Source of the DNA: Pseudoruegeria sp. HB172150
GTDB taxonomy: Bacteria; Pseudomonadota; Alphaproteobacteria; Rhodobacterales; Rhodobacteraceae
DNA: 64,000 nucleotides
Assembly (NCBI RefSeq): GCF_013184805.1
Contig: NZ_JAATNG010000007.1
Span: forward strand, 186,001-250,000
Direction of reading: 5' to 3'
This document shows, in pieces, positions 1 through 64,000 of the stretch. The stretch's first letter is position 1, and the number at the start of each line of letters is the position of its first letter. The notes beneath the pieces are model-generated. The model did no database searches and had not been told where the DNA came from. It saw nothing but the letters and a program-made list of their open reading frames with translations. The translations under genes and the position numbers were made by a program.

Positions 1-3000
1 CCCGAAATTGCTGTTCACCTGCTCGAAGGCGGTCAGCAGGCGTTCCCGCCCTTCCTTGTTCAGGCTGGCGATACCAGTCCGCAGCTTGGCGATAGCGGCC
101 TCGAGGTCCGCCTTCTCGGTCACCAGCGTGTCGTGCTCCTCCTGCACTTCCTTCGCATCCTCCTCGGCACGCAGGTTCACCGCGCCCAGCGCATCGCGCT
201 GGCGCTTCAGGCGGTTCACCTCGTGCTCGATGGTCTCGGCAGAAGGCATCCGGTCCGCCTCAGCGCCCAGTTGCGCGAGCAGCGCCGATGGGCTCAGTTC
301 CAGCGCTTCCTCGATCCGGTCCGCGGCAGTTTCGACCCCTTCGCGCGCGGCCTCGGCACGGGCCTCGGCGGCGGCACGCGCCTCGCGCGCATTCCCAGCC
401 TCTCGCTCCGCCTCACGTTCGGCAGTCAATGCCTCGCGCGTTGCCGTCTCCCCTGCCGCCAGCGCATCGGCGGCCGCGTTTCGCCGCGCCTCCGCCTCGG
501 ATATCGCGTCGGACAGCTTCGCCCGCTCACCCGCCAGTTTTTCCGGCACCGCAGATGCCGTCTTAAGCTCCGCCTCCGACGACGTCTTGCGCTCCACCAG
601 TTCCGCGATCCGCGTATCCGCCGTCTCCAGCCGCTTCTGCCAGCCGGCGATATCCTTCGCCACCGTCCGCAGCCTCGACTCCCGCGCCTCGCCTGCACGC
701 TTCAGTTCGTCATGCGAGGCGCGCTTGGCCATCATGGTCATCCGCGCCGCCTCGACCGTCATCTTGACGTCCTCAACCTGCGCACGGGCCGCGTCGAGGT
801 CACCCAGATCAGCCATCCCCTTCTCGGCATCCTTCAGCGCCAGCCGAGCGCGGCCGGCCTCTTCCTCGTGCCGGGTCACGGCGAGCTGCGCCGATTCCAG
901 CTTGCCTTCGGCGATGTTGCGATCGGCCTCGGCCCGCGACAGCGCGCGGTTCGCGTCCGCCACCTGTCCGTCCGCAGCGCGCCGCGCCTCGCGGGCGGCC
1001 CGGTCCGCTTCGGTCAGTTCCTTCAGCCGCTCCTTCAGCATCTCATGCGCACGGCTCGCGCCATCGGCGCGCGCATTGGCCGCCTCAAGAGACTGCTTCA
1101 ACTCTTCCAGCCGGTTCAGCTGCTGCAAACGGAGCGCGGCAGCTGACGGCGCATCCTCCGCCCCGGCACGGAAACCGTCCCAGCGCCAGAGGTCGCCCTC
1201 TGTGCTGACCAGACGCTGGCCCGGCTTCAGTTCGGCCTGCAGGCGCGGTCCATCGGCCGGGTCGACCACGCCAACCTGCCCGACCCGGCGTGCCAAAACG
1301 GCCGGCACCGTCACAAAATTCGACAGGGCCTTCACGCCCGTCGGCAACTCCTGCGGCTGCGAGTATCCCGGTAGCAGCGCCCAGCCCGACGTCCCCTCGG
1401 CGCCGATCTCGGGCGCGCGCAGGTCGTCGGCCAGCGCCGCGCCGATGGCCTTCTCGTATCCGGGGTTCACCCGCAGCGCGTCCATCACCCCGCCTTCGGA
1501 GGTGTCGCGCTGCACCAGCTTGGCCAGCGCCCCCGCCTCGGCGCGCAGAGCGCTGGCCTCGCCCTCGGCTTCCGACCGGCTGGCGCGGGCATCCGCCTCG
1601 CGCGACTGCGCGTCGGCACGCGCCTCGTCGGCCTCGGTCAGCGCGGTTTCCGCCGCCTCCGCCGCCTGCGTCGCCGCCTCCAGCGCTGCCCGCGCCGCGG
1701 TGAAACTCTCGTCCGACCCGTCCAGCGCCGCCTTCGCGGCACCCACCGCATCGCGCGCCTTGCCGGCCTCGCTTTCGCTGCGCTCCAGCGTCTTGCGGGT
1801 GTCGTCCAGCAGCCGACGTGCCGACTGGTGCCGCGCGGCCAAGCGGGCGGTGTCCTCGGTCAACTGACCCAGCGCATCCTCGCGCTCCTGCAGGACCTTG
1901 GACGCCTCATGCGCGGCATCCGACGCTTCGGCAAGCGCCGATTCATGCCCCTCACCGGTGGCTGTCAGTTCCGCCTCTTCCTCCTGCAGCAGGGCAATCG
2001 ACTCGCCCGCGTCGCGGTTCAGAGCCTCCTCGCGGTCGAGGTCGCGAGCCAGCTGTGTGATCCGCGCGGTCAGAGTCTCTATCGCCTTCTGCGCCTGCGT
2101 CTCCTGATCGGCCAGCGTATCGCGCTGCACCATCAGGCGCTGCAGGATCGCGGCGGCGATGGCTTCTTCCTCGCGCAGCGGCGGCAATGCGGTCTCCGCC
2201 TCCTCCCGCGCCTTCGCGGCGGCCAGGGCGGCACGTTCGGCGGCGGAAGCCGCCTGAATCCGTCCGCGCAAGCCCTCCTCGGCGGACAGCCGAGCCTCGT
2301 CAGCCTCGCGCCAGCGGCGATAAAGCAGCATGCCCTCAGCCGTACGCAGGTCGGCCCCGATCTCGCGATACCGCGCCGCCTGCCGCGCCTGCCGGGCCAG
2401 CTGTGCCAGTTGACCGGCCAGTTGCTCGACCACGTCATCAACGCGCAGCAAGTTCTGCTCCGCGCCTTTCAGCTTCAGCTCCGCCTCGTGCCGCCGCTGG
2501 TACAGGCCAGAGATCCCGGCGGCCTCCTCCAGCACCCGGCGGCGCGATTTCGGTTTGGCGTTGATCAGTTCGGAAATCTGCCCCTGCCGCACAAGCGCCG
2601 GCGAATGCGCACCGGTCGAGGCGTCGGCGAACAGCATCTGCACGTCGCGGGCGCGCGTTTCCTTCGAGTTCACCTTATAGGCCGACCCCGCATCGCGGGT
2701 GATCCGGCGGGTGATGTCCAGAAGGTCGCTTTCGTTGAACCCCGACGGCGCCAGCCGCTCGCTATTGTCGATCTGCAGCGACACCTCGGCGAAGTTCCGT
2801 GCTGGCCGTGTCGCCGCCCCGGCGAAAATCACGTCTTCCATGCCGCCGCCGCGCATCGCAGTCGGGCGGTTCTCGCCCATCACCCAGCGCAATGCCTCAA
2901 GCAGGTTCGACTTGCCGCAGCCGTTCGGGCCCACAACGCCAGTCAGCCCGTCCGCGATCACCAGATCGGTCGGGTCGACGAAGCTCTTGAAGCCGTTGAG

Positions 3001-3021
3001 GCGCAGACGGTTGAAGCGCAA
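1..3021 (-). CDS. smc: Chromosome segregation ATPase SMC (C-terminus beyond window)
   Basis: SMC proteins form long coiled-coil dimers that organise the nucleoid with ScpA/ScpB. The reverse-strand reading frame is open from the start to the left edge, giving about 1007 residues of an expected ~1150. The N-terminal head reads RFNRLRLNGFKSFVDPTD, then a Walker A GPNGCGKSN at residues 31-39, and later the Q-loop-like LVRQGQISELI and the LEEAAGISGLYQRR segment. A long Ala/Glu/Arg-rich coiled coil follows, with a hinge in the middle. The last residues visible, RERLLTAFEQVN, are the conserved lead-in to the C-terminal head, so the signature and Walker B motifs lie outside. I chose the TTG at 3021 because families start at MRF.xLRLNGFKSF and an AGGA sits just upstream; an in-frame ATG at 3057 would add 12 residues. 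Confidence 0.95.
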   Translation of the reverse strand, partial: MRFNRLRLNGFKSFVDPTDLVIADGLTGVVGPNGCGKSNLLEALRWVMGENRPTAMRGGGMEDVIFAGAATRPARNFAEVSLQIDNSERLAPSGFNESDLLDITRRITRDAGSAYKVNSKETRARDVQMLFADASTGAHSPALVRQGQISELINAKPKSRRRVLEEAAGISGLYQRRHEAELKLKGAEQNLLRVDDVVEQLAGQLAQLARQARQAARYREIGADLRTAEGMLLYRRWREADEARLSAEEGLRGRIQAASAAERAALAAAKAREEAETALPPLREEEAIAAAILQRLMVQRDTLADQETQAQKAIETLTARITQLARDLDREEALNRDAGESIALLQEEEAELTATGEGHESALAEASDAAHEASKVLQEREDALGQLTEDTARLAARHQSARRLLDDTRKTLERSESEAGKARDAVGAAKAALDGSDESFTAARAALEAATQAAEAAETALTEADEARADAQSREADARASRSEAEGEASALRAEAGALAKLVQRDTSEGGVMDALRVNPGYEKAIGAALADDLRAPEIGAEGTSGWALLPGYSQPQELPTGVKALSNFVTVPAVLARRVGQVGVVDPADGPRLQAELKPGQRLVSTEGDLWRWDGFRAGAEDAPSAAALRLQQLNRLEELKQSLEAANARADGASRAHEMLKERLKELTEADRAAREARRAADGQVADANRALSRAEADRNIAEGKLESAQLAVTRHEEEAGRARLALKDAEKGMADLGDLDAARAQVEDVKMTVEAARMTMMAKRASHDELKRAGEARESRLRTVAKDIAGWQKRLETADTRIAELVERKTSSEAELKTASAVPEKLAGERAKLSDAISEAEARRNAAADALAAGETATREALTAEREAEREAGNAREARAAAEARAEAAREGVETAADRIEEALELSPSALLAQLGAEADRMPSAETIEHEVNRLKRQRDALGAVNLRAEEDAKEVQEEHDTLVTEKADLEAAIAKLRTGIASLNKEGRERLLTAFEQVNSNFG

Positions 3022-3214
3022 GTATCCTGCCCGCGGTTGATTCCCGTTTCGGGTCATTGTCCGGGCTTGCAGCGGTGAGTCAACGCTGAACCGCTGTATC
3101 TGGCGGGAACGCGCTGTTTGTCCACAAGATATTGTCGGCAGCCGAGAGCCGGAAAATAGGCGTTACCCGACCCCGCCAGCGTCATCTTCAGGGCCGGAAG
3201 CCTCTCGATTCCCG

Positions 3215-4411
3215 TCAGAAATCCGCCAGCGTCTCCGGCATCCAATGGGTTTCCTTGCGGCTGGCCTTGAAGAAGCAGTGCCCGTATTTCTCGAGCACAC
3301 CAAAGTCGATGTCGAAGCCCAGACCGGGCGCCTGGGGCATGTTGAACCAGCCCTTGTCGTGCAGGAACGGCTGCGTGAAGATCTGGTCGCGGGCTTCCGG
3401 TATCCAGCCCGGCGGCGCCAGCGGATACTCGAACAGCGCCTCACCGGCAAAGCCGCTCGCGGCGAAGACATGTGCGTTGGCAATGAAACCGAACCCGTTC
3501 GACCAGCAATGCGGCGTGAACGTCCGGCCCGTTTCACGGCACAGCTTCGCGACCTGCAGACCCTGCGCGATACCGCCCGCCCACATGGCATCGGGCTGAT
3601 AGAAATCGTAGCAACCCATCTTCAGCATCCGCGCCAGTTCGCGGTAGCCCATCAGGTGAAGCTCGCCCCCGGCGACGGGAACGCGGGAATATTCCGTCAG
3701 CTCGGCGATCTCCTCGTGCCATTCGCCGAACAGTGGCTCCTCCACCCAGGCAAGACCTGCATCCGCCGCCGCATCGACAAAGCGTTTCGCCCGATCCAGC
3801 GACCACAGCGGCGCTTCGCCGTTCTGGGTCAGGCGGAAGGCCTGGTTGCAGTCGACGGAGATATTCATCCGCCCCTGCATGTAGGTCGCGGCATCTGTGA
3901 TGTGGTCGATATCCACGGCCTCGTCGAAGTCGTGGACCCGGATCTTCATCGTCTCGAAGCCTTCGGCTAGCCGCGCTTCGGCCTCGTCGCGCCGGGCCAT
4001 CGGAACGCGAAGTTCGCCCGCCGACGCGTAAAGTTTCAGGCGGTCGTCGGTGCCGCCGAGATACTTGTAAAGCGGCAGGCCCGCGGCCTTGGCCTTGATG
4101 TCCCAGAAGGCGGGTTCCAGCCACCAGTTGTAATTGCCGCCCGCGGCCATGATCAGGATGCGCTCGGCCATCGTATCGATATCCTCGGCATCCTGGCCAA
4201 GGAACAGTCCAGCGATGGGGTCGCCCAGCCCGGCACGCTCGCGCCCCGATGCGGGAAAGCCGCTCCATCCTTCGATGCCATCCTCGGTGATGAATCGGAC
4301 GATGCACATGGACACATGGGTCCGGATTGTTCCGGGGATCCACGACGGCGCATGCGGCGCAGGTAACGGCGTTCTCACCAAGTAAAGCTCGACCCGGTCA
4401 AGCAGCTGCAT
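3215..4411 (-). CDS. Mandelate racemase/muconate lactonizing enzyme family protein (enolase superfamily)
   Basis: A 398-residue acid-sugar-dehydratase-like enzyme with the two-domain enolase-superfamily fold. Visible catalytic features are the KIR motif (K156, R158) on the second barrel strand, metal ligands D187 (SVDCNQ), E224 (VEEP) and E250 (AGGE), and the general-base histidine H301 in TPHCWSNG. These match the mandelate racemase subgroup, which abstracts a proton alpha to a carboxylate. The exact substrate cannot be read from sequence. The usual second lysine of K-x-K is arginine here. It stands alone on the reverse strand, 158 bases before the smc translation start, and no sugar transporter or regulator is adjacent, so it may be an orphan catabolic gene. 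Confidence 0.85.
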   Translation of the reverse strand: MQLLDRVELYLVRTPLPAPHAPSWIPGTIRTHVSMCIVRFITEDGIEGWSGFPASGRERAGLGDPIAGLFLGQDAEDIDTMAERILIMAAGGNYNWWLEPAFWDIKAKAAGLPLYKYLGGTDDRLKLYASAGELRVPMARRDEAEARLAEGFETMKIRVHDFDEAVDIDHITDAATYMQGRMNISVDCNQAFRLTQNGEAPLWSLDRAKRFVDAAADAGLAWVEEPLFGEWHEEIAELTEYSRVPVAGGELHLMGYRELARMLKMGCYDFYQPDAMWAGGIAQGLQVAKLCRETGRTFTPHCWSNGFGFIANAHVFAASGFAGEALFEYPLAPPGWIPEARDQIFTQPFLHDKGWFNMPQAPGLGFDIDFGVLEKYGHCFFKASRKETHWMPETLADF

Positions 4412-4622
4412 GTTTCGTCCTTTCCAAGAATGTCAAAGCTTCCGAGGCTTTCGGCGCACCGTCTGGTCGCGGAACCATTTCGCGAACGATAGGCAGGCAA
4501 TGGTCTGGCAGATATATCCGTTTTGCCGGATTCAGTGGACCAATCGTATCGGGAGCGCTGCTGAGTCTTGCCCACCTACACGGCCGTAGGTCGGAAAACG
4601 TACCCACCGAAAACCACGACAG

Positions 4623-5666
<1,044 letters not shown>

Positions 5667-5725
5667 TCAGCGGCGCCGCAATCCGCCTTGACCTCGCCAC
5701 ACCCAAAGGCGCACAAAGGCAGGAC

Positions 5726-5909
5726 ATGGTGCCCGGAAATGCGCAAAGCGCAAAGGGCTTGATTGGGAATTCGGGCGGGTGACCCAAATCGGGACCCGAA
5801 GCCGGAGCCGCCCCCGCGACTGTTAGCGGAGAGCGCCCGCCATACGCCACTGGGGCAGCCCCCGGGAAGGCGGCGGCGCGCCGAGACCCGCGAAGCCAGG
5901 AGACCAGCC
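5726..5909 (+). promoter_or_regulatory. Cobalamin (B12) riboswitch
   Basis: The sequence shows the ordered conserved boxes of the cobalamin aptamer: ATGGTGCCCGG near 5726, GGGAATTCGGG..GGTGACCCAAATC around 5763-5790, GCCGCCCCCGCGACTGT near 5809, GCCACTGG near 5847, CCCGGGAAGG near 5860, and the B12 box AGCCAGGAGACCAGCC at 5894-5909. Downstream, CCGTC-GGGGT-GACGG (5927-5941) can form a hairpin immediately before the AAGGAGG ribosome site (5944-5950) of cbtB, which suggests control of translation initiation, although an RNA fold would be needed to confirm. The riboswitch is expected to lower expression of the cobalt uptake genes when B12 is abundant. Confidence 0.93.
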
Positions 5910-5958
5910 ATGTTCAACGCAACCTGCCGTCGGGGTGACGGGGAAGGAGGAGTTCGAA

Positions 5959-6138
5959 ATGACTACGCAAACGCAGACCGCGCAGGGTCAGGCCGCCAGG
6001 GGCTCGGCCGCGGGCGCCGCCATTGCCGCGCTTCTGATCGGCGCCGCGATCATCTTCGTCACCGGCCACGTGCAGGCATCGACGCTGCATGACGCGGCCC
6101 ATGACGTGCGCCACGCCACCGGCTTTCCCTGCCACTGA
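5959..6138 (+). CDS. cbtB: Cobalt transporter subunit CbtB
   Basis: A 59-residue membrane protein with one transmembrane helix (about residues 19-37) and a conserved histidine-rich C-terminus ending HDVRHATGFPCH, the hallmark of CbtB. CbtB works with CbtA in cobalt import for B12 synthesis. The start ATG has a strong AAGGAGG eight bases upstream; an in-frame ATG at 5935 would overlap the expression platform of the riboswitch and is less likely. It lies directly behind the cobalamin riboswitch and three bases before cbtA, as in other proteobacteria where cbtAB is B12-regulated. Confidence 0.95.
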   Translation: MTTQTQTAQGQAARGSAAGAAIAALLIGAAIIFVTGHVQASTLHDAAHDVRHATGFPCH

Positions 6139-6141
6139 CCC

Positions 6142-6837
6142 ATGTTCGGCAAGGTTGTCACCAGCGCGTTGTTCGCTGGCTTTGCGGCGGGGCTGATTGC
6201 CGCCCTCCTGCAATTGTATTTCGTCCAGCCCGTCCTGCTTCATGCGGAACTCTATGAGGGCGGAGAACTGATCCATTTCGGCGCCGAAAGCGCGGTACCC
6301 GCGCATCTGGATGTCGGCGGCATCGACGTCGTGCGCGACGGGCTCAGTGTGCTGTTCACCGTACTGGTCTACACCGGCTATGCTTTCATCATGGTGGGTG
6401 CCATGGCACTAGCCTCGGATCGTGGCATCGCCGTCGATGCGCGGCGCGGCATCCTCTGGGGTCTCGCAGGATTCGTCGCCTTCCAATTCGCGCCGGCCTT
6501 CAGCCTGCCGCCGGAACTGCCCGGCGTGGCTGCGGCGGACGTGACCCTGCGCCAGATCTGGTGGGCCGCCACCGCGATCTCGACCGCTCTCGCCCTGGCA
6601 CTTATCGCATTTGGCAAGGGCTGGGCGGCATGGGGCGCGGCGATCGTGCTGCTGCTGGCGCCTCATGTCATCGGCGCTCCACAGCCCGAGGTCTTCACCG
6701 GTCCGGTTCCGCCGGAACTTGGCGGCGAATTCGCGGGCCGTGCGCTCGGCGTCGGCATGGCCGCCTGGGTCACGCTGGGCGCTTTCGCCGGCTTCTTCTG
6801 GAGCCGTGAACTCGCCGGCGCTCTGCAGACCGCCTGA
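6142..6837 (+). CDS. cbtA: Cobalt transporter subunit CbtA
   Basis: A 231-residue inner-membrane protein with about five to six hydrophobic helices: the N-terminal VTSALFAGFAAGLIAALLQ helix, a helix around residues 75-92, and several in the C-terminal half. Sequence landmarks of the CbtA family are present: the N-terminal helix followed by QLYFVQPVLLHAELYE, a WGLAGFVAFQFAP segment and the LAPHVIGAPQP motif near residue 175. CbtA is predicted, from its constant pairing with CbtB and B12 control, to be the main subunit of a cobalt importer. It is separated from cbtB by only three bases and is followed by a 26-base palindrome. Confidence 0.95.
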   Translation: MFGKVVTSALFAGFAAGLIAALLQLYFVQPVLLHAELYEGGELIHFGAESAVPAHLDVGGIDVVRDGLSVLFTVLVYTGYAFIMVGAMALASDRGIAVDARRGILWGLAGFVAFQFAPAFSLPPELPGVAAADVTLRQIWWAATAISTALALALIAFGKGWAAWGAAIVLLLAPHVIGAPQPEVFTGPVPPELGGEFAGRALGVGMAAWVTLGAFAGFFWSRELAGALQTA

Positions 6838-6842
6838 GCATC

Positions 6843-6868
6843 CGCCCGCCCGGTCGACCGGGCGGGCG
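6843..6868. repeat. Perfect 26-base GC palindrome between cbtA and the next gene
   Basis: The segment is an exact inverted repeat centred on TCGA, able to form an 11-base-pair stem with a four-base loop in RNA, six bases after the cbtA stop codon. There is no U tract after it, so it is not a classic intrinsic terminator; it may act as an mRNA-stabilising or attenuating hairpin that lowers expression of the downstream TTG-started gene. Confidence 0.6.
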
Positions 6869-6888
6869 CCTGACCAAGGAACAGAGTA

Positions 6889-7377
6889 TTGCCGAAACAC
6901 CTGATGATGCTGGTCATCGGCCTTTTCTTCGGCGCCGGCGCAGGCTTTCTGGCGGCGGCTTCCTATGGCGTGACACTGGACGGCCACGACCACGGCGCCC
7001 ATGATCATGGCAATGCCGCGATGGCATCAATGGCCCATAACCACGATACGCTGCTGCCGGTGCCCGAAGATACCCCGGCGCCGGAAATCGCGCTCGACCT
7101 GCAGCCTGAAGGCGACGACGCCTGGAACCTGCATATCCTGACCGAGAATTTCCGTTTCGCGCCTGAACACGTGAATACACCCGCCGTCCCTGGCGAAGGG
7201 CATGCCCATGTCTACGTCGACGGCGTGAAGATCGCCCGCGTCTACGGGCCCTGGGTACACCTCGCCAGTCTGCCCGAGGGCGCGTCTGAACTGCGTGTCA
7301 CACTCAACGCCAACAGCCACGAAACGCTCTCCGTGGGCGACACGCCCATCGACGCCACCGTGACGCTGGAGCGCTAG
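6889..7377 (+). CDS. His-rich exported/membrane-anchored protein of the cobalt locus
   Basis: I do not recognise a named family. The 162-residue protein begins with a signal anchor (LMMLVIGLFFGAGAGFLAAASYG, residues 5-27) followed by a histidine-rich stretch GHDHGAHDHGN...AHNHD (about 32-54), so it probably faces the periplasm and binds metal. The C-terminal domain (about 70-162) has WNLHILTENFRFAPEHVN and HAHVYVDGVKIARVYGPWVHL, resembling a small beta-sandwich. The start is the TTG at 6889 with AAGGAA upstream; it would be co-transcribed with cbtBA behind the riboswitch. Its stop overlaps the stop of the converging DUF1636 gene. Inference: a periplasmic cobalt-binding accessory. Confidence 0.7.
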   Translation: MPKHLMMLVIGLFFGAGAGFLAAASYGVTLDGHDHGAHDHGNAAMASMAHNHDTLLPVPEDTPAPEIALDLQPEGDDAWNLHILTENFRFAPEHVNTPAVPGEGHAHVYVDGVKIARVYGPWVHLASLPEGASELRVTLNANSHETLSVGDTPIDATVTLER

Positions 7378-7685
7378 GGAATGGCCGGAACCCGCGTCAC
7401 GAGGCAAAAGCGCAGTCGCCCCAGCGGCCGCGCATCCTCGATCCAGCCCTTCGGCGCCGCCGCGTATTCGGCGAGGAACGCACGGATATCAGCCTCGTCT
7501 GCAATGCCGACGCCCGAGAACACGTATGTCGCCCGCCCCTCCGCCTGCGCCGCTACCGTCGCCGGATCGGTGCAGACCGACAGGCAATCCGCGCGCGCTA
7601 TCTCGGCCTCCGGCAGCGCCTCACGCAACACATCCGCCAGCGCGTCGCCGCCGCTGCATCCCGCACATATCGTCAACCTGACCAT
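7374..7685 (-). CDS. DUF1636 metal-binding (ferredoxin-like) protein
   Basis: A 103-residue protein with four cysteines in the arrangement C7-x2-C10 and C34-x3-C38 (TICAGC and ADCLSVC), the pattern of the DUF1636/COG5469 family, which resembles thioredoxin-like 2Fe-2S ferredoxins. The family is often next to cobN and cbtAB; its role is unproven, with an iron-sulfur or cobalt-handling function plausible. It is the only reverse-strand gene in the middle of the cobalamin block and converges on the His-rich gene, their stop codons sharing the self-complementary CTAG at 7374-7377. Its start lies 24 bases from the divergent cobW start. Confidence 0.8.
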   Translation of the reverse strand: MVRLTICAGCSGGDALADVLREALPEAEIARADCLSVCTDPATVAAQAEGRATYVFSGVGIADEADIRAFLAEYAAAPKGWIEDARPLGRLRFCLVTRVPAIP

Positions 7686-7709
7686 CTGACCCCCTTACCG
7701 GAGCCACCC

Positions 7710-8773
<1,064 letters not shown>

Positions 8774-8777
<4 letters not shown>

Positions 8778-9229
8778 GCCTGACGGTCACACCCGGCGAT
8801 CCCCGCGACCCGGCGGCCACCGCACTGCTTCAGGCGAGCCACACGCTGATGCAGGAACTCTTCCCGCCGGAGGACAACCACTACCTCTCCATCGACGCGC
8901 TCTGCGGCCCCGGCATACGCTTCTTCACCGCCACCCGCGACGGCCGGACCCTCGGCTGCGCCGCCCTCGCGCTCCGCGACGATTACGGCGAGATCAAGTC
9001 GATGTTCGTCGCGCCCGAGGCGCGCGGCACCGGCGCCGCCGACGCCCTCATGCAGGCGCTGGAAGCGGAAGCCCGCGCCAACACCCTCCCGCTCCTCCGC
9101 CTCGAAACCGGCGACAGCCTCCACGCCGCCCACCGCCTCTACGCCCGCCACGGCTTCACCGAATGCGGCCCGTTCGGCGACTATGCGCCCGGTGGCAGCA
9201 GCCTCTTCATGGAAAAACCTCTCGCCTGA
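8774..9229 (+). CDS. GNAT family N-acetyltransferase (coupled to cobW)
   Basis: A 151-residue single-domain acetyltransferase. The acetyl-CoA pyrophosphate loop is visible as VAPEARGTGAADALM (about residues 79-93), preceded by the beta-strand EIKSMF and followed by the LLRLETGDSLHAAHRLYARHGF helix-turn region ending in the usual YxxxGF. Substrate is unknown. The ATG overlaps the cobW stop in ATGA, which implies translational coupling. It is the first of three GNAT genes fused in this way to cobalamin genes in the region; whether it modifies a B12 enzyme or precursor is speculation. Confidence 0.85.
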
Positions 9230-9242
9230 GGGCGATCCGCGA

Positions 9243-9286
9243 TGCTTCTTCTGGCCCGAAATATCCCCGCCGGAGGCTCCCGCCCC
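9243..9286 (+). repeat. Dispersed TTCTTCTGG-AAATATCCCCGCCGGAGGC repeat, copy A
   Basis: One of four copies in the window of a ~44-base element whose core is TGCTTCTTCTGG, a variable four-base linker, and AAATATCCCCGCCGGAGGC. This copy lies in the short gap between the GNAT gene and cobN, so it is in the cobN leader. The other copies are at 10779-10828 (inside cobN), 24161-24204 and 37035-37070 (reverse). Confidence 0.8.
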
Positions 9287-9312
9287 GACCGCCCGCGCAA
9301 GGGCCGGGCCTG

Positions 9313-12300
9313 ATGCACCTCCTCGCCGCCACCCCCGGCGCCGTCGACGACGGCACCGAACCTGTAGATCTAGGCCAGACCCCGGCCGAAATCGTCTTTC
9401 TCTCTGCTGCCGACACGGAACTCGCCGCCCTCTCCGAAGCGCGCGCCGAGATGACGGACCCGCCCACGCTCCGCCTCGCCTCGCTCAACCACCTGCGCCA
9501 TCCGATGTCGGTGGACCTTCATATCGAGCAATGCGCCGCGAGATCGAAGCTCGTCATCGCCCGGGTCCTGGGCGGCACCGGCTACTGGCGCTACGGCGCG
9601 GAGCAATACGCCGCCCATCTCCATGCTGCCGGCGTCTCGCTGGCCCTGCTCCCCGGCGACGACAAGCCAGACGCCGACCTCCGCACCCTCTCCACCGTCT
9701 CCGATACCGATTACGATGCGCTCTGGTCCTACCTCGTCGAGGGTGGGCCAGAGAACAGCGCCAGCCTGCTGCGCTACGCCCAGTGGATGCTCGCCAGCAC
9801 CGGTCGGGAACCGCCCCCTGCGAAACCGCTCCTCCGCGCCGGCCTCTACTGGCCCGGCGCAGGTCTGAGCGACCTCGCCACTATCCGCGAGACTTGGACC
9901 GACAACGCCCCGACCGTCCCCATCATCTTCTACCGCGCCCTCGTGCAGGGCGCCGGGCTCAACCCGATCAACCGCCTGACCCGCGCCCTGCTGCTCCGCG
10001 ACCTGAACCCTCTCCCGATCTTCGTCGCCTCACTCAAGGACCCGGTCAGCGCCGCCACCCTCGACACACTTTTCGCCGAAACCGAACCCGAGGCGATCCT
10101 CAACTGCACCGCCTTCGCCGTCGGTACGCCCCAGGGAGACGGCGGCGACAATCCCCTCGCCGCTCCCTCCACCAACGGCGCCCCGGTCTTTCAGGTCGTC
10201 CTCTCCGCCGGTTCCGAAGTGGCGTGGGAACAGGGCCTCACCGGCCTCTCAGCCCGCGACATCGCGATGAACGTGGCCCTGCCAGAGGTCGACGGACGCA
10301 TCCTTTCCCGCGCCATCAGCTTTAAGGGCGAAGCCTATTACGATGACGCCACCCAGTGCCCGGTCGCCGCCTACCGCGCCCGCGGCGACCGCGTCGATTT
10401 CGTCGCCGACCTAGCCGCCCGCTGGACCCGCCTGCGCCGCACCCCCGCACCCGAGCGCAAGGTCGCGCTCGTCCTCGCCAACTACCCCAACAAGGACGGC
10501 CGCCTCGCCAACGGAGTCGGCCTCGACACCCCCGCCGCTACCGTCCATGCCCTCCGCCTGCTCCACGAAAACGGCTACACCATCGAAACCACCCCCGCCG
10601 ACAGCGACGCCCTGATGCGCCGCCTGATGGCTGGTCCCACCAACTGGCTCACCGACCGCGCCGACAGCGACGGCGGAGAAATGCTCCCCCTCGACACCTA
10701 TCTCGACCACTACAAGCGCCTCCCCTGGGCGACCCGCGAACAGATCGAAACCCGTTGGGGCAGACCGGAAGAAGATCCCTTCTTCTGGCCCCAAATATCC
10801 CCGCCGGAGGCAGCCTCCGCAGGAGGCTTCAAGCTCTCCATCCACCGCTTCGGCAACGCCACCGTCGCGCTGCAGCCCGCCCGCGGCTACAACATCGACC
10901 CGACCGACACCTACCATTCCCCCGATCTCGTCCCGCCGCACAACTACCTCGCCTTCTACATCTGGCTGCGCGATCACTGGGGCGCCGACGCCATCGTCCA
11001 CATGGGCAAGCACGGCAATCTCGAATGGCTCCCCGGCAAGGCGCTGGCCCTTTCCGACAGCTGCCTGCCAGAGGCGGTGCTCGGCCCCGTCCCCCATATC
11101 TACCCCTTCATCGTCAATGACCCGGGCGAGGGCACCCAGGCCAAGCGCCGGAGCCAGGCGGTGATCGTCGACCACCTGACCCCGCCGCTCACCCGCGCCG
11201 AAACCTACGGGCCGCTGAAGGACCTCGAAGCACTCGTCGACGAGTATTTCGAGGCCGCCGGCGTCGACCCCCGCCGCATCGCTCACCTGCGCCGGGAGAT
11301 CCTGTCGCTCACCTCTGCCACCGGGCTCGACGCCGATGCAGGACTCACCGGCGAGGACGAGGAAACCGATCTGGCGAAACTCGACGCCTATCTCTGCGAG
11401 CTGAAAGAGGCGCAGATCCGCGACGGCCTCCACATCTTCGGCCAGTCCCCCACCGGCGACCTCGCCGCCAACCTCGCCATCGCGCTCGCCCGCACGCCCA
11501 GGGGTGACGGAAAAGGCACAGACGCCTCGCTGCTGCGCGCCCTGGCCACCGATCTCGGCTTGACCCTCGACCCGCTCGATTGCGACATGGCCGGCAGCGC
11601 GGCGGAAAGGCCCGACGCGCTAAGCCGGCTTTCACCGGACCCGTGGCGCTCCAACGGCGACACGGTGGAGCGCCTGGAACTGCTCGCCCAGGCGCTCCTG
11701 CGGGCTCCGCGGGACGGCGCACAGGGCGATACAAACACAGCTCCGCAACCACCCGGCCCGGCGTCCCGCCTGGTCCTCGATGAAATCGAAACCTGCCTCG
11801 CCCCCGCCATCGCCGCCTGCGGCCCGGCCGAGAGCGACGGTCTCCTCACCGCCCTCTCCGGCCGGTTCCTCACCCCCGGTCCCTCCGGCGCGCCAACCCG
11901 CGGCCGGCCCGACGTGCTGCCCACCGGCCGCAATTTCTTCTCCGTCGACAGCCGCGCCGTCCCCACCCGCACCGCCTGGTCGCTGGGATGGAAATCCGCG
12001 AACCTGCTGATCGACAAGCATCTTCAGACCCACGGCGACTGGCCGCGCACCATGCTGCTAACCGCGTGGGGCACCGCCAACATGCGGACCGGCGGCGACG
12101 ACATCGCTCAGGGCCTCGCGCTGATGGGCGTGAAACCCGAATGGGACGCCGCCAGCCGCCGCGTCACCGGGTTCGAGATCATTCCGCACACCGCCCTCGG
12201 CCGCCCCCGCGTCGACGTCACTCTCCGCGTCTCCGGATTCTTCCGCGACGCCTTCCCGCACCAGATCGCCCTTTTCGACAGTGCCGCGCGCGCCGTCATG

Positions 12301-13062
12301 GCCCTCGACGAACCGGAAGACGAGAACCCGGCCGCCGCCCGCGCCCGATCCGAAGGCGCCGACGGCCAGTACCGCGTCTTCGGCGCCAAGCCCGGCGCCT
12401 ATGGCGCGGGCCTGCAGGCAATGATCGACGAACGGCTCTGGAACGACACCGCCGACCTCGCCGAGGCTTACCTGACTTGGGGCAGCTATGCCTATGGCAG
12501 GGAGGCCGAGGGCGCGCCTGCACGGCAGGCCCTCGAAACCCGGCTCTCCCAGACCGAGGCCATTGTCCAGAATCAGGACAACCGCGAACACGACCTGCTC
12601 GACAGCGACGACTACTACCAGTTCGAAGGCGGCGCGGCGGCGGCCGTTCAACACCTGCAGGGCAAACAGCGCCCGGTCTACCACAACGACCATTCCCGCC
12701 CCGAACGCCCCGTCATACGCACGTTGGAAGACGAGATCGGCCGCGTCGTCCGGTCCCGCGTGGTGAACCCGAAATGGATCGAAGGCATCAAGCGCCACGG
12801 CTACAAGGGCGCCTTCGAAATCGCCGCGACCGTCGACTACCTCTTCGCCTTCGCCGCCACCACCGGCGCCGTCCGCGACCACCATTTCGACCTCGTCCAC
12901 GCCGCGTATCTCGAGAACCAGGAGACGCGCGACTTCATCGAAACCCACAACGCCCCGGCCTTGCGCGAGATAGCCCAGCGCCTGACAGAGGCCATCGACC
13001 GGGGCCTCTGGACCCCGCGCTCGAACTCGGCCAGAAGCCTTCTCGAAAGGCTGACCGCATGA
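9313..13062 (+). CDS. cobN: Cobaltochelatase subunit CobN
   Basis: The large subunit of the ATP-dependent aerobic cobaltochelatase, which inserts Co(II) into hydrogenobyrinic acid a,c-diamide together with CobS and CobT (not in this window). Length 1249 residues is normal. Recognisable CobN segments are the central ARGYNIDPTDTYHSPDLVPPHNYLAFY block and the IVHMGKHGNLEWLPGKALAL motif (about 575), the GRNFFSVDSRAVPT block (about 873) and the C-terminal NPKWIEGIKRHGYKGA segment. The ATG at 9313 was chosen over upstream frame extension; AAGGG lies upstream. Odd feature: around residue 492 the protein reads FFWPQISPPEAASAGGF where homologues have a short loop, because a dispersed repeat is inserted in frame. 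Its stop overlaps the next GNAT start (ATGA). Confidence 0.97.
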   Translation: MHLLAATPGAVDDGTEPVDLGQTPAEIVFLSAADTELAALSEARAEMTDPPTLRLASLNHLRHPMSVDLHIEQCAARSKLVIARVLGGTGYWRYGAEQYAAHLHAAGVSLALLPGDDKPDADLRTLSTVSDTDYDALWSYLVEGGPENSASLLRYAQWMLASTGREPPPAKPLLRAGLYWPGAGLSDLATIRETWTDNAPTVPIIFYRALVQGAGLNPINRLTRALLLRDLNPLPIFVASLKDPVSAATLDTLFAETEPEAILNCTAFAVGTPQGDGGDNPLAAPSTNGAPVFQVVLSAGSEVAWEQGLTGLSARDIAMNVALPEVDGRILSRAISFKGEAYYDDATQCPVAAYRARGDRVDFVADLAARWTRLRRTPAPERKVALVLANYPNKDGRLANGVGLDTPAATVHALRLLHENGYTIETTPADSDALMRRLMAGPTNWLTDRADSDGGEMLPLDTYLDHYKRLPWATREQIETRWGRPEEDPFFWPQISPPEAASAGGFKLSIHRFGNATVALQPARGYNIDPTDTYHSPDLVPPHNYLAFYIWLRDHWGADAIVHMGKHGNLEWLPGKALALSDSCLPEAVLGPVPHIYPFIVNDPGEGTQAKRRSQAVIVDHLTPPLTRAETYGPLKDLEALVDEYFEAAGVDPRRIAHLRREILSLTSATGLDADAGLTGEDEETDLAKLDAYLCELKEAQIRDGLHIFGQSPTGDLAANLAIALARTPRGDGKGTDASLLRALATDLGLTLDPLDCDMAGSAAERPDALSRLSPDPWRSNGDTVERLELLAQALLRAPRDGAQGDTNTAPQPPGPASRLVLDEIETCLAPAIAACGPAESDGLLTALSGRFLTPGPSGAPTRGRPDVLPTGRNFFSVDSRAVPTRTAWSLGWKSANLLIDKHLQTHGDWPRTMLLTAWGTANMRTGGDDIAQGLALMGVKPEWDAASRRVTGFEIIPHTALGRPRVDVTLRVSGFFRDAFPHQIALFDSAARAVMALDEPEDENPAAARARSEGADGQYRVFGAKPGAYGAGLQAMIDERLWNDTADLAEAYLTWGSYAYGREAEGAPARQALETRLSQTEAIVQNQDNREHDLLDSDDYYQFEGGAAAAVQHLQGKQRPVYHNDHSRPERPVIRTLEDEIGRVVRSRVVNPKWIEGIKRHGYKGAFEIAATVDYLFAFAATTGAVRDHHFDLVHAAYLENQETRDFIETHNAPALREIAQRLTEAIDRGLWTPRSNSARSLLERLTA
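10779..10828 (+). repeat. Dispersed repeat, copy B, inside the cobN coding sequence
   Basis: The sequence TTCTTCTGGCCCC followed by AAATATCCCCGCCGGAGGC matches the intergenic copies at 9243, 24161 and 37035 almost exactly, but here it is translated as part of CobN (FWPQISPPEA). A short inverted pair GCCTCC/GGAGGC follows at the right end. The frame is kept through the element, so it has been domesticated as a loop. Confidence 0.8.
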
Positions 13063-13487
13063 CCCTTACGATCCTCGACACGACCCCCGGCATCGGCAAC
13101 ACCCGGGACCGGATCCTCGACCTGCTCGACGAGCATGCCGACGGGCTCGGCCTGCCGTTCAACGAAAGCGAATTCAGTCTGGAGGCGCGCGACGGCGACA
13201 CCTTCCTCGGCGCGCTGACCGCCAAGATCGTGCACAACTGGGTCTTCCTCGCCCTGCTGGCCGTCAGCCCCGACGCGCGGGGCCAGGGCGTCGGCAGCGC
13301 CCTGATGGCGGCGTTGGAAGACACTTCGCGCAGCATGGGCGCTACCGGTATCTGGCTCGACACCTTCTCCTTCCAGGCGCCGGATTTCTACCAGCGTCTC
13401 GGCTACAAGGTCTTCGGCGAACTTCCCGATGCCCCTGCTGGTCATTCCCGCTTCTTCCTTCTCAAGCGGCTCGACGGCAAGGACTAA
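13059..13487 (+). CDS. GNAT family N-acetyltransferase (coupled to cobN)
   Basis: A 142-residue acetyltransferase. The acetyl-CoA binding loop VSPDARGQGVGSALM (about residues 69-83) and the C-terminal IWLDTFSFQAPDFYQRLGYKVFGEL (typical strand-helix-YxxLGF) are clear. The N-terminal third (DLPF NESEF-like segment) matches GNATs that act on small molecules or peptides. The start codon overlaps the cobN stop in ATGA, so translation is probably coupled, giving a second GNAT tied to a B12 gene. Function unknown. The larger open frame that contains it begins inside cobN and is an artefact. Confidence 0.85.
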   Translation: MTLTILDTTPGIGNTRDRILDLLDEHADGLGLPFNESEFSLEARDGDTFLGALTAKIVHNWVFLALLAVSPDARGQGVGSALMAALEDTSRSMGATGIWLDTFSFQAPDFYQRLGYKVFGELPDAPAGHSRFFLLKRLDGKD

Positions 13488-13581
13488 GACCGGTGGTCAG
13501 GGCGCGCCGCGACACTGCGCGCCTTAGGTGCAAGGCAACACGATACTACCGCGACGAACAAACACCTGTTCGCCTTTTCGG

Positions 13582-14016
13582 TTACGGCAGCGCTACGCAT
13601 TCGAATTCCCGCGTCTCACCGTCCCACGGCAACTGTCCGACGAAACCACATTCCAGTTCAAGACGCTGCGGTCGCGGCACCGGCCGTCTCCCCGCGCCGG
13701 GGCAGTCGATCTCCGCGCGGACGACCGTGGAATCGCCTTCAAGCGTGCTGCTGCGCAACCGGCAGCCACTGACCGCCGCGATCGCCTCGGCTGCCAGACG
13801 TAGGATCCCGGCGCGATCCGGCGCCGCATCCGCATTCAGCCGAATCGCTTCCGCGGCGAAGGGCGTGTAGCGGACCGAGAACACCGCGTCACCCACGGTC
13901 ACGTACCGTGCGGGCTGGTTCGCAAAACCGGCGCTGGGGCTGTCGCAGGCCGCCAGCCCGGCAGAGAAAATCGTCCCGGCAGCAAGCGCCAAAACTCTGA
14001 AAACCCTGCAATGCAT
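13582..14016 (-). CDS. Predicted lipoprotein of unknown function
   Basis: I do not recognise the family. The 144-residue product has a lipoprotein signal peptide with lipobox LAAC (Cys24), so it should be anchored in the membrane facing the periplasm. The mature part is short, with the segment YVTVGDAVFSVRYTPFAAEAIRLNADAAPDRAG and a pair of cysteines (SGCRLR and IDCPG) that could form a disulfide, and ends with ECGFVGQLPWDGETREFECVALP. It is transcribed away from the TsoY-like gene; the 131-base gap between them holds the ArsR-type operator. Confidence 0.7.
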   Translation of the reverse strand: MHCRVFRVLALAAGTIFSAGLAACDSPSAGFANQPARYVTVGDAVFSVRYTPFAAEAIRLNADAAPDRAGILRLAAEAIAAVSGCRLRSSTLEGDSTVVRAEIDCPGAGRRPVPRPQRLELECGFVGQLPWDGETREFECVALP

Positions 14017-14111
14017 GGCTCCTGCATAGGCGCAAACCGGTTAACAACCGGTGCAAACCCGGCCTGCCTGACAGATTGACGCAGATCAATGTAATCGCCG
14101 CCGCAGCTCAT

Positions 14112-14138
14112 ATATTCATATTCGGGAATTTGAATATG
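14112..14138. promoter_or_regulatory. ArsR-family (SqrR/BigR-like) operator, two overlapping ATTC-N8-GAAT sites
   Basis: CATATTC (14117-14123) and GAATATG (14132-14138) form a perfect inverted repeat separated by eight bases. It contains ATTC-N8-GAAT. A second ATTC-N8-GAAT overlaps it at 14114-14129. This spacing and sequence is the motif known for the sulfide-sensing ArsR-type repressors SqrR of Rhodobacter capsulatus and BigR. The 3' half touches the ribosome site GGAGGG (14138-14143) of the TsoY-like gene, so binding would block that gene's expression. No such regulator is encoded in the window. Confidence 0.65.
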
Positions 14139-14147
14139 GAGGGTCAG

Positions 14148-15362
14148 ATGCCCCGTACCGCAACTCGTCCGGCGGATCGCTATTCGCCACTCTACTTCCT
14201 CGGCGCGCTGGGTGCCGGGGGCCTTGCCGTCACCTTCTTCATGTACCTGATGTTCTGGGTGCCGCATCCCGGCCGCGCCGTTCCGAACTTCGAGGATATC
14301 GCCGCCACATTCACCACCGGCGGCCCTGCCATCCAGACAGCCATCGCCGTCGCCATGGCCGGCATCGCCGTCTTTGTCGTGCTGCACTTCAAGTCGCTGA
14401 TCTGGAACCTGCGCCAGTACAGCGCCTTCAAGAAAACAGAGGCTTATCAAAAGCTGAAAGCCTCCAACGCCGAAACTCAGCTTCTCGCGATGCCGCTGGC
14501 ACTGGCGATGGCGATCAACGCCGGTTTCGTCGCCGGGCTGGTCTTCGTTCCGGGGCTCTGGTCCATCGTCGAATTTCTGTTTCCCTTCGCCATGGTCGCC
14601 TTCACGGCGGTGGGCATCCTTGCCCTGATCATGATCGGCGACTTCCTTGGCCGGGTGCTGACCAAGGGCGGCGTCTTCGACGTCACCGCCCATAACAGCT
14701 TCGCACAACTCCTGCCGGCCTTCGCGCTGACCATGACAGCCGTCGGCTTTGCCGCCCCGGCCGCCATGAGCACTGTGCCGCTGACCCAGGGTATCAGCCT
14801 GATCGGCTCCACCTTCTTCGGCATGGCCGGCGTGATCTATGCCGCGGTCGCGGCGATCACCGCGTTCAACTCGATGCTGCACTATGGCACCGCGAAGGAA
14901 TCCGGCCCCACGCTGATGATCATCGTGCCGCTTTTGACGATCCTCGGCATCCTCGCCATGCGTCAGGGCCACGGGCTGCACGTCTCTTTCGATGCCCACG
15001 CCCAGGCCGCCGACACGCTGATGTTCCTGACCCGGATCGTCGCCGTGCAGGTTCTGTTCCTGCTGCTTGGCATGCTGGTTCTGCGCCGGCAGGGCTATTT
15101 CCAGAGCTTCGTCTTCGGCTCGGAAAATTCCCCCGGCGCCTATGCGCTGGTCTGCCCCGGCGTCGCGATGAGCGTGATGCTGCACTTCTGGATCAACAAG
15201 GGTCTCGTCGCCAACGGTCTGGTCGAGAAATTCTCTACCGGCTACTGGGCGCTGACCGCTCTGGCGATCGCCTTCCAGATCGCGATGATCTGGCTGGTCT
15301 TCCATCTGAACCGGCGGCATTTCGGCAAACCCGTCGCCGGCACGGCGGTTCCCGCCGAGTGA
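14148..15362 (+). CDS. Multi-spanning membrane protein, TsoY-like
   Basis: A 404-residue integral membrane protein with about ten hydrophobic helices. Key landmarks are the N-terminal SPLYFLGALGAGGLAVTFFMYLMFWVPHPG, the loop PNFEDIAATFTTG, and the C-terminal WINKGLVANGLVEKF segment. I recall this type of protein being annotated as TsoY family and resembling TDT/SLAC1-type transporters, but the name is tentative and no substrate is established. The ATG at 14148 has GGAGGG four bases upstream; the frame extends 24 codons further through the operator, which is unlikely to be coding. Regulation by a sulfide- or persulfide-responsive ArsR repressor is suggested by the overlapping operator. Confidence 0.65.
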   Translation: MPRTATRPADRYSPLYFLGALGAGGLAVTFFMYLMFWVPHPGRAVPNFEDIAATFTTGGPAIQTAIAVAMAGIAVFVVLHFKSLIWNLRQYSAFKKTEAYQKLKASNAETQLLAMPLALAMAINAGFVAGLVFVPGLWSIVEFLFPFAMVAFTAVGILALIMIGDFLGRVLTKGGVFDVTAHNSFAQLLPAFALTMTAVGFAAPAAMSTVPLTQGISLIGSTFFGMAGVIYAAVAAITAFNSMLHYGTAKESGPTLMIIVPLLTILGILAMRQGHGLHVSFDAHAQAADTLMFLTRIVAVQVLFLLLGMLVLRRQGYFQSFVFGSENSPGAYALVCPGVAMSVMLHFWINKGLVANGLVEKFSTGYWALTALAIAFQIAMIWLVFHLNRRHFGKPVAGTAVPAE

Positions 15363-15366
15363 ACTC

Positions 15367-15398
15367 GATCCCCCGGTCCGGCAACGGGCCGGGGGATC
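15367..15398. terminator. GC-rich hairpin between convergent genes
   Basis: GATCCCCCGGTCC (15367-15379) pairs with GGGCCGGGGGATC (15386-15398) around a six-base loop, just after the TsoY-like stop and overlapping the last codon of the converging EEP gene. There is no strong T tract on either side, so efficiency as a terminator is uncertain, but its position fits a bidirectional transcript end. Confidence 0.55.
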
Positions 15399-16539
15399 AC
15401 AACTGCCCGCGCTTCTCGCGCAGAAAGTCCAGCGAGTCGTCGATCTCCAGCTCGACCCAGATTGGATAGTGATCCGACAGCTGGTTCTCCCGCCAGGTAT
15501 CGAGATAGTAAGTCCGCAGCTCCCCCTCGTCCCCCGCCAGATCCTTGTCGCCGCCGTAATCCTCCAGCATCTCGGCGCGGTAGGTGGCGACATCCTCCGC
15601 GCGATAGACAAATCCGAACGGGTCGAAGACACCGCCACTCTCGGCGCCACCGCTGAGAGCGAACCGAAAGTAATCGTTGGCGCGAAAAAACATGCGATCA
15701 TAGGTTTCGACCGGCCCGTCTACCGCATCCGCCGGCCGCGCATTCGTCGGCTTCCCAACCAGCCCGCCATTCTCCACATAGCCAGCCGTCTCCAGCGCCG
15801 TCACGTTCGCCTGATCCTTGGAGCGGTAGAAATTCATGTCTCCCACCAGCACCAGGTTGTCCGACCAGAGCCCCCGCCGCTTCTTCTCCAAAGCCGCCAA
15901 CAACAGCCGCACCTCCTCCGACCGCAGCCGCACCGCGTCCCGCGTATCGCTCGGCTCCAGATGCAGGTTGATCATCGCGAACCGCTTCCACGCGGTGACG
16001 AACCCGGTCATGAACGGCGCCCGCGCCAGCTGTTCCAGCTCCACGTCCGCCTCACCCGGCACCGCCTCGCGCAATTCCTTCCAAAGCGCGATCTCGCCTG
16101 CCAGCCCCGAAAGCTGCACGCGGTTCCTGTTGTAGACATAGGCAGAGCGTTCGTCGTTCCCGGCCACGCCTTCGGTCACGTCATTGACCAGATAGCTCCA
16201 GTCCGGCCCCAGCAGCCGCATCACCTGATCGAGCTGCAGCAGCTTCGACTTCACCTCCTGAATGGCGATCAGATCGAACGTCGCAAGGATCTCGGCGATA
16301 TAGAAATAGGCCTCGTCCAGCCGCTGCTGGCTGGTGCCGAAATTCTTGATGTTCCAGCTCGCGACAAGCAGGTTCGCCTCGGTGCGCCGCGACGGAACCG
16401 CCGCCTGCAGCCCGGGCTTCAGCCGCAGCAGGCCGTCGATGCAGCGCTTTCGCGCCTCCACGGTCATGTTCGGGAATACGCGCTCGAAATCGCGCTCCTT
16501 GAAATCCGCCTCCGGCCGCAGGTCGTTGTAGAATGGCAT
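15397..16539 (-). CDS. Endonuclease/exonuclease/phosphatase (EEP) family protein
   Basis: A 380-residue member of the DNase I/EEP superfamily of metal-dependent phosphodiesterases. The ordered motifs are visible: VASWNIKNFG (about 64-73), FDLIAIQEVKS with the metal-binding Glu (about 98), the INLHLEPSD block, LVGDMNFYRS (Asp/Asn pair) and the terminal LSDHYPIW with the catalytic Asp-His. No signal peptide is seen, so it is probably cytoplasmic. Substrate could be nucleic acid, a phospholipid or another phosphodiester. The start at 16539 has GGGAGGG upstream; the frame extends to 16665 without support. It is divergent from the GNAT gene at 16674. Confidence 0.85.
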   Translation of the reverse strand: MPFYNDLRPEADFKERDFERVFPNMTVEARKRCIDGLLRLKPGLQAAVPSRRTEANLLVASWNIKNFGTSQQRLDEAYFYIAEILATFDLIAIQEVKSKLLQLDQVMRLLGPDWSYLVNDVTEGVAGNDERSAYVYNRNRVQLSGLAGEIALWKELREAVPGEADVELEQLARAPFMTGFVTAWKRFAMINLHLEPSDTRDAVRLRSEEVRLLLAALEKKRRGLWSDNLVLVGDMNFYRSKDQANVTALETAGYVENGGLVGKPTNARPADAVDGPVETYDRMFFRANDYFRFALSGGAESGGVFDPFGFVYRAEDVATYRAEMLEDYGGDKDLAGDEGELRTYYLDTWRENQLSDHYPIWVELEIDDSLDFLREKRGQL

Positions 16540-16673
16540 ACCCCAATCCCTCCCGGTCAATGCGCGTCGATCAATCGACGCCAGCCTAGCACGCCTCGTC
16601 GCGCACTGGTCCGGAAATACCCACACAGTCGATATCCCTTGCGCGCGCCCGCAACCGGCTGTCATCTGTCGCG

Positions 16674-17156
16674 ATGCCAGACGATATCCCGTTCCGCGTC
16701 ACCGACCCCTATGACTGGCCCTCGCTCCTCGCGCTGATCCAGGCGGAATTCGCCTATATGGAGGGCCGGATCGACCCGCCCTCCTCGATGCACCGCCTGA
16801 CACCCGAAGCCATAGCCGCGCAGGCCGAAACCGGCGAGATCTGGGTGATCGAGCACGGCGGCACCCCCGCCGCCTGCATCTTCCTCACGCCACAGCCGCC
16901 CGCGCTCTACCTCGGCAAGCTCGCAGTTTCCTCAAACCATCGCGGCCAGGGCCTTGCCCGCCGCCTGATCGGCACAGCAGAGACCCGCGCCCGCGCCCTT
17001 GGCCTCACCGCGCTCAAACTCCAGACCCGCGTCGAGTTGACCGAGAACCACGCCGCCTTCACCGCCCTCGGATTTGCAATCACCGGCACGACGGCGCATG
17101 AAGGCTACGACCGGCCGACAAGCCTCACGATGCTGCGCCCAGTGGAGGAACAATGA
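16674..17156 (+). CDS. GNAT family N-acetyltransferase (coupled to cobO)
   Basis: A 160-residue acetyltransferase with an acetyl-CoA loop LAVSSNHRGQGLARRLI (about residues 82-98) and the C-terminal helix-strand ELTENHAAFTALGFAITGTTAHEGY. Its sequence is of the type common in alphaproteobacteria, with the conserved EFAYMEGRIDPPSSMHRLT N-terminal segment. Substrate unknown. The stop overlaps the cobO start by four bases (ATGA), making it the third GNAT of the region coupled to a cobalamin gene. Confidence 0.85.
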   Translation: MPDDIPFRVTDPYDWPSLLALIQAEFAYMEGRIDPPSSMHRLTPEAIAAQAETGEIWVIEHGGTPAACIFLTPQPPALYLGKLAVSSNHRGQGLARRLIGTAETRARALGLTALKLQTRVELTENHAAFTALGFAITGTTAHEGYDRPTSLTMLRPVEEQ

Positions 17157-17761
17157 CCGAGGACACAGAGCGCCACGCCGCCAAGATGGCCAAGAAGAAG
17201 GCCGCGCGCGACAAGATCATGGCCACCAAGACCGGCGAAAAGGGCCTGATCATCGTCCATTCCGGCAAGGGCAAGGGCAAGTCGACCGCGGGGTTCGGCA
17301 TGATCTTCCGCTGCATTGCGCACGACATGCAATGCGCCGTTGTCCAGTTCATCAAGGGCGGCATGTCCACAGGCGAACGCGACCTGATCGAAACCCGCTT
17401 TTCCAACATCTGCGCCTTCCACACGATGGGCGAGGGCTTCACCTGGGAAACCCAGGACAAGACCCGCGACATCGAAATGGCGCAGGCCGCCTGGGCCAAG
17501 GCGAAGGACCTGATCCGCGACCCGGCGAACCGCATGGTCCTGCTCGACGAGATCAACATCGCGCTGCGCTACGACTACATCGACATCGCCGAGGTGGTGG
17601 CCTTCCTCGAGACAGAGAAACCCGAGATGACCCATGTCGTCCTTACCGGCCGCAACGCCAAGGAAGAGTTGATCGAGATCGCCGACCTCGTGACCGAGAT
17701 GGAACTTGTGAAACACCCTTTCCGGTCAGGGGTAAAAGCGCAGCAGGGCGTGGAGTTCTAG
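17153..17761 (+). CDS. cobO: Cob(I)yrinic acid a,c-diamide adenosyltransferase CobO
   Basis: Transfers the adenosyl group of ATP to the corrinoid cobalt, forming the Co-C bond of adenosylcobyrinic acid a,c-diamide. The 202-residue protein has the CobA/CobO P-loop HSGKGKGKST (36-45), the conserved QFIKGGMSTGER, the MGEGFTWETQD motif that contacts the corrinoid, the Walker B LLDEINIAL and the C-terminal VKAQQGVEF. It starts inside the stop of the upstream GNAT gene. A second, unrelated adenosyltransferase of the PduO type is encoded at 41650. Confidence 0.96.
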   Translation: MTEDTERHAAKMAKKKAARDKIMATKTGEKGLIIVHSGKGKGKSTAGFGMIFRCIAHDMQCAVVQFIKGGMSTGERDLIETRFSNICAFHTMGEGFTWETQDKTRDIEMAQAAWAKAKDLIRDPANRMVLLDEINIALRYDYIDIAEVVAFLETEKPEMTHVVLTGRNAKEELIEIADLVTEMELVKHPFRSGVKAQQGVEF

Positions 17762-17951
17762 GCAGAAGGGGAACACCCCGACCGCAAACGCAGCGTCGGA
17801 TAGACGCATCAACCGACCACAGCCGTACTCCGCCAACGAGCGGAGAGAAAAAGCTTGGCGCCAAAGGCGCCTCTGCTTAACAACGTCCGAGGCGCGCCTC
17901 ACCCGCCGGAACGGCCGCCCGACATATCCCAATCGTTTCCGGAGCCGAAAA

Positions 17952-18536
17952 ATGACACCCTCCCGCATCCTGTTTACCCTTGCCGTCATGTTGACCGCGA
18001 CCGCCGCCGCCGCCCATACCGGCGAAGGCGCCGCGGGCGGTTTCGCCAGCGGCTTCTTTCACCCGATCTTCGGCTGGGACCACGTGATCGCGATGGTGGC
18101 GGTGGGGCTCTGGGGCGCGTTCCTCGGCCAGCCCGCGATCTGGATTCTGCCGGTAGTGTTCCCGCTGGTCATGGCCATCGGCGGCGCACTGGGCGTCGCG
18201 GGCGTGCCGCTCCCCGCAGTGGAAACCGGCATCGCGCTCTCCGGCATCGTGCTCGGTCTGATGATCGCGCTCGCGGTGCGAGCCCCGCTCTGGGTCGCCG
18301 CGGTGATCGTGGGCATCTTCGCGATCTTCCACGGCCATGCCCACGGCACCGAGTTGCCCGAGGCAGCCAACCCCTATGCCTACGCGGTGGGCTTCGTCAT
18401 CGCCACTGGCCTGCTGCACCTCTGCGGCATCGCGCTCGGCTTCCTGACGCTGCTGCCCTGGGGCAGGAACGCGATCCGCGCCACCGGGGTTGCGATTGCG
18501 GCCATCGGCGGCGCCTTCCTCGTCGGGATTGCATGA
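17952..18536 (+). CDS. HupE/UreJ family metal transporter
   Basis: A 194-residue protein with a signal-like N-terminus ending at AAAAH and about six transmembrane helices. The HupE/UreJ signature HPIFGWDHVIAMVAVG (about residues 36-51) and the second conserved histidine motif IFHGHAHGTELP (about 117-128) are present; both are implicated in nickel or cobalt binding. Placed after cobO, cobalt is the likely substrate, though nickel cannot be excluded. The 190-base gap before it does not contain a recognisable B12 riboswitch. Its stop overlaps the start of the next membrane gene (ATGA). Confidence 0.88.
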   Translation: MTPSRILFTLAVMLTATAAAAHTGEGAAGGFASGFFHPIFGWDHVIAMVAVGLWGAFLGQPAIWILPVVFPLVMAIGGALGVAGVPLPAVETGIALSGIVLGLMIALAVRAPLWVAAVIVGIFAIFHGHAHGTELPEAANPYAYAVGFVIATGLLHLCGIALGFLTLLPWGRNAIRATGVAIAAIGGAFLVGIA

Positions 18537-19150
18537 GGCGCGCCACCACCGCGCTGACCCTCGCCATCGCGCTGCGCCCAGACACGGGCGCGGCGCATGC
18601 GTTTCAGGCCGGCAGCGGCCTCTACACGCAGTTCCTCGAGGGGCTGACTGTCACCCTCACCTATCCCGCCATCCTGCTCTGCCTCCTGCCGATGGGCCTT
18701 CTCGCCGGCGTCTGGCGCTCCGGCGGACTGCTGAGTGTCTGGCACTGGTTCATCGCCGCCCAGGTCGTCGGGATCTTCCTCGCTCCGCTGGTCCCGCCAG
18801 AGATCTATCTCGCCACCCTCTCCCTCGGAATCGTGACGGCGGTGCTGGCCGCGCTCTACCCGCAGCCGCCCCGCACCGTGGTCATCACCCTCGCCGCACT
18901 CACCGGTCTCGTCGCCACCTGCGCCGCCTTCGAGGGGCACGCGCTGCTCGAACCGCCCATCGCCGCCCGCGCCGGCGTGATCCTGGGTGCCAATCTCGCC
19001 CTCTCCGTGGCCGCCGCCCTGCCAGACTCGACACTCGAGCGCTGGCCCTACCCCTGGCTCCGCATCGGCTGGCGCATCGCCGCCAGCTGGCTCGCCGCCA
19101 TTACCGTCATGGTCTTCGCCTTCGAACTGAGCCCCTACCTCAATCCCTGA
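18533..19150 (+). CDS. Unrecognised membrane protein paired with the HupE-like transporter
   Basis: A 205-residue protein whose start overlaps the HupE stop by four bases. It appears to have a cleavable or first hydrophobic N-terminal segment ending near AHAFQAGSG, then about six transmembrane helices (starting LTYPAILLCLLPMGLLAGVW). Conserved-looking polar features are WHWFIAAQ, a central LYPQPPRTV loop, and FEGHALLEPP with a histidine between helices. I do not assign a family. The translational coupling and shared region suggest it is a partner or accessory of the metal transporter. The longer open frame starting at 17855 is out of frame with HupE and not real upstream of 18533. Confidence 0.7.
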   Translation: MRRATTALTLAIALRPDTGAAHAFQAGSGLYTQFLEGLTVTLTYPAILLCLLPMGLLAGVWRSGGLLSVWHWFIAAQVVGIFLAPLVPPEIYLATLSLGIVTAVLAALYPQPPRTVVITLAALTGLVATCAAFEGHALLEPPIAARAGVILGANLALSVAAALPDSTLERWPYPWLRIGWRIAASWLAAITVMVFAFELSPYLNP

Positions 19151-19383
19151 TCCCGAGAGTCGGTTTCGGGGTCACGGTTGCGCAGCACCGCCGAAGGCGG
19201 CTTGACCTTGACGCCGGAACCGACTCGCACACCCTCGATCATGGCAGCCCCCGGCGGCCTTCCCAGCAGAAAGGGAAACTCCGTCACAAGCATCCGGATG
19301 GGTAATTGCGACGCGCCACCACAACCCGCCTCTGCCAAAGCCAAAGCAACGGCGCAGAGACAAACCGCCCCGCGCCGGCGGCG

Positions 19384-21030
19384 CTACTTAACAGCCGCCG
19401 CCCGCACCTCGCTCAGTGTCTGCGTCGCCGTCAGCATCTCCGGGTCCAGCCGCAGCTCAATCACCGCGACTGTCCCCGACGCCCGCGCCGCCTCGAAGGC
19501 CGCCGGGAAATCCGCCCCGTCCTCCACCACGGCGCCGAACCCGCCATAGGCCCGCGCCAGGGCCGCATAGTCGGGGCTCAAACACTCCGTCCCCGACACC
19601 CGCCCCGGGTAATTCCGTTCCTGGTGCATTCGGATCGTCCCGTAGCGCCCGTTATTCGCCACCACCACGATCGGCGTCGCCCCGAACTGCACGGCGGTCG
19701 ACATCTCGTTCAGGGTCATCTGGAAACAGCCATCCCCCGCCATGCAGACGACCACCCGTTCCGGGTGCTGCAGAGACGCCGCGATCGCCGCCGGAAACCC
19801 GTATCCCATGGAGCCCGACGTCGGCGCCACCTGCGTCCCATACCGCCGGAACCGGTAATATCGCTGCAGGAACACGGCGTAGTTCCCCGCCCCGTTGGTC
19901 AAAACGGAATCCTCCGGCAAGGTCTCCGCCAGCCAGCCGACCACCTGCTCCAGCTTCACAGCTCCCGGCGTCTCTGCCGGGTCCAGCCAGCCTTCGTAAT
20001 CCGCCCGCGCCGCCGCCTGCCACGCCCCCCAGTCCCCGGCTTTCGGAGCCTGCGCCAGCCGCGCCAGCACGTCCGGAGCCCGCGCCGCCACCGCCAGATC
20101 ACAGCGATACACGGACCCCGGCGTCTCCGGCTCGGGATGCACATGCGCAATCCGCTTGCCCGGCATCGCGGGGTCCAGAGACTCATAGCCTTGAGTCACG
20201 CAATCCCCGATCCGCGACCCCAGCACCAGCAGCGCATCCGCCTCGCGCAGCCGCGCAAACAGCTTCGGATTGCCCCCGACCCCCAGGTCGCCGGCATAGC
20301 AGGACGACCCGTTGTCGATGTAATCCTGCCGCCGGAACGACACCGCCACCGGCAGCCCCTGCGCCTCGCCGAAGGTGGCAAGGTCCCGCGCCGCTTCGGC
20401 GGACCAGCCCGGCCCGCCAGCCACCACCAAGGGCTTCTCCGCCGACCCCAGGAACCCCAGCAAGGCAGACACCTGCCCGTCGCTCACACCCGCCACGGCC
20501 GCCGCTGTCGGCGCCAGGTCCGGCGCATCCGACACGTCCGACAGCATGTCCTCCGGCAGGGCCAGTACCACCGGCCCCGGCCGCCCGGACATCGCCACGT
20601 GGAACGCCCGGTTCACGTATTCCGGGATCCGGTCCGTCTGCTCGATCTCCGCCACCCACTTGGCCAGCGGCCCGAACATCGCCCGGTAATCCACCTCCTG
20701 GAATGCCTCGCGGTCCCGGTGGCCCCGCGCGATCTGCCCGACGAACAGGATCATCGGCGTCGAATCCTGCCGCGCCACATGCACGCCGGCCGAAGCATTC
20801 GTCGCCCCCGGCCCCCGCGTCACGAAGGCGATCCCCGGCCGCCCGGTCAGCTTCCCCGTCGCCTCGGCCATCATCGCGGCACCGCCTTCCTGCCGGCACA
20901 CGACATTCGTGATCCCGCTCTCGTAGAACCCGTCCAGCGCCGCCAGGAAACTCTCGCCGGGCACCGAGAACACCCGCTCCACCCCATGCGCCGCCAGCGC
21001 ATCCGTCAGTATCTTGCCGCCGTGCCGCAT
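19384..21030 (-). CDS. Thiamine-diphosphate-dependent acetolactate synthase-like enzyme
   Basis: A 548-residue member of the POX/AHAS/benzoylformate decarboxylase family. The catalytic Glu is in FSVPGESF (E26), the central FAD/linker domain contains PLVVAGGPGW, and the ThDP-binding motif runs from AGDGCFQM to VANNGRYG. No regulatory subunit (ilvH) is adjacent, so a biosynthetic AHAS is unlikely; homologues are annotated as thiamine pyrophosphate-binding proteins of uncertain substrate. The ATG at 21030 was chosen for the GGAGG six bases upstream. It is divergent from the FMN reductase gene. Confidence 0.88.
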   Translation of the reverse strand: MRHGGKILTDALAAHGVERVFSVPGESFLAALDGFYESGITNVVCRQEGGAAMMAEATGKLTGRPGIAFVTRGPGATNASAGVHVARQDSTPMILFVGQIARGHRDREAFQEVDYRAMFGPLAKWVAEIEQTDRIPEYVNRAFHVAMSGRPGPVVLALPEDMLSDVSDAPDLAPTAAAVAGVSDGQVSALLGFLGSAEKPLVVAGGPGWSAEAARDLATFGEAQGLPVAVSFRRQDYIDNGSSCYAGDLGVGGNPKLFARLREADALLVLGSRIGDCVTQGYESLDPAMPGKRIAHVHPEPETPGSVYRCDLAVAARAPDVLARLAQAPKAGDWGAWQAAARADYEGWLDPAETPGAVKLEQVVGWLAETLPEDSVLTNGAGNYAVFLQRYYRFRRYGTQVAPTSGSMGYGFPAAIAASLQHPERVVVCMAGDGCFQMTLNEMSTAVQFGATPIVVVANNGRYGTIRMHQERNYPGRVSGTECLSPDYAALARAYGGFGAVVEDGADFPAAFEAARASGTVAVIELRLDPEMLTATQTLSEVRAAAVK

Positions 21031-21164
21031 CGCTGCCTCCTGCTCCCGGTCATCGCGCGCCACCATTCCATCCGCCCCGGGGAACGGCAAGCCTTGCCCT
21101 TCGCCCGCGCGTCGCTACCCTGAGCCGCGACCCCGGAACGGGCAGGAAACGGAAAGGGACGGAC

Positions 21165-21725
21165 ATGGCGGACCACACAATTCTCGGCATCCCCGGCGCG
21201 CTGCGGGCGGGCTCCACCAACCGCCAGCTTCTGGCCGAGGCGATCCGCCTCTACGGCCCCGCCGAGGTGACCATCGCCGACCTGCGCCTGCCGCTCTATG
21301 ACGGCGACCTGGAAACGTCAGAGGGCATCCCCGACGCCGTCACTACGCTCCACGCCCAGATCCGCGACGCCGATGCGGTGATCATCTCCAGCCCGGAATA
21401 CAACCGCGCCATTACCGGCGTGCTGAAGAACGCCCTCGACTGGGTCAGCCGCGTGAAGGGAGGCCCGTGGGCCGGCAAACCCGTCGCCGTGATGTCCGCC
21501 AATGACGGCCGCGCCGGCGGCGAGGTCGGCCAGTACACCGTCCGCCACGCCCTTACTCCGTTCCGCCCCAAATTCATCCTCGGCCCCGTCGTCGCCGTCG
21601 CCGACAGCTCCAACGCCTTCGACGAGGACGGCCGGCTGAAGGACGAGCGCTACGTGAAGGCGCTGACCGCTATGATGGAGACGCTGAGGGCGGAGGTGGA
21701 GTTGGGGCGTCAGAGTACAAGATGA
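21165..21725 (+). CDS. NADPH-dependent FMN reductase
   Basis: A 186-residue flavodoxin-fold protein of the SsuE/chromate-reductase family (COG0431). The FMN phosphate loop is GALRAGSTNRQLL (about 9-21), followed by the family motif ISSPEYNRAITGVLKNALDWVSR (about 76-98) and KPVAVMSANDG. Such enzymes reduce FMN, quinones or azo/chromate compounds with NADPH. The start has GGAAAGGGACGGAC upstream. It reads toward the AT-rich gene at 21746, which lies on the other strand; the two genes converge with about 20 bases between them. Confidence 0.9.
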   Translation: MADHTILGIPGALRAGSTNRQLLAEAIRLYGPAEVTIADLRLPLYDGDLETSEGIPDAVTTLHAQIRDADAVIISSPEYNRAITGVLKNALDWVSRVKGGPWAGKPVAVMSANDGRAGGEVGQYTVRHALTPFRPKFILGPVVAVADSSNAFDEDGRLKDERYVKALTAMMETLRAEVELGRQSTR

Positions 21726-21745
21726 TACAATGTTTGTGCTTGGTC

Positions 21746-22528
21746 CTATTGCTTGCCAGTGCTTTCCACGGTCGAGTTGTACGTCGGGCTACGTGGAACA
21801 ATGATGTTAGAGAAGTACGAGACGAGACCACGCTCCTCCGCAAGTACAGCGGGCTCAACTGCCTGGAATTCACCGACCTCATTCTCTTGGCTGTACTCGA
21901 AACAAACTTCGTCTGGATCAAAGTTCGTGCCTTCACCGCAGCCACCGGCAGCCTTGCTACGGGCCCGCACCTTAACTTCCACACAATCTTTAAAGAATAG
22001 AAGGAGTTTTTGACACCTTGGCATAGCGCGTGAAACTGTATTAATGTGTATCGCATCAATACCGTCTTTGTTCCTTAAGAAAAGCGTAAATATGTCTGAT
22101 ATTTTTTCCCCGGGTTGAAGTATGCAGTTCGGAAAATGAAAGTTTCTATACACGGTTTCGCCTACACCTTGAAATAATCTTGTATGAAGGCTTATCACAG
22201 ATCCGCCAACCAAATCAAAATCTATTTCTTCCGGCTTTAATCGACCTTGTTCGTTAAGAGAAATTGATTTAACTTCACTTGCGGTCAAAAGTAATGAAAT
22301 TTCATCTTCGCTTTCGTTTACCGCATCAACTCTAATCGTAATGTAGTCAAAGCTATCGCCTCCCTTTAATATACTGCCGCGATCAATGATATGATTGCTT
22401 AAATTTACGTGTCGCTCCTTATCCCTATCCTCGATACCAAAAACTAAAAGAATCCACACCCCGCCAACGATAATTGCAATGGACTGAATGATCTTGCTGC
22501 AAGTTTCGACAATGTCTTTGAATTCCAT
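21746..22528 (-). CDS. AT-rich hypothetical protein with N-terminal membrane helix
   Basis: No family recognised. The 260-residue protein begins with a short cytoplasmic tail and one transmembrane helix (SIAIIVGGVWILLVFGI, about residues 16-32), followed by a soluble domain with a predicted beta-rich pattern (FDYITIRVDAVNESEDEISLLL, PEEIDFDLVGGSVISL, NCILQPGEKISDIFTLFL). This resembles membrane-anchored proteins of accessory islands. Codon use is strikingly AT-rich (TTT, AAA, ATA frequent) compared with all neighbours, a clear sign of recent transfer. It is followed upstream by a 370-base gap with palindromes. Confidence 0.75.
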   Translation of the reverse strand: MEFKDIVETCSKIIQSIAIIVGGVWILLVFGIEDRDKERHVNLSNHIIDRGSILKGGDSFDYITIRVDAVNESEDEISLLLTASEVKSISLNEQGRLKPEEIDFDLVGGSVISLHTRLFQGVGETVYRNFHFPNCILQPGEKISDIFTLFLRNKDGIDAIHINTVSRAMPRCQKLLLFFKDCVEVKVRARSKAAGGCGEGTNFDPDEVCFEYSQENEVGEFQAVEPAVLAEERGLVSYFSNIIVPRSPTYNSTVESTGKQ

Positions 22529-22901
22529 ATCTGAAATCCTATATTATCTAATATAATAAAAAACTATAACACACGATCTAAGAGTCGCAAAGCAGGGCTA
22601 TACGTGTGGCCGCGTCTCCCGACTGCTCTGGTGCAAAGCGGTCTACGCAGCATTCATCATCTTCGGTCGAGATCAGCATTCGTAGGTTAGGTGCTCGCAG
22701 CTTTCTTCACTCACACCAACCCGTAGGGTGCGCATTCATGCGCACCGCCCCCTCCCCAATCACACGCACCATCCCCTCCGCACGGCCCAAACCCGACCAC
22801 GCAACGCCCCGGACCCGCGTACACACCCCCCGTGTACGGCCTGTGTACATCCCGTGTACGCCCGGTGCCCCTTAACGAACGGTTTCCGGCCCGTCCCCCG
22901 A
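22529..22901. other. Intergenic gap with palindromic repeat and GTGTAC array
   Basis: No gene is supported here. The part next to 22528 is AT-rich and would hold the promoter of the reverse-strand gene. Further right are a 20-base palindrome GGTGCGCAT-TC-ATGCGCACC (22727-22746) and three GTGTAC hexamers exactly 11 bases apart (22832, 22843, 22854) preceded by GTACAC (22819). The short open frames across it are shadows. Confidence 0.7.
22727..22746. repeat. GGTGCGCAT palindrome of a common proteobacterial type
   Basis: GGTGCGCAT (22727-22735) and ATGCGCACC (22738-22746) are exact reverse complements with a two-base centre, preceded by CCGTAG. Sequences of the form GTAGGGTGCGCAT..ATGCGCACC recur in many proteobacterial genomes as short repetitive palindromes; here it marks the edge of the AT-rich island. 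Confidence 0.6.
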
Positions 22902-23294
22902 TCACCCGGCCACTGACACCTCGATCAAATTCCCATCCGGATCCCGAACGTAAAGAGAGGTCAGCGGCCCCGTCGCTCCGGTGCGCGCCACCGGCCCGTC
23001 CAAGACCTCCACCGAGTGCCGCCCGAAATGCTCCTGCCACTCCGCCAACGGCACTTCGGTCAGGAAACACAGGTCCGCCGAGCCCGGCACCGGCCGCGCC
23101 GCCTTCGGCTCGAATTCCGCCCCCGCCTGATGCAGGTTTATCTTCTGCGATCCAAAGCTCAGCGCCACGCGCGGCGTGCCATCTCCGCCGTGGAAATCCT
23201 CCCGCACCATGCCCAGAACTTCGGTATAAAACTCGACCGCCCCGTCGATGCTCTCCACCGTCAGAACCAGATGATCCAGCGCGATCACAGCCAT
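22902..23294 (-). CDS. VOC family protein (glyoxalase/dioxygenase fold)
   Basis: A 130-residue vicinal-oxygen-chelate protein with two beta-alpha-beta-beta-beta modules: ALDHLVLTVESIDGAVEFYTEVLGM at the N-terminus and VRDPDGNLIEVS at the C-terminus. Metal ligands would be H8, the Gln/His near KINLHQAG and E126. Homologues are annotated as VOC family virulence or glyoxalase-like proteins; the reaction is unknown. It starts 39 bases from the divergent hot-dog dehydratase gene. Confidence 0.85.
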   Translation of the reverse strand: MAVIALDHLVLTVESIDGAVEFYTEVLGMVREDFHGGDGTPRVALSFGSQKINLHQAGAEFEPKAARPVPGSADLCFLTEVPLAEWQEHFGRHSVEVLDGPVARTGATGPLTSLYVRDPDGNLIEVSVAG

Positions 23295-23332
23295 TTGCCC
23301 AATCCCTTTCCCGCCGCTACGGTCGCGGCATC

Positions 23333-24145
23333 ATGCACGAAAGCGTCGGCCGCTCCCAAACCCTGACATGCGCGCTGGATCCGGCCCGGGCCGCGGCGCT
23401 GCACGCAACGCTCGACCGCCCCGGCCCGCCGCCCGGCGCCGGCGACCCTCTGCCGCCGTTCTGGCACCAGATCTATTTCTGGGAGGCCCGCCGTCCAGCC
23501 GACCTTGGCCCCGACGGCCACCCCGCTACCGGCACCGGCCTGATCCCAGATCTCGGCCTGCCGCAGCGGATGTGGGCCGGCGGCCGCCTCGCCTTCCACG
23601 CGGCACCCCGCCTCGGCGCCCCCGCCGAAAAGACCACGACTATCGAGAACGTCACCGAGAAATCCGGCCGCACCGGCCGTCTCGGCTTCGTCACGCTGCG
23701 CCACGAGATCACCCAGGACGGCCGCCTCTGCGTCACCGAGCACCAGGATCTCGTCTATCGCGAGCCGCCGGAAGACCGCACCCCCGTCGCACCGCCGCAG
23801 GCCCCCACCGACGAGCTTCACAGCCAGACGATCACCTTCACCACCACCCTGCTCTTCCGCTACTCGGCCTTGACCTTCAACGGGCACCGCATCCATTACG
23901 ACCTCGACTACGCCACCGGGACCGAAGGCTACGCCGGCCTCGTCACCCACGGCCCGCTCCTCGCGCAGCTCCTGATCCATTTCGCCGAAAAACACCTCGG
24001 ACCGCTCGCCGGGTTCACCTTCCGCGGCACCGCCCCCCTGATGCATTTCGAATCCGCCACCCTCTGCCTCGGTCGCGAAAACCGTCTCTGGGTTCGCGCC
24101 GCCGATGGCCGCCAATGCATGGAAGCCACCGCCACCCCGGCCTGA
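23333..24145 (+). CDS. FAS1-like/MaoC hot-dog dehydratase, mesaconyl-C4-CoA hydratase type
   Basis: A 270-residue protein with an N-terminal degenerate hot-dog domain (PPFWHQIYFWEA, GGRLAFHAAPRLG) and a C-terminal MaoC-like domain with the hydratase motif FNGHRIHYDLDYAT (about residues 182-195) carrying the catalytic Asp/His, followed by LVTHGPLLAQLL. The architecture matches the FAS1-like dehydratase family that includes Chloroflexus mesaconyl-C4-CoA hydratase and fungal Htd2. In this organism a role in C4/C5 dicarboxyl-CoA or fatty acyl-CoA hydration is plausible. The ATG at 23333 was chosen; the frame extends upstream through the VOC gene without support. A dispersed repeat follows the stop. 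Confidence 0.85.
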   Translation: MHESVGRSQTLTCALDPARAAALHATLDRPGPPPGAGDPLPPFWHQIYFWEARRPADLGPDGHPATGTGLIPDLGLPQRMWAGGRLAFHAAPRLGAPAEKTTTIENVTEKSGRTGRLGFVTLRHEITQDGRLCVTEHQDLVYREPPEDRTPVAPPQAPTDELHSQTITFTTTLLFRYSALTFNGHRIHYDLDYATGTEGYAGLVTHGPLLAQLLIHFAEKHLGPLAGFTFRGTAPLMHFESATLCLGRENRLWVRAADGRQCMEATATPA

Positions 24146-24160
24146 CAGGCGCGCACCCCC

Positions 24161-24204
24161 TGCTTCTTCTGGTCAAAAATATCCCCGCCAGAGGCTCCCG
24201 CACC
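24161..24204 (+). repeat. Dispersed repeat, copy C
   Basis: TGCTTCTTCTGGTCAA followed by AAATATCCCCGCCAGAGGC matches the copies at 9243, 10779 and 37035. It lies 15 bases after the dehydratase stop and just before the converging FAD oxidoreductase end, so it may serve at the 3' ends of the two transcripts. Confidence 0.8.
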
Positions 24205-24228
24205 CGCCACCAGAACGCCGCCGGGACC

Positions 24229-25272
24229 TCAGAGATTATCCTCCACCCGGAACCCTTCCGGCACCGCGTCGTGCCCCTCCAGCACCAGATCGGCGATCAC
24301 CGCGCCCACCTTGGGCGCCATGCCGAAACCGATCTTGAACCCGCCATTCGCAATGAAATGCCCGTCCCGCCCCGGCCAGCCCCCCAGCATCGGCGCCCGG
24401 CTCCTGGCCCGTGGCCGCACCCCGGCACAGCGCTGCATCACCTTGGCGCCATAGAGCACCGGGCAGGCCGCCACCGCCCGCTCCACCAGCGCATCCGCCG
24501 CCGCATCCACGGCATCCGGTGCATCGAACTCCCGCTCGCTGGTTGACCCAACCGCCACGGTCCCGTCCGCATGCGGCACGATATGCAGCCCGTCCACGAA
24601 CAGCTGCGCCTTGTCATGGGCGTCGAAGCGCAGCGACACCGCCTGCCCCTTCACCCCGTTGCCGACATCGCGTCCCAGCTCCTCCGACAACGCGATCAAC
24701 CCCTCATACCCCGTCGCCCAGACAACCGGCCCGTCCCCCGGCGCATCGCCAACCTCCACCGCGCCGCCCAAAGCCTGCACCGCCCCCGCAAGGCTCTCGC
24801 AGCAGCGCCGCGGATGCGCCCGAGCCGTCAGCGTGTCCCAGATATACAGCCCCGTCGCGCTCTCCGGCCGCCAGTCGCCGGCGTCCACCGCATCCACGAC
24901 CGTCCAGTCTGCCGCGTCGCCCCACAGCTCCCGCGCCGTCTCTTCCCGAGCCAGCGCCAGCCCGACGGCGGCCTCATCCGGAATGGGCTGCAGCCGCCCC
25001 AGCCGCGCGTAACCCGATTGCACACCCGACAGCGCATCCGCCTCTTTCCAGAAAGCCTCCGCCATCAGCAGGCTCTCCAGCTGGAACGCCTTCTTCGAAT
25101 TCCAGTTCTCCGGCACATGCGGCGCCAGCGCGCCGACCACCCCGCCCGACGAACCCGCCGCCACGCCGCGCCTGTCCAGCACCCGCACCGTTGCGCCCCG
25201 CCGTGCGCAGGCAAATGCCACCGACAGGCCGAAGATCCCCGCCCCCATCACCGTCACGTCGGCCATTGCCAT
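24229..25272 (-). CDS. FAD-dependent oxidoreductase, MnmC C-terminal-domain type
   Basis: A 347-residue DAO-family flavoprotein with the FAD dinucleotide motif VMGAGIFGLSVAFACARRGA (residues 7-26), second motif region AGSSGGVVGALAPH, and the C-terminal RPRARSRAPMLGG...IANGGFKIGFGMAPK. It resembles the oxidase domain of MnmC, which removes carboxymethyl from cmnm5U34 of tRNA, and it is divergent from mnmD, the methyltransferase half. Thus the two MnmC domains are probably separate genes here. Glycine-oxidase-like amine oxidation is the alternative. Start at 25272 has GGAAGGG upstream; a second ATG lies two codons on. Confidence 0.82.
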   Translation of the reverse strand: MAMADVTVMGAGIFGLSVAFACARRGATVRVLDRRGVAAGSSGGVVGALAPHVPENWNSKKAFQLESLLMAEAFWKEADALSGVQSGYARLGRLQPIPDEAAVGLALAREETARELWGDAADWTVVDAVDAGDWRPESATGLYIWDTLTARAHPRRCCESLAGAVQALGGAVEVGDAPGDGPVVWATGYEGLIALSEELGRDVGNGVKGQAVSLRFDAHDKAQLFVDGLHIVPHADGTVAVGSTSEREFDAPDAVDAAADALVERAVAACPVLYGAKVMQRCAGVRPRARSRAPMLGGWPGRDGHFIANGGFKIGFGMAPKVGAVIADLVLEGHDAVPEGFRVEDNL

Positions 25273-25321
25273 TGTCCGGACCCTTCCGCATTGTCGCCGC
25301 CGCAACCTTCTAGGCCATCCG

Positions 25322-25987
25322 ATGCCCGAAACCCAAGTGACAGAATGGAAAGGCGCAGTGCCGGTCTCCACCCGGTTCGACGACCCGTACTATTCACTGG
25401 ACAACGGGCTGGCCGAAACACGCCATGTCTTCCTCGCCGGGAACGGTCTGCCGGGGCGGTTCACACCGGGCTTCCGCATCGCCGAACTGGGCTTCGGCAC
25501 CGGGCTCAACATGTTGACCGCTCTGCAGGCATGGCGGCAATCCGGCACCGAAGGACGGCTCCGCTATACCAGTTTCGAGGCTTTCCCCCTCCCCGCCGCC
25601 GACCTGACCCGCGCGCTGGAACAGTTCCCCGAGCTCGCGCCCATCGCCACCCCGCTGATCGACGCGTGGACCAGGGGCGACCGCCGCATCACGACGGAAC
25701 AACTCGACGCCGAAATCATCGAGGGCGATGCCCGAAAGACCCTGTCCAAATGGAATGACAAGGCGAACGCCTGGTTCCTCGACGGCTTCTCTCCCGCCAA
25801 GAACCCCGAACTCTGGGAGGCCGATCTGCTGACAGAGGTCGCCCGCCACACCGCCCCCGGCGGCACCGCGGCCACCTATACCGCCGCCGGCTTCGTCCGC
25901 CGCAATCTCGAAGCGGCCGGTTTCGCCGTCACCCGCAGCCCCGGCTTCGGCCGCAAGCGCCACATGACCACGGCGGTCCTGACGTGA
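25322..25987 (+). CDS. mnmD: tRNA (5-methylaminomethyl-2-thiouridine)(34)-methyltransferase MnmD
   Basis: A 221-residue SAM-dependent methyltransferase corresponding to the N-terminal domain of E. coli MnmC. Visible motifs: the N-terminal PVSTRFDDPYYSLDNGLAETRHVFL, the SAM-binding ELGFGTGLNML (about 55-65), and the family hallmark LDGFSPAKNPELW (about 155-167). It makes mnm5s2U at the wobble position. Divergent from the FAD oxidase half; its TGA overlaps the GTG start of the following EamA exporter. Confidence 0.92.
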   Translation: MPETQVTEWKGAVPVSTRFDDPYYSLDNGLAETRHVFLAGNGLPGRFTPGFRIAELGFGTGLNMLTALQAWRQSGTEGRLRYTSFEAFPLPAADLTRALEQFPELAPIATPLIDAWTRGDRRITTEQLDAEIIEGDARKTLSKWNDKANAWFLDGFSPAKNPELWEADLLTEVARHTAPGGTAATYTAAGFVRRNLEAAGFAVTRSPGFGRKRHMTTAVLT

Positions 25988-26859
25988 GACCCGACAATCC
26001 CCGCCTCGGCATCGCGCTGATGGTGCTGACCACCTTCATATTCGCCCTGCAGGACGGCATCTCGCGCCACCTCGCCGGCACTTACAACGTGCTGATGGTG
26101 GTGATGATCCGCTACTGGTTCTTCGCCGCCTTCGTGATGCTGATCGCCAGCCGGCAGGCGGGCGGCCTGCGCGCCGCCGCGGCAACAACGCAACCGGTGA
26201 TCCAAGCGTTCCGCGGCGTGCTGCTGGCGGGAGAGGTCTGCGTCATGGTCCTCGCCTTCACGCTTTTGGGCCTCGTCGAAAGCCACGCCGTCTTCGCCGT
26301 CTACCCGCTGCTGATCGCAGCGCTCTCCGGCCCGATCCTCGGCGAAAAGGTCGGCTGGCGCCGCTGGGCGGCCATCGGCGCGGGCTTCGTTGGCATGCTC
26401 ATCATCCTGCAGCCGGGGCTGCACGTCTTCGACCCTGCAGCGCTTGTGGCGCTGACCTCGGCGCTTATGTTCGCGCTCTACGGCCTGCTGACCCGCTTCG
26501 TCGCCCGCAAGGACAGCGCCGCGACCTCGTTCTTCTGGACCGGCACCTACGGCGCGGTGGTGATGACCGCCGTCGGCGTCTGGTTCTGGGAACCGATGAC
26601 CGGGCCGGACTGGATCTGGATGGCCGTGCTCTGCGTCACCGGCGCGGCGGGTCACTACACGCTGATCAAGGTCTACGAGGTTGCAGAGGCCAGCACGGTC
26701 CAGCCCTTCGCCTACCTGCAGCTTGTATTCGCGTCCGCCTTCGGGGTCGTGATCTTTGGCGAGGCGATCCGCTGGAACGTGGCCGCCGGCGCCGCGCTGA
26801 TCGTCGCCGCCGGCCTGTTCGCGCTGTGGCGGGAAAGGGTCCGTTCCCGCCGCGCCTGA
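25984..26859 (+). CDS. EamA/DMT family transporter
   Basis: A 291-residue inner-membrane protein with ten predicted helices in two EamA repeats. The N-terminal repeat starts LGIALMVLTTFIFALQDGISRHLAG and the first half ends at LGEKVGWRRWAAIGAGFVGMLIIL; the second repeat ends FGEAIRWNVAAGAALIVAAG, both with the usual GE-(W/R) motif. Drug/metabolite transporters of this group export small metabolites or amino acids; the substrate is unknown. The start codon is GTG overlapping the mnmD stop (GTGA). Confidence 0.88.
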   Translation: MRPDNPRLGIALMVLTTFIFALQDGISRHLAGTYNVLMVVMIRYWFFAAFVMLIASRQAGGLRAAAATTQPVIQAFRGVLLAGEVCVMVLAFTLLGLVESHAVFAVYPLLIAALSGPILGEKVGWRRWAAIGAGFVGMLIILQPGLHVFDPAALVALTSALMFALYGLLTRFVARKDSAATSFFWTGTYGAVVMTAVGVWFWEPMTGPDWIWMAVLCVTGAAGHYTLIKVYEVAEASTVQPFAYLQLVFASAFGVVIFGEAIRWNVAAGAALIVAAGLFALWRERVRSRRA

Positions 26860-26869
26860 CGGGTGGCCT

Positions 26870-27505
26870 CTAGCCGCCCACAATCGCCGCCAGCGGCGCC
26901 ACCGCCGCCTGCCACGAAGGCCGATCGCCCATCCGCGCCCACCACGCCGCGACATTCGGGAAACCGTCCAGCGAGATCCCGGCGGGCGCCGCATAGACGA
27001 AGGTCGAGGCCAGCGTGAAATCGGCAAGGCTCAGATCGCCGACGATCCAGTCCTTCCCCTCCAGCGCCGAGTCGAGCAGCGCCAGCAGGCTGTTCAGCTC
27101 CTCCCGGTCGCTCTCGACCGCCGACGGATCGGGATCGCCCATGCCGAACATCGGCTTCATCACCATCTCGAACACGATCTTCTGCGCCACCGGCGACAGG
27201 TGCACCGTCTGCCAGTAGGTCCACTGGTCCACCAGCGCGCGCTTCTTGGGATCGTCGGGATAAAGCCCCGCCTCGGGCTTTAGCGCCGAAAGGTAGGACA
27301 GGATCGCGCGGCTTTCCCACAGCCGGAAATCGCCATCCTCCAGCACCGGCACCTTGCCCATGGGATGCTTTTCCATGAACTCTGGCGCCTTGTTGGCGCG
27401 GCTGCGCAGATCGACCTGCACGACTTCGACCGGCAGGTCCAGCTCGTTGATGACGGCGCGCACGCGCAGCGCGTTCGGCGAAAGATCGGCGTTGTACAGC
27501 TTCAT
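26870..27505 (-). CDS. Glutathione S-transferase family protein
   Basis: A 211-residue GST with the N-terminal thioredoxin fold ([24 protein letters not shown], with Ser9 or nearby as the likely active residue), the cis-proline glutathione-binding motif GKVPVLEDG (about 50-58) and WESRAIL, and an all-helical C-terminal domain with the SLADFTLAS capping motif. It likely conjugates glutathione to electrophiles or binds ligands. Stands between the EamA exporter (convergent) and tyrS (same strand, 69 bases). Confidence 0.88.
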
Positions 27506-27574
27506 GACGGCACCTGCAGTGTAAGGAGGGCGGATGCGGAATCGCTACGCCTCTCCGCACCCGGTCCGCAATGC

Positions 27575-28828
27575 CTAATCCGCCAGTGTCACCAGCGCAT
27601 GACGCTTCCGCCCCGCCGACAGCTTCACCGGAGAGGAAAGCGCTGCCGCATCCAGCACCATCCCGGCATCGGTAAGCGGCGCATCGTCCAGACGCGCGCC
27701 GTTGTCGGCGATCAGCCGCTTCGCCTCCTTGCCGGACTTCGCCAGCCCGGAGCGCACGATCAGCTGCACGACAGAGATCCCGTCGCCCACCTCCTCTGCC
27801 GACAGCGCCAGCGTCGGCAGGTCATCGCCCACGCCGCCTTTCTCGAACACCTCGCGCGCGGTGGCCTCCGCCGCCGCGGCCGCGTCCGGACCATGGTTCA
27901 GCGCCGTCACCTCGTTGGCCAGCCGCACTTTGGCCTCGTTGATCTCGGCCCCGCCCAGAGCCCCCAGCCGCTCGCATTCGTCGACCGGCAGGTCGGTAAA
28001 CATCTTCAGGAACTTGCCGACATCGGCATCGTCCACGTTCCGCCACCACTGCCAGAATTCATAGGACGACATCATGTTTTCGTTCAGCCAGACCGCGCCG
28101 TCCACCGACTTGCCCATTTTCTTGCCGTCCGACCGGGTGACCAGCGGCGTGGTCAGGCCGAAGGCCTCCGCCGCCTCGACCCGGCGGATCAGGTCGGTGC
28201 CGGATACGATGTTGCCCCACTGATCCGACCCGCCCATCTGCAGCAGGCAGCCATAGCGCCGGTACAGCTCCAGATAGTCGTAGGACTGCAGCAGCATGTA
28301 GTTGAACTCGATGAAGCTCAGCGCCTGCTCGCGGTCCAGCCGCGACTTGACCGATTCAAACGACAGCAGGCGGTTCACGGTGAAATGCCGCCCGATATCG
28401 CGCAGGAACGGCACATAACGCAGCTCGTCCAGCCATTCCGCGTTGTTGACCAGCGGCGAATCCGTCGGCCCGTCGCCATAGGTGATGTAGCGCGAGAAAA
28501 CCTTGCGGATGCTGGCGGCGTTCGCGTCGATCTGCTCGACCGACAGCATCTTCCGCATCTCGTCTTTGCCGGACGGATCGCCAACCTTTGTCGTACCGCC
28601 GCCCATCAGCGTGATCGGCCGGTGCCCTGTCCGCTGCATCCAGCGCAGCAGCCGGATCTGAACCAGGTTGCCGATATGCAGCGACGATGCGGTCAGGTCG
28701 AACCCGATATAACCGGTGACCGTCCCCTTCAGCAGACGTTCGTCCAACTCCTGGAGATTGGTGCAATCGGCCAGGAACCCGCGCGAGCCGATCTCGTGCA
28801 AGAAATCCGATTTCGGGTGGTAGGTCAT
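27575..28828 (-). CDS. tyrS: Tyrosyl-tRNA synthetase
   Basis: Charges tRNA-Tyr. The 417-residue class I synthetase has the HIGH-type motif SSLHIGN (about residues 46-52), the KMSKS-type loop KKMGKS (about 237-242), the tyrosine-recognition block [30 protein letters not shown] region, and a C-terminal S4 RNA-binding domain with [19 protein letters not shown]. The ATG at 28828 gives the common MTYHPKSDF start; an ATG five codons upstream at 28843 is an alternative. It is divergent from anmK, whose start lies 66 bases away. Confidence 0.96.
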
Positions 28829-28894
28829 TTTGTTTCGGTCCATCGTGCCACTGGTGCCGCGCCTATGTACGCGCGCGAGGGACGAAGGAAAAGG

Positions 28895-30013
28895 ATGAAG
28901 ATAACCGGACCGGTCTGGGCCCTGGGAACCATGTCTGGCACCTCGCTGGACGGGGTCGACGCCGCGATGGTGCTGACCGACGGGCACCGGATCCACGACT
29001 TCGGCGAAACCGCCTACCGGCCCTATTCCGAGGCCGAGCGCGCGGTGATCCGCGCCGCCCTCGGCCGTTGGCCCGGGGATGACGCGGTCGAGGAAGCAGC
29101 CGAGGTGGTAGAGAACGCCCATGCCGAACTCATGGCGCAGTTCCCGGACGCGCAGCTCGCCGGCTTCCACGGCCAGACGCTCGCCCATGACCCCGGCGGG
29201 CACGGAACGCATCAGGCCGGCAACGGTGCGCTGCTGGCCGAGGTCCTGAGCATTCCCGTGGTCTGGGATTTCCGCAGCTCAGATGTGCAGCTCGGCGGTG
29301 AGGGCGCGCCGCTCGCGCCGTTCTACCACTTTGCCTGCGCCCGCCACATCGGCGCGACCGAGCCGTTGGCCTTCCTCAATCTCGGTGGCGTCGGCAACCT
29401 GACCTGGATCGACCCGTCACAGCCCGGCCCGGACACACAGAGCGCTCTCCTCGCCTTCGACACCGGCCCCGCCAACGCACCGCTGAACGATCTGATGCGC
29501 ATCCGGCTCGGCAAGGATCGTGACGACAGCGGCGCGCTCGCCTCTTCCGGCATCCCGGTGAAGGAAGTCATCAGCCGGTTCCTCGACCATCCCTATTTCC
29601 ACCGCATCCCGCCGAAATCGCTGGACCGCGACGATTTCCGCAGCCTCTCCGATCAGGTTTCCGGGCTGTCCGACATCGACGCCGCCGCCACGCTCGCCGC
29701 CTGCACCGTCGCCGCTGTGATCCGGGGAATGGAGCATTGCCCGTCGCCGCCGGCCCGCCTGCTGGTTACCGGCGGCGGACGCCATAACGCGGCGATGATG
29801 AACGGCCTGGCCGATACGCTGCCCTGCCCGGTCGAGCCCGTCGAGGCGGCAGGTCTCGACGGCGACATGCTGGAGGCGCAGGCCTTCGCCCATCTCGCCA
29901 CCCGAGTTGCCTCCGGTCTGCCGACCACATGCCCCGGCACCACGGGCGTCGCCGCGCCGGTCGGTGGCGGCCGGATCAGTTATCCGCAGGGGATGGCGGC
30001 GCTAAGGCAATAG
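28895..30013 (+). CDS. anmK: Anhydro-N-acetylmuramic acid kinase
   Basis: Phosphorylates 1,6-anhydro-MurNAc released during cell-wall recycling, giving MurNAc-6-phosphate. The 372-residue protein has the ASKHA-type N-terminal ATP loop [15 protein letters not shown] (about residues 11-25), the conserved [23 protein letters not shown] and [11 protein letters not shown] motifs, and the C-terminal [26 protein letters not shown] precedes the ATG at 28895. It converges on a lytic transglycosylase with a single base between their stops, a functional pairing since transglycosylases produce the anhydro sugar. Confidence 0.95.
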
Positions 30014-30014
30014 C

Positions 30015-32114
30015 CTAGCGACCGCCCAGCTCCGCCAGCAGCCGGATCGGCTGCACCTCTCCGGTCAACCGCGCCCGATAGATCGGCAGGCTCTCGGTCA
30101 CCCGCATCACGTAGGTCTGGGTCTCGTTGAACGGGATATGCTCGATCCAGTCCACCGGGTCGGTGCCGGAATAGCGCGGGTCGCCGAACAGGTTGATCCA
30201 GGATCGCGCCCGGCTCGGCCCGGCATTGTACCCAACCGCGACCAGCACGTAGTTCTTGCCGAACTCCTCGATCAGCTCTTCCAGATAGGCGCTGCCCAGC
30301 GTCGTGTTGTAGACCGGATCCGTGGTCAGCTTGGCGGGCGTGTAGCTCAGCCCGGCCCGCGCCGACATCTGCTTCGCCGTGCCCGGCATAAGCTGCATCA
30401 GCCCGCGCGCACCGACGGGGCTCACCGCGCCGATGTTGAACTCGCTCTCGCGCCGCGCGATCGACAACGCCAGAGCTTCTTCGACATTGATCTTCCCGCC
30501 CAGCCCGGCCAGCGGGTAATAGGCACGCGGCGCCACCACGCCCTCGCTCGCCGCCTGCTTCGCGACGCGCACCGCGATATAGGGATCGCCCAGCGACAGC
30601 GCGAAGTCGGTCAGCTGCACCAGCTCGTCCTGCGGCGTGATTTCGGCCAGGTGCGACAGGAAACGGATCGTCTCCCACTGCTCCCCCGCGCCGAAGAACA
30701 GCCGCGCGGCCTGAAAGACAGAGGATTTAGTGAACCCCGCCTCGCGCCAGTCCGGCGCCGGGTCGCGCCCGGTCAGCGACGGGTCCATCGGCAGGCCCGC
30801 CTTTTCCGCCGACAGCAGCCCGTAAAAGCTGGTCTGGTGCGCACCGCCCTTGTGATAGGCTTCCTGCGCAGCTTCGTCATTGCCCAGCGCCGACAGCGCC
30901 CGGCCTTCCCAGTAGTAGCCGCGGCCCAGGCTGATCGGGGTAGAGACCGCTTCGGTGAACTTCTTGAAGTGGCTCAGCGCCAGTTCCGCGTCCTTCAGGT
31001 AGCGCAGCGCCAGATAACCAGACAGCCATTCCAGGTCGGCATAATCGAACCCGTCCGTCGTCGCCGGCATGAAATGCCTGCTCGCCAGCTGATAGGCCCG
31101 CTTCGCATTGCCGCCGCGCATCTCCTGCCGCGCCAGCACCCGCCGCCAGTACGCCCATTCCTCCGGCCGGCCCAGCGCCTCGGCGCTGGTGCTCTGTTCG
31201 ATCATCAGGTCGCCCGCGGAATCGCGCCGGCCCTTTTCGATCCGCCAGATCGCCCGGTCATAGGCCAGCCCGCCGTCGTTCCGCAGCGAGGCGGGCACCT
31301 TCTCGATCAGCGCGTCGACCCCGGCATCCTCGCGCTGCAGCGCGACGCGGGCCTCGGCCAGCGCCTTGTGGCCGGGATCGACCCGCGCCATCGCGCGCAG
31401 CGTGCCATTGCGGTCCTTGCGCCATAGCAGCATATCCAGCCGCTCGGCATGGTGGCCCTTCAGGTGACTGCCGAAGGCTGCGACCAGCGCCTCCTCCTCG
31501 ACAGCGCTCATCTCCAGCTCCAGCCAGGCGCGCAGCGCCTCGGCATTCGCCTTCTCCGCCTGCCCCGACGCCGAATAGGCTTGAGCCAGCCGCAGCGCGC
31601 CACGCCCGGTCTGCGGCGGTTCCGGCTCGAAGTAACCGATGACATCCGCCGCCGCGGCGCCGGCCGGGATCTCACCTTCGCCCCTCAGCCGAAGATACTT
31701 CAGACCCGGCCAGTCGCCATTTCGCGCCAGGAACGCCCGGTAATCCGCGAAATTGCCCTTACCGGCCCGCAGCCGCTGCCACTCGATGATATCCGCCGTC
31801 ACCCGGCCGCCTGCCGCCGCGGTACGCGCCGCCAGCTCCCAGTCGCCTCCGGACGCCGCCGCCAGCGCCAGCCGCAACTCCTGCCCGCTCATCAGGTCGG
31901 TCGGTCGCGGCGCCGGCAACCTGTTCATCACGGCCACGGCAAGGTCGGAAACCGCGGCTTCTTCCAGTTCCGCAGCCACGCCGCCTTCGGCGTCTACTGT
32001 CGCCTCGGCCACGCTTCTCGTCTCCGGCCGCGGCAAGGGCCGCATGTCCGGCTGAGCTACAACCGCCGGCGCGTAGAGCGCCAGCGCAATCACACACACC
32101 GCGATTCCGCGCAT
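30015..32114 (-). CDS. Soluble lytic murein transglycosylase
   Basis: A 699-residue periplasmic protein with a signal peptide (AVCVIALALYAPAVVAQ), a long helical superhelix (U/L domain) and a C-terminal SLT catalytic domain: ARRESEFNIGAVSP with the catalytic Glu, GARGLMQLMPGTAK and VAVGYNAGPSRA. It cleaves peptidoglycan with formation of 1,6-anhydro-MurNAc, the substrate pathway of the neighbouring AnmK. The start at 32114 was chosen because it begins the signal peptide and has GAGG upstream; further in-frame ATGs upstream (32141, 32225) would bury the signal. Confidence 0.92.
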   Translation of the reverse strand: MRGIAVCVIALALYAPAVVAQPDMRPLPRPETRSVAEATVDAEGGVAAELEEAAVSDLAVAVMNRLPAPRPTDLMSGQELRLALAAASGGDWELAARTAAAGGRVTADIIEWQRLRAGKGNFADYRAFLARNGDWPGLKYLRLRGEGEIPAGAAAADVIGYFEPEPPQTGRGALRLAQAYSASGQAEKANAEALRAWLELEMSAVEEEALVAAFGSHLKGHHAERLDMLLWRKDRNGTLRAMARVDPGHKALAEARVALQREDAGVDALIEKVPASLRNDGGLAYDRAIWRIEKGRRDSAGDLMIEQSTSAEALGRPEEWAYWRRVLARQEMRGGNAKRAYQLASRHFMPATTDGFDYADLEWLSGYLALRYLKDAELALSHFKKFTEAVSTPISLGRGYYWEGRALSALGNDEAAQEAYHKGGAHQTSFYGLLSAEKAGLPMDPSLTGRDPAPDWREAGFTKSSVFQAARLFFGAGEQWETIRFLSHLAEITPQDELVQLTDFALSLGDPYIAVRVAKQAASEGVVAPRAYYPLAGLGGKINVEEALALSIARRESEFNIGAVSPVGARGLMQLMPGTAKQMSARAGLSYTPAKLTTDPVYNTTLGSAYLEELIEEFGKNYVLVAVGYNAGPSRARSWINLFGDPRYSGTDPVDWIEHIPFNETQTYVMRVTESLPIYRARLTGEVQPIRLLAELGGR

Positions 32115-32274
32115 TCCTGCCTCTGTCCACACTTGACGCATCCCGACCCACAGGGTAGCGGGCGGCGGCCCGGACGAAAACACACAAACTTGGCAACAAC
32201 GCACCGTTTGGCTAGGGTCCGCCAAATTTCCGCACCGTCACGGTGCCACCCGCGAACAGTAAAAGGAGCGCATC

Positions 32275-33150
32275 ATGATCAAGGGTTCACTTCCTGCCCT
32301 GGTGACGCCGTTCAAGAACGGCGAGCTGGATCTCGATACGCTCAAACGCCTGGTGGAGTGGCATATCGAACAGGGCAGCAATGGCCTCGTCCCCGTCGGC
32401 ACCACCGGCGAAAGCCCGACGCTGACGCACCGGGAACACGAAACGGTGGTGGAAGAGGTGGTCAAGGCTGTCGACGGCCGCATCCCGGTGATTGCCGGTG
32501 CGGGCTCGAACAACACCGCCGAGACCATCCGCCTGATGCGCCACGCCGAATCCGTCGGTGCCGATGCCGCGCTCGTCGTCACGCCCTATTACAACAAGCC
32601 GACCCAGGCGGGGCTGATCGCGCATTTCACCGCCGCGCATGACTGCTGCGACCTGCCGATCATCATCTACAACATCCCGCCGCGCTCGGTCGTCGACATG
32701 ACGCCCGAAACGATGGGAGAGCTGGCCAAGCTGCCGCGCATCATCGGCGTCAAGGACGCCACCGGCGACCTCGCCCGCGTCTCGATGCAGCGGATCACCT
32801 GCGGCGCCGACTTCATCCAGCTCTCGGGCGAAGACCCGACCGCCCACGGCTTCAACGCCCAGGGCGGCACCGGCTGCATCTCGGTCACCGCCAACGTCGC
32901 GCCCAAGCTCTGCTCCGAACTGCAGCAGGCCTGCGCCGCCGGCGACTACGCCACCGCGCTGACCATCCAGGACCGGCTGATGCCGCTTCACAAGGCGATC
33001 TTCACCGAGCCCGGCCTCTGCGGTGCCAAGTACGGCATGTCAGTGCTCGGCCTCTGCTCGGACGAGGTTCGCTCGCCCCTGATCACGCTGACCGAGCCGA
33101 CCAAGGCCAAGGTCCGCGACGCGATGGTCCATGCCGGTCTGATCAACTGA
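32275..33150 (+). CDS. dapA: 4-hydroxy-tetrahydrodipicolinate synthase
   Basis: Condenses pyruvate with aspartate semialdehyde in lysine and meso-diaminopimelate synthesis. The 291-residue TIM-barrel protein has the DHDPS signatures: [12 protein letters not shown] (T43-T44-G), [11 protein letters not shown], the catalytic Y132 in IYNIPPRS, and the Schiff-base K160 in [18 protein letters not shown] is eight bases upstream. Divergent from the lytic transglycosylase. Confidence 0.96.
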
Positions 33151-33162
33151 AGCGTTGGCGGG

Positions 33163-33627
33163 TCAGTCCTTGCTGGCCCGCCGCTTCGCCCGGAACGCCC
33201 GGATCTCCAGCTGCAGCGCCCGCACCCGCCGCATCACATCGACGAAGGTCGCCGACAGCAGGCCGACCATGAACAGCCCGTTGATCGCCATCATCCCGGA
33301 CAGCACGTTCCACTCCTCCGGCAGCACGATGTCGCCGAAGCCGAGCGTCGTGAAGGCGACCATCGAAAAGTAAAGCGCCTCTTCCAGAGTCTCGAAAAGA
33401 CCCAGGAATTTCAATAGCGTGGCCCAGGCCCAGCAGGCCGCCACCATCAGACTGGTCAGCCACAGGACCGAGGTCGCCACCAGCAGCACCACCCGAACCG
33501 TCCGCGGATCGTCGTGCACATGCTGCTCTTCGCGCTCGAAGATCGATTCAACAATCGGAAACGCCGCAAGCCCCAGCAGCGTCGTGAACATCGTCAGGGC
33601 GCCGCCTATCAGTATCTGCACGAACAT
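33163..33627 (-). CDS. Two-helix potassium-channel-like protein
   Basis: A 154-residue protein of the Ion_trans_2 type. It has N-terminal hydrophobic segments (FTTLLGLAAFPIVES and VVLLVATSVLWLTSLMVAACWAWA), a pore helix followed by the selectivity-filter-like FTTLGFGDIVLP (about residues 91-102), and a final helix (LSGMMAINGLFMVGLLSATFVDVM) leading to a basic cytoplasmic tail. The filter reads TLGFGD, a GFG variant seen in bacterial channels. It probably forms tetrameric K+ or cation channels; selectivity is unproven. Converges with dapA. Confidence 0.82.
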   Translation of the reverse strand: MFVQILIGGALTMFTTLLGLAAFPIVESIFEREEQHVHDDPRTVRVVLLVATSVLWLTSLMVAACWAWATLLKFLGLFETLEEALYFSMVAFTTLGFGDIVLPEEWNVLSGMMAINGLFMVGLLSATFVDVMRRVRALQLEIRAFRAKRRASKD

Positions 33628-33714
33628 GCAGCGATCATCCCGAAGACGCGCGCGCCGTCAATCCCCGCGCAATCACTGGACTCGAAGCCTGCAAGCCCCT
33701 AAATCCACGCCGTT

Positions 33715-34191
33715 ATGGCCAAGAATGACGAAAACAGGAACTACAAGGTCGTCGCCGAGAACCGGCGCGCGCGGTTCGACTATGCCATCGAGGAGGATCT
33801 CGAGGTCGGTATCGTGCTGGAAGGGTCCGAGGTGAAGTCGCTGCGCGAGGGTCAGGCCAACATCGCCGAAAGCTACGCGGCGGTGGAGGATGGCGAACTT
33901 TGGCTGGTGAACAGCTACATCGCCCCCTACGCGCAGGCCAAGACCTTCGGGCATGACGAACGCCGCCGCCGCAAGCTGCTGGTGAACCGCAAGGAACTCG
34001 CCAACCTCTGGTCCGAGACCCAGCGCAAGGGGATGACCCTCGTGCCGCTGGTGCTCTACTTCAACCATCGCGGCATGGCGAAGATGAAGATCGGCATCGC
34101 CAAGGGCAAGAAGGTCGCCGACAAGCGCGAGACCTCCGCCAAACGCGACTGGAACCGCCAGAAGGCGCGGCTTCTGAAAGAGCACGGGTAG
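33715..34191 (+). CDS. smpB: SsrA-binding protein SmpB
   Basis: Binds tmRNA and brings it to stalled ribosomes for trans-translation. The 158-residue beta-barrel protein has the family motifs [14 protein letters not shown] (about 14-27), [13 protein letters not shown], and [11 protein letters not shown], and a basic C-terminal tail [20 protein letters not shown] that contacts the ribosome. tmRNA itself is not seen in this window. A GST gene follows five bases after its stop. Confidence 0.96.
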
Positions 34192-34195
34192 GGCG

Positions 34196-34840
34196 ATGGC
34201 CGTCCGGATCACCGGTTATGGCCCCTCCGTCTACACCTGGATCGCGCGCCTCGCCCTGACCTGGCGCGGCGTGCCATTCGACTACACCGAGGCCGACCCA
34301 TTCGCAGATCCCCCGCCCGAGATGCTTCTCGCCCTGCATCCCTTCGGCCGCGTCCCCGTGCTGCAGCATGACGGTTTCATCCTCTACGAGACCCGCGCAA
34401 TCCTGCATTACATCGCCCGCGCCTTCCCCGGCCCGCCGCTGATCCCCGACGATCCTCAAGCTGCGGCCCGCATGGAACAGATCATCGGCATCACCGACGC
34501 CTATGCCTACTGGCCGCTGGTCCGGCAGGTCTATTCCCAGGCGGTCTTCGCCCCCGCCCATGGTCGCGAACCGGACCCCGCCATCATCGCTCAGGGTCTC
34601 GCCGCAGCCACCCGCGTCCTCTCGGCTCTCGAACCGCTCGCCGACCGCGACGGTCCCAACCTCCTCGGCGCAGATCCCACCCTCGCCGACCTCCACCTCA
34701 CCCCCATCCTCGACTATTTCGCGCAGGCCGCCGAAGGCGCCAACGCCCTCGCCGCCTGCCCGAACCTCCACCGCTTCCTTGCCCACTGGCACGCGCAGCC
34801 GGTCTTCCGGCAAACCCGCCCGCTCCTCCTACCCGGCTAG
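34196..34840 (+). CDS. Glutathione S-transferase family protein
   Basis: A 214-residue GST with an N-terminal thioredoxin domain (RITGYGPSVYTWIARLALTW, with Ser13/Tyr15 candidates for activation), the glutathione-binding FGRVPVLQHDG and YETRAIL motifs, and a helical C-terminal domain with TLADLHLTPIL. Catalytic specificity is unknown. It begins five bases after smpB, suggesting cotranscription, though a functional link to trans-translation is not implied. Confidence 0.87.
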   Translation: MAVRITGYGPSVYTWIARLALTWRGVPFDYTEADPFADPPPEMLLALHPFGRVPVLQHDGFILYETRAILHYIARAFPGPPLIPDDPQAAARMEQIIGITDAYAYWPLVRQVYSQAVFAPAHGREPDPAIIAQGLAAATRVLSALEPLADRDGPNLLGADPTLADLHLTPILDYFAQAAEGANALAACPNLHRFLAHWHAQPVFRQTRPLLLPG

Positions 34841-34897
34841 GCTTGCACCGCCGCCAGCCCGGCTGTAGCAAGACGCCACACCGCCAAGGGGACCGGT

Positions 34898-35752
34898 ATG
34901 GCCAAGGACGACCCGAAAACGCTTGTTTCCACCGACTGGCTGGCCGCGCATCTGAACGATCCCGACCTGCGGATCTTCGATGCCTCCTGGTATCTGCCGG
35001 ATATGGGCCGCGACGGCCGCGCCGAATACGAACGCGGCCACATCCCCGGCGCGCGCTACTTCGACATCGACGATGTTTCCGACGCGCGTTCCACGCTTCC
35101 CCACATGGCTCCGCCGCCAGAAAAATTCGTCTCCCGCATGCGTGCGATGGGCGTGGGCGATGGCCATCAGGTGGTAGTCTACGACGGCGCCGGCATGTTT
35201 TCCGCCCCGCGCGTCTGGTGGCTCTTCCGCTACATGGGCAAGACAGACATCGCCGTGCTCGACGGCGGCTACGCAAAATGGACGGCAGAGGGCCGCCCGA
35301 CCGATGATATGCCGCCAATCATGCGCGACCGGCACATCACCGTCTCGGTGCAGAACCACCTGATCCGCGACGTGACCCAGGTCGCCCACGCCTCGAAGCT
35401 CCGGGATCACGAGATCCTCGACGCACGCGGCCCGGCCCGATTTCGCGGCGATGCGCCCGAACCGCGCGAGGGCCTGCGTTTGGGTCACATCCCGGGCTCG
35501 AAGAACGTTCATTATGCCACGCTTCTGAACGAAGACGGCACGATGAAGGATCCCGACGCCCTGCGGGCCGCCTTCGATGCCGCCGGCGTGGATCTGTCGA
35601 AACCCGTGATCAGCTCCTGCGGCTCCGGCGTGACCGCCGCGATCATCGACCTTGCGCTGGAACGCATCGGCCATGACCGGCACTCGGTCTACGATGGCTC
35701 CTGGTCGGAATGGGGCATGTATGGCGACCTGAAGGTCGAAACCGGAGGTTAA
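34898..35752 (+). CDS. sseA: 3-mercaptopyruvate sulfurtransferase
   Basis: A 284-residue two-rhodanese-domain protein. The N-terminal inactive domain has LAAHLNDPDLRIFDASWYLP and RGHIPGARYFDID; the C-terminal domain has EILDARGPARFRG, LGHIPGSKNVHY and the active-site loop C241-G-S-G-V-T-A, the signature of mercaptopyruvate sulfurtransferases (thiosulfate sulfurtransferases carry CRKGVT). It transfers sulfur from 3-mercaptopyruvate to thiols or cyanide. The aminotransferase gene follows four bases after its stop, and that enzyme could supply mercaptopyruvate from cysteine; this link is an inference. Confidence 0.92.
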   Translation: MAKDDPKTLVSTDWLAAHLNDPDLRIFDASWYLPDMGRDGRAEYERGHIPGARYFDIDDVSDARSTLPHMAPPPEKFVSRMRAMGVGDGHQVVVYDGAGMFSAPRVWWLFRYMGKTDIAVLDGGYAKWTAEGRPTDDMPPIMRDRHITVSVQNHLIRDVTQVAHASKLRDHEILDARGPARFRGDAPEPREGLRLGHIPGSKNVHYATLLNEDGTMKDPDALRAAFDAAGVDLSKPVISSCGSGVTAAIIDLALERIGHDRHSVYDGSWSEWGMYGDLKVETGG

Positions 35753-35756
35753 TCGG

Positions 35757-36941
35757 ATGCTGCAAGATCTCACCCCCCAGCCCAAGGACAAGATCCTGAT
35801 GCTGATGGAGATGTTCAAGGAAGACCCGCGCGAGCAGAAGGTCGACCTTGGCGTCGGGGTCTACAAGAACGCGCAGGGCGTCACGCCGGTCATGCGCGCG
35901 ATCAAGACCGCCGAGGAACACCTCTGGGAAACCGAGACCACCAAGACCTATACCGGCCTCGCCGGTGATCCTGCCTTTACCGGTGGCATGCGCGACCTTG
36001 TGCTGGATGGCGTGGTCCCGGCCGACCGAGTCGCCGCGGCGGCCACGCCCGGCGGCACCGGCGCCGTGCATCAGGCATTCGACCTCGTGCGCATGGCCTC
36101 TCCCGAGGCCCGCATCTGGGTGTCGGATCCGACCTGGCCGAACCACCTGTCGATCCTGAAACACCTCGACATCCCGTTCAGCGCCTATCGCTACTTCGAC
36201 AACGAAACCCGCGCCGTCGACTTCGAGGGCATGCTCGCTGACCTGAAAACCGTGAACGCCGGCGACGTCGTGCTGCTGCACGGCTGCTGCCACAACCCCA
36301 CCGGCGCGAACCTGACTCTGCCGCAGTGGAAAGAGGTCGCCCAGATCCTGAACGAGCGTGGCGCGATCCCGATGATCGACATCGCCTACCAGGGTTTCGG
36401 CGACGGGATCGAAGCGGATGCCGCCGGCACCCGCCACATCGTCTCGACCTGCCCCGAGGCGATGATCGCCGCTTCCTGTTCCAAGAACTTCGGAATCTAC
36501 CGCGAGCGCACCGGTGTCCTGATGGCGATTCAGCCCGACGCCTCCAAGACCGCCACCGCACAGGGAACGCTTAACCACCTGAACCGGCAGAACTTTTCCT
36601 TCCCGCCGGATCATGGTGCGCGGCTGGTCTCGATGATCCTCGCCGATGACGCGCTAAAGGCCGACTGGATGGCGGAACTGGAAGAGATGCGCAAAAGCAT
36701 GCTCGCCAACCGCGAGGCGCTGGCCGCCGAACTGCGCCGCCTCACCGGCTCCGACCGCTTCGGCTTCATCGCCCAGCACCGCGGCATGTTCAGCCGGATC
36801 GGCGCGACGCCGGAACAGGTGGTCGAGATGCGCGAGAAGCACGGCATCTACATGGTCGGCGACAGCCGCATGAACATCGCCGGGCTGAACGATGAAAGCA
36901 TCAGGGTTCTGGCCAAGGCGATCGCCGACGTCGGCGTCTGA
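35757..36941 (+). CDS. Aromatic amino acid / aspartate aminotransferase (class I, TyrB/AspC-type)
   Basis: A 394-residue PLP enzyme of the aminotransferase subgroup I-alpha that includes E. coli TyrB and AspC. Visible: KVDLGVGVYKN, the cofactor contacts GGTGAVHQA (about 99-107), HGCCHNPTGANL with N180, D208 and Y211 in MIDIAYQGFGDG, the Schiff-base lysine K243 in SCSKNFGIYRERTG, and the C-terminal R in SRMNIAGL. Likely substrates are tyrosine, phenylalanine and aspartate. SD GGAGG precedes the ATG. A strong intrinsic terminator lies 26 bases after its stop. Confidence 0.93.
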   Translation: MLQDLTPQPKDKILMLMEMFKEDPREQKVDLGVGVYKNAQGVTPVMRAIKTAEEHLWETETTKTYTGLAGDPAFTGGMRDLVLDGVVPADRVAAAATPGGTGAVHQAFDLVRMASPEARIWVSDPTWPNHLSILKHLDIPFSAYRYFDNETRAVDFEGMLADLKTVNAGDVVLLHGCCHNPTGANLTLPQWKEVAQILNERGAIPMIDIAYQGFGDGIEADAAGTRHIVSTCPEAMIAASCSKNFGIYRERTGVLMAIQPDASKTATAQGTLNHLNRQNFSFPPDHGARLVSMILADDALKADWMAELEEMRKSMLANREALAAELRRLTGSDRFGFIAQHRGMFSRIGATPEQVVEMREKHGIYMVGDSRMNIAGLNDESIRVLAKAIADVGV

Positions 36942-36966
36942 CGCCGCCCCGTTACCAGAAAGCTCA

Positions 36967-36990
36967 AGGCGCCCCTCGGGGCGCCTTTTT
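36967..36990 (+). terminator. Rho-independent terminator after the aminotransferase
   Basis: AGGCGCCCC-TC-GGGGCGCCT forms a perfect nine-base-pair stem followed by TTTTT on the plus strand, directly after the aminotransferase gene. This is a textbook intrinsic terminator closing the sseA-aminotransferase unit. Confidence 0.9.
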
Positions 36991-37034
36991 CGTTCCGACA
37001 GCCCGGTACCGCTGCGGCGCCTGAAGAATTTCAT

Positions 37035-37070
37035 GCCTCCGGCGGGGATATTTCAAACCAGAAGAAGCAG
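37035..37070 (-). repeat. Dispersed repeat, copy D (reverse orientation)
   Basis: GCCTCCGGCGGGGATATTT, AAACCAGAAGAAGCA is the reverse complement of the element seen at 9243, 10779 and 24161. It lies between the two converging terminators of the aminotransferase and amtB. Confidence 0.8.
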
Positions 37071-37085
37071 GCGGATCCGCGCATG

Positions 37086-37112
37086 AAAAAGCCCGGGCGC
37101 GAACGCCCGGGC
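37086..37112 (-). terminator. Rho-independent terminator of glnK-amtB
   Basis: On the reverse strand GCCCGGGCG-TTCG-CGCCCGGGC is followed by TTTTT (37090-37086). The stem is nine perfect pairs with a stable UUCG tetraloop. It is 31 bases after the amtB stop codon and closes the glnK-amtB transcript. Confidence 0.9.
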
Positions 37113-37142
37113 CAGTTTGTCTCGGACTGACAGGAAGGGAAA

Positions 37143-38477
<1,335 letters not shown>

Positions 38478-38512
38478 TTCGTTGCGTCCTCTCTTCATCT
38501 CTCTGCGCCGCC

Positions 38513-38851
38513 TTACAGCGCGTCCTCATTCGTCTCGCCCGTGCGCACGCGAACCGCGGACTGCAGGTCGAGGACAAAGATTTTGCCGTCGCCGATCTTG
38601 TCGGTCTTTGCCGTGGTCTGGATGGTTTCGACCACCTGGTCGGCCATCGAGGCCGGCACCGCGATTTCCAGCTTCACCTTCGGCACGAAGTTCACCGCAT
38701 ATTCCGCACCGCGATAGATCTCGGTGTGGCCGGACTGCGATCCGAAGCCCTTGATTTCCGTAACCATCATGCCGCGCACGCCGATGGCGGTCAGGGCTTC
38801 CCGGACCTCCTCCAGCTTGAACGGCTTGATTGCTGCAATGATGAGTTTCAC
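38513..38851 (-). CDS. glnK: P-II nitrogen regulatory protein GlnK
   Basis: A 112-residue P-II signalling protein that senses 2-oxoglutarate and ATP/ADP and gates AmtB. The T-loop has the uridylylation site Y51 in YRGAEYAVNFVPK, the B-loop has KTDKIGDGKIFV, and the N-terminus is MKLIIAAIKPFKLEEVREAL. The start codon is the GTG at 38851, where P-II proteins normally begin, with GGAAGGGTGAAGAC upstream; the frame's upstream ATG is not conserved. Being immediately before amtB identifies it as GlnK rather than GlnB. Confidence 0.95.
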   Translation of the reverse strand: MKLIIAAIKPFKLEEVREALTAIGVRGMMVTEIKGFGSQSGHTEIYRGAEYAVNFVPKVKLEIAVPASMADQVVETIQTTAKTDKIGDGKIFVLDLQSAVRVRTGETNEDAL

Positions 38852-38970
38852 GTCTTCACCCTTCCGATTGACAGGTCGCCCCTGCGGGATTCCACGCCGC
38901 ACAGAAAGCGCGCGCTGACCCCGGGTGACAATGATGTGAAGGTCAATTTACGATCTATTAGGACATCGAA

Positions 38971-38987
38971 TTGCACAATTTTTGCAC
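38971..38987 (+). promoter_or_regulatory. TTGCAC direct repeat, possible sigma54-like or nitrogen-control site
   Basis: TTGCAC-AATTT-TTGCAC lies in the 265-base divergent region between glnK and the PBP gene. It fits the sigma54 consensus TGGCAC-N5-TTGC with one mismatch, but read on the plus strand it points toward the PBP gene rather than glnK. It may instead be two half-sites for a regulator of glnK. Function is uncertain. Confidence 0.3.
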
Positions 38988-39116
38988 AGTTTGGTGTTTC
39001 TGATTAAAAAATGTGCAGGTCAAAAAGATGCCACATTCAAACGGTCCTGTCTCCACATTCGCGCCCGCAGCGTTTATCCTGACCAAAACCAAAGGCATCG
39101 AGTAGCAGACCCTTAC

Positions 39117-41357
39117 ATGAGCGGGAACGGACCAAAGCGGCCGCCCCTTGTAGCCGATAAACGGCCCAAGGCGTCCGGCAAGCCGAAGACGTCGAAAAAG
39201 CCGTCGCCCTCAAAGGCGCGGGGCAAGTCCAGTGGCGGACGCCGGGGCCGGCGTCGCACGGCGCCGCGGCGTCGGCGCGGAATACTGGGATTTTTCGGCG
39301 CGATCTTTGCGTTTTTCTTCCGGCTGTTCTTCCGGCTGTTCCTGGCCGGAACCGCCGCGGTGGTGCTGATCCTCGGGATCTCGACCTACTATTTCAATTC
39401 CCAGCTTCCGCCGCTCGAGGATCTGCTCGACGGCCGGTCGCGCGGCTCCGTCACCATGCTCGACCGCAATGGCGAGGTCTTTGCCTGGCGCGGCGAGCAG
39501 TTCGGCGGCTACATCACCGCCGACACGGTCTCGCCGCATCTGAAGAACGCCGTCGTCGCCACCGAGGACAAACGCTTCTACCGCCATTTCGGGATCAGCC
39601 CGCGCGGCATCGCCTCGGCGATGCGGATCAACCTGCGCGAGGGCCGCGGACCGCTTTCGGGCCACGGCGGCTCCACCATCACCCAGCAGGTGGCGAAACT
39701 GCTCTGCCTCGGCGTGCCCTACGACAAGGAAGTGTGGAAGACCCAGGCCGATTACGAGGCCGACTGCCGCCGCACCACGGTCTGGCGCAAATTGCAGGAG
39801 ATGCCGTTCTCCTTCGCGATGGAGACGAAATACACCAAGGACGAAATCCTTTCGATCTATCTCAACCGCGCCTATCTCGGCGCCGGCGCCTATGGCTTCG
39901 AGGCCGCCGCCCAACGCTATTTCGGCAAATCCGCCGCCGAGGTGAACGCGCCCGAGGCGGCGATGCTCGCCGGGCTCCTGACCGCACCGTCCTATTACGC
40001 TCCGACCGCCGATCTGGCGCGGGCGCAGAACCGCGCGAACGTGGTGCTGGGCCTGATGCACGAGCAGGGCTATCTCACCGATCAGGAGTTCGCCCATGCC
40101 GAAGGCGCGCCGGCCGAGCTGTCGCAGGCCGCAGAGGCCAGCGCCGGAGGCTATTTCGCAGACTGGATCATGGATTCCGGCCCGGGATTCCTGACCCGGG
40201 AGACGACCGAGGACGTGATCATCCGCACCACCTTCGACCAGCGCATCCAGGAGGCGGCCGAATCCGGGCTGAACGCCGTTCTCGATGCCAAGCTCAAGGA
40301 AGGCTCCAAGGCCCAGGCGGCGGTGGTGATCATGTCCGCCGATGGCGCCGTCCGCGCCATGGTCGGCGGACGTCAGTTCAAGGGCATCGCCGGTCAGTTC
40401 AACCGGGCCATCATGGCCAAGCGACAGACCGGTTCGGCCTTCAAGCCCTTCGTCTACGCGACCGCGCTGGAACTCGGCTACCGTTACGACGACACCATTC
40501 TCGACGGGCCGTTGACCATCAACGTCCCCGGCTCCGGCCCGTGGTCGCCGCGTAACTACACCCGCGAATTCTATGGCGAGGTGACCCTGACCGAGGCGCT
40601 CGCGCGTTCACTCAACACCGCCACAGTGCGCCTGTCCGAGGCCGTTGGCCGCGAGAATGTGCGCCACGTTGCAGAGGATTTCGGCATCGTCTCGGACCTC
40701 GCCGTCGGTCCGGCGCTGGCGCTCGGCACTTCCGAGGTCACGCTCCTGGAAATGACAGGCGCCTATGCCGGCATTCTGAACGGCGGCTCCTCTGTGAAAC
40801 CCTACGGCCTCATCGACCTCCGCCTGATGGGTGACGACGCGCCGCTGATGGACCAGGCCGGCGGCATGGGCGAGCGGGTGATCTCCGAAGACGCAGCGCG
40901 CCAGCTCGTCTACATGATGACCAAGGTCATCGAGTACGGCTCCGGCGGGCGCGCGAAACAGCCCGGCCGCGAGGCGGCGGGCAAGACCGGCACCACCCAG
41001 GCATCCCGAGATGCCTGGTTCATGGGCTTCACCGCCGATTACGTCGCCGGCGTGTGGATGGGCTATGACGACAACACGCCGCTGGCCGGCGTCACCGGCG
41101 GCGGCCTGCCCGCCGAAATCTGGGGCGAGGTGATGACCCGCGTTCACGAGGGCCTGCCGGCCAAGCCGCTGCCAATGATCGACCCGAACACCTTCCCGCC
41201 GCGAAATCCGCCGCCCAACACCGTCGACAACGGCTTTGGCAATCGCGGCGGCGGCGGTTTCGGCAGTGGCCCCCTGACCACGCCGGATCGCGGCGGCACC
41301 GCCGACCGCATCATCCTCGACGTGCTCGATTCGATCTTCGGCATGCCGAACCGCTAA
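39117..41357 (+). CDS. Class A penicillin-binding protein (PBP1A-like)
   Basis: A bifunctional peptidoglycan synthase of 746 residues. A basic cytoplasmic tail (about 1-56, rich in Lys/Arg/Pro) precedes one membrane helix (about 57-90). The glycosyltransferase domain has VVATEDKRFYRHFG with catalytic E150, GGSTITQQVAK and the KTQADYEADCRRTTVWRKLQEM segment followed by ILSIYLNRAYLGAGAYG. The transpeptidase domain has S440-x-x-K in TGSAFKPF, SLNT, and K623-T-G-T. The C-terminus is a glycine/proline-rich tail. The start ATG at 39117 follows ACCCTTAC without a strong SD; the frame extends upstream through the AT-rich intergenic DNA, which looks non-coding. Confidence 0.94.
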   Translation: MSGNGPKRPPLVADKRPKASGKPKTSKKPSPSKARGKSSGGRRGRRRTAPRRRRGILGFFGAIFAFFFRLFFRLFLAGTAAVVLILGISTYYFNSQLPPLEDLLDGRSRGSVTMLDRNGEVFAWRGEQFGGYITADTVSPHLKNAVVATEDKRFYRHFGISPRGIASAMRINLREGRGPLSGHGGSTITQQVAKLLCLGVPYDKEVWKTQADYEADCRRTTVWRKLQEMPFSFAMETKYTKDEILSIYLNRAYLGAGAYGFEAAAQRYFGKSAAEVNAPEAAMLAGLLTAPSYYAPTADLARAQNRANVVLGLMHEQGYLTDQEFAHAEGAPAELSQAAEASAGGYFADWIMDSGPGFLTRETTEDVIIRTTFDQRIQEAAESGLNAVLDAKLKEGSKAQAAVVIMSADGAVRAMVGGRQFKGIAGQFNRAIMAKRQTGSAFKPFVYATALELGYRYDDTILDGPLTINVPGSGPWSPRNYTREFYGEVTLTEALARSLNTATVRLSEAVGRENVRHVAEDFGIVSDLAVGPALALGTSEVTLLEMTGAYAGILNGGSSVKPYGLIDLRLMGDDAPLMDQAGGMGERVISEDAARQLVYMMTKVIEYGSGGRAKQPGREAAGKTGTTQASRDAWFMGFTADYVAGVWMGYDDNTPLAGVTGGGLPAEIWGEVMTRVHEGLPAKPLPMIDPNTFPPRNPPPNTVDNGFGNRGGGGFGSGPLTTPDRGGTADRIILDVLDSIFGMPNR

Positions 41358-41440
41358 AGCCTCTGCGCCAAAATGCCGGTTTGGTTTTCCCGCCGCACCG
41401 GCTACATGCTCCCCAAGCCGGGCAACAAAGGACCGAACCC

Positions 41441-41650
41441 ATGTGGCAGGATCCCCTCTTCGTCGTCATCGTCATCGCGGTGCTGCTGGTTCTGGTGATC
41501 CTGATGGTCGGCATTGGCAGCTTCGCCAAGGGCGGAGCGTTCCACAAGAAACACGCCAACCGCATCATGCGCTACCGCATCGCGGCGCAGGCGGTGGCGG
41601 TGCTGCTGGTCCTGCTCTTCGTCGCGGTGCGCCGGATGGGAGGGAACTGA
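41441..41650 (+). CDS. Small twin-transmembrane protein (HIG1 domain)
   Basis: A 69-residue protein with two transmembrane helices (residues 6-26 and 47-64) separated by the short basic loop FHKKHANRIMRYRIAAQ, matching the HIG1/twin-helix family. Related mitochondrial HIG1 proteins associate with cytochrome oxidase supercomplexes; the bacterial role is not established. In alphaproteobacteria this gene often precedes the PduO-type adenosyltransferase and etfBA genes, as here. Its TGA overlaps the next start (TGATG). Confidence 0.85.
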   Translation: MWQDPLFVVIVIAVLLVLVILMVGIGSFAKGGAFHKKHANRIMRYRIAAQAVAVLLVLLFVAVRRMGGN

Positions 41651-42222
41651 TGGTCGTTCTGTCCAAGATATACACCCGCACCGGCGACGGCGGCGACACC
41701 GCCCTGGGCGACGGCACCCGCGTGCCCAAGCATTCCGCCCGCGTCGCCGCCTATGGCACCGTGGACGAGTTGAACGCGACGCTGGGCCTCGCCCGGCTTC
41801 ATGCGGACGGAGACCTCGACGCACAGCTCTCGCGCATCCAGAACGACCTCTTTGACCTCGGCGCCGATCTCTGCCGCCCGGGCATGGAAAAGGATGCCGA
41901 GGCGGAATACCCGCCGCTCCGCATCATCGACGCACAGGTCACGCGGCTGGAACAGGAAATCGATGCGATGAACACGCGGCTGGAACCGCTGCGCAGCTTC
42001 ATCCTGCCAGCAGGCACCGCCCTGTCGGCGCATCTGCACATCTGCCGCACCGTCGCCCGCCGGGCGGAACGCGGCGCCGTGGAACTCGCCGGACTGGAAC
42101 CGGTGAACCCCGCCGCGGTCAAGTACCTCAACCGCCTGTCGGACTGGTTCTTCGTCGCCGCCCGCATCGCCAACGACGACGGCAAAGCCGACGTGCTTTG
42201 GGTTCCAGGCGCGAATCGCTGA
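41650..42222 (+). CDS. PduO-type cob(I)alamin adenosyltransferase
   Basis: Converts cob(I)alamin to adenosylcobalamin using ATP, supplying B12-dependent mutases. The 190-residue trimeric ATR has the N-terminal ATP motif TRTGDGGDTALGDG (residues 9-22), VDELNATLG (about 38-46), the LRSFILPAGTALSAHLHICRTVARRAER block with the catalytic Arg pair, and the corrinoid-side KYLNRLSDWFFVAAR. It is unrelated in fold to CobO at 17153. Start overlaps the stop of the HIG1-like gene. Confidence 0.94.
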   Translation: MVVLSKIYTRTGDGGDTALGDGTRVPKHSARVAAYGTVDELNATLGLARLHADGDLDAQLSRIQNDLFDLGADLCRPGMEKDAEAEYPPLRIIDAQVTRLEQEIDAMNTRLEPLRSFILPAGTALSAHLHICRTVARRAERGAVELAGLEPVNPAAVKYLNRLSDWFFVAARIANDDGKADVLWVPGANR

Positions 42223-42315
42223 TCGTCAGATCGGCGGCGAAACCATGGGCTTCGGCGACTGGAAGCGCAAACCGCTGATCCGCAAGTCAGCGGCGAAACC
42301 TGGGACCATGGCCCC

Positions 42316-42681
42316 TTAGCCCGCAACCGGCTCCCACAGCTCGATCGGCGTGCCTTCCGGGTCGTGGATATGGGCGAACCTGCCGATCCCCTCCATCACC
42401 GCCTCGTTGGTCACTTCGATCCCCGCGCCGCGCAGCTGCGCCAGCATCGCGTCCATGTCGCGCACCCGGAAATTCAGCATGAACGACTTGTCGGCCGAAA
42501 AGTAATCCGTGTCGGCCCTGAACGGGGCGAACACGGTCGGCCCGCCTTCCGCCATCCATGGCAGCGTGCCCGCATCCGTAGGCACCGGCGAAATCCCGAG
42601 ATGGTCGTGATACCACTTCGCCAGTGCGTCTGGGTCCTTCGCCCGAAAGAAGAACCCGCCAAATCCCTCGATCCTCTGCAT
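42316..42681 (-). CDS. VOC family protein
   Basis: A 121-residue vicinal-oxygen-chelate protein with GFGGFFFRAKDPDALAKWYHDHLGI at the N-terminus and IHDPEGTPIELWEP at the C-terminus, the usual module ends. The first ligand position (normally His in the first strand) is replaced by Phe, so metal binding may be incomplete and the enzyme activity uncertain. It precedes nothing on its strand; the GyrI-like gene lies 61 bases upstream. Confidence 0.85.
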   Translation of the reverse strand: MQRIEGFGGFFFRAKDPDALAKWYHDHLGISPVPTDAGTLPWMAEGGPTVFAPFRADTDYFSADKSFMLNFRVRDMDAMLAQLRGAGIEVTNEAVMEGIGRFAHIHDPEGTPIELWEPVAG

Positions 42682-42742
42682 CCTGTCCTCCCGTCATGAA
42701 CTCCAACACGCCGGCGCGTACCCGTGCGCCAGACCACCGCGC

Positions 42743-43222
42743 CTACGGTACCCGTTCCACCGGAAACCAGATCTCCAGACCGCCTTCGCCTGTTTCCGGG
42801 TCGAACTCGCGCCCGTACAGCTCGAACTGCGGTCCCTGACCCAGTGAATAGCCCGATTGCTCGTCGACCCACTCGCTGAAAAACCATGCCCATGTTTCGC
42901 CAAGCTCAGAGATATGCCCCCGATGCTCCACCACGGCATAGCGCCCCGGCGGCAGTGTCACCTCTGCCATGCCCTCCGGCAATTCCCAATCCGCGGGCAC
43001 TTCCGCCCCGGCGAGATAGTGAAACCGCATACCTTCCTCGAACATGTAGCACACGCCGTACCAGTCGGTCGGATACGGCTCGCCGTACATCGCCGGGTCC
43101 AGCATCTCCCATTGCGCCGGAATCTCGCGCCGGCTCTCCGCGTCGTATCCCACCGCGCTCCCCGCGATCCGCCGCGGCTCGCGCAGCTCCATGATCCTCG
43201 GCTCCGGCCGCATCTCCGTCAT
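42743..43222 (-). CDS. GyrI-like effector-binding domain protein
   Basis: A 159-residue protein of the GyrI-like/SHS2 small-molecule-binding fold. Typical features are the N-terminal MELREPRRIAGSAVGY strand, the central TDWYGVCYMFEEGMRFHYLAGAEV, the PPGRYAVVEHRGHISELGETW helix-start motif (about 95-115) and the C-terminal FELYGREFDPETGEGGLEIWFPV with the catalytic or ligand-binding Glu. There is no attached HTH, so it acts alone, possibly as a cyclopropanoid cyclic-ester hydrolase or ligand-binding protein. Start at 43222 has AGGAG eight bases upstream; the frame extends further without support. Confidence 0.8.
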   Translation of the reverse strand: MTEMRPEPRIMELREPRRIAGSAVGYDAESRREIPAQWEMLDPAMYGEPYPTDWYGVCYMFEEGMRFHYLAGAEVPADWELPEGMAEVTLPPGRYAVVEHRGHISELGETWAWFFSEWVDEQSGYSLGQGPQFELYGREFDPETGEGGLEIWFPVERVP

Positions 43223-43436
43223 TCCGCATGCTCCTGTTCCAGATGGCGAATCGCCGGGCAGCCGCGCCGCCCGGTTAGCGCTCACCTTCTGATCTAGCAC
43301 CGCGAAACCCGGCGTCCAAACGCCGGAACAGGTCGGATTTGCCCTGTTTCCCGGCTCTAGGACCGGATAACACATGGCGGGAAATCGAAACCGCGCCTGC
43401 GGTTAGGGAGGCGCAGATGACATCGAAAGGATCGCC

Positions 43437-44198
43437 ATGAAGGTACTCGTACCGGTCAAGCGTGTGATCGACTACAACGTGAAGGTTCGCGTGAAGGCGG
43501 ACGGGACGGGGGTTGATCTTGCCAATGTGAAAATGTCGATGAACCCGTTCGACGAGATCGCCGTGGAAGAGGCGATCCGTCTGAAGGAAGCGGGCAAGGC
43601 GGAAGAGGTCGTGGCGGTTTCGATCGGCGTCAAGCAGGCGCAGGAAACGCTCAGGACCGCTCTGGCGATGGGCGCCGACCGGGCGATCCTCGTTGTGGCC
43701 GCCGACGACGTGCATCAGGACATCGAACCGCTGGCGGTCGCCAAGATCCTGAAGGGCATCATCGACGAGGAACAGCCGGGTCTGGTCCTCGCCGGCAAGC
43801 AGGCAATCGACAACGACATGAACGCCACCGGCCAGATGCTCTCGGCGCTCCTTGGCTGGTCTCAGGCCACTTTCGCCTCGAAGGTCGAGATCGAAGGCGA
43901 CAGCGCCAATGTCACCCGCGAGGTCGACGGCGGTCTGCAGACGATCAAGGTGAAGATGCCTGCCATCGTCACCGTAGACCTGCGCCTGAACGAGCCGCGC
44001 TATGCCTCGCTGCCGAACATCATGAAGGCCAAGAAGAAGCCGCTCGATGAAAAGACGCCCGCCGATTACGGCGTCGACGTCGCGCCGCGGCTGGAGATCG
44101 TGAAGACAGAGGAACCGGCGGCACGCAAGGCCGGGGTCATGGTCGGCTCGGTCGAAGAGCTGATCGCGAAACTGAAAGACGAAGCGGGGGTTCTCTGA
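43437..44198 (+). CDS. etfB: Electron transfer flavoprotein beta subunit
   Basis: Small subunit (253 residues) of ETF, which collects electrons from acyl-CoA dehydrogenases. It shows the N-terminal [67 protein letters not shown] (AMP-binding region) and the recognition loop [46 protein letters not shown] is upstream. Its TGA overlaps the etfA ATG. The products probably serve the acyl-CoA dehydrogenase Mcd at 60701 among others. Confidence 0.97.
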
Positions 44199-45124
44199 TG
44201 GCTGTTCTTCTTCTGGGCGAAGTCAACAACGGCGAACTGTCGCTGGACGCCACCGCCAAGGCCGTGACTGCGGCAAAGACTCTGGGCGATGTCACCGTGC
44301 TCTGCGCCGGTGCCCATGCCGCCGCCGCAGGTGAAGCCGCCGCCAAGATCGACGGCGTGGCCAAGGTTCTGGTCGCCGAGGATGCCTCGCTGGGCCACCG
44401 CCTCGCCGAATCCACCGCCGCGCTGATCGTGTCGCTGGCCGGCGATTACGACCACATCGTCGCGCCCGCCACGACCGATGCGAAGAACGTGATGCCGCGC
44501 GTCGCGGCGCTGCTCGACGTGATGATCCTGTCGGATGTCTCCGGCGTGATCGATGCCGACACCTTCGAACGCCCGATCTACGCGGGCAACGCGATCCAGA
44601 CGGTGAAGTCCTCGGATCCGAAGAAGGTGGTGACGATCCGCACCTCGACCTTCGAGGCGGCGGGCGAACAGGGCGCCGCACCGGTGGAGACGATCTCCGC
44701 CGCCGACAACCCGGGCCTCAGTGAATGGGTCGAGGACAAGGTCGCCGAGAGCGACCGCCCCGAGCTGACCTCGGCGGGCATCGTCGTCTCCGGCGGCCGT
44801 GGCGTGGGCTCGGAAGAGGACTTCGCACTGATCGAGAAGCTGGCCGACAAGCTCGGCGCCGCCGTCGGCGCGTCGCGGGCGGCGGTCGACTCCGGCTACG
44901 CCCCGAACGACTGGCAGGTCGGCCAGACCGGCAAGGTGGTCGCCCCCGAGCTCTACGTCGCCGTCGGCATCTCCGGCGCGATCCAGCACCTCGCGGGGAT
45001 GAAGGACTCGAAGGTGATCGTCGCGATCAACAAGGACGAGGAAGCGCCGATCTTCCAGGTCGCCGATTACGGCCTCGTCGCAGACCTCTTCACCGCCGTG
45101 CCGGAACTCATCGAAAAGCTCTGA
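44198..45124 (+). CDS. etfA: Electron transfer flavoprotein alpha subunit
   Basis: Large subunit (308 residues) of ETF with domain I at the N-terminus ([30 protein letters not shown]) and the FAD-binding C-terminal domain. The FAD motif contains [12 protein letters not shown], then [68 protein letters not shown]. Electrons pass on to ETF-quinone oxidoreductase. Starts within the etfB stop and is followed by an intrinsic terminator. Confidence 0.97.
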
Positions 45125-45171
45125 GTGGGGCGCGCGGCCCGTAAGGACCGTGTCCAAGGTATGCACTGATC

Positions 45172-45198
45172 AAGTCCGCCGGTTTCGGCGGACTTTTT
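45172..45198 (+). terminator. Rho-independent terminator of etfBA
   Basis: AAGTCCGCCG (45172-45181) pairs perfectly with CGGCGGACTT (45186-45195) around a GTTT loop and runs into TTTTT. It follows the etfA stop by about 48 bases. Confidence 0.9.
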
Positions 45199-45313
45199 CC
45201 TGCCCGGCGCCGCGTGCTTTTCAGTGTCCAGCCGCGATGAGCCATCCCTGCCGCCGGTGTCACCCGGATTAGTGGCGTTCCCCGAGGAATTTTCGACCGG
45301 GGGAATCAGAGGA

Positions 45314-45835
45314 TCACATATTTCCCAGAATCTGGCCCGAATGCTCAGCCAGATATATGCGCAGCCAGGGTGTGAACCGTTCCGGTTCGGCGGCAATCTC
45401 CGCTTCAAGCTCGGGCAGACCAACCCACCGGGTTTCCATCACTTCCTGCGGTTTCGGCACCACCTGAAGGTCCGGCCCGGCGGCGCATAGATAGACCTGC
45501 ACCACTTCGTCCTCGACCATCCCGTTGCCGACATCGGCGCGATACCGCACCTCGCCCCGGTACTCCGGCCGCAGTCCTGTAATCCCAAGTTCCTGCTCAA
45601 GCCGCCGCACCGCGCAATCCGCATCCGCCTCGCCCCAACGCGGATGCGTGCAGCACGTATTCGCCCACAGCCCCGGCGTATGGTACTTCTCCAGGCTCCG
45701 CCGCTGAATCAATGTTCTGCCATCCGCCACCACGAAGACCGACACCGCCTTGTGGCGCAGACCCTCGCGGTGCGCCGCCACCTTTTCCGCCGGAACCAGT
45801 TCGCCGTTGACCCAGGCCGGGATCATCTCCTGCAT
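45314..45835 (-). CDS. idi: Isopentenyl-diphosphate delta-isomerase, type 1
   Basis: Interconverts IPP and DMAPP in isoprenoid synthesis. The 173-residue Nudix-like protein has the Idi signatures: LRHKAVSVFVV, the catalytic Cys in WANTCCTHPRWGE (about 62-74), the Nudix-helix-like CAVRRLEQELGI (about 78-89) and the second catalytic Glu near VEDEVVQVYL. The MQEMIPAWVNGELVPAE N-terminus fits either ATG at 45835 or 45826; neither has a convincing SD. In photosynthetic relatives type 1 idi lies in the photosynthesis cluster; no such genes are seen here. Confidence 0.93.
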   Translation of the reverse strand: MQEMIPAWVNGELVPAEKVAAHREGLRHKAVSVFVVADGRTLIQRRSLEKYHTPGLWANTCCTHPRWGEADADCAVRRLEQELGITGLRPEYRGEVRYRADVGNGMVEDEVVQVYLCAAGPDLQVVPKPQEVMETRWVGLPELEAEIAAEPERFTPWLRIYLAEHSGQILGNM

Positions 45836-46057
45836 GCGCCGGCAGATAGGCCATCCCGCGCGCCCGCGCCAGCCCCGGATAAATCGACGCAGGTACGCCC
45901 CATCGGTCGCGGAACCGGTTGCAACCGCAGCCCAAAAAGACAAACTGGCCCCGCGCGCGAGTTGACCATGTTCCGCTCTGCCGGCGCCGGGCGGCCCGAT
46001 CAGCAACGCCCCCGACCGCGCCCGCAAGAGCCCGATAGCGAAATGCGAGGGGAGCCC

Positions 46058-46522
46058 ATGAAACGCCTAGCCATCACCAGCCTGACCGCCGCCACACTGG
46101 CCCTGCCGGCCGCCGCACAGGATCTGTCCGAAGCGGCCGCCTATGCCGCCGACGAATTCCGCCAGTGCGCCACCTGCCACGTGATCGTCGATGACGACGG
46201 CAACACGATCGCCGGCAAGCGGTCAAAGACCGGCCCGAACCTTTACTGCGCCTTCGGCCGCGCCGCCGGCACCTACCCGGATTTCCGCTATGGCAAGGAT
46301 CTCGTCGCCGCGGGCGAGGCCGGGCTGGTCTGGGACGAGGAACACCTGATCTCCTACCTTCAGGACCCGCGTGCCTTCCTGCAGGAATACCTCGACGATT
46401 CCGGCGCCCGGTCGAAAATGACCTTCAAGGTCCGCAAGGACGGCGACATGGCACCCGAAGACGTCGCTGCAGCCTTTGCCGCCTATCTCAAGGAAACCTG
46501 CCCGACTGCCGCCACCAACTGA
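46058..46522 (+). CDS. Cytochrome c family protein (cytochrome c2-like)
   Basis: A 154-residue exported c-type cytochrome. The signal peptide ends near PAAAQ (residue 21), the single heme site is C37-A-T-C40-H41, and the expected axial methionine is M121 in SKMTFKV; NLYCAFGRAAGTYPDFRYGK lies between, as in cytochrome c2 and cytochrome c554/c-class I proteins (the extra Cys64 is unusual). It probably shuttles electrons in the periplasm. SD GAGGGGAG is upstream. The frame extends upstream through idi on the other strand; that part is a shadow. Confidence 0.9.
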   Translation: MKRLAITSLTAATLALPAAAQDLSEAAAYAADEFRQCATCHVIVDDDGNTIAGKRSKTGPNLYCAFGRAAGTYPDFRYGKDLVAAGEAGLVWDEEHLISYLQDPRAFLQEYLDDSGARSKMTFKVRKDGDMAPEDVAAAFAAYLKETCPTAATN

Positions 46523-46529
46523 CGGCGTC

Positions 46530-47357
46530 TCAGGCCAGGGTCTTCAGCACCGGCGCCAGCGCCTCGGCGATGCGCCGGTGCACCACCGGCCCCAGCATTT
46601 CCTCGGCCGCGGCCTGCTCGGCCTCGTGGAACACCATCTCGTCCAGCCCCTGCACCCGCTCGCCCGGATCGGCGACAACCTCGACCACCCGCGCCACGGC
46701 GCCCTTCATCTCGTCCAGCATCGCGCGATCCACGAAAAGCGGGTCGGTGGCGTCAGGATCGTGGTCCGCCTCCGCCGCCGGCGCGTGATCCGACAGGTAC
46801 AGCAGCGCCACCTTCCCCTCGATCTGCGACAGAAGCAGCCGCATCCGCGCGGTCCAGGCTTCCTTCAGCTCCCGTTCCAGCATGTTGAATTTTTCCGGCG
46901 AGATCTCCGCCAGGCGATGCAGCAGGTGCCGGGTGAAACTGAACTCGGTGAAATCCACCTCCGGATAGATCTTTTCCAGCAGCGGCGAGGCACGAAGGAA
47001 CCGGTCGTTGCGCCGCGGATGCACGGCATAGAACCGGTTCGACATGTTATGCGCGCCCATCGCCTGGATCACCGTCACGCGCGCCTTGCTGCAGATATCG
47101 GTCAGCGCCTTGTCGTTGGCATAGGCGTCGATCCCCGCGTTGATGCAGCCCAGGTTCACCGAGCGGATTCCGGTCTCCACCTCGACCAGCGCCGGATAGG
47201 GCGCGACTATGAACTTTCCATAGGTCTCGGTACCGCCCAGAAAGGCAATGTATTCGCCCTCCAGCCGGCGCCGCGGCCCGCGGAACAGCTGTTTGGAGTT
47301 ACCGTACCGGCACTGGAAATAGTCCAGTTCCGTCTTTTCCAGAGTCGAGAAATTCAT
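46530..47357 (-). CDS. DUF6473 family protein
   Basis: A 275-residue protein of a family I recognise mainly from Rhodobacteraceae (DUF6473), with no established function. Features visible are the N-terminal LDYFQCRYGNSKQLFRGPRR, the segment YIAFLGGTETYGKFIVAPYPALVE, VNLGCINAGIDAYANDKALTDICSKARVTVIQAMGAHNMSNRFYAVHPRRND (an SGNH-like or sulfotransferase-like block) and VALLYLSDHAP. The pattern GGTETYG...NLGxxNAG and a late Asp/His resemble GDSL-type esterases, but this is an inference. Converges with the cytochrome c gene eight bases apart; divergent from the dehydrogenase gene. Confidence 0.78.
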   Translation of the reverse strand: MNFSTLEKTELDYFQCRYGNSKQLFRGPRRRLEGEYIAFLGGTETYGKFIVAPYPALVEVETGIRSVNLGCINAGIDAYANDKALTDICSKARVTVIQAMGAHNMSNRFYAVHPRRNDRFLRASPLLEKIYPEVDFTEFSFTRHLLHRLAEISPEKFNMLERELKEAWTARMRLLLSQIEGKVALLYLSDHAPAAEADHDPDATDPLFVDRAMLDEMKGAVARVVEVVADPGERVQGLDEMVFHEAEQAAAEEMLGPVVHRRIAEALAPVLKTLA

Positions 47358-47518
47358 TCCACCCGCTCGCGTATCTGACCACCCGAAGTGCAGATTCGCA
47401 CAAACACCTTGCCAAGCACCTAAACCCCGCATTTGTCGCGAATTGTCGCCACCATTCGCCCTTGCAACCGCAGCAGGGCGGGGCCTATGGTCGCGCGCGA
47501 AAACCGAAGGGGCAGCGC

Positions 47519-48394
47519 ATGGAGATCAAGAGAATCGGCGTCGTCGGCGCAGGCCAGATGGGCAACGGCATCGCCCATGTGATGGCGCTCGCGGGCTACG
47601 AGGTGCTCCTCAACGACATCAGCGAAGAAGCTTTGTCCCACGCGCTGGCGCAGGTCACCAAGAACCTCGACCGGCAGGTTTCTCGCGAAAAGATATCCGA
47701 AGAAGACAAGAAGGCCAGCCTCGCCCGCATCGGCACCACGCTGACCCTCACCGATCTCGGCAAGACCGATCTGGTGATCGAGGCCGCGACGGAACGCGAG
47801 ACGGTGAAACAGGCGATCTTCGAGGATCTGGTGCCGCACCTGCAGCCGCACACGATCCTGACCTCGAACACATCCTCGATCTCGATCACCCGGCTCGCCA
47901 GCCGCACCGACCGGCCCGAAAAGTTCATGGGCTTCCACTTCATGAACCCGGTCCCGGTGATGCAGCTCGTCGAACTGATCCGCGGCATCGCCACCGACGA
48001 ACCGACCTACAAGGCCTGTCTCGCCGTCGTCGAATCCATCGGAAAGACCGCCGCCTCGGCCGAGGATTTCCCGGCCTTCATCGTCAACCGCATCCTGATC
48101 CCGATGATCAACGAGGCGGTCTATACACTCTACGAGGGCGTCGGTTCGGTGCAGTCCATCGACCAGTCGATGCGGCTGGGCGCCAACCATCCGATGGGTC
48201 CGCTGGAACTGGCCGATTTCATCGGGCTCGACACCTGCCTCGCGATCATGAACGTGCTGCATGACGGTCTTGCCGACACCAAGTACCGGCCCTGCCCGCT
48301 GCTGGTGAAATATGTCGAGGCCGGCTGGCTCGGCCGCAAGACGCAGCGCGGCTTCTACGATTACCGCGGCGATACCCCCGTCCCGACCCGCTGA
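47519..48394 (+). CDS. 3-hydroxybutyryl-CoA dehydrogenase
   Basis: A 291-residue NAD(P)-dependent enzyme converting acetoacetyl-CoA and 3-hydroxybutyryl-CoA. Rossmann motif GVVGAGQMGNGIA at residues 8-20, the CoA-side NTSSISIT with S119/N117, the catalytic H140 in GFHFMNPVPVMQLVE (paired with a Glu) and the C-terminal domain NRILIPMINEAVYTLYEG...GLDTCLAIM. It could serve polyhydroxybutyrate/butyrate metabolism or the early steps that feed the ethylmalonyl-CoA pathway. SD AGGGGCAGC precedes the ATG at 47519. Confidence 0.94.
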   Translation: MEIKRIGVVGAGQMGNGIAHVMALAGYEVLLNDISEEALSHALAQVTKNLDRQVSREKISEEDKKASLARIGTTLTLTDLGKTDLVIEAATERETVKQAIFEDLVPHLQPHTILTSNTSSISITRLASRTDRPEKFMGFHFMNPVPVMQLVELIRGIATDEPTYKACLAVVESIGKTAASAEDFPAFIVNRILIPMINEAVYTLYEGVGSVQSIDQSMRLGANHPMGPLELADFIGLDTCLAIMNVLHDGLADTKYRPCPLLVKYVEAGWLGRKTQRGFYDYRGDTPVPTR

Positions 48395-48710
48395 TCCCGC
48401 CAGGACCGATCCGCTTCGGAACCGCCGTCGCCTGAGACCAAGCGGACAGGCGCCGGTGCGGCGATCAAGAAGAGTCGCCGAGGGGCCCCGCCTGCGGGGA
48501 TGCGGCTATTCTTCTTGAGTGGCGTGCCGGAGGCTGTCAGCACAGGCGAAGGTGATGGCGGAACCGAAGCGCGCATCCGCTTTGGTGAGCCAGAAGCTGA
48601 ATTTCTGATCTGAACGCCGCCCAGCAGCCCGGCAGAGCCGTCGCCTTTCCGCATGCCGGAACAGGAATGCGCGGCAGCGCCCTGCTGACCTCCGCCAGAG
48701 CGTTGTCGAT
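48395..48710. other. Intergenic gap with long imperfect inverted repeat
   Basis: No gene is supported. The notable structure is TCAAGAAGAGTCGCCG...GGGGCCCCGC (48465-48491) paired imperfectly with GCGGGGATGCGGCTATTCTTCTTGA (48494-48518), which could form a long hairpin, perhaps a transcript end for the 3-hydroxybutyryl-CoA dehydrogenase gene. The remaining 200 bases to the acyltransferase stop have stops in all frames of any length and no homology I recognise. Confidence 0.65.
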
Positions 48711-49643
48711 CTAGGCCCGTTCCTTCAGCGATAGCGTGTGCTCGCGCAGCCAGGCCATGTAGGCGCGCGGGTCCTTGATCGGCTCTTCCCAGTCCTCTGG
48801 CCGGATCGGCTCGCCGATGACCGGCCGCTGTGGCTTCTTGCAGGCGGCGACGATCTCGTGCAGCAGCAATCCCTGCCGCACCGTCGCCGAAAGCTGGTTG
48901 GCGATCTGGTACTTGCGCGAGTTCGAACCCGGGAAGTAGACCGGCAGGATCGTCGCGCCGGAACGGCGGATCATCTTCGCGGTAAAGACGTTCCAGTCTT
49001 CCTCGACAACGGGGCCGAACATGGTCTGCGAATGCGCGACGACCCCCGACGGGAACAGCGTGATCGCGCCGCCCTCGGCCAGGTGCTGCATGGCTTCTGC
49101 CCGCATCTCGATGCCCTTGCTCTGGGCGTCCTCGTCATGCGGGAACGGCACAGATATCAGGAAGCTCGCGGCCATTTCGTCGATGCCGGTAAGGAAGGCG
49201 CGGACCAGTACCTTGTAGTCGGTGCGGGCGCGGCTGATCAGATGCGCCATCACCATCCCGTCGACCAGCCCGTGCGGATGGTTCGCCACCACCACCAGCG
49301 GGCCGGTGGCGGGGATCCGCGCGATCTCGTCCGGCGGCGTCTGCAGCTCGATCCGCATCACGTCCAGCGCATCGCCCCAGAAATCCTCGCGGGTATGCGG
49401 ACCGCGGCGCTGGAACTCGCGCAGCATGCGGATGATCGTGATCTTGCCCGTTACCCATTCGAGCGCCCGGATAGAGAACGCCTTCATCGGGCTGTCGAAA
49501 GTGTTGGCGTAGGTCAGGCGGCGGCGGTCGTAGCCCTGGGCACCCGGCGGCTTCGCCGGATCCAGCCCCCGCTTGGCTCCTCCCGCGGCCCGCTCACGCC
49601 GCGCGCGCATCAGCGCCTGCCTTTGTGGGGTTGTGTCCGACAA
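48711..49643 (-). CDS. Lysophospholipid/1-acylglycerol-3-phosphate acyltransferase family protein
   Basis: A 310-residue PlsC-superfamily acyltransferase of the hemolysin-like group. The catalytic block is VVANHPHGLVDGMV (N121-H122 to D128; an H-x5-D spacing typical of the group), followed by block II around LISVPFPHDEDAQ, block III LFPSGVVAHSQ (about 197-207) and block IV TILPVYFPGSNS. A Leu/Arg-rich N-terminus (about 1-45) has no membrane signal. It likely acylates lysophospholipids or makes ornithine-type lipids. Seventeen or so bases separate it from the HPr gene, so it may be the distal gene of the PTS/ChvGI block. Confidence 0.85.
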   Translation of the reverse strand: MSDTTPQRQALMRARRERAAGGAKRGLDPAKPPGAQGYDRRRLTYANTFDSPMKAFSIRALEWVTGKITIIRMLREFQRRGPHTREDFWGDALDVMRIELQTPPDEIARIPATGPLVVVANHPHGLVDGMVMAHLISRARTDYKVLVRAFLTGIDEMAASFLISVPFPHDEDAQSKGIEMRAEAMQHLAEGGAITLFPSGVVAHSQTMFGPVVEEDWNVFTAKMIRRSGATILPVYFPGSNSRKYQIANQLSATVRQGLLLHEIVAACKKPQRPVIGEPIRPEDWEEPIKDPRAYMAWLREHTLSLKERA

Positions 49644-49670
49644 GTCAAACTGTCTCCCCGGGGGTCCGGA

Positions 49671-49949
49671 TTACATCTCTTCGCCGAACCGGTCGGCAAC
49701 AAGGGCTTCCAGCGCATCAGCGAGCCTTTCGGCGTCCGCCCCGCTGGTCTCGATCTCAATAGAGGTTCCTTTCGAGGCTGCCAACATCAAAAGCCCCATG
49801 ATGCTGTCGCCTGACGCGCTCATCCCGTCTTTCCAGACGGTTGCGCGGGCGTCATGTTCCTCGACGACTTCCACCAGTTTTGCCGAGGCGCGGGCGTGCA
49901 GGCCCTTTTCGTTCACGATCAGCAAGGTTCGTTTCGTCGCAGCGCTCAT
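49671..49949 (-). CDS. ptsH: HPr family phosphocarrier protein
   Basis: A 92-residue phosphocarrier. H18 in EKGLHARASAK is the phospho-accepting histidine and S49 in SGDSIMGLLML is the equivalent of the regulatory Ser46, the target of the HPr kinase encoded at 51263. Lies 14 bases downstream of the EIIA gene on the same strand. In alphaproteobacteria this HPr has regulatory rather than sugar-uptake functions. Confidence 0.95.
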   Translation of the reverse strand: MSAATKRTLLIVNEKGLHARASAKLVEVVEEHDARATVWKDGMSASGDSIMGLLMLAASKGTSIEIETSGADAERLADALEALVADRFGEEM

Positions 49950-49963
49950 GAAGGACAGCTATC

Positions 49964-50350
49964 TCACGCAACATCGTAGCTGTCGATATATTTCCGCCCC
50001 GCCTTCAGCGCACCTTCGACGGCCTCGCCGATCTTCAGATGGCGGGATTTCGCCAGCTTGATCAGCATCGGCAGATTCGCACCGTACAGGATTTTCCGGT
50101 CTTGCGGTGTGCAGGCGCGCAGGGACAGGTTGCTCGGCGACCCGCCGAACATGTCGGTGACGACGACCACGCCGTCACCACTGTCGACACTGTCGGCGGC
50201 GGCGCAGATCTCGGTCTGTTTCAGGCTGCGGTCATGATCGGGCTCGATGGAGATCGCGCGGATTCCGTTCTGCCGCCCCACAACGTGTTCGACGGCACTT
50301 AGGTACTCGCGGGCAAGACCGCCATGTGCGACAATAACGATGCCGATCAC
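49964..50350 (-). CDS. PTS mannose-family EIIA component
   Basis: A 128-residue EIIA-Man protein. H9 in IVIVAHGGLA is the phosphohistidine, and the family block VVVVTDMFGGSPSNLSLRAC (about 61-80) is present. Together with HPr and HPrK but with no permease, it probably acts in a regulatory phosphorelay. Translation starts at the GTG 50350, two bases upstream of the rapZ stop (50352), in line with EIIA starts in this family; the frame extends into rapZ without support. Confidence 0.92.
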   Translation of the reverse strand: MIGIVIVAHGGLAREYLSAVEHVVGRQNGIRAISIEPDHDRSLKQTEICAAADSVDSGDGVVVVTDMFGGSPSNLSLRACTPQDRKILYGANLPMLIKLAKSRHLKIGEAVEGALKAGRKYIDSYDVA

Positions 50351-50351
50351 G

Positions 50352-51266
50352 TCAAGATAACCCCGTGGAGGGCGGCGGCACGGAATGGGCGCGCCGTTCC
50401 AGTTCCCTGTGTCGTTTAGAAACCTGCCACCCCTGCTTTGCAAGGGTCTTGGCGAGCTTTTCGGTCAAAGTGACAGAGCGGTGTTGCCCCCCGGTACACC
50501 CGAACGCGATGGTCAGATGCGACTTACCCTCATCGCGATAGGCGGGAAGCAACATTTCAACCAGACCGGTAACGCGGTCGAAGTATTCCTCGAACAGCGG
50601 ATCGCTCTCAATGTATTCGGCGACCGCGGCGTCGCGCCCGTCCAGCGGTCGCAGGTCGGGCTTCCAGTGCGGGTTTCTCAGGAACCGGCAGTCGAATACG
50701 TTGTCGGCCCCTTTCGGCACGCCGCGCTTGTAGGAAAAGCTCTGCACCGAAATCGCCAGCCGCGCGTCCGGGTCCGGATCGAACCAGCGCTGCAGTTCGT
50801 CGCGCAGCTCGTGCACGGTCAGCTCCGAGGTGTCGATCAGGAAATCCGCCTGGTTGCGCACCGGCTCCAGCAGCCGCACTTCCCGCTCGATCCCGGCCAT
50901 CGGGGAATCCGATGGCGCCAGCGGGTGCCGCCGCCGCGTCTCGGAATAGCGCCGCGCCAGCACGTCGGCGCGGCAGTCCAGGAACAGAAGCTCCGCCCGC
51001 GGCCCCGGCCCGCTGCCATACTCGCGCACCAGCTCCATCAGCCCGTCGACGCTGAAATCCCGGTTCCGCACGTCAAGCCCCAGCGCCATTGGCCGGCCCA
51101 CCGGCAGCCCGTCCAGCAGGCGCGGCAACAGCCGCATCGGCATGTTGTCGATGGCCTCGTAACCCAGATCCTCCAGCACGTTGATCGCGGTCGACCGCCC
51201 GGCGCCCGAAGGCCCGGTCACCAGCACCAGCCGGTGCGTCTGGGATATGCTCTGGATGTCGTTCAT
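50352..51266 (-). CDS. rapZ: RNase adapter protein RapZ
   Basis: A 304-residue nucleotide-binding protein of the RapZ/YvcJ family. The P-loop is [11 protein letters not shown] (residues 16-26), with Arg in place of the usual Lys, as common in alphaproteobacteria. Other family blocks are [41 protein letters not shown] (Walker B-like Asp), [23 protein letters not shown] and the C-terminal [20 protein letters not shown]. RapZ controls glmS sRNAs in enterics; its role here is unknown. The ATG at 51266 overlaps the hprK stop in ATGA. Confidence 0.93.
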
Positions 51267-51676
51267 ATCGTCGCCGATCCGGCTTTCAGATATACGAATA
51301 TCGCTGAGGCGAAATGAACGCTCTCCACCTTGTGAAGCAAGGGGATCGTGCATCCCAGAATCCGTGTGTGGCGTTCGGGCGGCAGTCTCTCGGCTTCCGC
51401 CACGTCCATGTCGACCACCAGCGCCACCCGCGCCGGCGCCGCCGCCTCGACCGCGAGTATGCCGACACCCCGCGCCTCGATCCGGCCACGGATCGCCGGC
51501 GGGCAGGACGCCACCGGCCAGCCCTCGACCAGAGTCAGTTCCGTCTGGTCATCCGCCACCAGCCCCGCGCCCAGCGCGATCAGCTGCAGGGCCAGCGCCG
51601 ACTTACCGGATCCGGACGCCCCCCGGATCAGCACCGCGCGGCCTTCTATCGCCACCGTGCTTGCATGGATCAGCAT
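51263..51676 (-). CDS. hprK: HPr kinase/phosphorylase (short alphaproteobacterial form)
   Basis: A 137-residue protein consisting only of the C-terminal catalytic half of HprK. The P-loop [10 protein letters not shown] (residues 19-28) is followed by LVADDQTEL, the HprK signature [11 protein letters not shown] (about 65-75), and VVDMD. It phosphorylates HPr on the regulatory serine. The N-terminal domain found in Firmicutes is missing, as expected in alphaproteobacteria. Located between chvG (60 bases upstream) and rapZ (4-base overlap). Confidence 0.93.
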
Positions 51677-51736
51677 GGCGCCGCACTCAGCCGCATCGGG
51701 TCAGGCGGCGCGGCTGTCGGCGCGCCGTGCACCGCA

Positions 51737-53467
51737 CTAGACCGGCAGGCCGACCACGAACCGCGCGCCCAGCGGGTCCGAGGTGACATCGGCATCGGTG
51801 GGCCGGATGTTCTCTGCCCAGACAACCCCGGAATGCGCCTCGACGATCTGCTTCGAGATCGCCAGGCCGAGGCCGGAGTTGTTGCCGAACTGGCCGGCGG
51901 GGCGTTCGGAATAGAACCGGTTGAAGATCTTGGTCAGAGCCGATTCCGGGATACCGGGCCCGGTATCCTCGACCACGATCAGAACCCGGTTGTCGCGGCG
52001 CCGCACCCAGACCCGGATCGCGTCGCCCTCGTCGCAAAACGAAATCGCGTTGGAGATCAGGTTGACGAAGACCTGCGCAAGCCGCGCTTCCAGCCCCTGG
52101 ATCTCGATCGGTTCCGACGGCATGTCGGTGATGAACTCGATGCCCTTCTCGCGCGCCTCGTTGCCCAGATAGTCGGTCAGGTTGCGCAGCATCAGCAGCA
52201 GATCGAACTGCTCCTCGTCTTCCTTGACCAGCTCGCTGTCCAGCCGCGAGGCGTTGGAGATGTCGCTGACCAGCCGGTCGAGCCGCCGTACGTCGTGCTC
52301 GATCACCTCCAGCAGCCGCTCGCGCTGATCCTCGCGTTTCGCCACGCGAAGCGTCCCGATGGCGGACCGCAGCGATGCCAGCGGGTTCTTGATCTCGTGC
52401 GCCACATCCGCCGCGAACTGCTCGTTCGCATCGATACGCTCATACAGCGCGCCGACCATGCCGCGCAGGGCGGCCGAAAGCCGCCCGATCTCGTCCGGGC
52501 GTCCGCTCAGATCCGGGATGCGGATCCGCGCCGGGCTGCGTTTCTTCGAATTCCGGTCCTTCCCGATCTCCGCCGCGGCGGCCAGGTCGGACAGCGGGTT
52601 GGCGATGGTGGATGCCAGCACAAGGCTGAGGCCGATGGACACGAGAATTGCGATCACGAACATCTGCAGCACCTGTTCGCGTTCGGACCGCACCAGTTCG
52701 TCGATCTCGCCCGCGGCGCTGGAAATCGCGACGACACCCACCGTCTCGTCGCCCTGCTTGATCGGCGTCGCGACGGAAAAGATCGTGCCGCCGTCGCGAT
52801 AGACGTCGCTTTCCACCATGGTCTCGCCGGCGACCGCACCGTCGACCAGATGCTGCAGCGTCTCCTCGATATCGACGTCAGAGATCGACGCATCCTTGCC
52901 GTTGATCAGGACAGACAGCGCCTCCCACCCCTTGCTGAGGGAGTCGGTCAGGATGGTAGAACCGTGGTCGGTGTCCATTTCGGGCAGACCGTCGACCGCA
53001 TCGCGCAACTGCCCGACCGAGCTGCCCAGCAGATCGCCATCGGCATCGAAGACATAAGCCTCGACCCCCGGCGGCAGCCGCAGGCCCTGCAATGTCGCTT
53101 CGGCGTCGAAATCCGGCGGTCCTGCAGTGGGTCCGTCTGGCAGGCCATCCTCGAACACGTCGGCAATCAGGTGCGCTTCCGTCACCAGGCCGATCTCGCG
53201 CTGCAGAACCAGGTTGTCTCGGACCGGGTTCAGATACAGCACGCCAGCGACAAGCATCAGCATCGCCAGCAGGTTGAACGTGATGATCTTCCGCGCAAGC
53301 GGCGACCGGTTCATCGAGATGAACGATCGCCTGTTGCGGCGCTCGCGCACGTCGGCGCTCAGATCGGATTGCGGCTGAACCCAGTCCTCGCCAAGAACCA
53401 GATCGTTCAGGTCGTTATCCCGGGCCGGCGTCGAATCCTGCACGTCAAATCCCGACGTGTCGCGCAT
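51737..53467 (-). CDS. chvG: Sensor histidine kinase ChvG
   Basis: The membrane sensor of the ChvGI (ExoS/BatS-type) system that responds to acid or envelope stress. The 576-residue protein has a first membrane helix (about residues 61-82), a periplasmic sensor domain, a second helix near 255-280 (LQMFVIAILVSIGLSLVLAST), a HAMP domain, a DHp helix with FAADVAHEIKNPLASLRS (phospho-His near 340) and the HATPase motifs NLISNAISFCDEGD, EDTGPGIPE and NNSGLGLAISKQIVEAHSG. A long cytoplasmic N-terminus is typical for ChvG. Its start overlaps the stop of chvI by one base. Confidence 0.95.
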   Translation of the reverse strand: MRDTSGFDVQDSTPARDNDLNDLVLGEDWVQPQSDLSADVRERRNRRSFISMNRSPLARKIITFNLLAMLMLVAGVLYLNPVRDNLVLQREIGLVTEAHLIADVFEDGLPDGPTAGPPDFDAEATLQGLRLPPGVEAYVFDADGDLLGSSVGQLRDAVDGLPEMDTDHGSTILTDSLSKGWEALSVLINGKDASISDVDIEETLQHLVDGAVAGETMVESDVYRDGGTIFSVATPIKQGDETVGVVAISSAAGEIDELVRSEREQVLQMFVIAILVSIGLSLVLASTIANPLSDLAAAAEIGKDRNSKKRSPARIRIPDLSGRPDEIGRLSAALRGMVGALYERIDANEQFAADVAHEIKNPLASLRSAIGTLRVAKREDQRERLLEVIEHDVRRLDRLVSDISNASRLDSELVKEDEEQFDLLLMLRNLTDYLGNEAREKGIEFITDMPSEPIEIQGLEARLAQVFVNLISNAISFCDEGDAIRVWVRRRDNRVLIVVEDTGPGIPESALTKIFNRFYSERPAGQFGNNSGLGLAISKQIVEAHSGVVWAENIRPTDADVTSDPLGARFVVGLPV

Positions 53468-54168
53468 TATTCTTCGTTATAGCGGTACCCGATCCCATAC
53501 AGGGTCTCGATTGCCGAGAACTCGTTGTCGACGGTCCGCATCTTCTTGCGCAGGCGCTTGATGTGGCTGTCGATGGTCCGGTCGTCGACATAGACCTGGT
53601 CGTCATAGGCTACGTCCATCAGCTGATCGCGCGACTTGACGAAGCCGGGCCGCTGGGCCAGCGCCTGCAGCAGCAGGAACTCGGTAACGGTCAGCGAAAC
53701 GTCCTGGCCCTTCCAGGTCACCGCGTGGCGCAGCGGATCCATGGTCAGGTTGCCGCGCTGCATGACCTTGTTGGCTTCGGTATCGCCCTTCTCGCCGGTT
53801 TCGATCGCTTCCTGCCGGCGCAGCAGCGCGCGGATGCGTTCGACCAGCAGCCGCTGGCTGAATGGCTTCTTGACATAGTCGTCTGCGCCCATGCGCAGAC
53901 CCAGCACCTCGTCGATCTCGTCGTCTTTCGAGGTCAGGAAGATCACCGGCATCGAAGTCTTCTGCCGGACCCTCTGCAGCAGGTCCATGCCGTCCATACG
54001 CGGCATCTTGATATCGAAGACGGCCATGTCGGGCATTCGTTTGTTGAATGCCTCCAATGCGGCCTGTCCGTCGTTATAAGTCTCCACCTCGAAACCTTCG
54101 GCCTCGAGAGTCATGGAAACGGACGTCAGGATATTCCTGTCGTCGTCTACCAGTGCAATCCTCGACAT
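53467..54168 (-). CDS. chvI: Response regulator ChvI
   Basis: A 233-residue OmpR/PhoB-type regulator. The receiver has the acidic pocket D8-D9-D10, phospho-acceptor D52 in [11 protein letters not shown], and K104 in VKKPFS; the C-terminal winged helix has [31 protein letters not shown] and [15 protein letters not shown]. It is transcribed first in the reverse-strand block chvI-chvG-hprK-rapZ-EIIA-HPr. The 359-base gap to the divergent pckA holds the regulatory region. Confidence 0.96.
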
Positions 54169-54527
54169 GAGAGGTTCCTCTGCTGCTCTAATCTAATTAT
54201 CTGCCGTTTTCCGCATAGTCCTCAGTCAGTGGTTGCAAATCAACAAATAAGTGCGAATCAGTTGGCAGATAACCATGATCCGACCACGAAAATTCGTAAT
54301 CAATTGCTAATATGTCTCACTCACCGGCATTGATCCGCCAACGCGACGGATGATTGCGCTAACCCGCGGATGGTTGCGCTAACTGTGCGGATGCGTCCTG
54401 TTCACTGTCAAAACAGGCATGTTATAGGCCCTTTGCGGGTCCGGTGGCGGTGCCCGGGAGTGGCGCAATTTGTGCCATCGTTGTCAGCCAATCAGACGCC
54501 GCATCACCCGGCGAGGGAGACAAGTGC
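54169..54527. promoter_or_regulatory. Divergent control region between chvI and pckA, with phased CGGATG-TTGCGCTAAC repeats
   Basis: The region contains two nearly identical direct repeats CGGATGATTGCGCTAAC (54347-54363) and CGGATGGTTGCGCTAAC (54367-54383) exactly 20 bases apart, with a third CGGATG at 54388. Each holds GCGCTAAC, half of a LacI-family palindrome GTTAGCGCTAAC. Downstream is CCTGTT-N9-AACAGG (54397-54417) and a plausible promoter TTCACT-N16-TATAGG close to 54427. The layout suggests regulation of pckA by a LacI-type factor such as CceR; the chvI side is AT-rich and would hold its promoter. Confidence 0.55.
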
Positions 54528-56126
<1,599 letters not shown>

Positions 56127-56232
56127 GGCCGATCCTGCATCAGCAGGTCCGGATCGCATCCTGATCCGGACCGCGCCTGGCTGTGCCATCCGCCCGAACC
56201 GGGCTCCAGGTAGTTAGAACGCTCATGCATGC

Positions 56233-56850
56233 ATGGATATGCTATCCTGCATCATGTGTCGTACGATTGTTCCGGTGTTAGCCATTGCGCTGGGTGTTCT
56301 GTCCCTTCCAGTCCAAAGCGGGGCAGAGACCATTGCGTGCACCAGTCTCGCCCTGGACATCCGGCGAACGGAAAGCCGCCCCACACAATACCAGGTATTC
56401 TGCGAAGCGACACCGCGGGCCTGCCTTATGCAGGGTCCGGCATCCATCGGGCTCGATCCTGACAGGCTGCAACAGGTGGCTACCGTCAATCGGGCCGTGA
56501 ACAACGAAATCATTCTGCGGCCGGACATGGAATGTTACGGCCTGGAAGAGATCTGGACCCTGCATAAGGCAGGCGGTTACGGCGACTGCGAAGACATGGC
56601 GCTCGAGAAACGGCAGCGGCTTGTCGAAGCGGGGTTTCCATCGGCGGCCCTGACGCTGGCTATCGTGCACCATAGGGAGCAATACTTTGCTCATGCCGTG
56701 CTGTTGCTGGAATCCGATCATGGAACTCTGGTCCTCGACAACCTGTCGGACGACATCGCCTGCTGGGACGATGCGCCCTACGAGTTCGAGCGCCGCGAAC
56801 ACCCTGACGGCACCTGGATCCGCTTCGTCCGCCCGAATGTCAGACACTGA
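56233..56850 (+). CDS. Predicted transglutaminase-like cysteine peptidase (BTLCP)
   Basis: A 205-residue exported protein of the bacterial transglutaminase-like cysteine proteinase group (COG3672/DUF920). A signal peptide (IVPVLAIALGVLSLPVQSGAE) covers about residues 12-32. The catalytic triad is visible as C119 in GGYGDCEDMAL, H154 in YFAHAVLLLE and D169 in LVLDNLSDD. Related proteins act as periplasmic proteases or crosslinkers. There is no adjacent type I secretion or adhesin gene as seen with LapG-type members. Codon use is a little less GC-rich than its neighbours. Confidence 0.85.
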   Translation: MDMLSCIMCRTIVPVLAIALGVLSLPVQSGAETIACTSLALDIRRTESRPTQYQVFCEATPRACLMQGPASIGLDPDRLQQVATVNRAVNNEIILRPDMECYGLEEIWTLHKAGGYGDCEDMALEKRQRLVEAGFPSAALTLAIVHHREQYFAHAVLLLESDHGTLVLDNLSDDIACWDDAPYEFERREHPDGTWIRFVRPNVRH

Positions 56851-57070
56851 CTGAGCTCGCAAACACGGCAGGATAGGTGATGTCGGCATTGCCGCTCACA
56901 GCTCGACCTCCTGCGGCCTCATCCGGCTGCATTTGATCTGTTTGAGCAGATGCTTCCAGCACAGAGCCACGCATCGACGGGCTGCAGCGCGGCGATGGAG
57001 TTGCCGTTTGACGAAAGCTGTTTGGCCGCTATCGGTCTGACTGTACCGATCATCGCCAACGCACTCGCCG

Positions 57071-58081
57071 CTAAAGACCGTTCAGAATTTCCATCGTGTC
57101 TGGCATCCGCTTCAGCGAATTCGCAATGTGTCCGCGCCAGCGTGGGCCCACGTCCATTGCGGTGTCGTAGGCTTGAGACAGGTCATCGGGCCGGTCTTCT
57201 GCCATCGCCTCAATCAGAAACGCCGCCTGCTCCCGGTCCTTCGACGCTTTCAGGTTACCGGCGCCGTCACGCCGCCGATCAGCGATGATCAGTTTGTGGA
57301 TTGCGTACCTCTCCGGGCGCGGTACCTGCACCAGAACACCTGATCGATAGATGGCCGCTGCGTGGATCGGTTCGGCGATCAGGAAATTGAGGTAGTTCAG
57401 TGCCTGCGCACTGACGCCGAGTGCGGGCAGGTCGCGGATGGTTTCTTCGCCGAAGGCGGGCGTGAGAAATTCGACCAGCTGGCCACTACCCCCCTGCGCC
57501 CAGCGCCACGTCCGGGCCGGATCGATCCCGGGCAATGGGGCGAATTTCAAAGCCGTGAACGTCTCGGCCAGTCCCGTGTCAACCTGATCCGCCAGCGCGA
57601 CGCTGAGTTTCTCGAACTGGGCGATGTCGATGTCGCCCGTGTTTGCCATTCCGCCCAGGGGCAGACGGATGCCAAGCTCTCCCTCGTACAGGCGAAAGGC
57701 ATTCGTACCGACGATGGTACCACCCAGCCGAAACGTCCCCGCATCCGCCATGGCTGACAGGATGGAACCGGTCGCCCGATCGGTCGGCGTCATGCCTTCC
57801 GCCCGGAGCAGGCGGACCAGCCGCGACCGCTCCGCCCGCCGCTCCTTCGCTGTCTCAATAAGTTCCTCGATGCGGCCGATACGCGCGCGCGTTTCATCGC
57901 TGTCTTCGCCGATATAGGAAAACCGCATGTCAGATCCGACGCGGCGCGCAGCGTACCAGTAAGCCTTTTCGCCACGCTGCTTCAGGGTTGGTTTACCGGC
58001 TACGCCGGACACTGCGTCGTCCTTCAAAAGCCGCACAAGATCGGTATATGCGCTCATCGCTATGCTGCTGAGTGCGGTCAT
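57071..58081 (-). CDS. GSU2403-family nucleotidyltransferase-fold protein
   Basis: A 336-residue protein that I recognise as the GSU2403-type nucleotidyltransferase-fold family (NTP_transf_8-like). The N-terminal half has a coiled region with DETRARIGRIEELIETAKERRAER; the NTase signature is FRLGGTIVGTNAF followed by GGMANTGDIDIAQF (the hG(G/S)...D-x-D pattern), and the C-terminal half has YAIHKLIIADRRR, resembling minor nucleotidyltransferase toxins. The family is scattered and often part of mobile or defence-like regions. It lies between AT-rich spacers with no evident partner gene. The ATG at 58081 was chosen over GTG 58090; both lack a strong SD. Confidence 0.75.
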   Translation of the reverse strand: MTALSSIAMSAYTDLVRLLKDDAVSGVAGKPTLKQRGEKAYWYAARRVGSDMRFSYIGEDSDETRARIGRIEELIETAKERRAERSRLVRLLRAEGMTPTDRATGSILSAMADAGTFRLGGTIVGTNAFRLYEGELGIRLPLGGMANTGDIDIAQFEKLSVALADQVDTGLAETFTALKFAPLPGIDPARTWRWAQGGSGQLVEFLTPAFGEETIRDLPALGVSAQALNYLNFLIAEPIHAAAIYRSGVLVQVPRPERYAIHKLIIADRRRDGAGNLKASKDREQAAFLIEAMAEDRPDDLSQAYDTAMDVGPRWRGHIANSLKRMPDTMEILNGL

Positions 58082-58389
58082 GCCTATCACTTTCTATTTT
58101 TGCTTGGCACGAATATGCCTATCAAAAGTTCAAATTGCTAGACATGCTCGATAAAATGGCATCAGAGCAGCAAATGAGCCTTGATCCAGCTTAACACCGC
58201 AAAGAACGTTCTGAGCTCTGCGCAAATATCCGTAGCACCCCCAAATCGCCGCCTATCCAACCACACCAAGCACCAAGGGTCGCACTGGCTCAGCCACCGC
58301 AGCCCGAACACTCCTGGCTTCGCTCAACAGTTTTACCGCCCACCAACCCACCCCTTCCCGTCACCCGAATCCCCGCCTAAACTCCCCCC
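58082..58389. other. Intergenic gap, AT-richer at its left end
   Basis: About 300 bases between the nucleotidyltransferase-fold gene and the DUF3859 gene. The left third is AT-rich (tattttt/aaaatggc runs) and can hold the promoter of the reverse-strand gene. The right part is C-rich with no repeat or promoter I can support. A 70-codon open frame here has no ribosome site and proline-rich low-complexity coding, so I treat it as spurious. Confidence 0.6.
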
Positions 58390-58911
58390 ATGACCGCCCG
58401 CACCCTGCTCGCCGCCCTCCTCCTCACCTTGCCCGGCGCACTCCATGCCGGTGCCGTATCAACCGGTGCTGCGGAACTGGACTACGGCTATTTTTGCGCT
58501 CTCCAGCCCGTCGATCAGGGGCCCGCCGCCGACACCATTTCCGGCACCGTAAATTTCGTCGAGGGCCGCCCCGACTTCCTGCGCCGCGGCTCTCTCGTCC
58601 CGGCGCAGATGGGGCTTGGCTTCGGCGTCCATGTCCGGCCGCTGCCCGATTACGACGGCCTCGTCACGGTCGAGGTCACCCACCCACCGATGGGTCCGCA
58701 GGGCGTCACCCACCAGACCTGGGTCACGGAACTCGACAGCACCGAGCTGGAATATCTCGGCTATTCCTTCGACGAGGATTACGAACTGGTCGAGGGCGTC
58801 TGGACCATGAAGGCGCAGTCCGAGGGCCGCACGATCTACGAGGTCGCCTTCACCGTCGTCGATGCCGACGTGCTGCCCCCCGTCACCTGCGAAATGGTGC
58901 CGATGTCCTGA
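58390..58911 (+). CDS. DUF3859 exported protein
   Basis: A 173-residue protein with a signal peptide (TLLAALLLTLPGALHAG) and a domain matching DUF3859: YGYFCALQPVDQ, TINFVEGRPDFL-like TVNFVEGRPDFLRR, LGFGVHVRP, VTVEVTHPPMGPQGVTHQTW, GYSFDEDYELVEGVWTMKA and the pair of cysteines C51-ish and C168-ish that could form a disulfide. It is periplasmic; function unknown. SD is weak. The RraA-family gene follows 55 bases later. Confidence 0.8.
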   Translation: MTARTLLAALLLTLPGALHAGAVSTGAAELDYGYFCALQPVDQGPAADTISGTVNFVEGRPDFLRRGSLVPAQMGLGFGVHVRPLPDYDGLVTVEVTHPPMGPQGVTHQTWVTELDSTELEYLGYSFDEDYELVEGVWTMKAQSEGRTIYEVAFTVVDADVLPPVTCEMVPMS

Positions 58912-58966
58912 GGCGATGGACGCCGACCGGCTTTCCTGCTTACCTCCCCGGCGGGAGGACCTTAAC

Positions 58967-59662
58967 ATGATCGAAGAACCGCCACTGCTTACCATCCGGC
59001 GCCCCAACCGGCGGCCGACGGCAGAGCAGATCGCCGCCTTTCAGGGCGTGCCCACCAGCTTCGTCGTCGACGCGATGTACGGCGCCGGGGCCTTTCCGGC
59101 CACCATCCGCGCCCTTGGCGACGGGCGCGATTACGACTGCCGCGCCGCCGGACCCGCCCTGACGGTCGACACGGGGCCGGGTGACATCTTGGCACTGCTC
59201 GCCGCCCTGCCCGAGATCCGCGAGGGCGACGTGGTCGTGTCGTCCTTCGGCGGCTATCAGGGCGTCGCCGCGGCGGGCGACCGGGTGTCGGCGATGATGA
59301 AGAACTGCGGCGCGGCCGGCTTCATCACCGACGGGCCGATGCGCGACTATGCGGGGATCGTAGCCGTCGGCCTGCCCGCGTGGTGTTCCGGGCTGACCCC
59401 CGGATCGCCCTTCGGCAAGGGACCGGGCCGTGTCGGTTTCCCGGTCACGGTGGCCGGCCAGCCGGTCGAGACCGGAGACATGATCGTCGCCGACCGCGAC
59501 GGCGTTGTCGTGGTGCCCTTTGCGCGGATCGACGAGGTGATCGCCATGCTGCCGCATGTGACGGAACTGGAGAACACCCTCGACGCCGAGCTGCAGAAGG
59601 GCCTGAAGATCCCGCAGGACATCCTCGATCTGGTCGCGTCGGATCAGGTGAGATACGTCTGA
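58967..59662 (+). CDS. RraA-family protein (dimethylmenaquinone methyltransferase / HMG-aldolase-like)
   Basis: A 231-residue protein of the RraA-like family, which includes 4-hydroxy-4-methyl-2-oxoglutarate aldolases. The substrate-binding and metal region ITDGPMRDYAGI (about residues 121-132) has the R-D pair used by HMG/CHA aldolases; the phosphate-like GGYQGVAAAGDRVS and ETGDMIVADRDGVVVVP are also conserved. Extra N-terminal residues IRRPNRRPTAEQ are typical of the divergent subfamily. The ATG at 58967 has GGGAGG eight bases upstream. The substrate cannot be determined. Confidence 0.82.
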   Translation: MIEEPPLLTIRRPNRRPTAEQIAAFQGVPTSFVVDAMYGAGAFPATIRALGDGRDYDCRAAGPALTVDTGPGDILALLAALPEIREGDVVVSSFGGYQGVAAAGDRVSAMMKNCGAAGFITDGPMRDYAGIVAVGLPAWCSGLTPGSPFGKGPGRVGFPVTVAGQPVETGDMIVADRDGVVVVPFARIDEVIAMLPHVTELENTLDAELQKGLKIPQDILDLVASDQVRYV

Positions 59663-59737
59663 GCCGGGCGGGCGTTCCGGCGCCCGTCCTCACCCGACGT
59701 TTGCGCTAACACGCCTGGAATCAATCACTTGACCCCC

Positions 59738-59757
59738 CGTCCCCATGGGGACGCCCC
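59738..59757. terminator. Candidate hairpin between convergent rraA-like and tauE genes
   Basis: CGTCCCCATGGGGACG is a perfect 16-base palindrome followed by CCCCGTTTT on the plus strand, between two converging genes. It could terminate the plus-strand transcript, but the loopless stem makes it only moderately convincing. Confidence 0.4.
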
Positions 59758-59760
59758 GTT

Positions 59761-60531
59761 TTAGATCCCGGCCAGACCCCGCCGCACCAGGTTCAGCCCC
59801 GCCACCACCAGCACCGCCAGCGTCATCCTCCGGAACCGCTCCTGATCCATCCGGTCATGCGCCAGATACCCGATGACCAGCCCGATCATGCAGGGCACCA
59901 GCATCGCCACCGAAAGCGGCAGGGTCTGCCCGTTCAGAACCCCCGACCTCAGGTGCGACAGCAGCAGCACCACCGACCCCGCCCCATAGATCACCCCCTG
60001 CACCCGCATCTGCTCCGCCTTCGGCGTCTCCAGCGCCGTCAGGTAGGCCACCGTCGGCGGCCCCCACACGCCCGACAGCCCCCCGATGAACCCCGCCAAC
60101 GAGGCGATCATCACCTCCGCCCGCCGCCGGTGCTCTGCCCGGATCACCAGCCGCCACCCCAGAAGCTGCGCCAGGGCAAAGGCCGTCACCGGAACCCCGA
60201 GGATCAGGTAGAACACCCACCCCGGCATCACCCGGACCAGCTGCGCACTCGTCGCGATGAAGACCAGCGTAATCGCCGTGTAGACCCAGAACCTCCGGAC
60301 CGACTCCAGCGCCGCCGCCAGCCCGTCCCGCATCGACTGCCAGATATTCGCCACCACCGTCGGCACGATCAGCGCCGCCAGCGCCAGCTCAGGCGGCAGG
60401 AAAGAGCCCAGCCCCGAGATCATAATCATCGGCAAGGCAAAGCCCACGGCGCCTTTCACGAACCCCGCCAGCACCCCGACCACCGCCGCAAGTGCCAGAA
60501 AAACCGGCCCGATTTCCCCGAAGATTTCCAC
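59761..60531 (-). CDS. TauE/SafE family sulfite exporter-like permease
   Basis: A 256-residue membrane protein with about eight helices in the TauE/SafE fold. The N-terminal repeat has VVGVLAGFVKGAVGFALPMIMISGLG and the C-terminal repeat ASLAGFIGGLSGVWGPPTVAYL, both with the family G-G-P/S motifs. It may export sulfite or another small organic/inorganic anion. It is orphan, with convergent rraA-like and divergent Mcd neighbours. Confidence 0.88.
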   Translation of the reverse strand: MEIFGEIGPVFLALAAVVGVLAGFVKGAVGFALPMIMISGLGSFLPPELALAALIVPTVVANIWQSMRDGLAAALESVRRFWVYTAITLVFIATSAQLVRVMPGWVFYLILGVPVTAFALAQLLGWRLVIRAEHRRRAEVMIASLAGFIGGLSGVWGPPTVAYLTALETPKAEQMRVQGVIYGAGSVVLLLSHLRSGVLNGQTLPLSVAMLVPCMIGLVIGYLAHDRMDQERFRRMTLAVLVVAGLNLVRRGLAGI

Positions 60532-60700
60532 GCCCTTACCGTCCCCGCCGCCGTTTCACCCGGTCTTATCCGCTAACACTCCGGTGTGCATTCCAAATCA
60601 ATCGGGACACTTTTGTACATTTTTTATGCATCCCATGAATTATTATTGCGCCACGGCTGCAAACACACTATCCCCGACCGGACCAGTAAGGAGACCCCGC

Positions 60701-62383
60701 ATGCCGCTCGACGGACAGGATACCGACAACAGCACCGCGCATCTGCCGGACCTGCTTGCCCTTACCGGTGCCGCCATCGGACCGGCGGAACGCCTGCTCG
60801 ACATGGCGCGGACCCGGATTCGCGCCGAAGTGACGGAGGCGGGCAAGGTCTCTGCAAACCAGCTTGAACAGCACCAGACCGCCGCCCACGCGCTGGCCTG
60901 GCTGTCGACCTATGTCGAATCCCTTCGCCAGATGCAGCACTGGGCCGAGCAGCTGGAAACCGAGGGCCGCCTTGGCGAGACGGAACGGCTGATCCACCAG
61001 ATCGCATTCGGCGAATACCTCTGGCAGATCTACGGCGGTATCCCGATGAGCCAGGGCGAGACCGCCCGCCCGCAGGACATGTACCTGACGCAGGAAGACC
61101 AGCGCACACTGATGGTGCCCGAGGTCATGACCCTGACTCAGCGCGGTAACACCCAGGCTGCCCGGCTGCGGCTCGTCGAGCTGATGCGGGGCAATCATGG
61201 TCATGCCACCGTCGGCGCCACCGGGCTAGATGTCGAACTGGAGATGATCCGCGACCAGTTCCGGCGCTTCGCCGACGAAAAGGTGGTGCCGCACGCCCAT
61301 GACTGGCACCTGAAGGACGAACTGATCCCGATGGAGATCATCGGCGAACTCGCCGAAATGGGCGTCTTCGGCCTGACGATCCCGGAGAATCTTGGCGGTC
61401 TCGGCCTGTCCAAGACCTCGATGGTCGTGGTCTCCGAAGAACTCTCACGCGGGTATATCGGCGTCGGCTCGCTCGGCACCCGGTCCGAGATCGCGGCAGA
61501 GTTGATCCTCTGCGGCGGCACCGACGAGCAGAAATCGCACTGGCTGCCGAAGATCGCCAGCGGAGAGATCCTGCCGACTGCCGTGTTCACGGAACCGAAT
61601 ACCGGCTCCGACCTCGGCTCGCTTCGCACCCGCGCCGCCCTTGACGGCGACACCTACGAGATCACCGGCAACAAGACGTGGATCACCCACGCCGCCCGCG
61701 CCCATGTAATGACCTTGCTTGCCAGAACCGACCCCGCCTCGACCGACCACCGGGGCCTGTCGATGTTTCTGGCCGAAAAGACGCCCGGCACCTCAGATGA
61801 TCCCTTCCCGACCCCGGCCATGACCGGGGGTGAGATCGAGGTGCTGGGCTACCGCGGCATGAAGGAATACGAACTGGGGTTCGACGGCTTCCGCGTTCCG
61901 GCCGACAACCTGCTCGGCGGCGTGGAAGGGCAGGGCTTCAAACAGCTCATGCAGACTTTCGAATCCGCCCGTATCCAGACCGCTGCCCGCGCCATCGGCG
62001 TGGCGCAATCGGCGCTGGAAGAGGGGATGCAATACGCCGAAACCCGGCACCAGTTCGGCAAACCCCTGATCACTTTCCCGCGCGTCGCTTCCAAGCTGGC
62101 GATGATGGCCGTCGAGATCATGGTCGCCCGCCAGCTGACCTATCATTCCGCCCGCGAAAAGGACGAGGATCGCCGCTGCGACCTCGAGGCGGGGATGGCA
62201 AAACTCCTCGGCGCCCGCGTCGCCTGGGCCGCTGCCGATAACGCGCTGCAGATCCACGGCGGCAACGGTTTCGCGCTGGAATACAAGATCAGCCGCATCC
62301 TCTGCGATGCACGGATCCTGAACATTTTCGAGGGCGCCGCCGAAATCCAGGCGCAGGTGATCGCGCGCCGGCTGCTCGGCTAG
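60701..62383 (+). CDS. mcd: (2S)-methylsuccinyl-CoA dehydrogenase (ethylmalonyl-CoA pathway)
   Basis: A 560-residue acyl-CoA dehydrogenase with an N-terminal extension of about 160 residues typical of Mcd: PAERLLDMARTRIR, ALAWLSTYVESLRQMQHWAEQL. The dehydrogenase core has FADEKVVPHAHDWHLKDE, FTEPNTGSDLGSLRTRA (FAD/substrate), GNKTWITHA, a YRGMKEYEL segment, TFESARIQTAARAIGVAQSALEEGMQYAETRHQFGKPL and the terminal ALQIHGGNGFALEYKISRILCDARILNIFEGAAEIQ. It oxidises (2S)-methylsuccinyl-CoA to mesaconyl-C1-CoA during acetate assimilation, using ETF. SD AAGGAG lies seven bases before the ATG at 60701; the frame extends upstream through promoter-like AT-rich DNA. No other pathway genes (ccr, ecm) are in the window. 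Confidence 0.9.
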   Translation: MPLDGQDTDNSTAHLPDLLALTGAAIGPAERLLDMARTRIRAEVTEAGKVSANQLEQHQTAAHALAWLSTYVESLRQMQHWAEQLETEGRLGETERLIHQIAFGEYLWQIYGGIPMSQGETARPQDMYLTQEDQRTLMVPEVMTLTQRGNTQAARLRLVELMRGNHGHATVGATGLDVELEMIRDQFRRFADEKVVPHAHDWHLKDELIPMEIIGELAEMGVFGLTIPENLGGLGLSKTSMVVVSEELSRGYIGVGSLGTRSEIAAELILCGGTDEQKSHWLPKIASGEILPTAVFTEPNTGSDLGSLRTRAALDGDTYEITGNKTWITHAARAHVMTLLARTDPASTDHRGLSMFLAEKTPGTSDDPFPTPAMTGGEIEVLGYRGMKEYELGFDGFRVPADNLLGGVEGQGFKQLMQTFESARIQTAARAIGVAQSALEEGMQYAETRHQFGKPLITFPRVASKLAMMAVEIMVARQLTYHSAREKDEDRRCDLEAGMAKLLGARVAWAAADNALQIHGGNGFALEYKISRILCDARILNIFEGAAEIQAQVIARRLLG

Positions 62384-62444
62384 ACATCCGGTTGCACCCG
62401 TCCTTTTGCCTCGACACACTGGCGCGGCAGGACGGGGACCGCGC

Positions 62445-63362
62445 ATGACAATAACGCATCTGGACGACGACACGCTGGCCGGGCTGGGCTTGACCACGGA
62501 AGAGATCGTCGAGGCAATCGAGGACACGGTTCGCGGCATCGCTGCCGGAACGCTTTCCGCCGCGCCGAAAACCGCGGTGACGGCGACGGATGGCCGCTAC
62601 ATGATGGCGACCCTCGCTGCGTCCGACGATGCCGGGGTGATCGCGGTCAAGGCGGTGCAGGTGAATGATCGCAACAAGGCCAGCGGCCTTCCGGCGATCA
62701 ACGGCGCGATCATGCTGCTCGACAGCGAGACGGGTGCGCTGGTCGCAACAATGGGATCGAACTGGATCACCGGGGTCCGCACCGCCGGTCTGTCCGCGAC
62801 CGCGGCCCGCCGTCTCGCCGATCCGAACAGCCGCACGCTTGGACTGATCGGCGCCGGCGTACAGGGCGAAAGCCACCTGCGTGCGTTCAAGGATCTCTAC
62901 CCGCTGGAACACGTCCGCATCTACAGCCGCAGCCAGCCGGGCATCGACAAGCTCGCCGCCATCGCGCGGGACCTCGGCCTGTCGGCGGAACGCGCGAGTG
63001 CGAAGGACACGATTTCCGGCGCAGATATCGTCGTCAGCTCGGTGACGCTGGATCATTCCATCGCGCCATTCCTCGACGCGCGGTGGCTGAAGCCCGGCGG
63101 CTTCGCCGCGATCACCGACCTCGGCATTCCTTGGGAGCCGGAAGGTCAGAAAACGTTCGGCCGCCTATATGTCGACGATCTGGCGCAGGAAAAGACGATG
63201 CCAAAGCCGCTTGCCCCGGCGGAGCTGATCGACGGCGATCTGATCGACCTCGTCACGAAAGGGGCGGAGCCCGCCGATGGCCCCTCCGCTTTTGTCTTCC
63301 GCGGTATCTCTGCCGGTGACCTCGCAGTGGCCGCACTTGCCTGGAAGCGCGCAAAGGGCTGA
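62445..63362 (+). CDS. Ornithine cyclodeaminase / mu-crystallin family protein
   Basis: A 305-residue NAD(P)-binding enzyme of the ornithine cyclodeaminase family. The fold is shown by VIAVKAVQVNDRN (substrate-binding K/R), MGSNWITGVRTAGLSATAARRLA (conserved ITxxRTAAxSA motif), the Rossmann loop LGLIGAGVQGESHLRAF (about residues 139-155) and ADIVVSSVTLD. Members include ornithine cyclodeaminase, alanine dehydrogenase and ketimine reductases; the exact reaction is unclear. The ATG at 62445 follows GACCGCGC without a strong SD. Starts 61 bases after mcd and might be cotranscribed. Confidence 0.85.
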   Translation: MTITHLDDDTLAGLGLTTEEIVEAIEDTVRGIAAGTLSAAPKTAVTATDGRYMMATLAASDDAGVIAVKAVQVNDRNKASGLPAINGAIMLLDSETGALVATMGSNWITGVRTAGLSATAARRLADPNSRTLGLIGAGVQGESHLRAFKDLYPLEHVRIYSRSQPGIDKLAAIARDLGLSAERASAKDTISGADIVVSSVTLDHSIAPFLDARWLKPGGFAAITDLGIPWEPEGQKTFGRLYVDDLAQEKTMPKPLAPAELIDGDLIDLVTKGAEPADGPSAFVFRGISAGDLAVAALAWKRAKG

Positions 63363-63372
63363 CGGGTCAGAC

Positions 63373-64000
63373 CTATGACAGGAACGCTTTCATCCGGCCC
63401 AGGGCCTCGCGGATATTGTCCTGACTGTTGGCGTAGCTCAGCCGCACATATCCTTCGCCCAGCACGCCGAAATCCGGCCCGCCGACAGTAGCGACGCCGG
63501 TTTCCTCCAGCAGCGCCAATGCGAGCTTCTTGGCCTTCCACCCTGTCTCCGACACGTTCGGGAAGGCATAGAACGCCCCCTTCGGCGTGATGCAGGAGAC
63601 GCCCGGCAAATCATTCGCCAGTTCCACGACCAGCTTCCGCCGCGCGTCGAACTCGGCGACCATCTTGCCGACCGCGTCCTGCGGACCGGTCAAAGCCTCC
63701 AGCGCGGCGTATTGCGACGGCGTGTTCACACAGGACCAGGCGTTCACAGCCAGCTTGCGTGCCTTGTCGTGAAGCTCCCTGGGCCAGACGGAATAGCCCA
63801 GCCGCCAGCCCGTCATCGCATAGGTCTTCGACCAGCCGTTCAGCAGGATCAGCCGGTCGCGGATCTCGGGATAGCCCAGCAGCGTGACGTGTTCTTCCCC
63901 GTCATAGAGCATCTGGTCGTAGATTTCGTCGGACATCACTGCGACCTCGGGCCAGTCGGCGAGCCCGGCAACCAGCTTGTCGACCTCAGCCTTGGGCGTC
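63373..64000 (-). CDS. Class I/II aminotransferase, aspartate-aminotransferase-like (N-terminus beyond window)
   Basis: The C-terminal 209 residues of a fold-type I PLP aminotransferase. The frame continues to the right edge; the last visible N-terminal part is TPKAEVDKLVAGLADWPEVAVMSDEIYDQMLYDG with the cofactor-binding Asp/Tyr (DEIYD), then the Schiff-base lysine in NGWSKTYAMTGWRLGYSVWP and the C-terminal EGYVRLSYANSQDNIREALGRMKAFL with the substrate Arg (YVRLSYA). It resembles aspartate or broad-specificity aminotransferases. The internal ATG at 63939 is not the true start. Confidence 0.9.
   Translation of the reverse strand, partial: TPKAEVDKLVAGLADWPEVAVMSDEIYDQMLYDGEEHVTLLGYPEIRDRLILLNGWSKTYAMTGWRLGYSVWPRELHDKARKLAVNAWSCVNTPSQYAALEALTGPQDAVGKMVAEFDARRKLVVELANDLPGVSCITPKGAFYAFPNVSETGWKAKKLALALLEETGVATVGGPDFGVLGEGYVRLSYANSQDNIREALGRMKAFLS

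Follow-up and report, generated by a model that had tools for sequence, protein, structure and literature searches.

An SqrR/SoxR-type operator and a putative FNR box precede tsoY, a gene encoding a membrane protein with a predicted TehA/SLAC1 fold, in Pseudoruegeria sp. HB172150

Results

The start of tsoY carries two registers of an SqrR/SoxR-type operator

The window, that is, the whole stretch of 64,000 nucleotides that was analysed, contains on its forward strand tsoY (14148-15362), which encodes a TsoY-family membrane protein of 404 aa with a predicted TehA/SLAC1 fold. Two overlapping ATTC-N8-GAAT motifs had been claimed upstream of this gene from the letters alone, and pattern matching located both, without assigned strand: register 1, ATTCATATTCGGGAAT, at 14114-14129, and register 2, ATTCGGGAATTTGAAT, with its core at 14120-14135. 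Register 2 can indeed be extended, as was also claimed, to the inverted repeat CATATTC-N8-GAATATG at 14117-14138 (likewise without strand), in which the asymmetric N8, GGGAATTT, is flanked by two perfect 7-bp arms. The further claim that the operator overlaps the ribosome site is correct to the extent of one base: the ribosome-binding site GGAGGG (14138-14143, forward strand), which lies ahead of the ATG at 14148-14150, shares with the extended repeat position 14138 and no more. As for the identity of the motif, passages of PMC9774250 give ATTC-N8-GAAT as the deduced R. capsulatus SqrR site, in agreement with the match to a known SqrR-type operator proposed earlier, and mention the katG promoter as one bound by YgaV though it has no ATTC-N8-GAAT.

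The core motif occurs twice in the window against 0.71 expected, a count reached by 20 of 100 shuffles and not significant, and 41 times in the 5.06-Mb genome, fewer than the approximately 56 obtained by scaling the window expectation. With both counts at chance, the core pattern was dropped as evidence by itself. When the arms are lengthened, the tsoY site is the sole ATATTC-N8-GAATAT with zero mismatch in the 5.06-Mb genome and one of 8 sites of the form RYATTC-N8-GAATRY. It is conservation, not core count, that lifts the tsoY operator above chance.

The operator is conserved upstream of tsoY in related loci

As relatives we kept the best 80 of 204 loci from a genome scan, all labelled as Rhodobacteraceae genera or as Alphaproteobacteria, Rhodobacterales, Paracoccaceae. 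ATTC-N8-GAAT was found upstream of tsoY in 59 of these 80 best relatives' loci, the exact operator being absent from the other 21 orthologue upstreams. Spacers of 4-7 and 9-13 between ATTC and GAAT occurred in 0 or 1 of the 80 upstreams, and mononucleotide shuffles of the same upstreams (n=500) gave a mean of 0.19 matches and a maximum of 2, as compared with the 59 observed. Control patterns were traced largely to the operator itself. GAAT-N8-ATTC was present in 8/80 upstreams and GAAT-N9-ATTC in 7/80, and in 7 and 6 of these, respectively, the match was the gap separating two neighbouring operators; TTCA-N6-TGAA was present in 17/80, all 17 starting at operator base 2, and TTCA-N12-TGAA in 22/80, of which 19 started there. 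Among other gene starts in the same loci, 8 of 644 had the operator within 130 bp, and all 8 belonged to divergent lipoprotein-like genes that adjoin tsoY and have the promoter region in common with it, keeping in mind that coding or intergenic status rests on our own codon-score gene caller, which missed some genes.

The 75 operator sites of the 80 loci contain 67 distinct N8 spacers, so that the half-sites are kept while N8 varies, and their flanks tend to A[TC]-ATTC-N8-GAAT-[AG]T. The distance from operator to start ranges from 27 to 94 bases across the loci, with the spacer still exactly 8. Doubled operators were seen in 16/80 loci; the 6-bp offset of the window's doubled sites recurs in L047 and L048 only, and in the remaining 14 doubled loci the sites are 23-25 bp apart.

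A putative FNR box lies at recurring distances from the operator

A putative FNR/FnrL-type box, TTGACGCAGATCAA, lies at 14076-14089 on the forward strand and fits TTGAY-N4-RTCAA, which we take to be the FNR box form. Neither this box nor a channel fold had figured in the sequence-only reading. The pattern was found in 22/81 upstreams (the 80 loci plus the window), the strict box being absent from the other 59; with other spacers, from 2 to 8, it occurred in 0 or 1 of 81, and three scrambled controls gave 0 at spacer 4, one of them giving 1 at spacer 8. Measured centre to centre, the box of the window is 39 bp upstream of operator register 1 and 45 bp upstream of register 2. When all upstreams with both an FNR box and an operator were considered (n=14), the centres were 39-40 bp apart in 10, window included, and 21-22 bp apart in the other 4; two of these 4 also carry a further operator, 45-46 bp from the box. 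An FnrL gene is present in the genome (P0001; 435 bits to NF045989, cut-off 300).

A candidate -10 hexamer, TATATT, can be proposed from sequence at 14111-14116 on the forward strand. In class-II FNR geometry the start site is 41.5 bp from the box centre and, because this geometry was applied to the box at 14076-14089, the tsoY transcription start is predicted near 14124, where the operator would lie over it. A sigma-70 consensus scan listed no promoter for tsoY. This arrangement of sites suggests a promoter that may be activated by FnrL and repressed by SqrR/SoxR. Beyond the tsoY stop there is a 14-bp perfect stem-loop (15367-15398, forward strand, -32.9 kcal/mol), which is followed by no T run and is not listed by the terminator scan, and a convergent gene was called on the reverse strand at 15397-16665.

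The genome encodes two candidate repressors

The sequence-only reading depended on an SqrR/BigR-type regulator being encoded in the genome. Among 18 PF01022 matches we found a two-cysteine SqrR homologue (L127:9734-10150), which keeps Cys66 and Cys132 and reaches 139 bits over the ArsR domain to the 13ct/6o8l chain, presumably R. capsulatus SqrR, as are 6o8k-o, together with a 74%-identical SoxR paralogue (L229:4614-5069) within the sox cluster. Against the BigR equivalog NF040642, the SqrR homologue scored 94 bits, below the cut-off of 155.

Of 149 genera surveyed, 42/43 with TsoY vs 70/106 without it have a strong SqrR/SoxR-type gene (best E <= 1e-30; Fisher p 1.4e-5, with kinship ignored and the counts taken by eye from result tables). 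Presence of the operator was then compared with presence of the regulator for 50 loci, of which L075 and L095, both operator-positive, were left out, so that 48 genomes were searched. A strong regulator was found in 27/27 operator-positive and 19/21 operator-negative genomes (p 0.19), and the proposal that operator loss tracks regulator loss was rejected on these 48 genomes. In the two genomes without a strong regulator (L114 and L120) the exact operator is also absent. Ten further TsoY upstreams were inspected, some from genomes that overlap the 80 (G126 = L053): G065, with a weak regulator only, has no operator; among the remaining nine, the operator is present in six and missing, despite a regulator, from G011, G017 and G134. 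When genomes with a single regulator match are considered, the operator accompanies a non-sox regulator in G037 and G098, a sox-linked one in G007 and G126 and, in G142, one whose sox-like surroundings are truncated where the contig stops; in G011, G017 and G134 it is absent though the regulator is sox-linked. Because the operator co-occurs with both sox-linked and non-sox single regulators, the cognate repressor is named here as a class, SqrR/SoxR, and not as one protein.

The same operator precedes sulfide genes

A genome search for the same operator, suggested earlier as a check, returned sites before sulfide genes (a pdo/SQR operon), YeeE/YedE and SLAC1/TDT. By our gene calls, 6 of the 8 strict RYATTC-N8-GAATRY sites lie between genes, close to a gene start, and 2 lie within coding sequence; the six genes concerned are tsoY, pdo-DUF442/SQR-SulP, a YeeE/YedE pair, SLAC1/TDT, trxC / DUF2254 and hemA, where the names SQR and PDO are best NCBIfam matches below equivalog cut-offs and the TIGR01244 domain is above its cut-off. 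The site of the pdo-DUF442/SQR-SulP operon is ACATTC-N8-GAATGT, and the full A[CT]..[AG]T flank is found at 3/41 core sites, namely those of tsoY, pdo and YeeE only. The YeeE gene repeats the layout seen at tsoY, with an FNR box, TTGACCTGCATCAA, and an operator centre 42 bp away. The genome also contains sox genes, together with SoxR.

Four other same-genus genomes, three of which are apparently the L047, L048 and L049 genomes and so not independent of the 80, contain 23 strict sites, 19 of them intergenic by our gene calls. Fourteen of the 23 precede PDO (4/4 genomes), tsoY (3 genomes, 4 sites), TDT (3) or a 70-aa gene that we take to be DUF2892-like (3), and no counterparts of the trxC and hemA sites were among the strict sites in these four genomes. 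In R. capsulatus, SqrR is reduced by TrxC according to a part of PMC10044876, because of which an operator at trxC would create feedback.

TsoY is predicted to adopt the TehA/SLAC1 fold

The description of the product as a TsoY-like protein of ten helices holds. It matches the TsoY family NF047644 over its full length with 533 bits (cut-off 150), and an AlphaFold2 model built with 49 own-family sequences has ten long helices (pLDDT 86.8, pTM 0.87). To the selenoprotein TsoY family NF047643 it scores 56 bits, below the cut-off of 250; there is no in-frame stop, and residue 336 is Cys. When the model was compared with known structures by VIA-align, rows 1-22 were all TehA, SLAC1, SLAH1 or SLAH3 (Z 24.8-29.6), the TehA rows covering about 296 residues at an rmsd of 2.8, and row 23 was an unrelated design (Z 14.0). 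Foldseek likewise ranked TehA first, with probability 1.00 and E 1.7e-3, and gave no match at E <= 0.001.

At the level of sequence, PF03595 is the sole Pfam match of the window TsoY at E <= 1 (E 0.01), and its 15.4 bits are below the gathering score of 27.9; it is listed at E <= 1 for 4/49 TsoY members, the best at 9.8e-5. A profile-profile comparison of TsoY with SLAC1 was not significant (with 3 distant sequences included, P 0.057 and probability about 1%), and a profile search of PDB sequences with TsoY gave no match. Sequence proof of SLAC1 kinship was accordingly given up, having failed in the profile-profile comparison, in the PDB profile search and on the Foldseek E value. On the evidence of the model, we predict for TsoY an anion-channel fold of the TehA/SLAC1 type and class the protein as a relative by fold, outside the membership of PF03595.

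Cys336 aligns with the gating phenylalanine of TehA and SLAC1

Parts of PMC10645844 and PMC11050165 describe the TM9 gate as TehA F262, equivalent to SLAC1 F450, and SLAC1 P451, the next residue after the gate, as a helix breaker. By our own count, the F of TehA WAFSFG is chain residue 262. Fourteen of 18 SLAC1 loci were aligned (L211, L215, L221 and L223 were omitted for a short or missing gene call), and the gate column of this alignment is Phe in 14/14 SLAC1-type proteins, the following column is Pro in 13/14, and an SP pair stands seven and eight columns ahead of the gate in 8/14. The ninth long helix of TsoY begins SPG(A/S)YALVCPGV, with the same SP-to-Pro spacing as in SLAC1-type proteins. 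The profile alignment, which is not significant overall, puts Cys336-Pro337 on the gate Phe-Pro. The codon of Cys336, within CPGV, is at 15153-15155 on the forward strand and aligns with the TehA F262 / SLAC1 F450 gate; in this register the TM9 gating Phe characteristic of SLAC1 is replaced in TsoY by Cys.

For TsoY itself we aligned the window protein with those of 48 of the 80 loci, hand-picked for diversity and completeness. C336, P337 and V339 are invariant in 49/49 TsoY proteins and residue 338 is G in 48; HG-x-H is invariant among the aligned proteins, and CPGV is also found in three distant TsoY relatives. For selenoprotein TsoY, PMC13188914 lists the Sec motif UxxV, which C336-P-G-V339 fits, a match that rests on the published motif and not on a Sec-bearing sequence; in a search for a Sec-bearing TsoY, none of 299 genomes scored above the NF047643 cut-off.

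Genomic surroundings of tsoY

The position of tsoY in a cobalamin locus had been called unexpected, and this did not hold up: cobO is found within three genes downstream of tsoY in 42/80 loci and cobN lies upstream in 31/80, other loci having different neighbours, and in the window tsoY is preceded by promoter elements of its own and followed by a convergent gene. We read the cobalamin-locus position as shared ancestry and not as a sign of a B12 role. Among 398 genomes drawn across the phylum, TsoY was found in 12, of which 3 are outside the family, and the operator at tsoY is absent in all three. In one (G334), tsoY, a SLAC1/TDT gene and the gene for an octaheme cytochrome of the tetrathionate-reductase family (588 bits to TIGR04315, cut-off 375) are consecutive, and DUF442-SQR, SulP and rhodanese genes follow some kilobases on, on the same strand. 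The second (G303) has an FNR box 83 nt ahead of tsoY, and in the third (G158) no sulfur genes were recognised around tsoY.

Discussion

The elements computed here are a conserved operator, an FNR box at recurring spacings, the regulators, the operator at sulfide genes and the predicted fold. Cumulatively, they make it probable, in our estimate, that tsoY is driven by an FnrL-activated promoter bearing an SqrR/SoxR-type operator, and that TsoY is a SLAC1-fold channel letting out a sulfur anion. We infer that the operator would be bound by a persulfide-sensing ArsR repressor of the SqrR type (SqrR, its SoxR paralogue or both), and that it would overlie the -10 and start-site region of a promoter that FnrL activates and that serves no gene but tsoY. 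As long as oxygen is present and sulfide is not, the repressor in its dithiol form would cover the start site and FnrL would be inactive. When oxygen drops and sulfide or sulfane sulfur accumulates, polymerase would be recruited by FnrL and sulfur would bridge the two cysteines of the repressor, resulting in its release and in the production of TsoY. As a TehA/SLAC1-fold anion channel or facilitator, TsoY would then export a small sulfur anion produced by the co-regulated SQR and persulfide dioxygenase, the likeliest cargo being sulfite or thiosulfate first, with hydrosulfide or polysulfide possible. An invariant pore Cys, which is Sec in selenoprotein TsoY, would occupy the place of the TehA/SLAC1 gating Phe. 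The earlier prediction of a sulfur-related transporter is consistent with this reading in so far as the operator at sulfide genes and the SLAC1-type predicted fold fit transport; the substrate is inferred only.

The residue at the gate position invites a further step, which we put forward tentatively and consider doubtful, namely that TsoY represents a new class of SLAC1-fold channel, gated by a thiol or selenol in place of phenylalanine, in which sulfane sulfur on the pore Cys/Sec opens the channel. If this were true, persulfide chemistry would be used twice, in SqrR de-repression and in channel opening, and TsoY would constitute a self-limiting sulfur-anion relief valve at low oxygen.

The same regulation could also serve a protein through which no ions flow, a thiol/selenol membrane redox or sulfur-transfer protein in which Cys336/Sec accepts sulfane sulfur or hands it on. 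Such a function would suit the one invariant Cys (49/49) fitting UxxV, the invariant HG-x-H, and the genes for an octaheme cytochrome, SQR and rhodanese close to tsoY in G334, but we hold it to be unlikely, since known channels have the fold predicted for TsoY and Cys336 aligns with the pore gate. Import of a sulfur anion under the same regulation, for example of thiosulfate for Sox, as by YeeE/YedE-type proteins, appears distinctly unlikely to us. YeeE/YedE genes with ATTC-N8-GAAT upstream, one of them with the same FNR-box layout, and sox genes with SoxR do occur in this genome, and an importer would be at home among them; against it, the pdo/SQR operon under the same site serves detoxification, TehA/SLAC1 channels in plants are efflux channels, and anions tend to flow outward through a channel that lacks energy coupling. 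Finally, it is most improbable that the likeness to the SqrR operator is accidental and that the inverted repeat serves an unrelated dimeric regulator or forms an RNA hairpin at the ribosome site, since, for all that the 4+4-base core is short and common genome-wide and that 21/80 orthologues lack the site, the spacer is fixed at 8 over widely differing distances to the start, unlike a ribosome-site hairpin, and the strict site recurs at PDO, SQR, YeeE and TDT genes.

For TsoY, which already has a name as a (seleno)protein family, we can now offer a proposed regulon combining a persulfide repressor with a low-oxygen activator, a predicted fold and a testable Sec/Cys at the gate position. If our preferred reading of TsoY as a sulfur-anion exporter is right, it provides a candidate export route for the sulfur anions that sulfide-oxidising bacteria make at low oxygen, and would explain why a channel should contain selenium. 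Among the papers listed in literature searches on Tso names, which do not include the naming paper, none describes a function for TsoY, and searches in which Tso, SLAC1/TehA and SqrR terms were used separately listed no report linking TsoY to SqrR or SLAC1; neither TsoY nor SLAC1 is mentioned in the main text of any of the SqrR/YgaV papers checked, supplementary gene lists being outside this scope.

Among known systems, the closest in regulation is the R. capsulatus SqrR regulon, and with it those of BigR, YgaV, SoxR and sHdrR, to which the present one is alike in its operator, its two-Cys ArsR repressor and the site on the pdo/SQR operon. It differs in that an FNR box accompanies the operator and in that there are two paralogues, SqrR and SoxR. 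To the TehA/SLAC1 channels (TDT, PF03595), TsoY is alike in its predicted fold (Z 28-30, some 300 residues aligned) and in the TM9 gate-Pro register, but its sequence falls below the PF03595 cut-off, it has Cys336 for the gating Phe and it is 404 aa long, as compared with 314 for the TehA chain. With selenoprotein TsoY (NF047643), the window protein has in common a CPGV that fits UxxV, but has Cys in place of Sec. The bigR operon, according to part of PMC5823870, holds a TauE-related sulfite transporter, and this gene and tsoY may be compared as membrane transporter genes under the same repressor class, tsoY being set apart by its predicted SLAC1-like scaffold, its occurrence as a lone gene and its FNR box.

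Variation upstream of tsoY

Among the tsoY orthologues, 14 of the 80 best loci carry two non-overlapping ATTC-N8-GAAT operators 23–25 bp apart (L067, L072, L080, L082, L085, L087, L090, L092, L095, L096, L099, L101, L108 and L126), a spacing which suggests that two dimers would be bound. Some operator-less orthologues have another palindrome, TGACCATGTCA or TGATCATGTCA, upstream of tsoY; in L089 and L118 it is located ~67 bp ahead of the gene start, and L168 has a similar one. It is perhaps the site of another regulator. In the protein itself, the His275-Gly276-x-His278 motif (window 14970–14981), located where the seventh long helix ends, was invariant in all 49 aligned TsoY proteins, and these residues might coordinate a metal or heme, or form part of the lining at the mouth of the pore.

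Related sites elsewhere in the genome

The same combination of FNR box and operator as at tsoY was found in the YeeE/YedE promoter (L227 5926–5982), with centres 42 bp apart. ATTC-N8-GAAT also lies upstream of a second, PF03595-positive SLAC1/TDT gene (L140/L220), as it does in three same-genus genomes (L217, L218, L222); the SLAC1/TDT gene of L219, from a different genus, has no such upstream motif. Further copies occur inside and adjoining the sox cluster (L229 6825 and 16058), upstream of soxX and close to a metallo-beta-lactamase gene, and SoxR is encoded in the same genome. A strict SqrR-type site (L134 1581; G000:C1:1195978–1195997, this genome) precedes by 67 bp a gene which we take to be hemA (5-aminolevulinate synthase), its only Pfam match being Aminotran_1_2; the strict sites found in four other genomes of the genus do not include this one. 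Finally, an operator is flanked by trxC (thioredoxin-2) on one side and a DUF2254 gene on the other (L230 4792; G000:C1:330289–330308). As SqrR of R. capsulatus is reduced by TrxC (PMC10044876), a feedback loop via this operator is possible.
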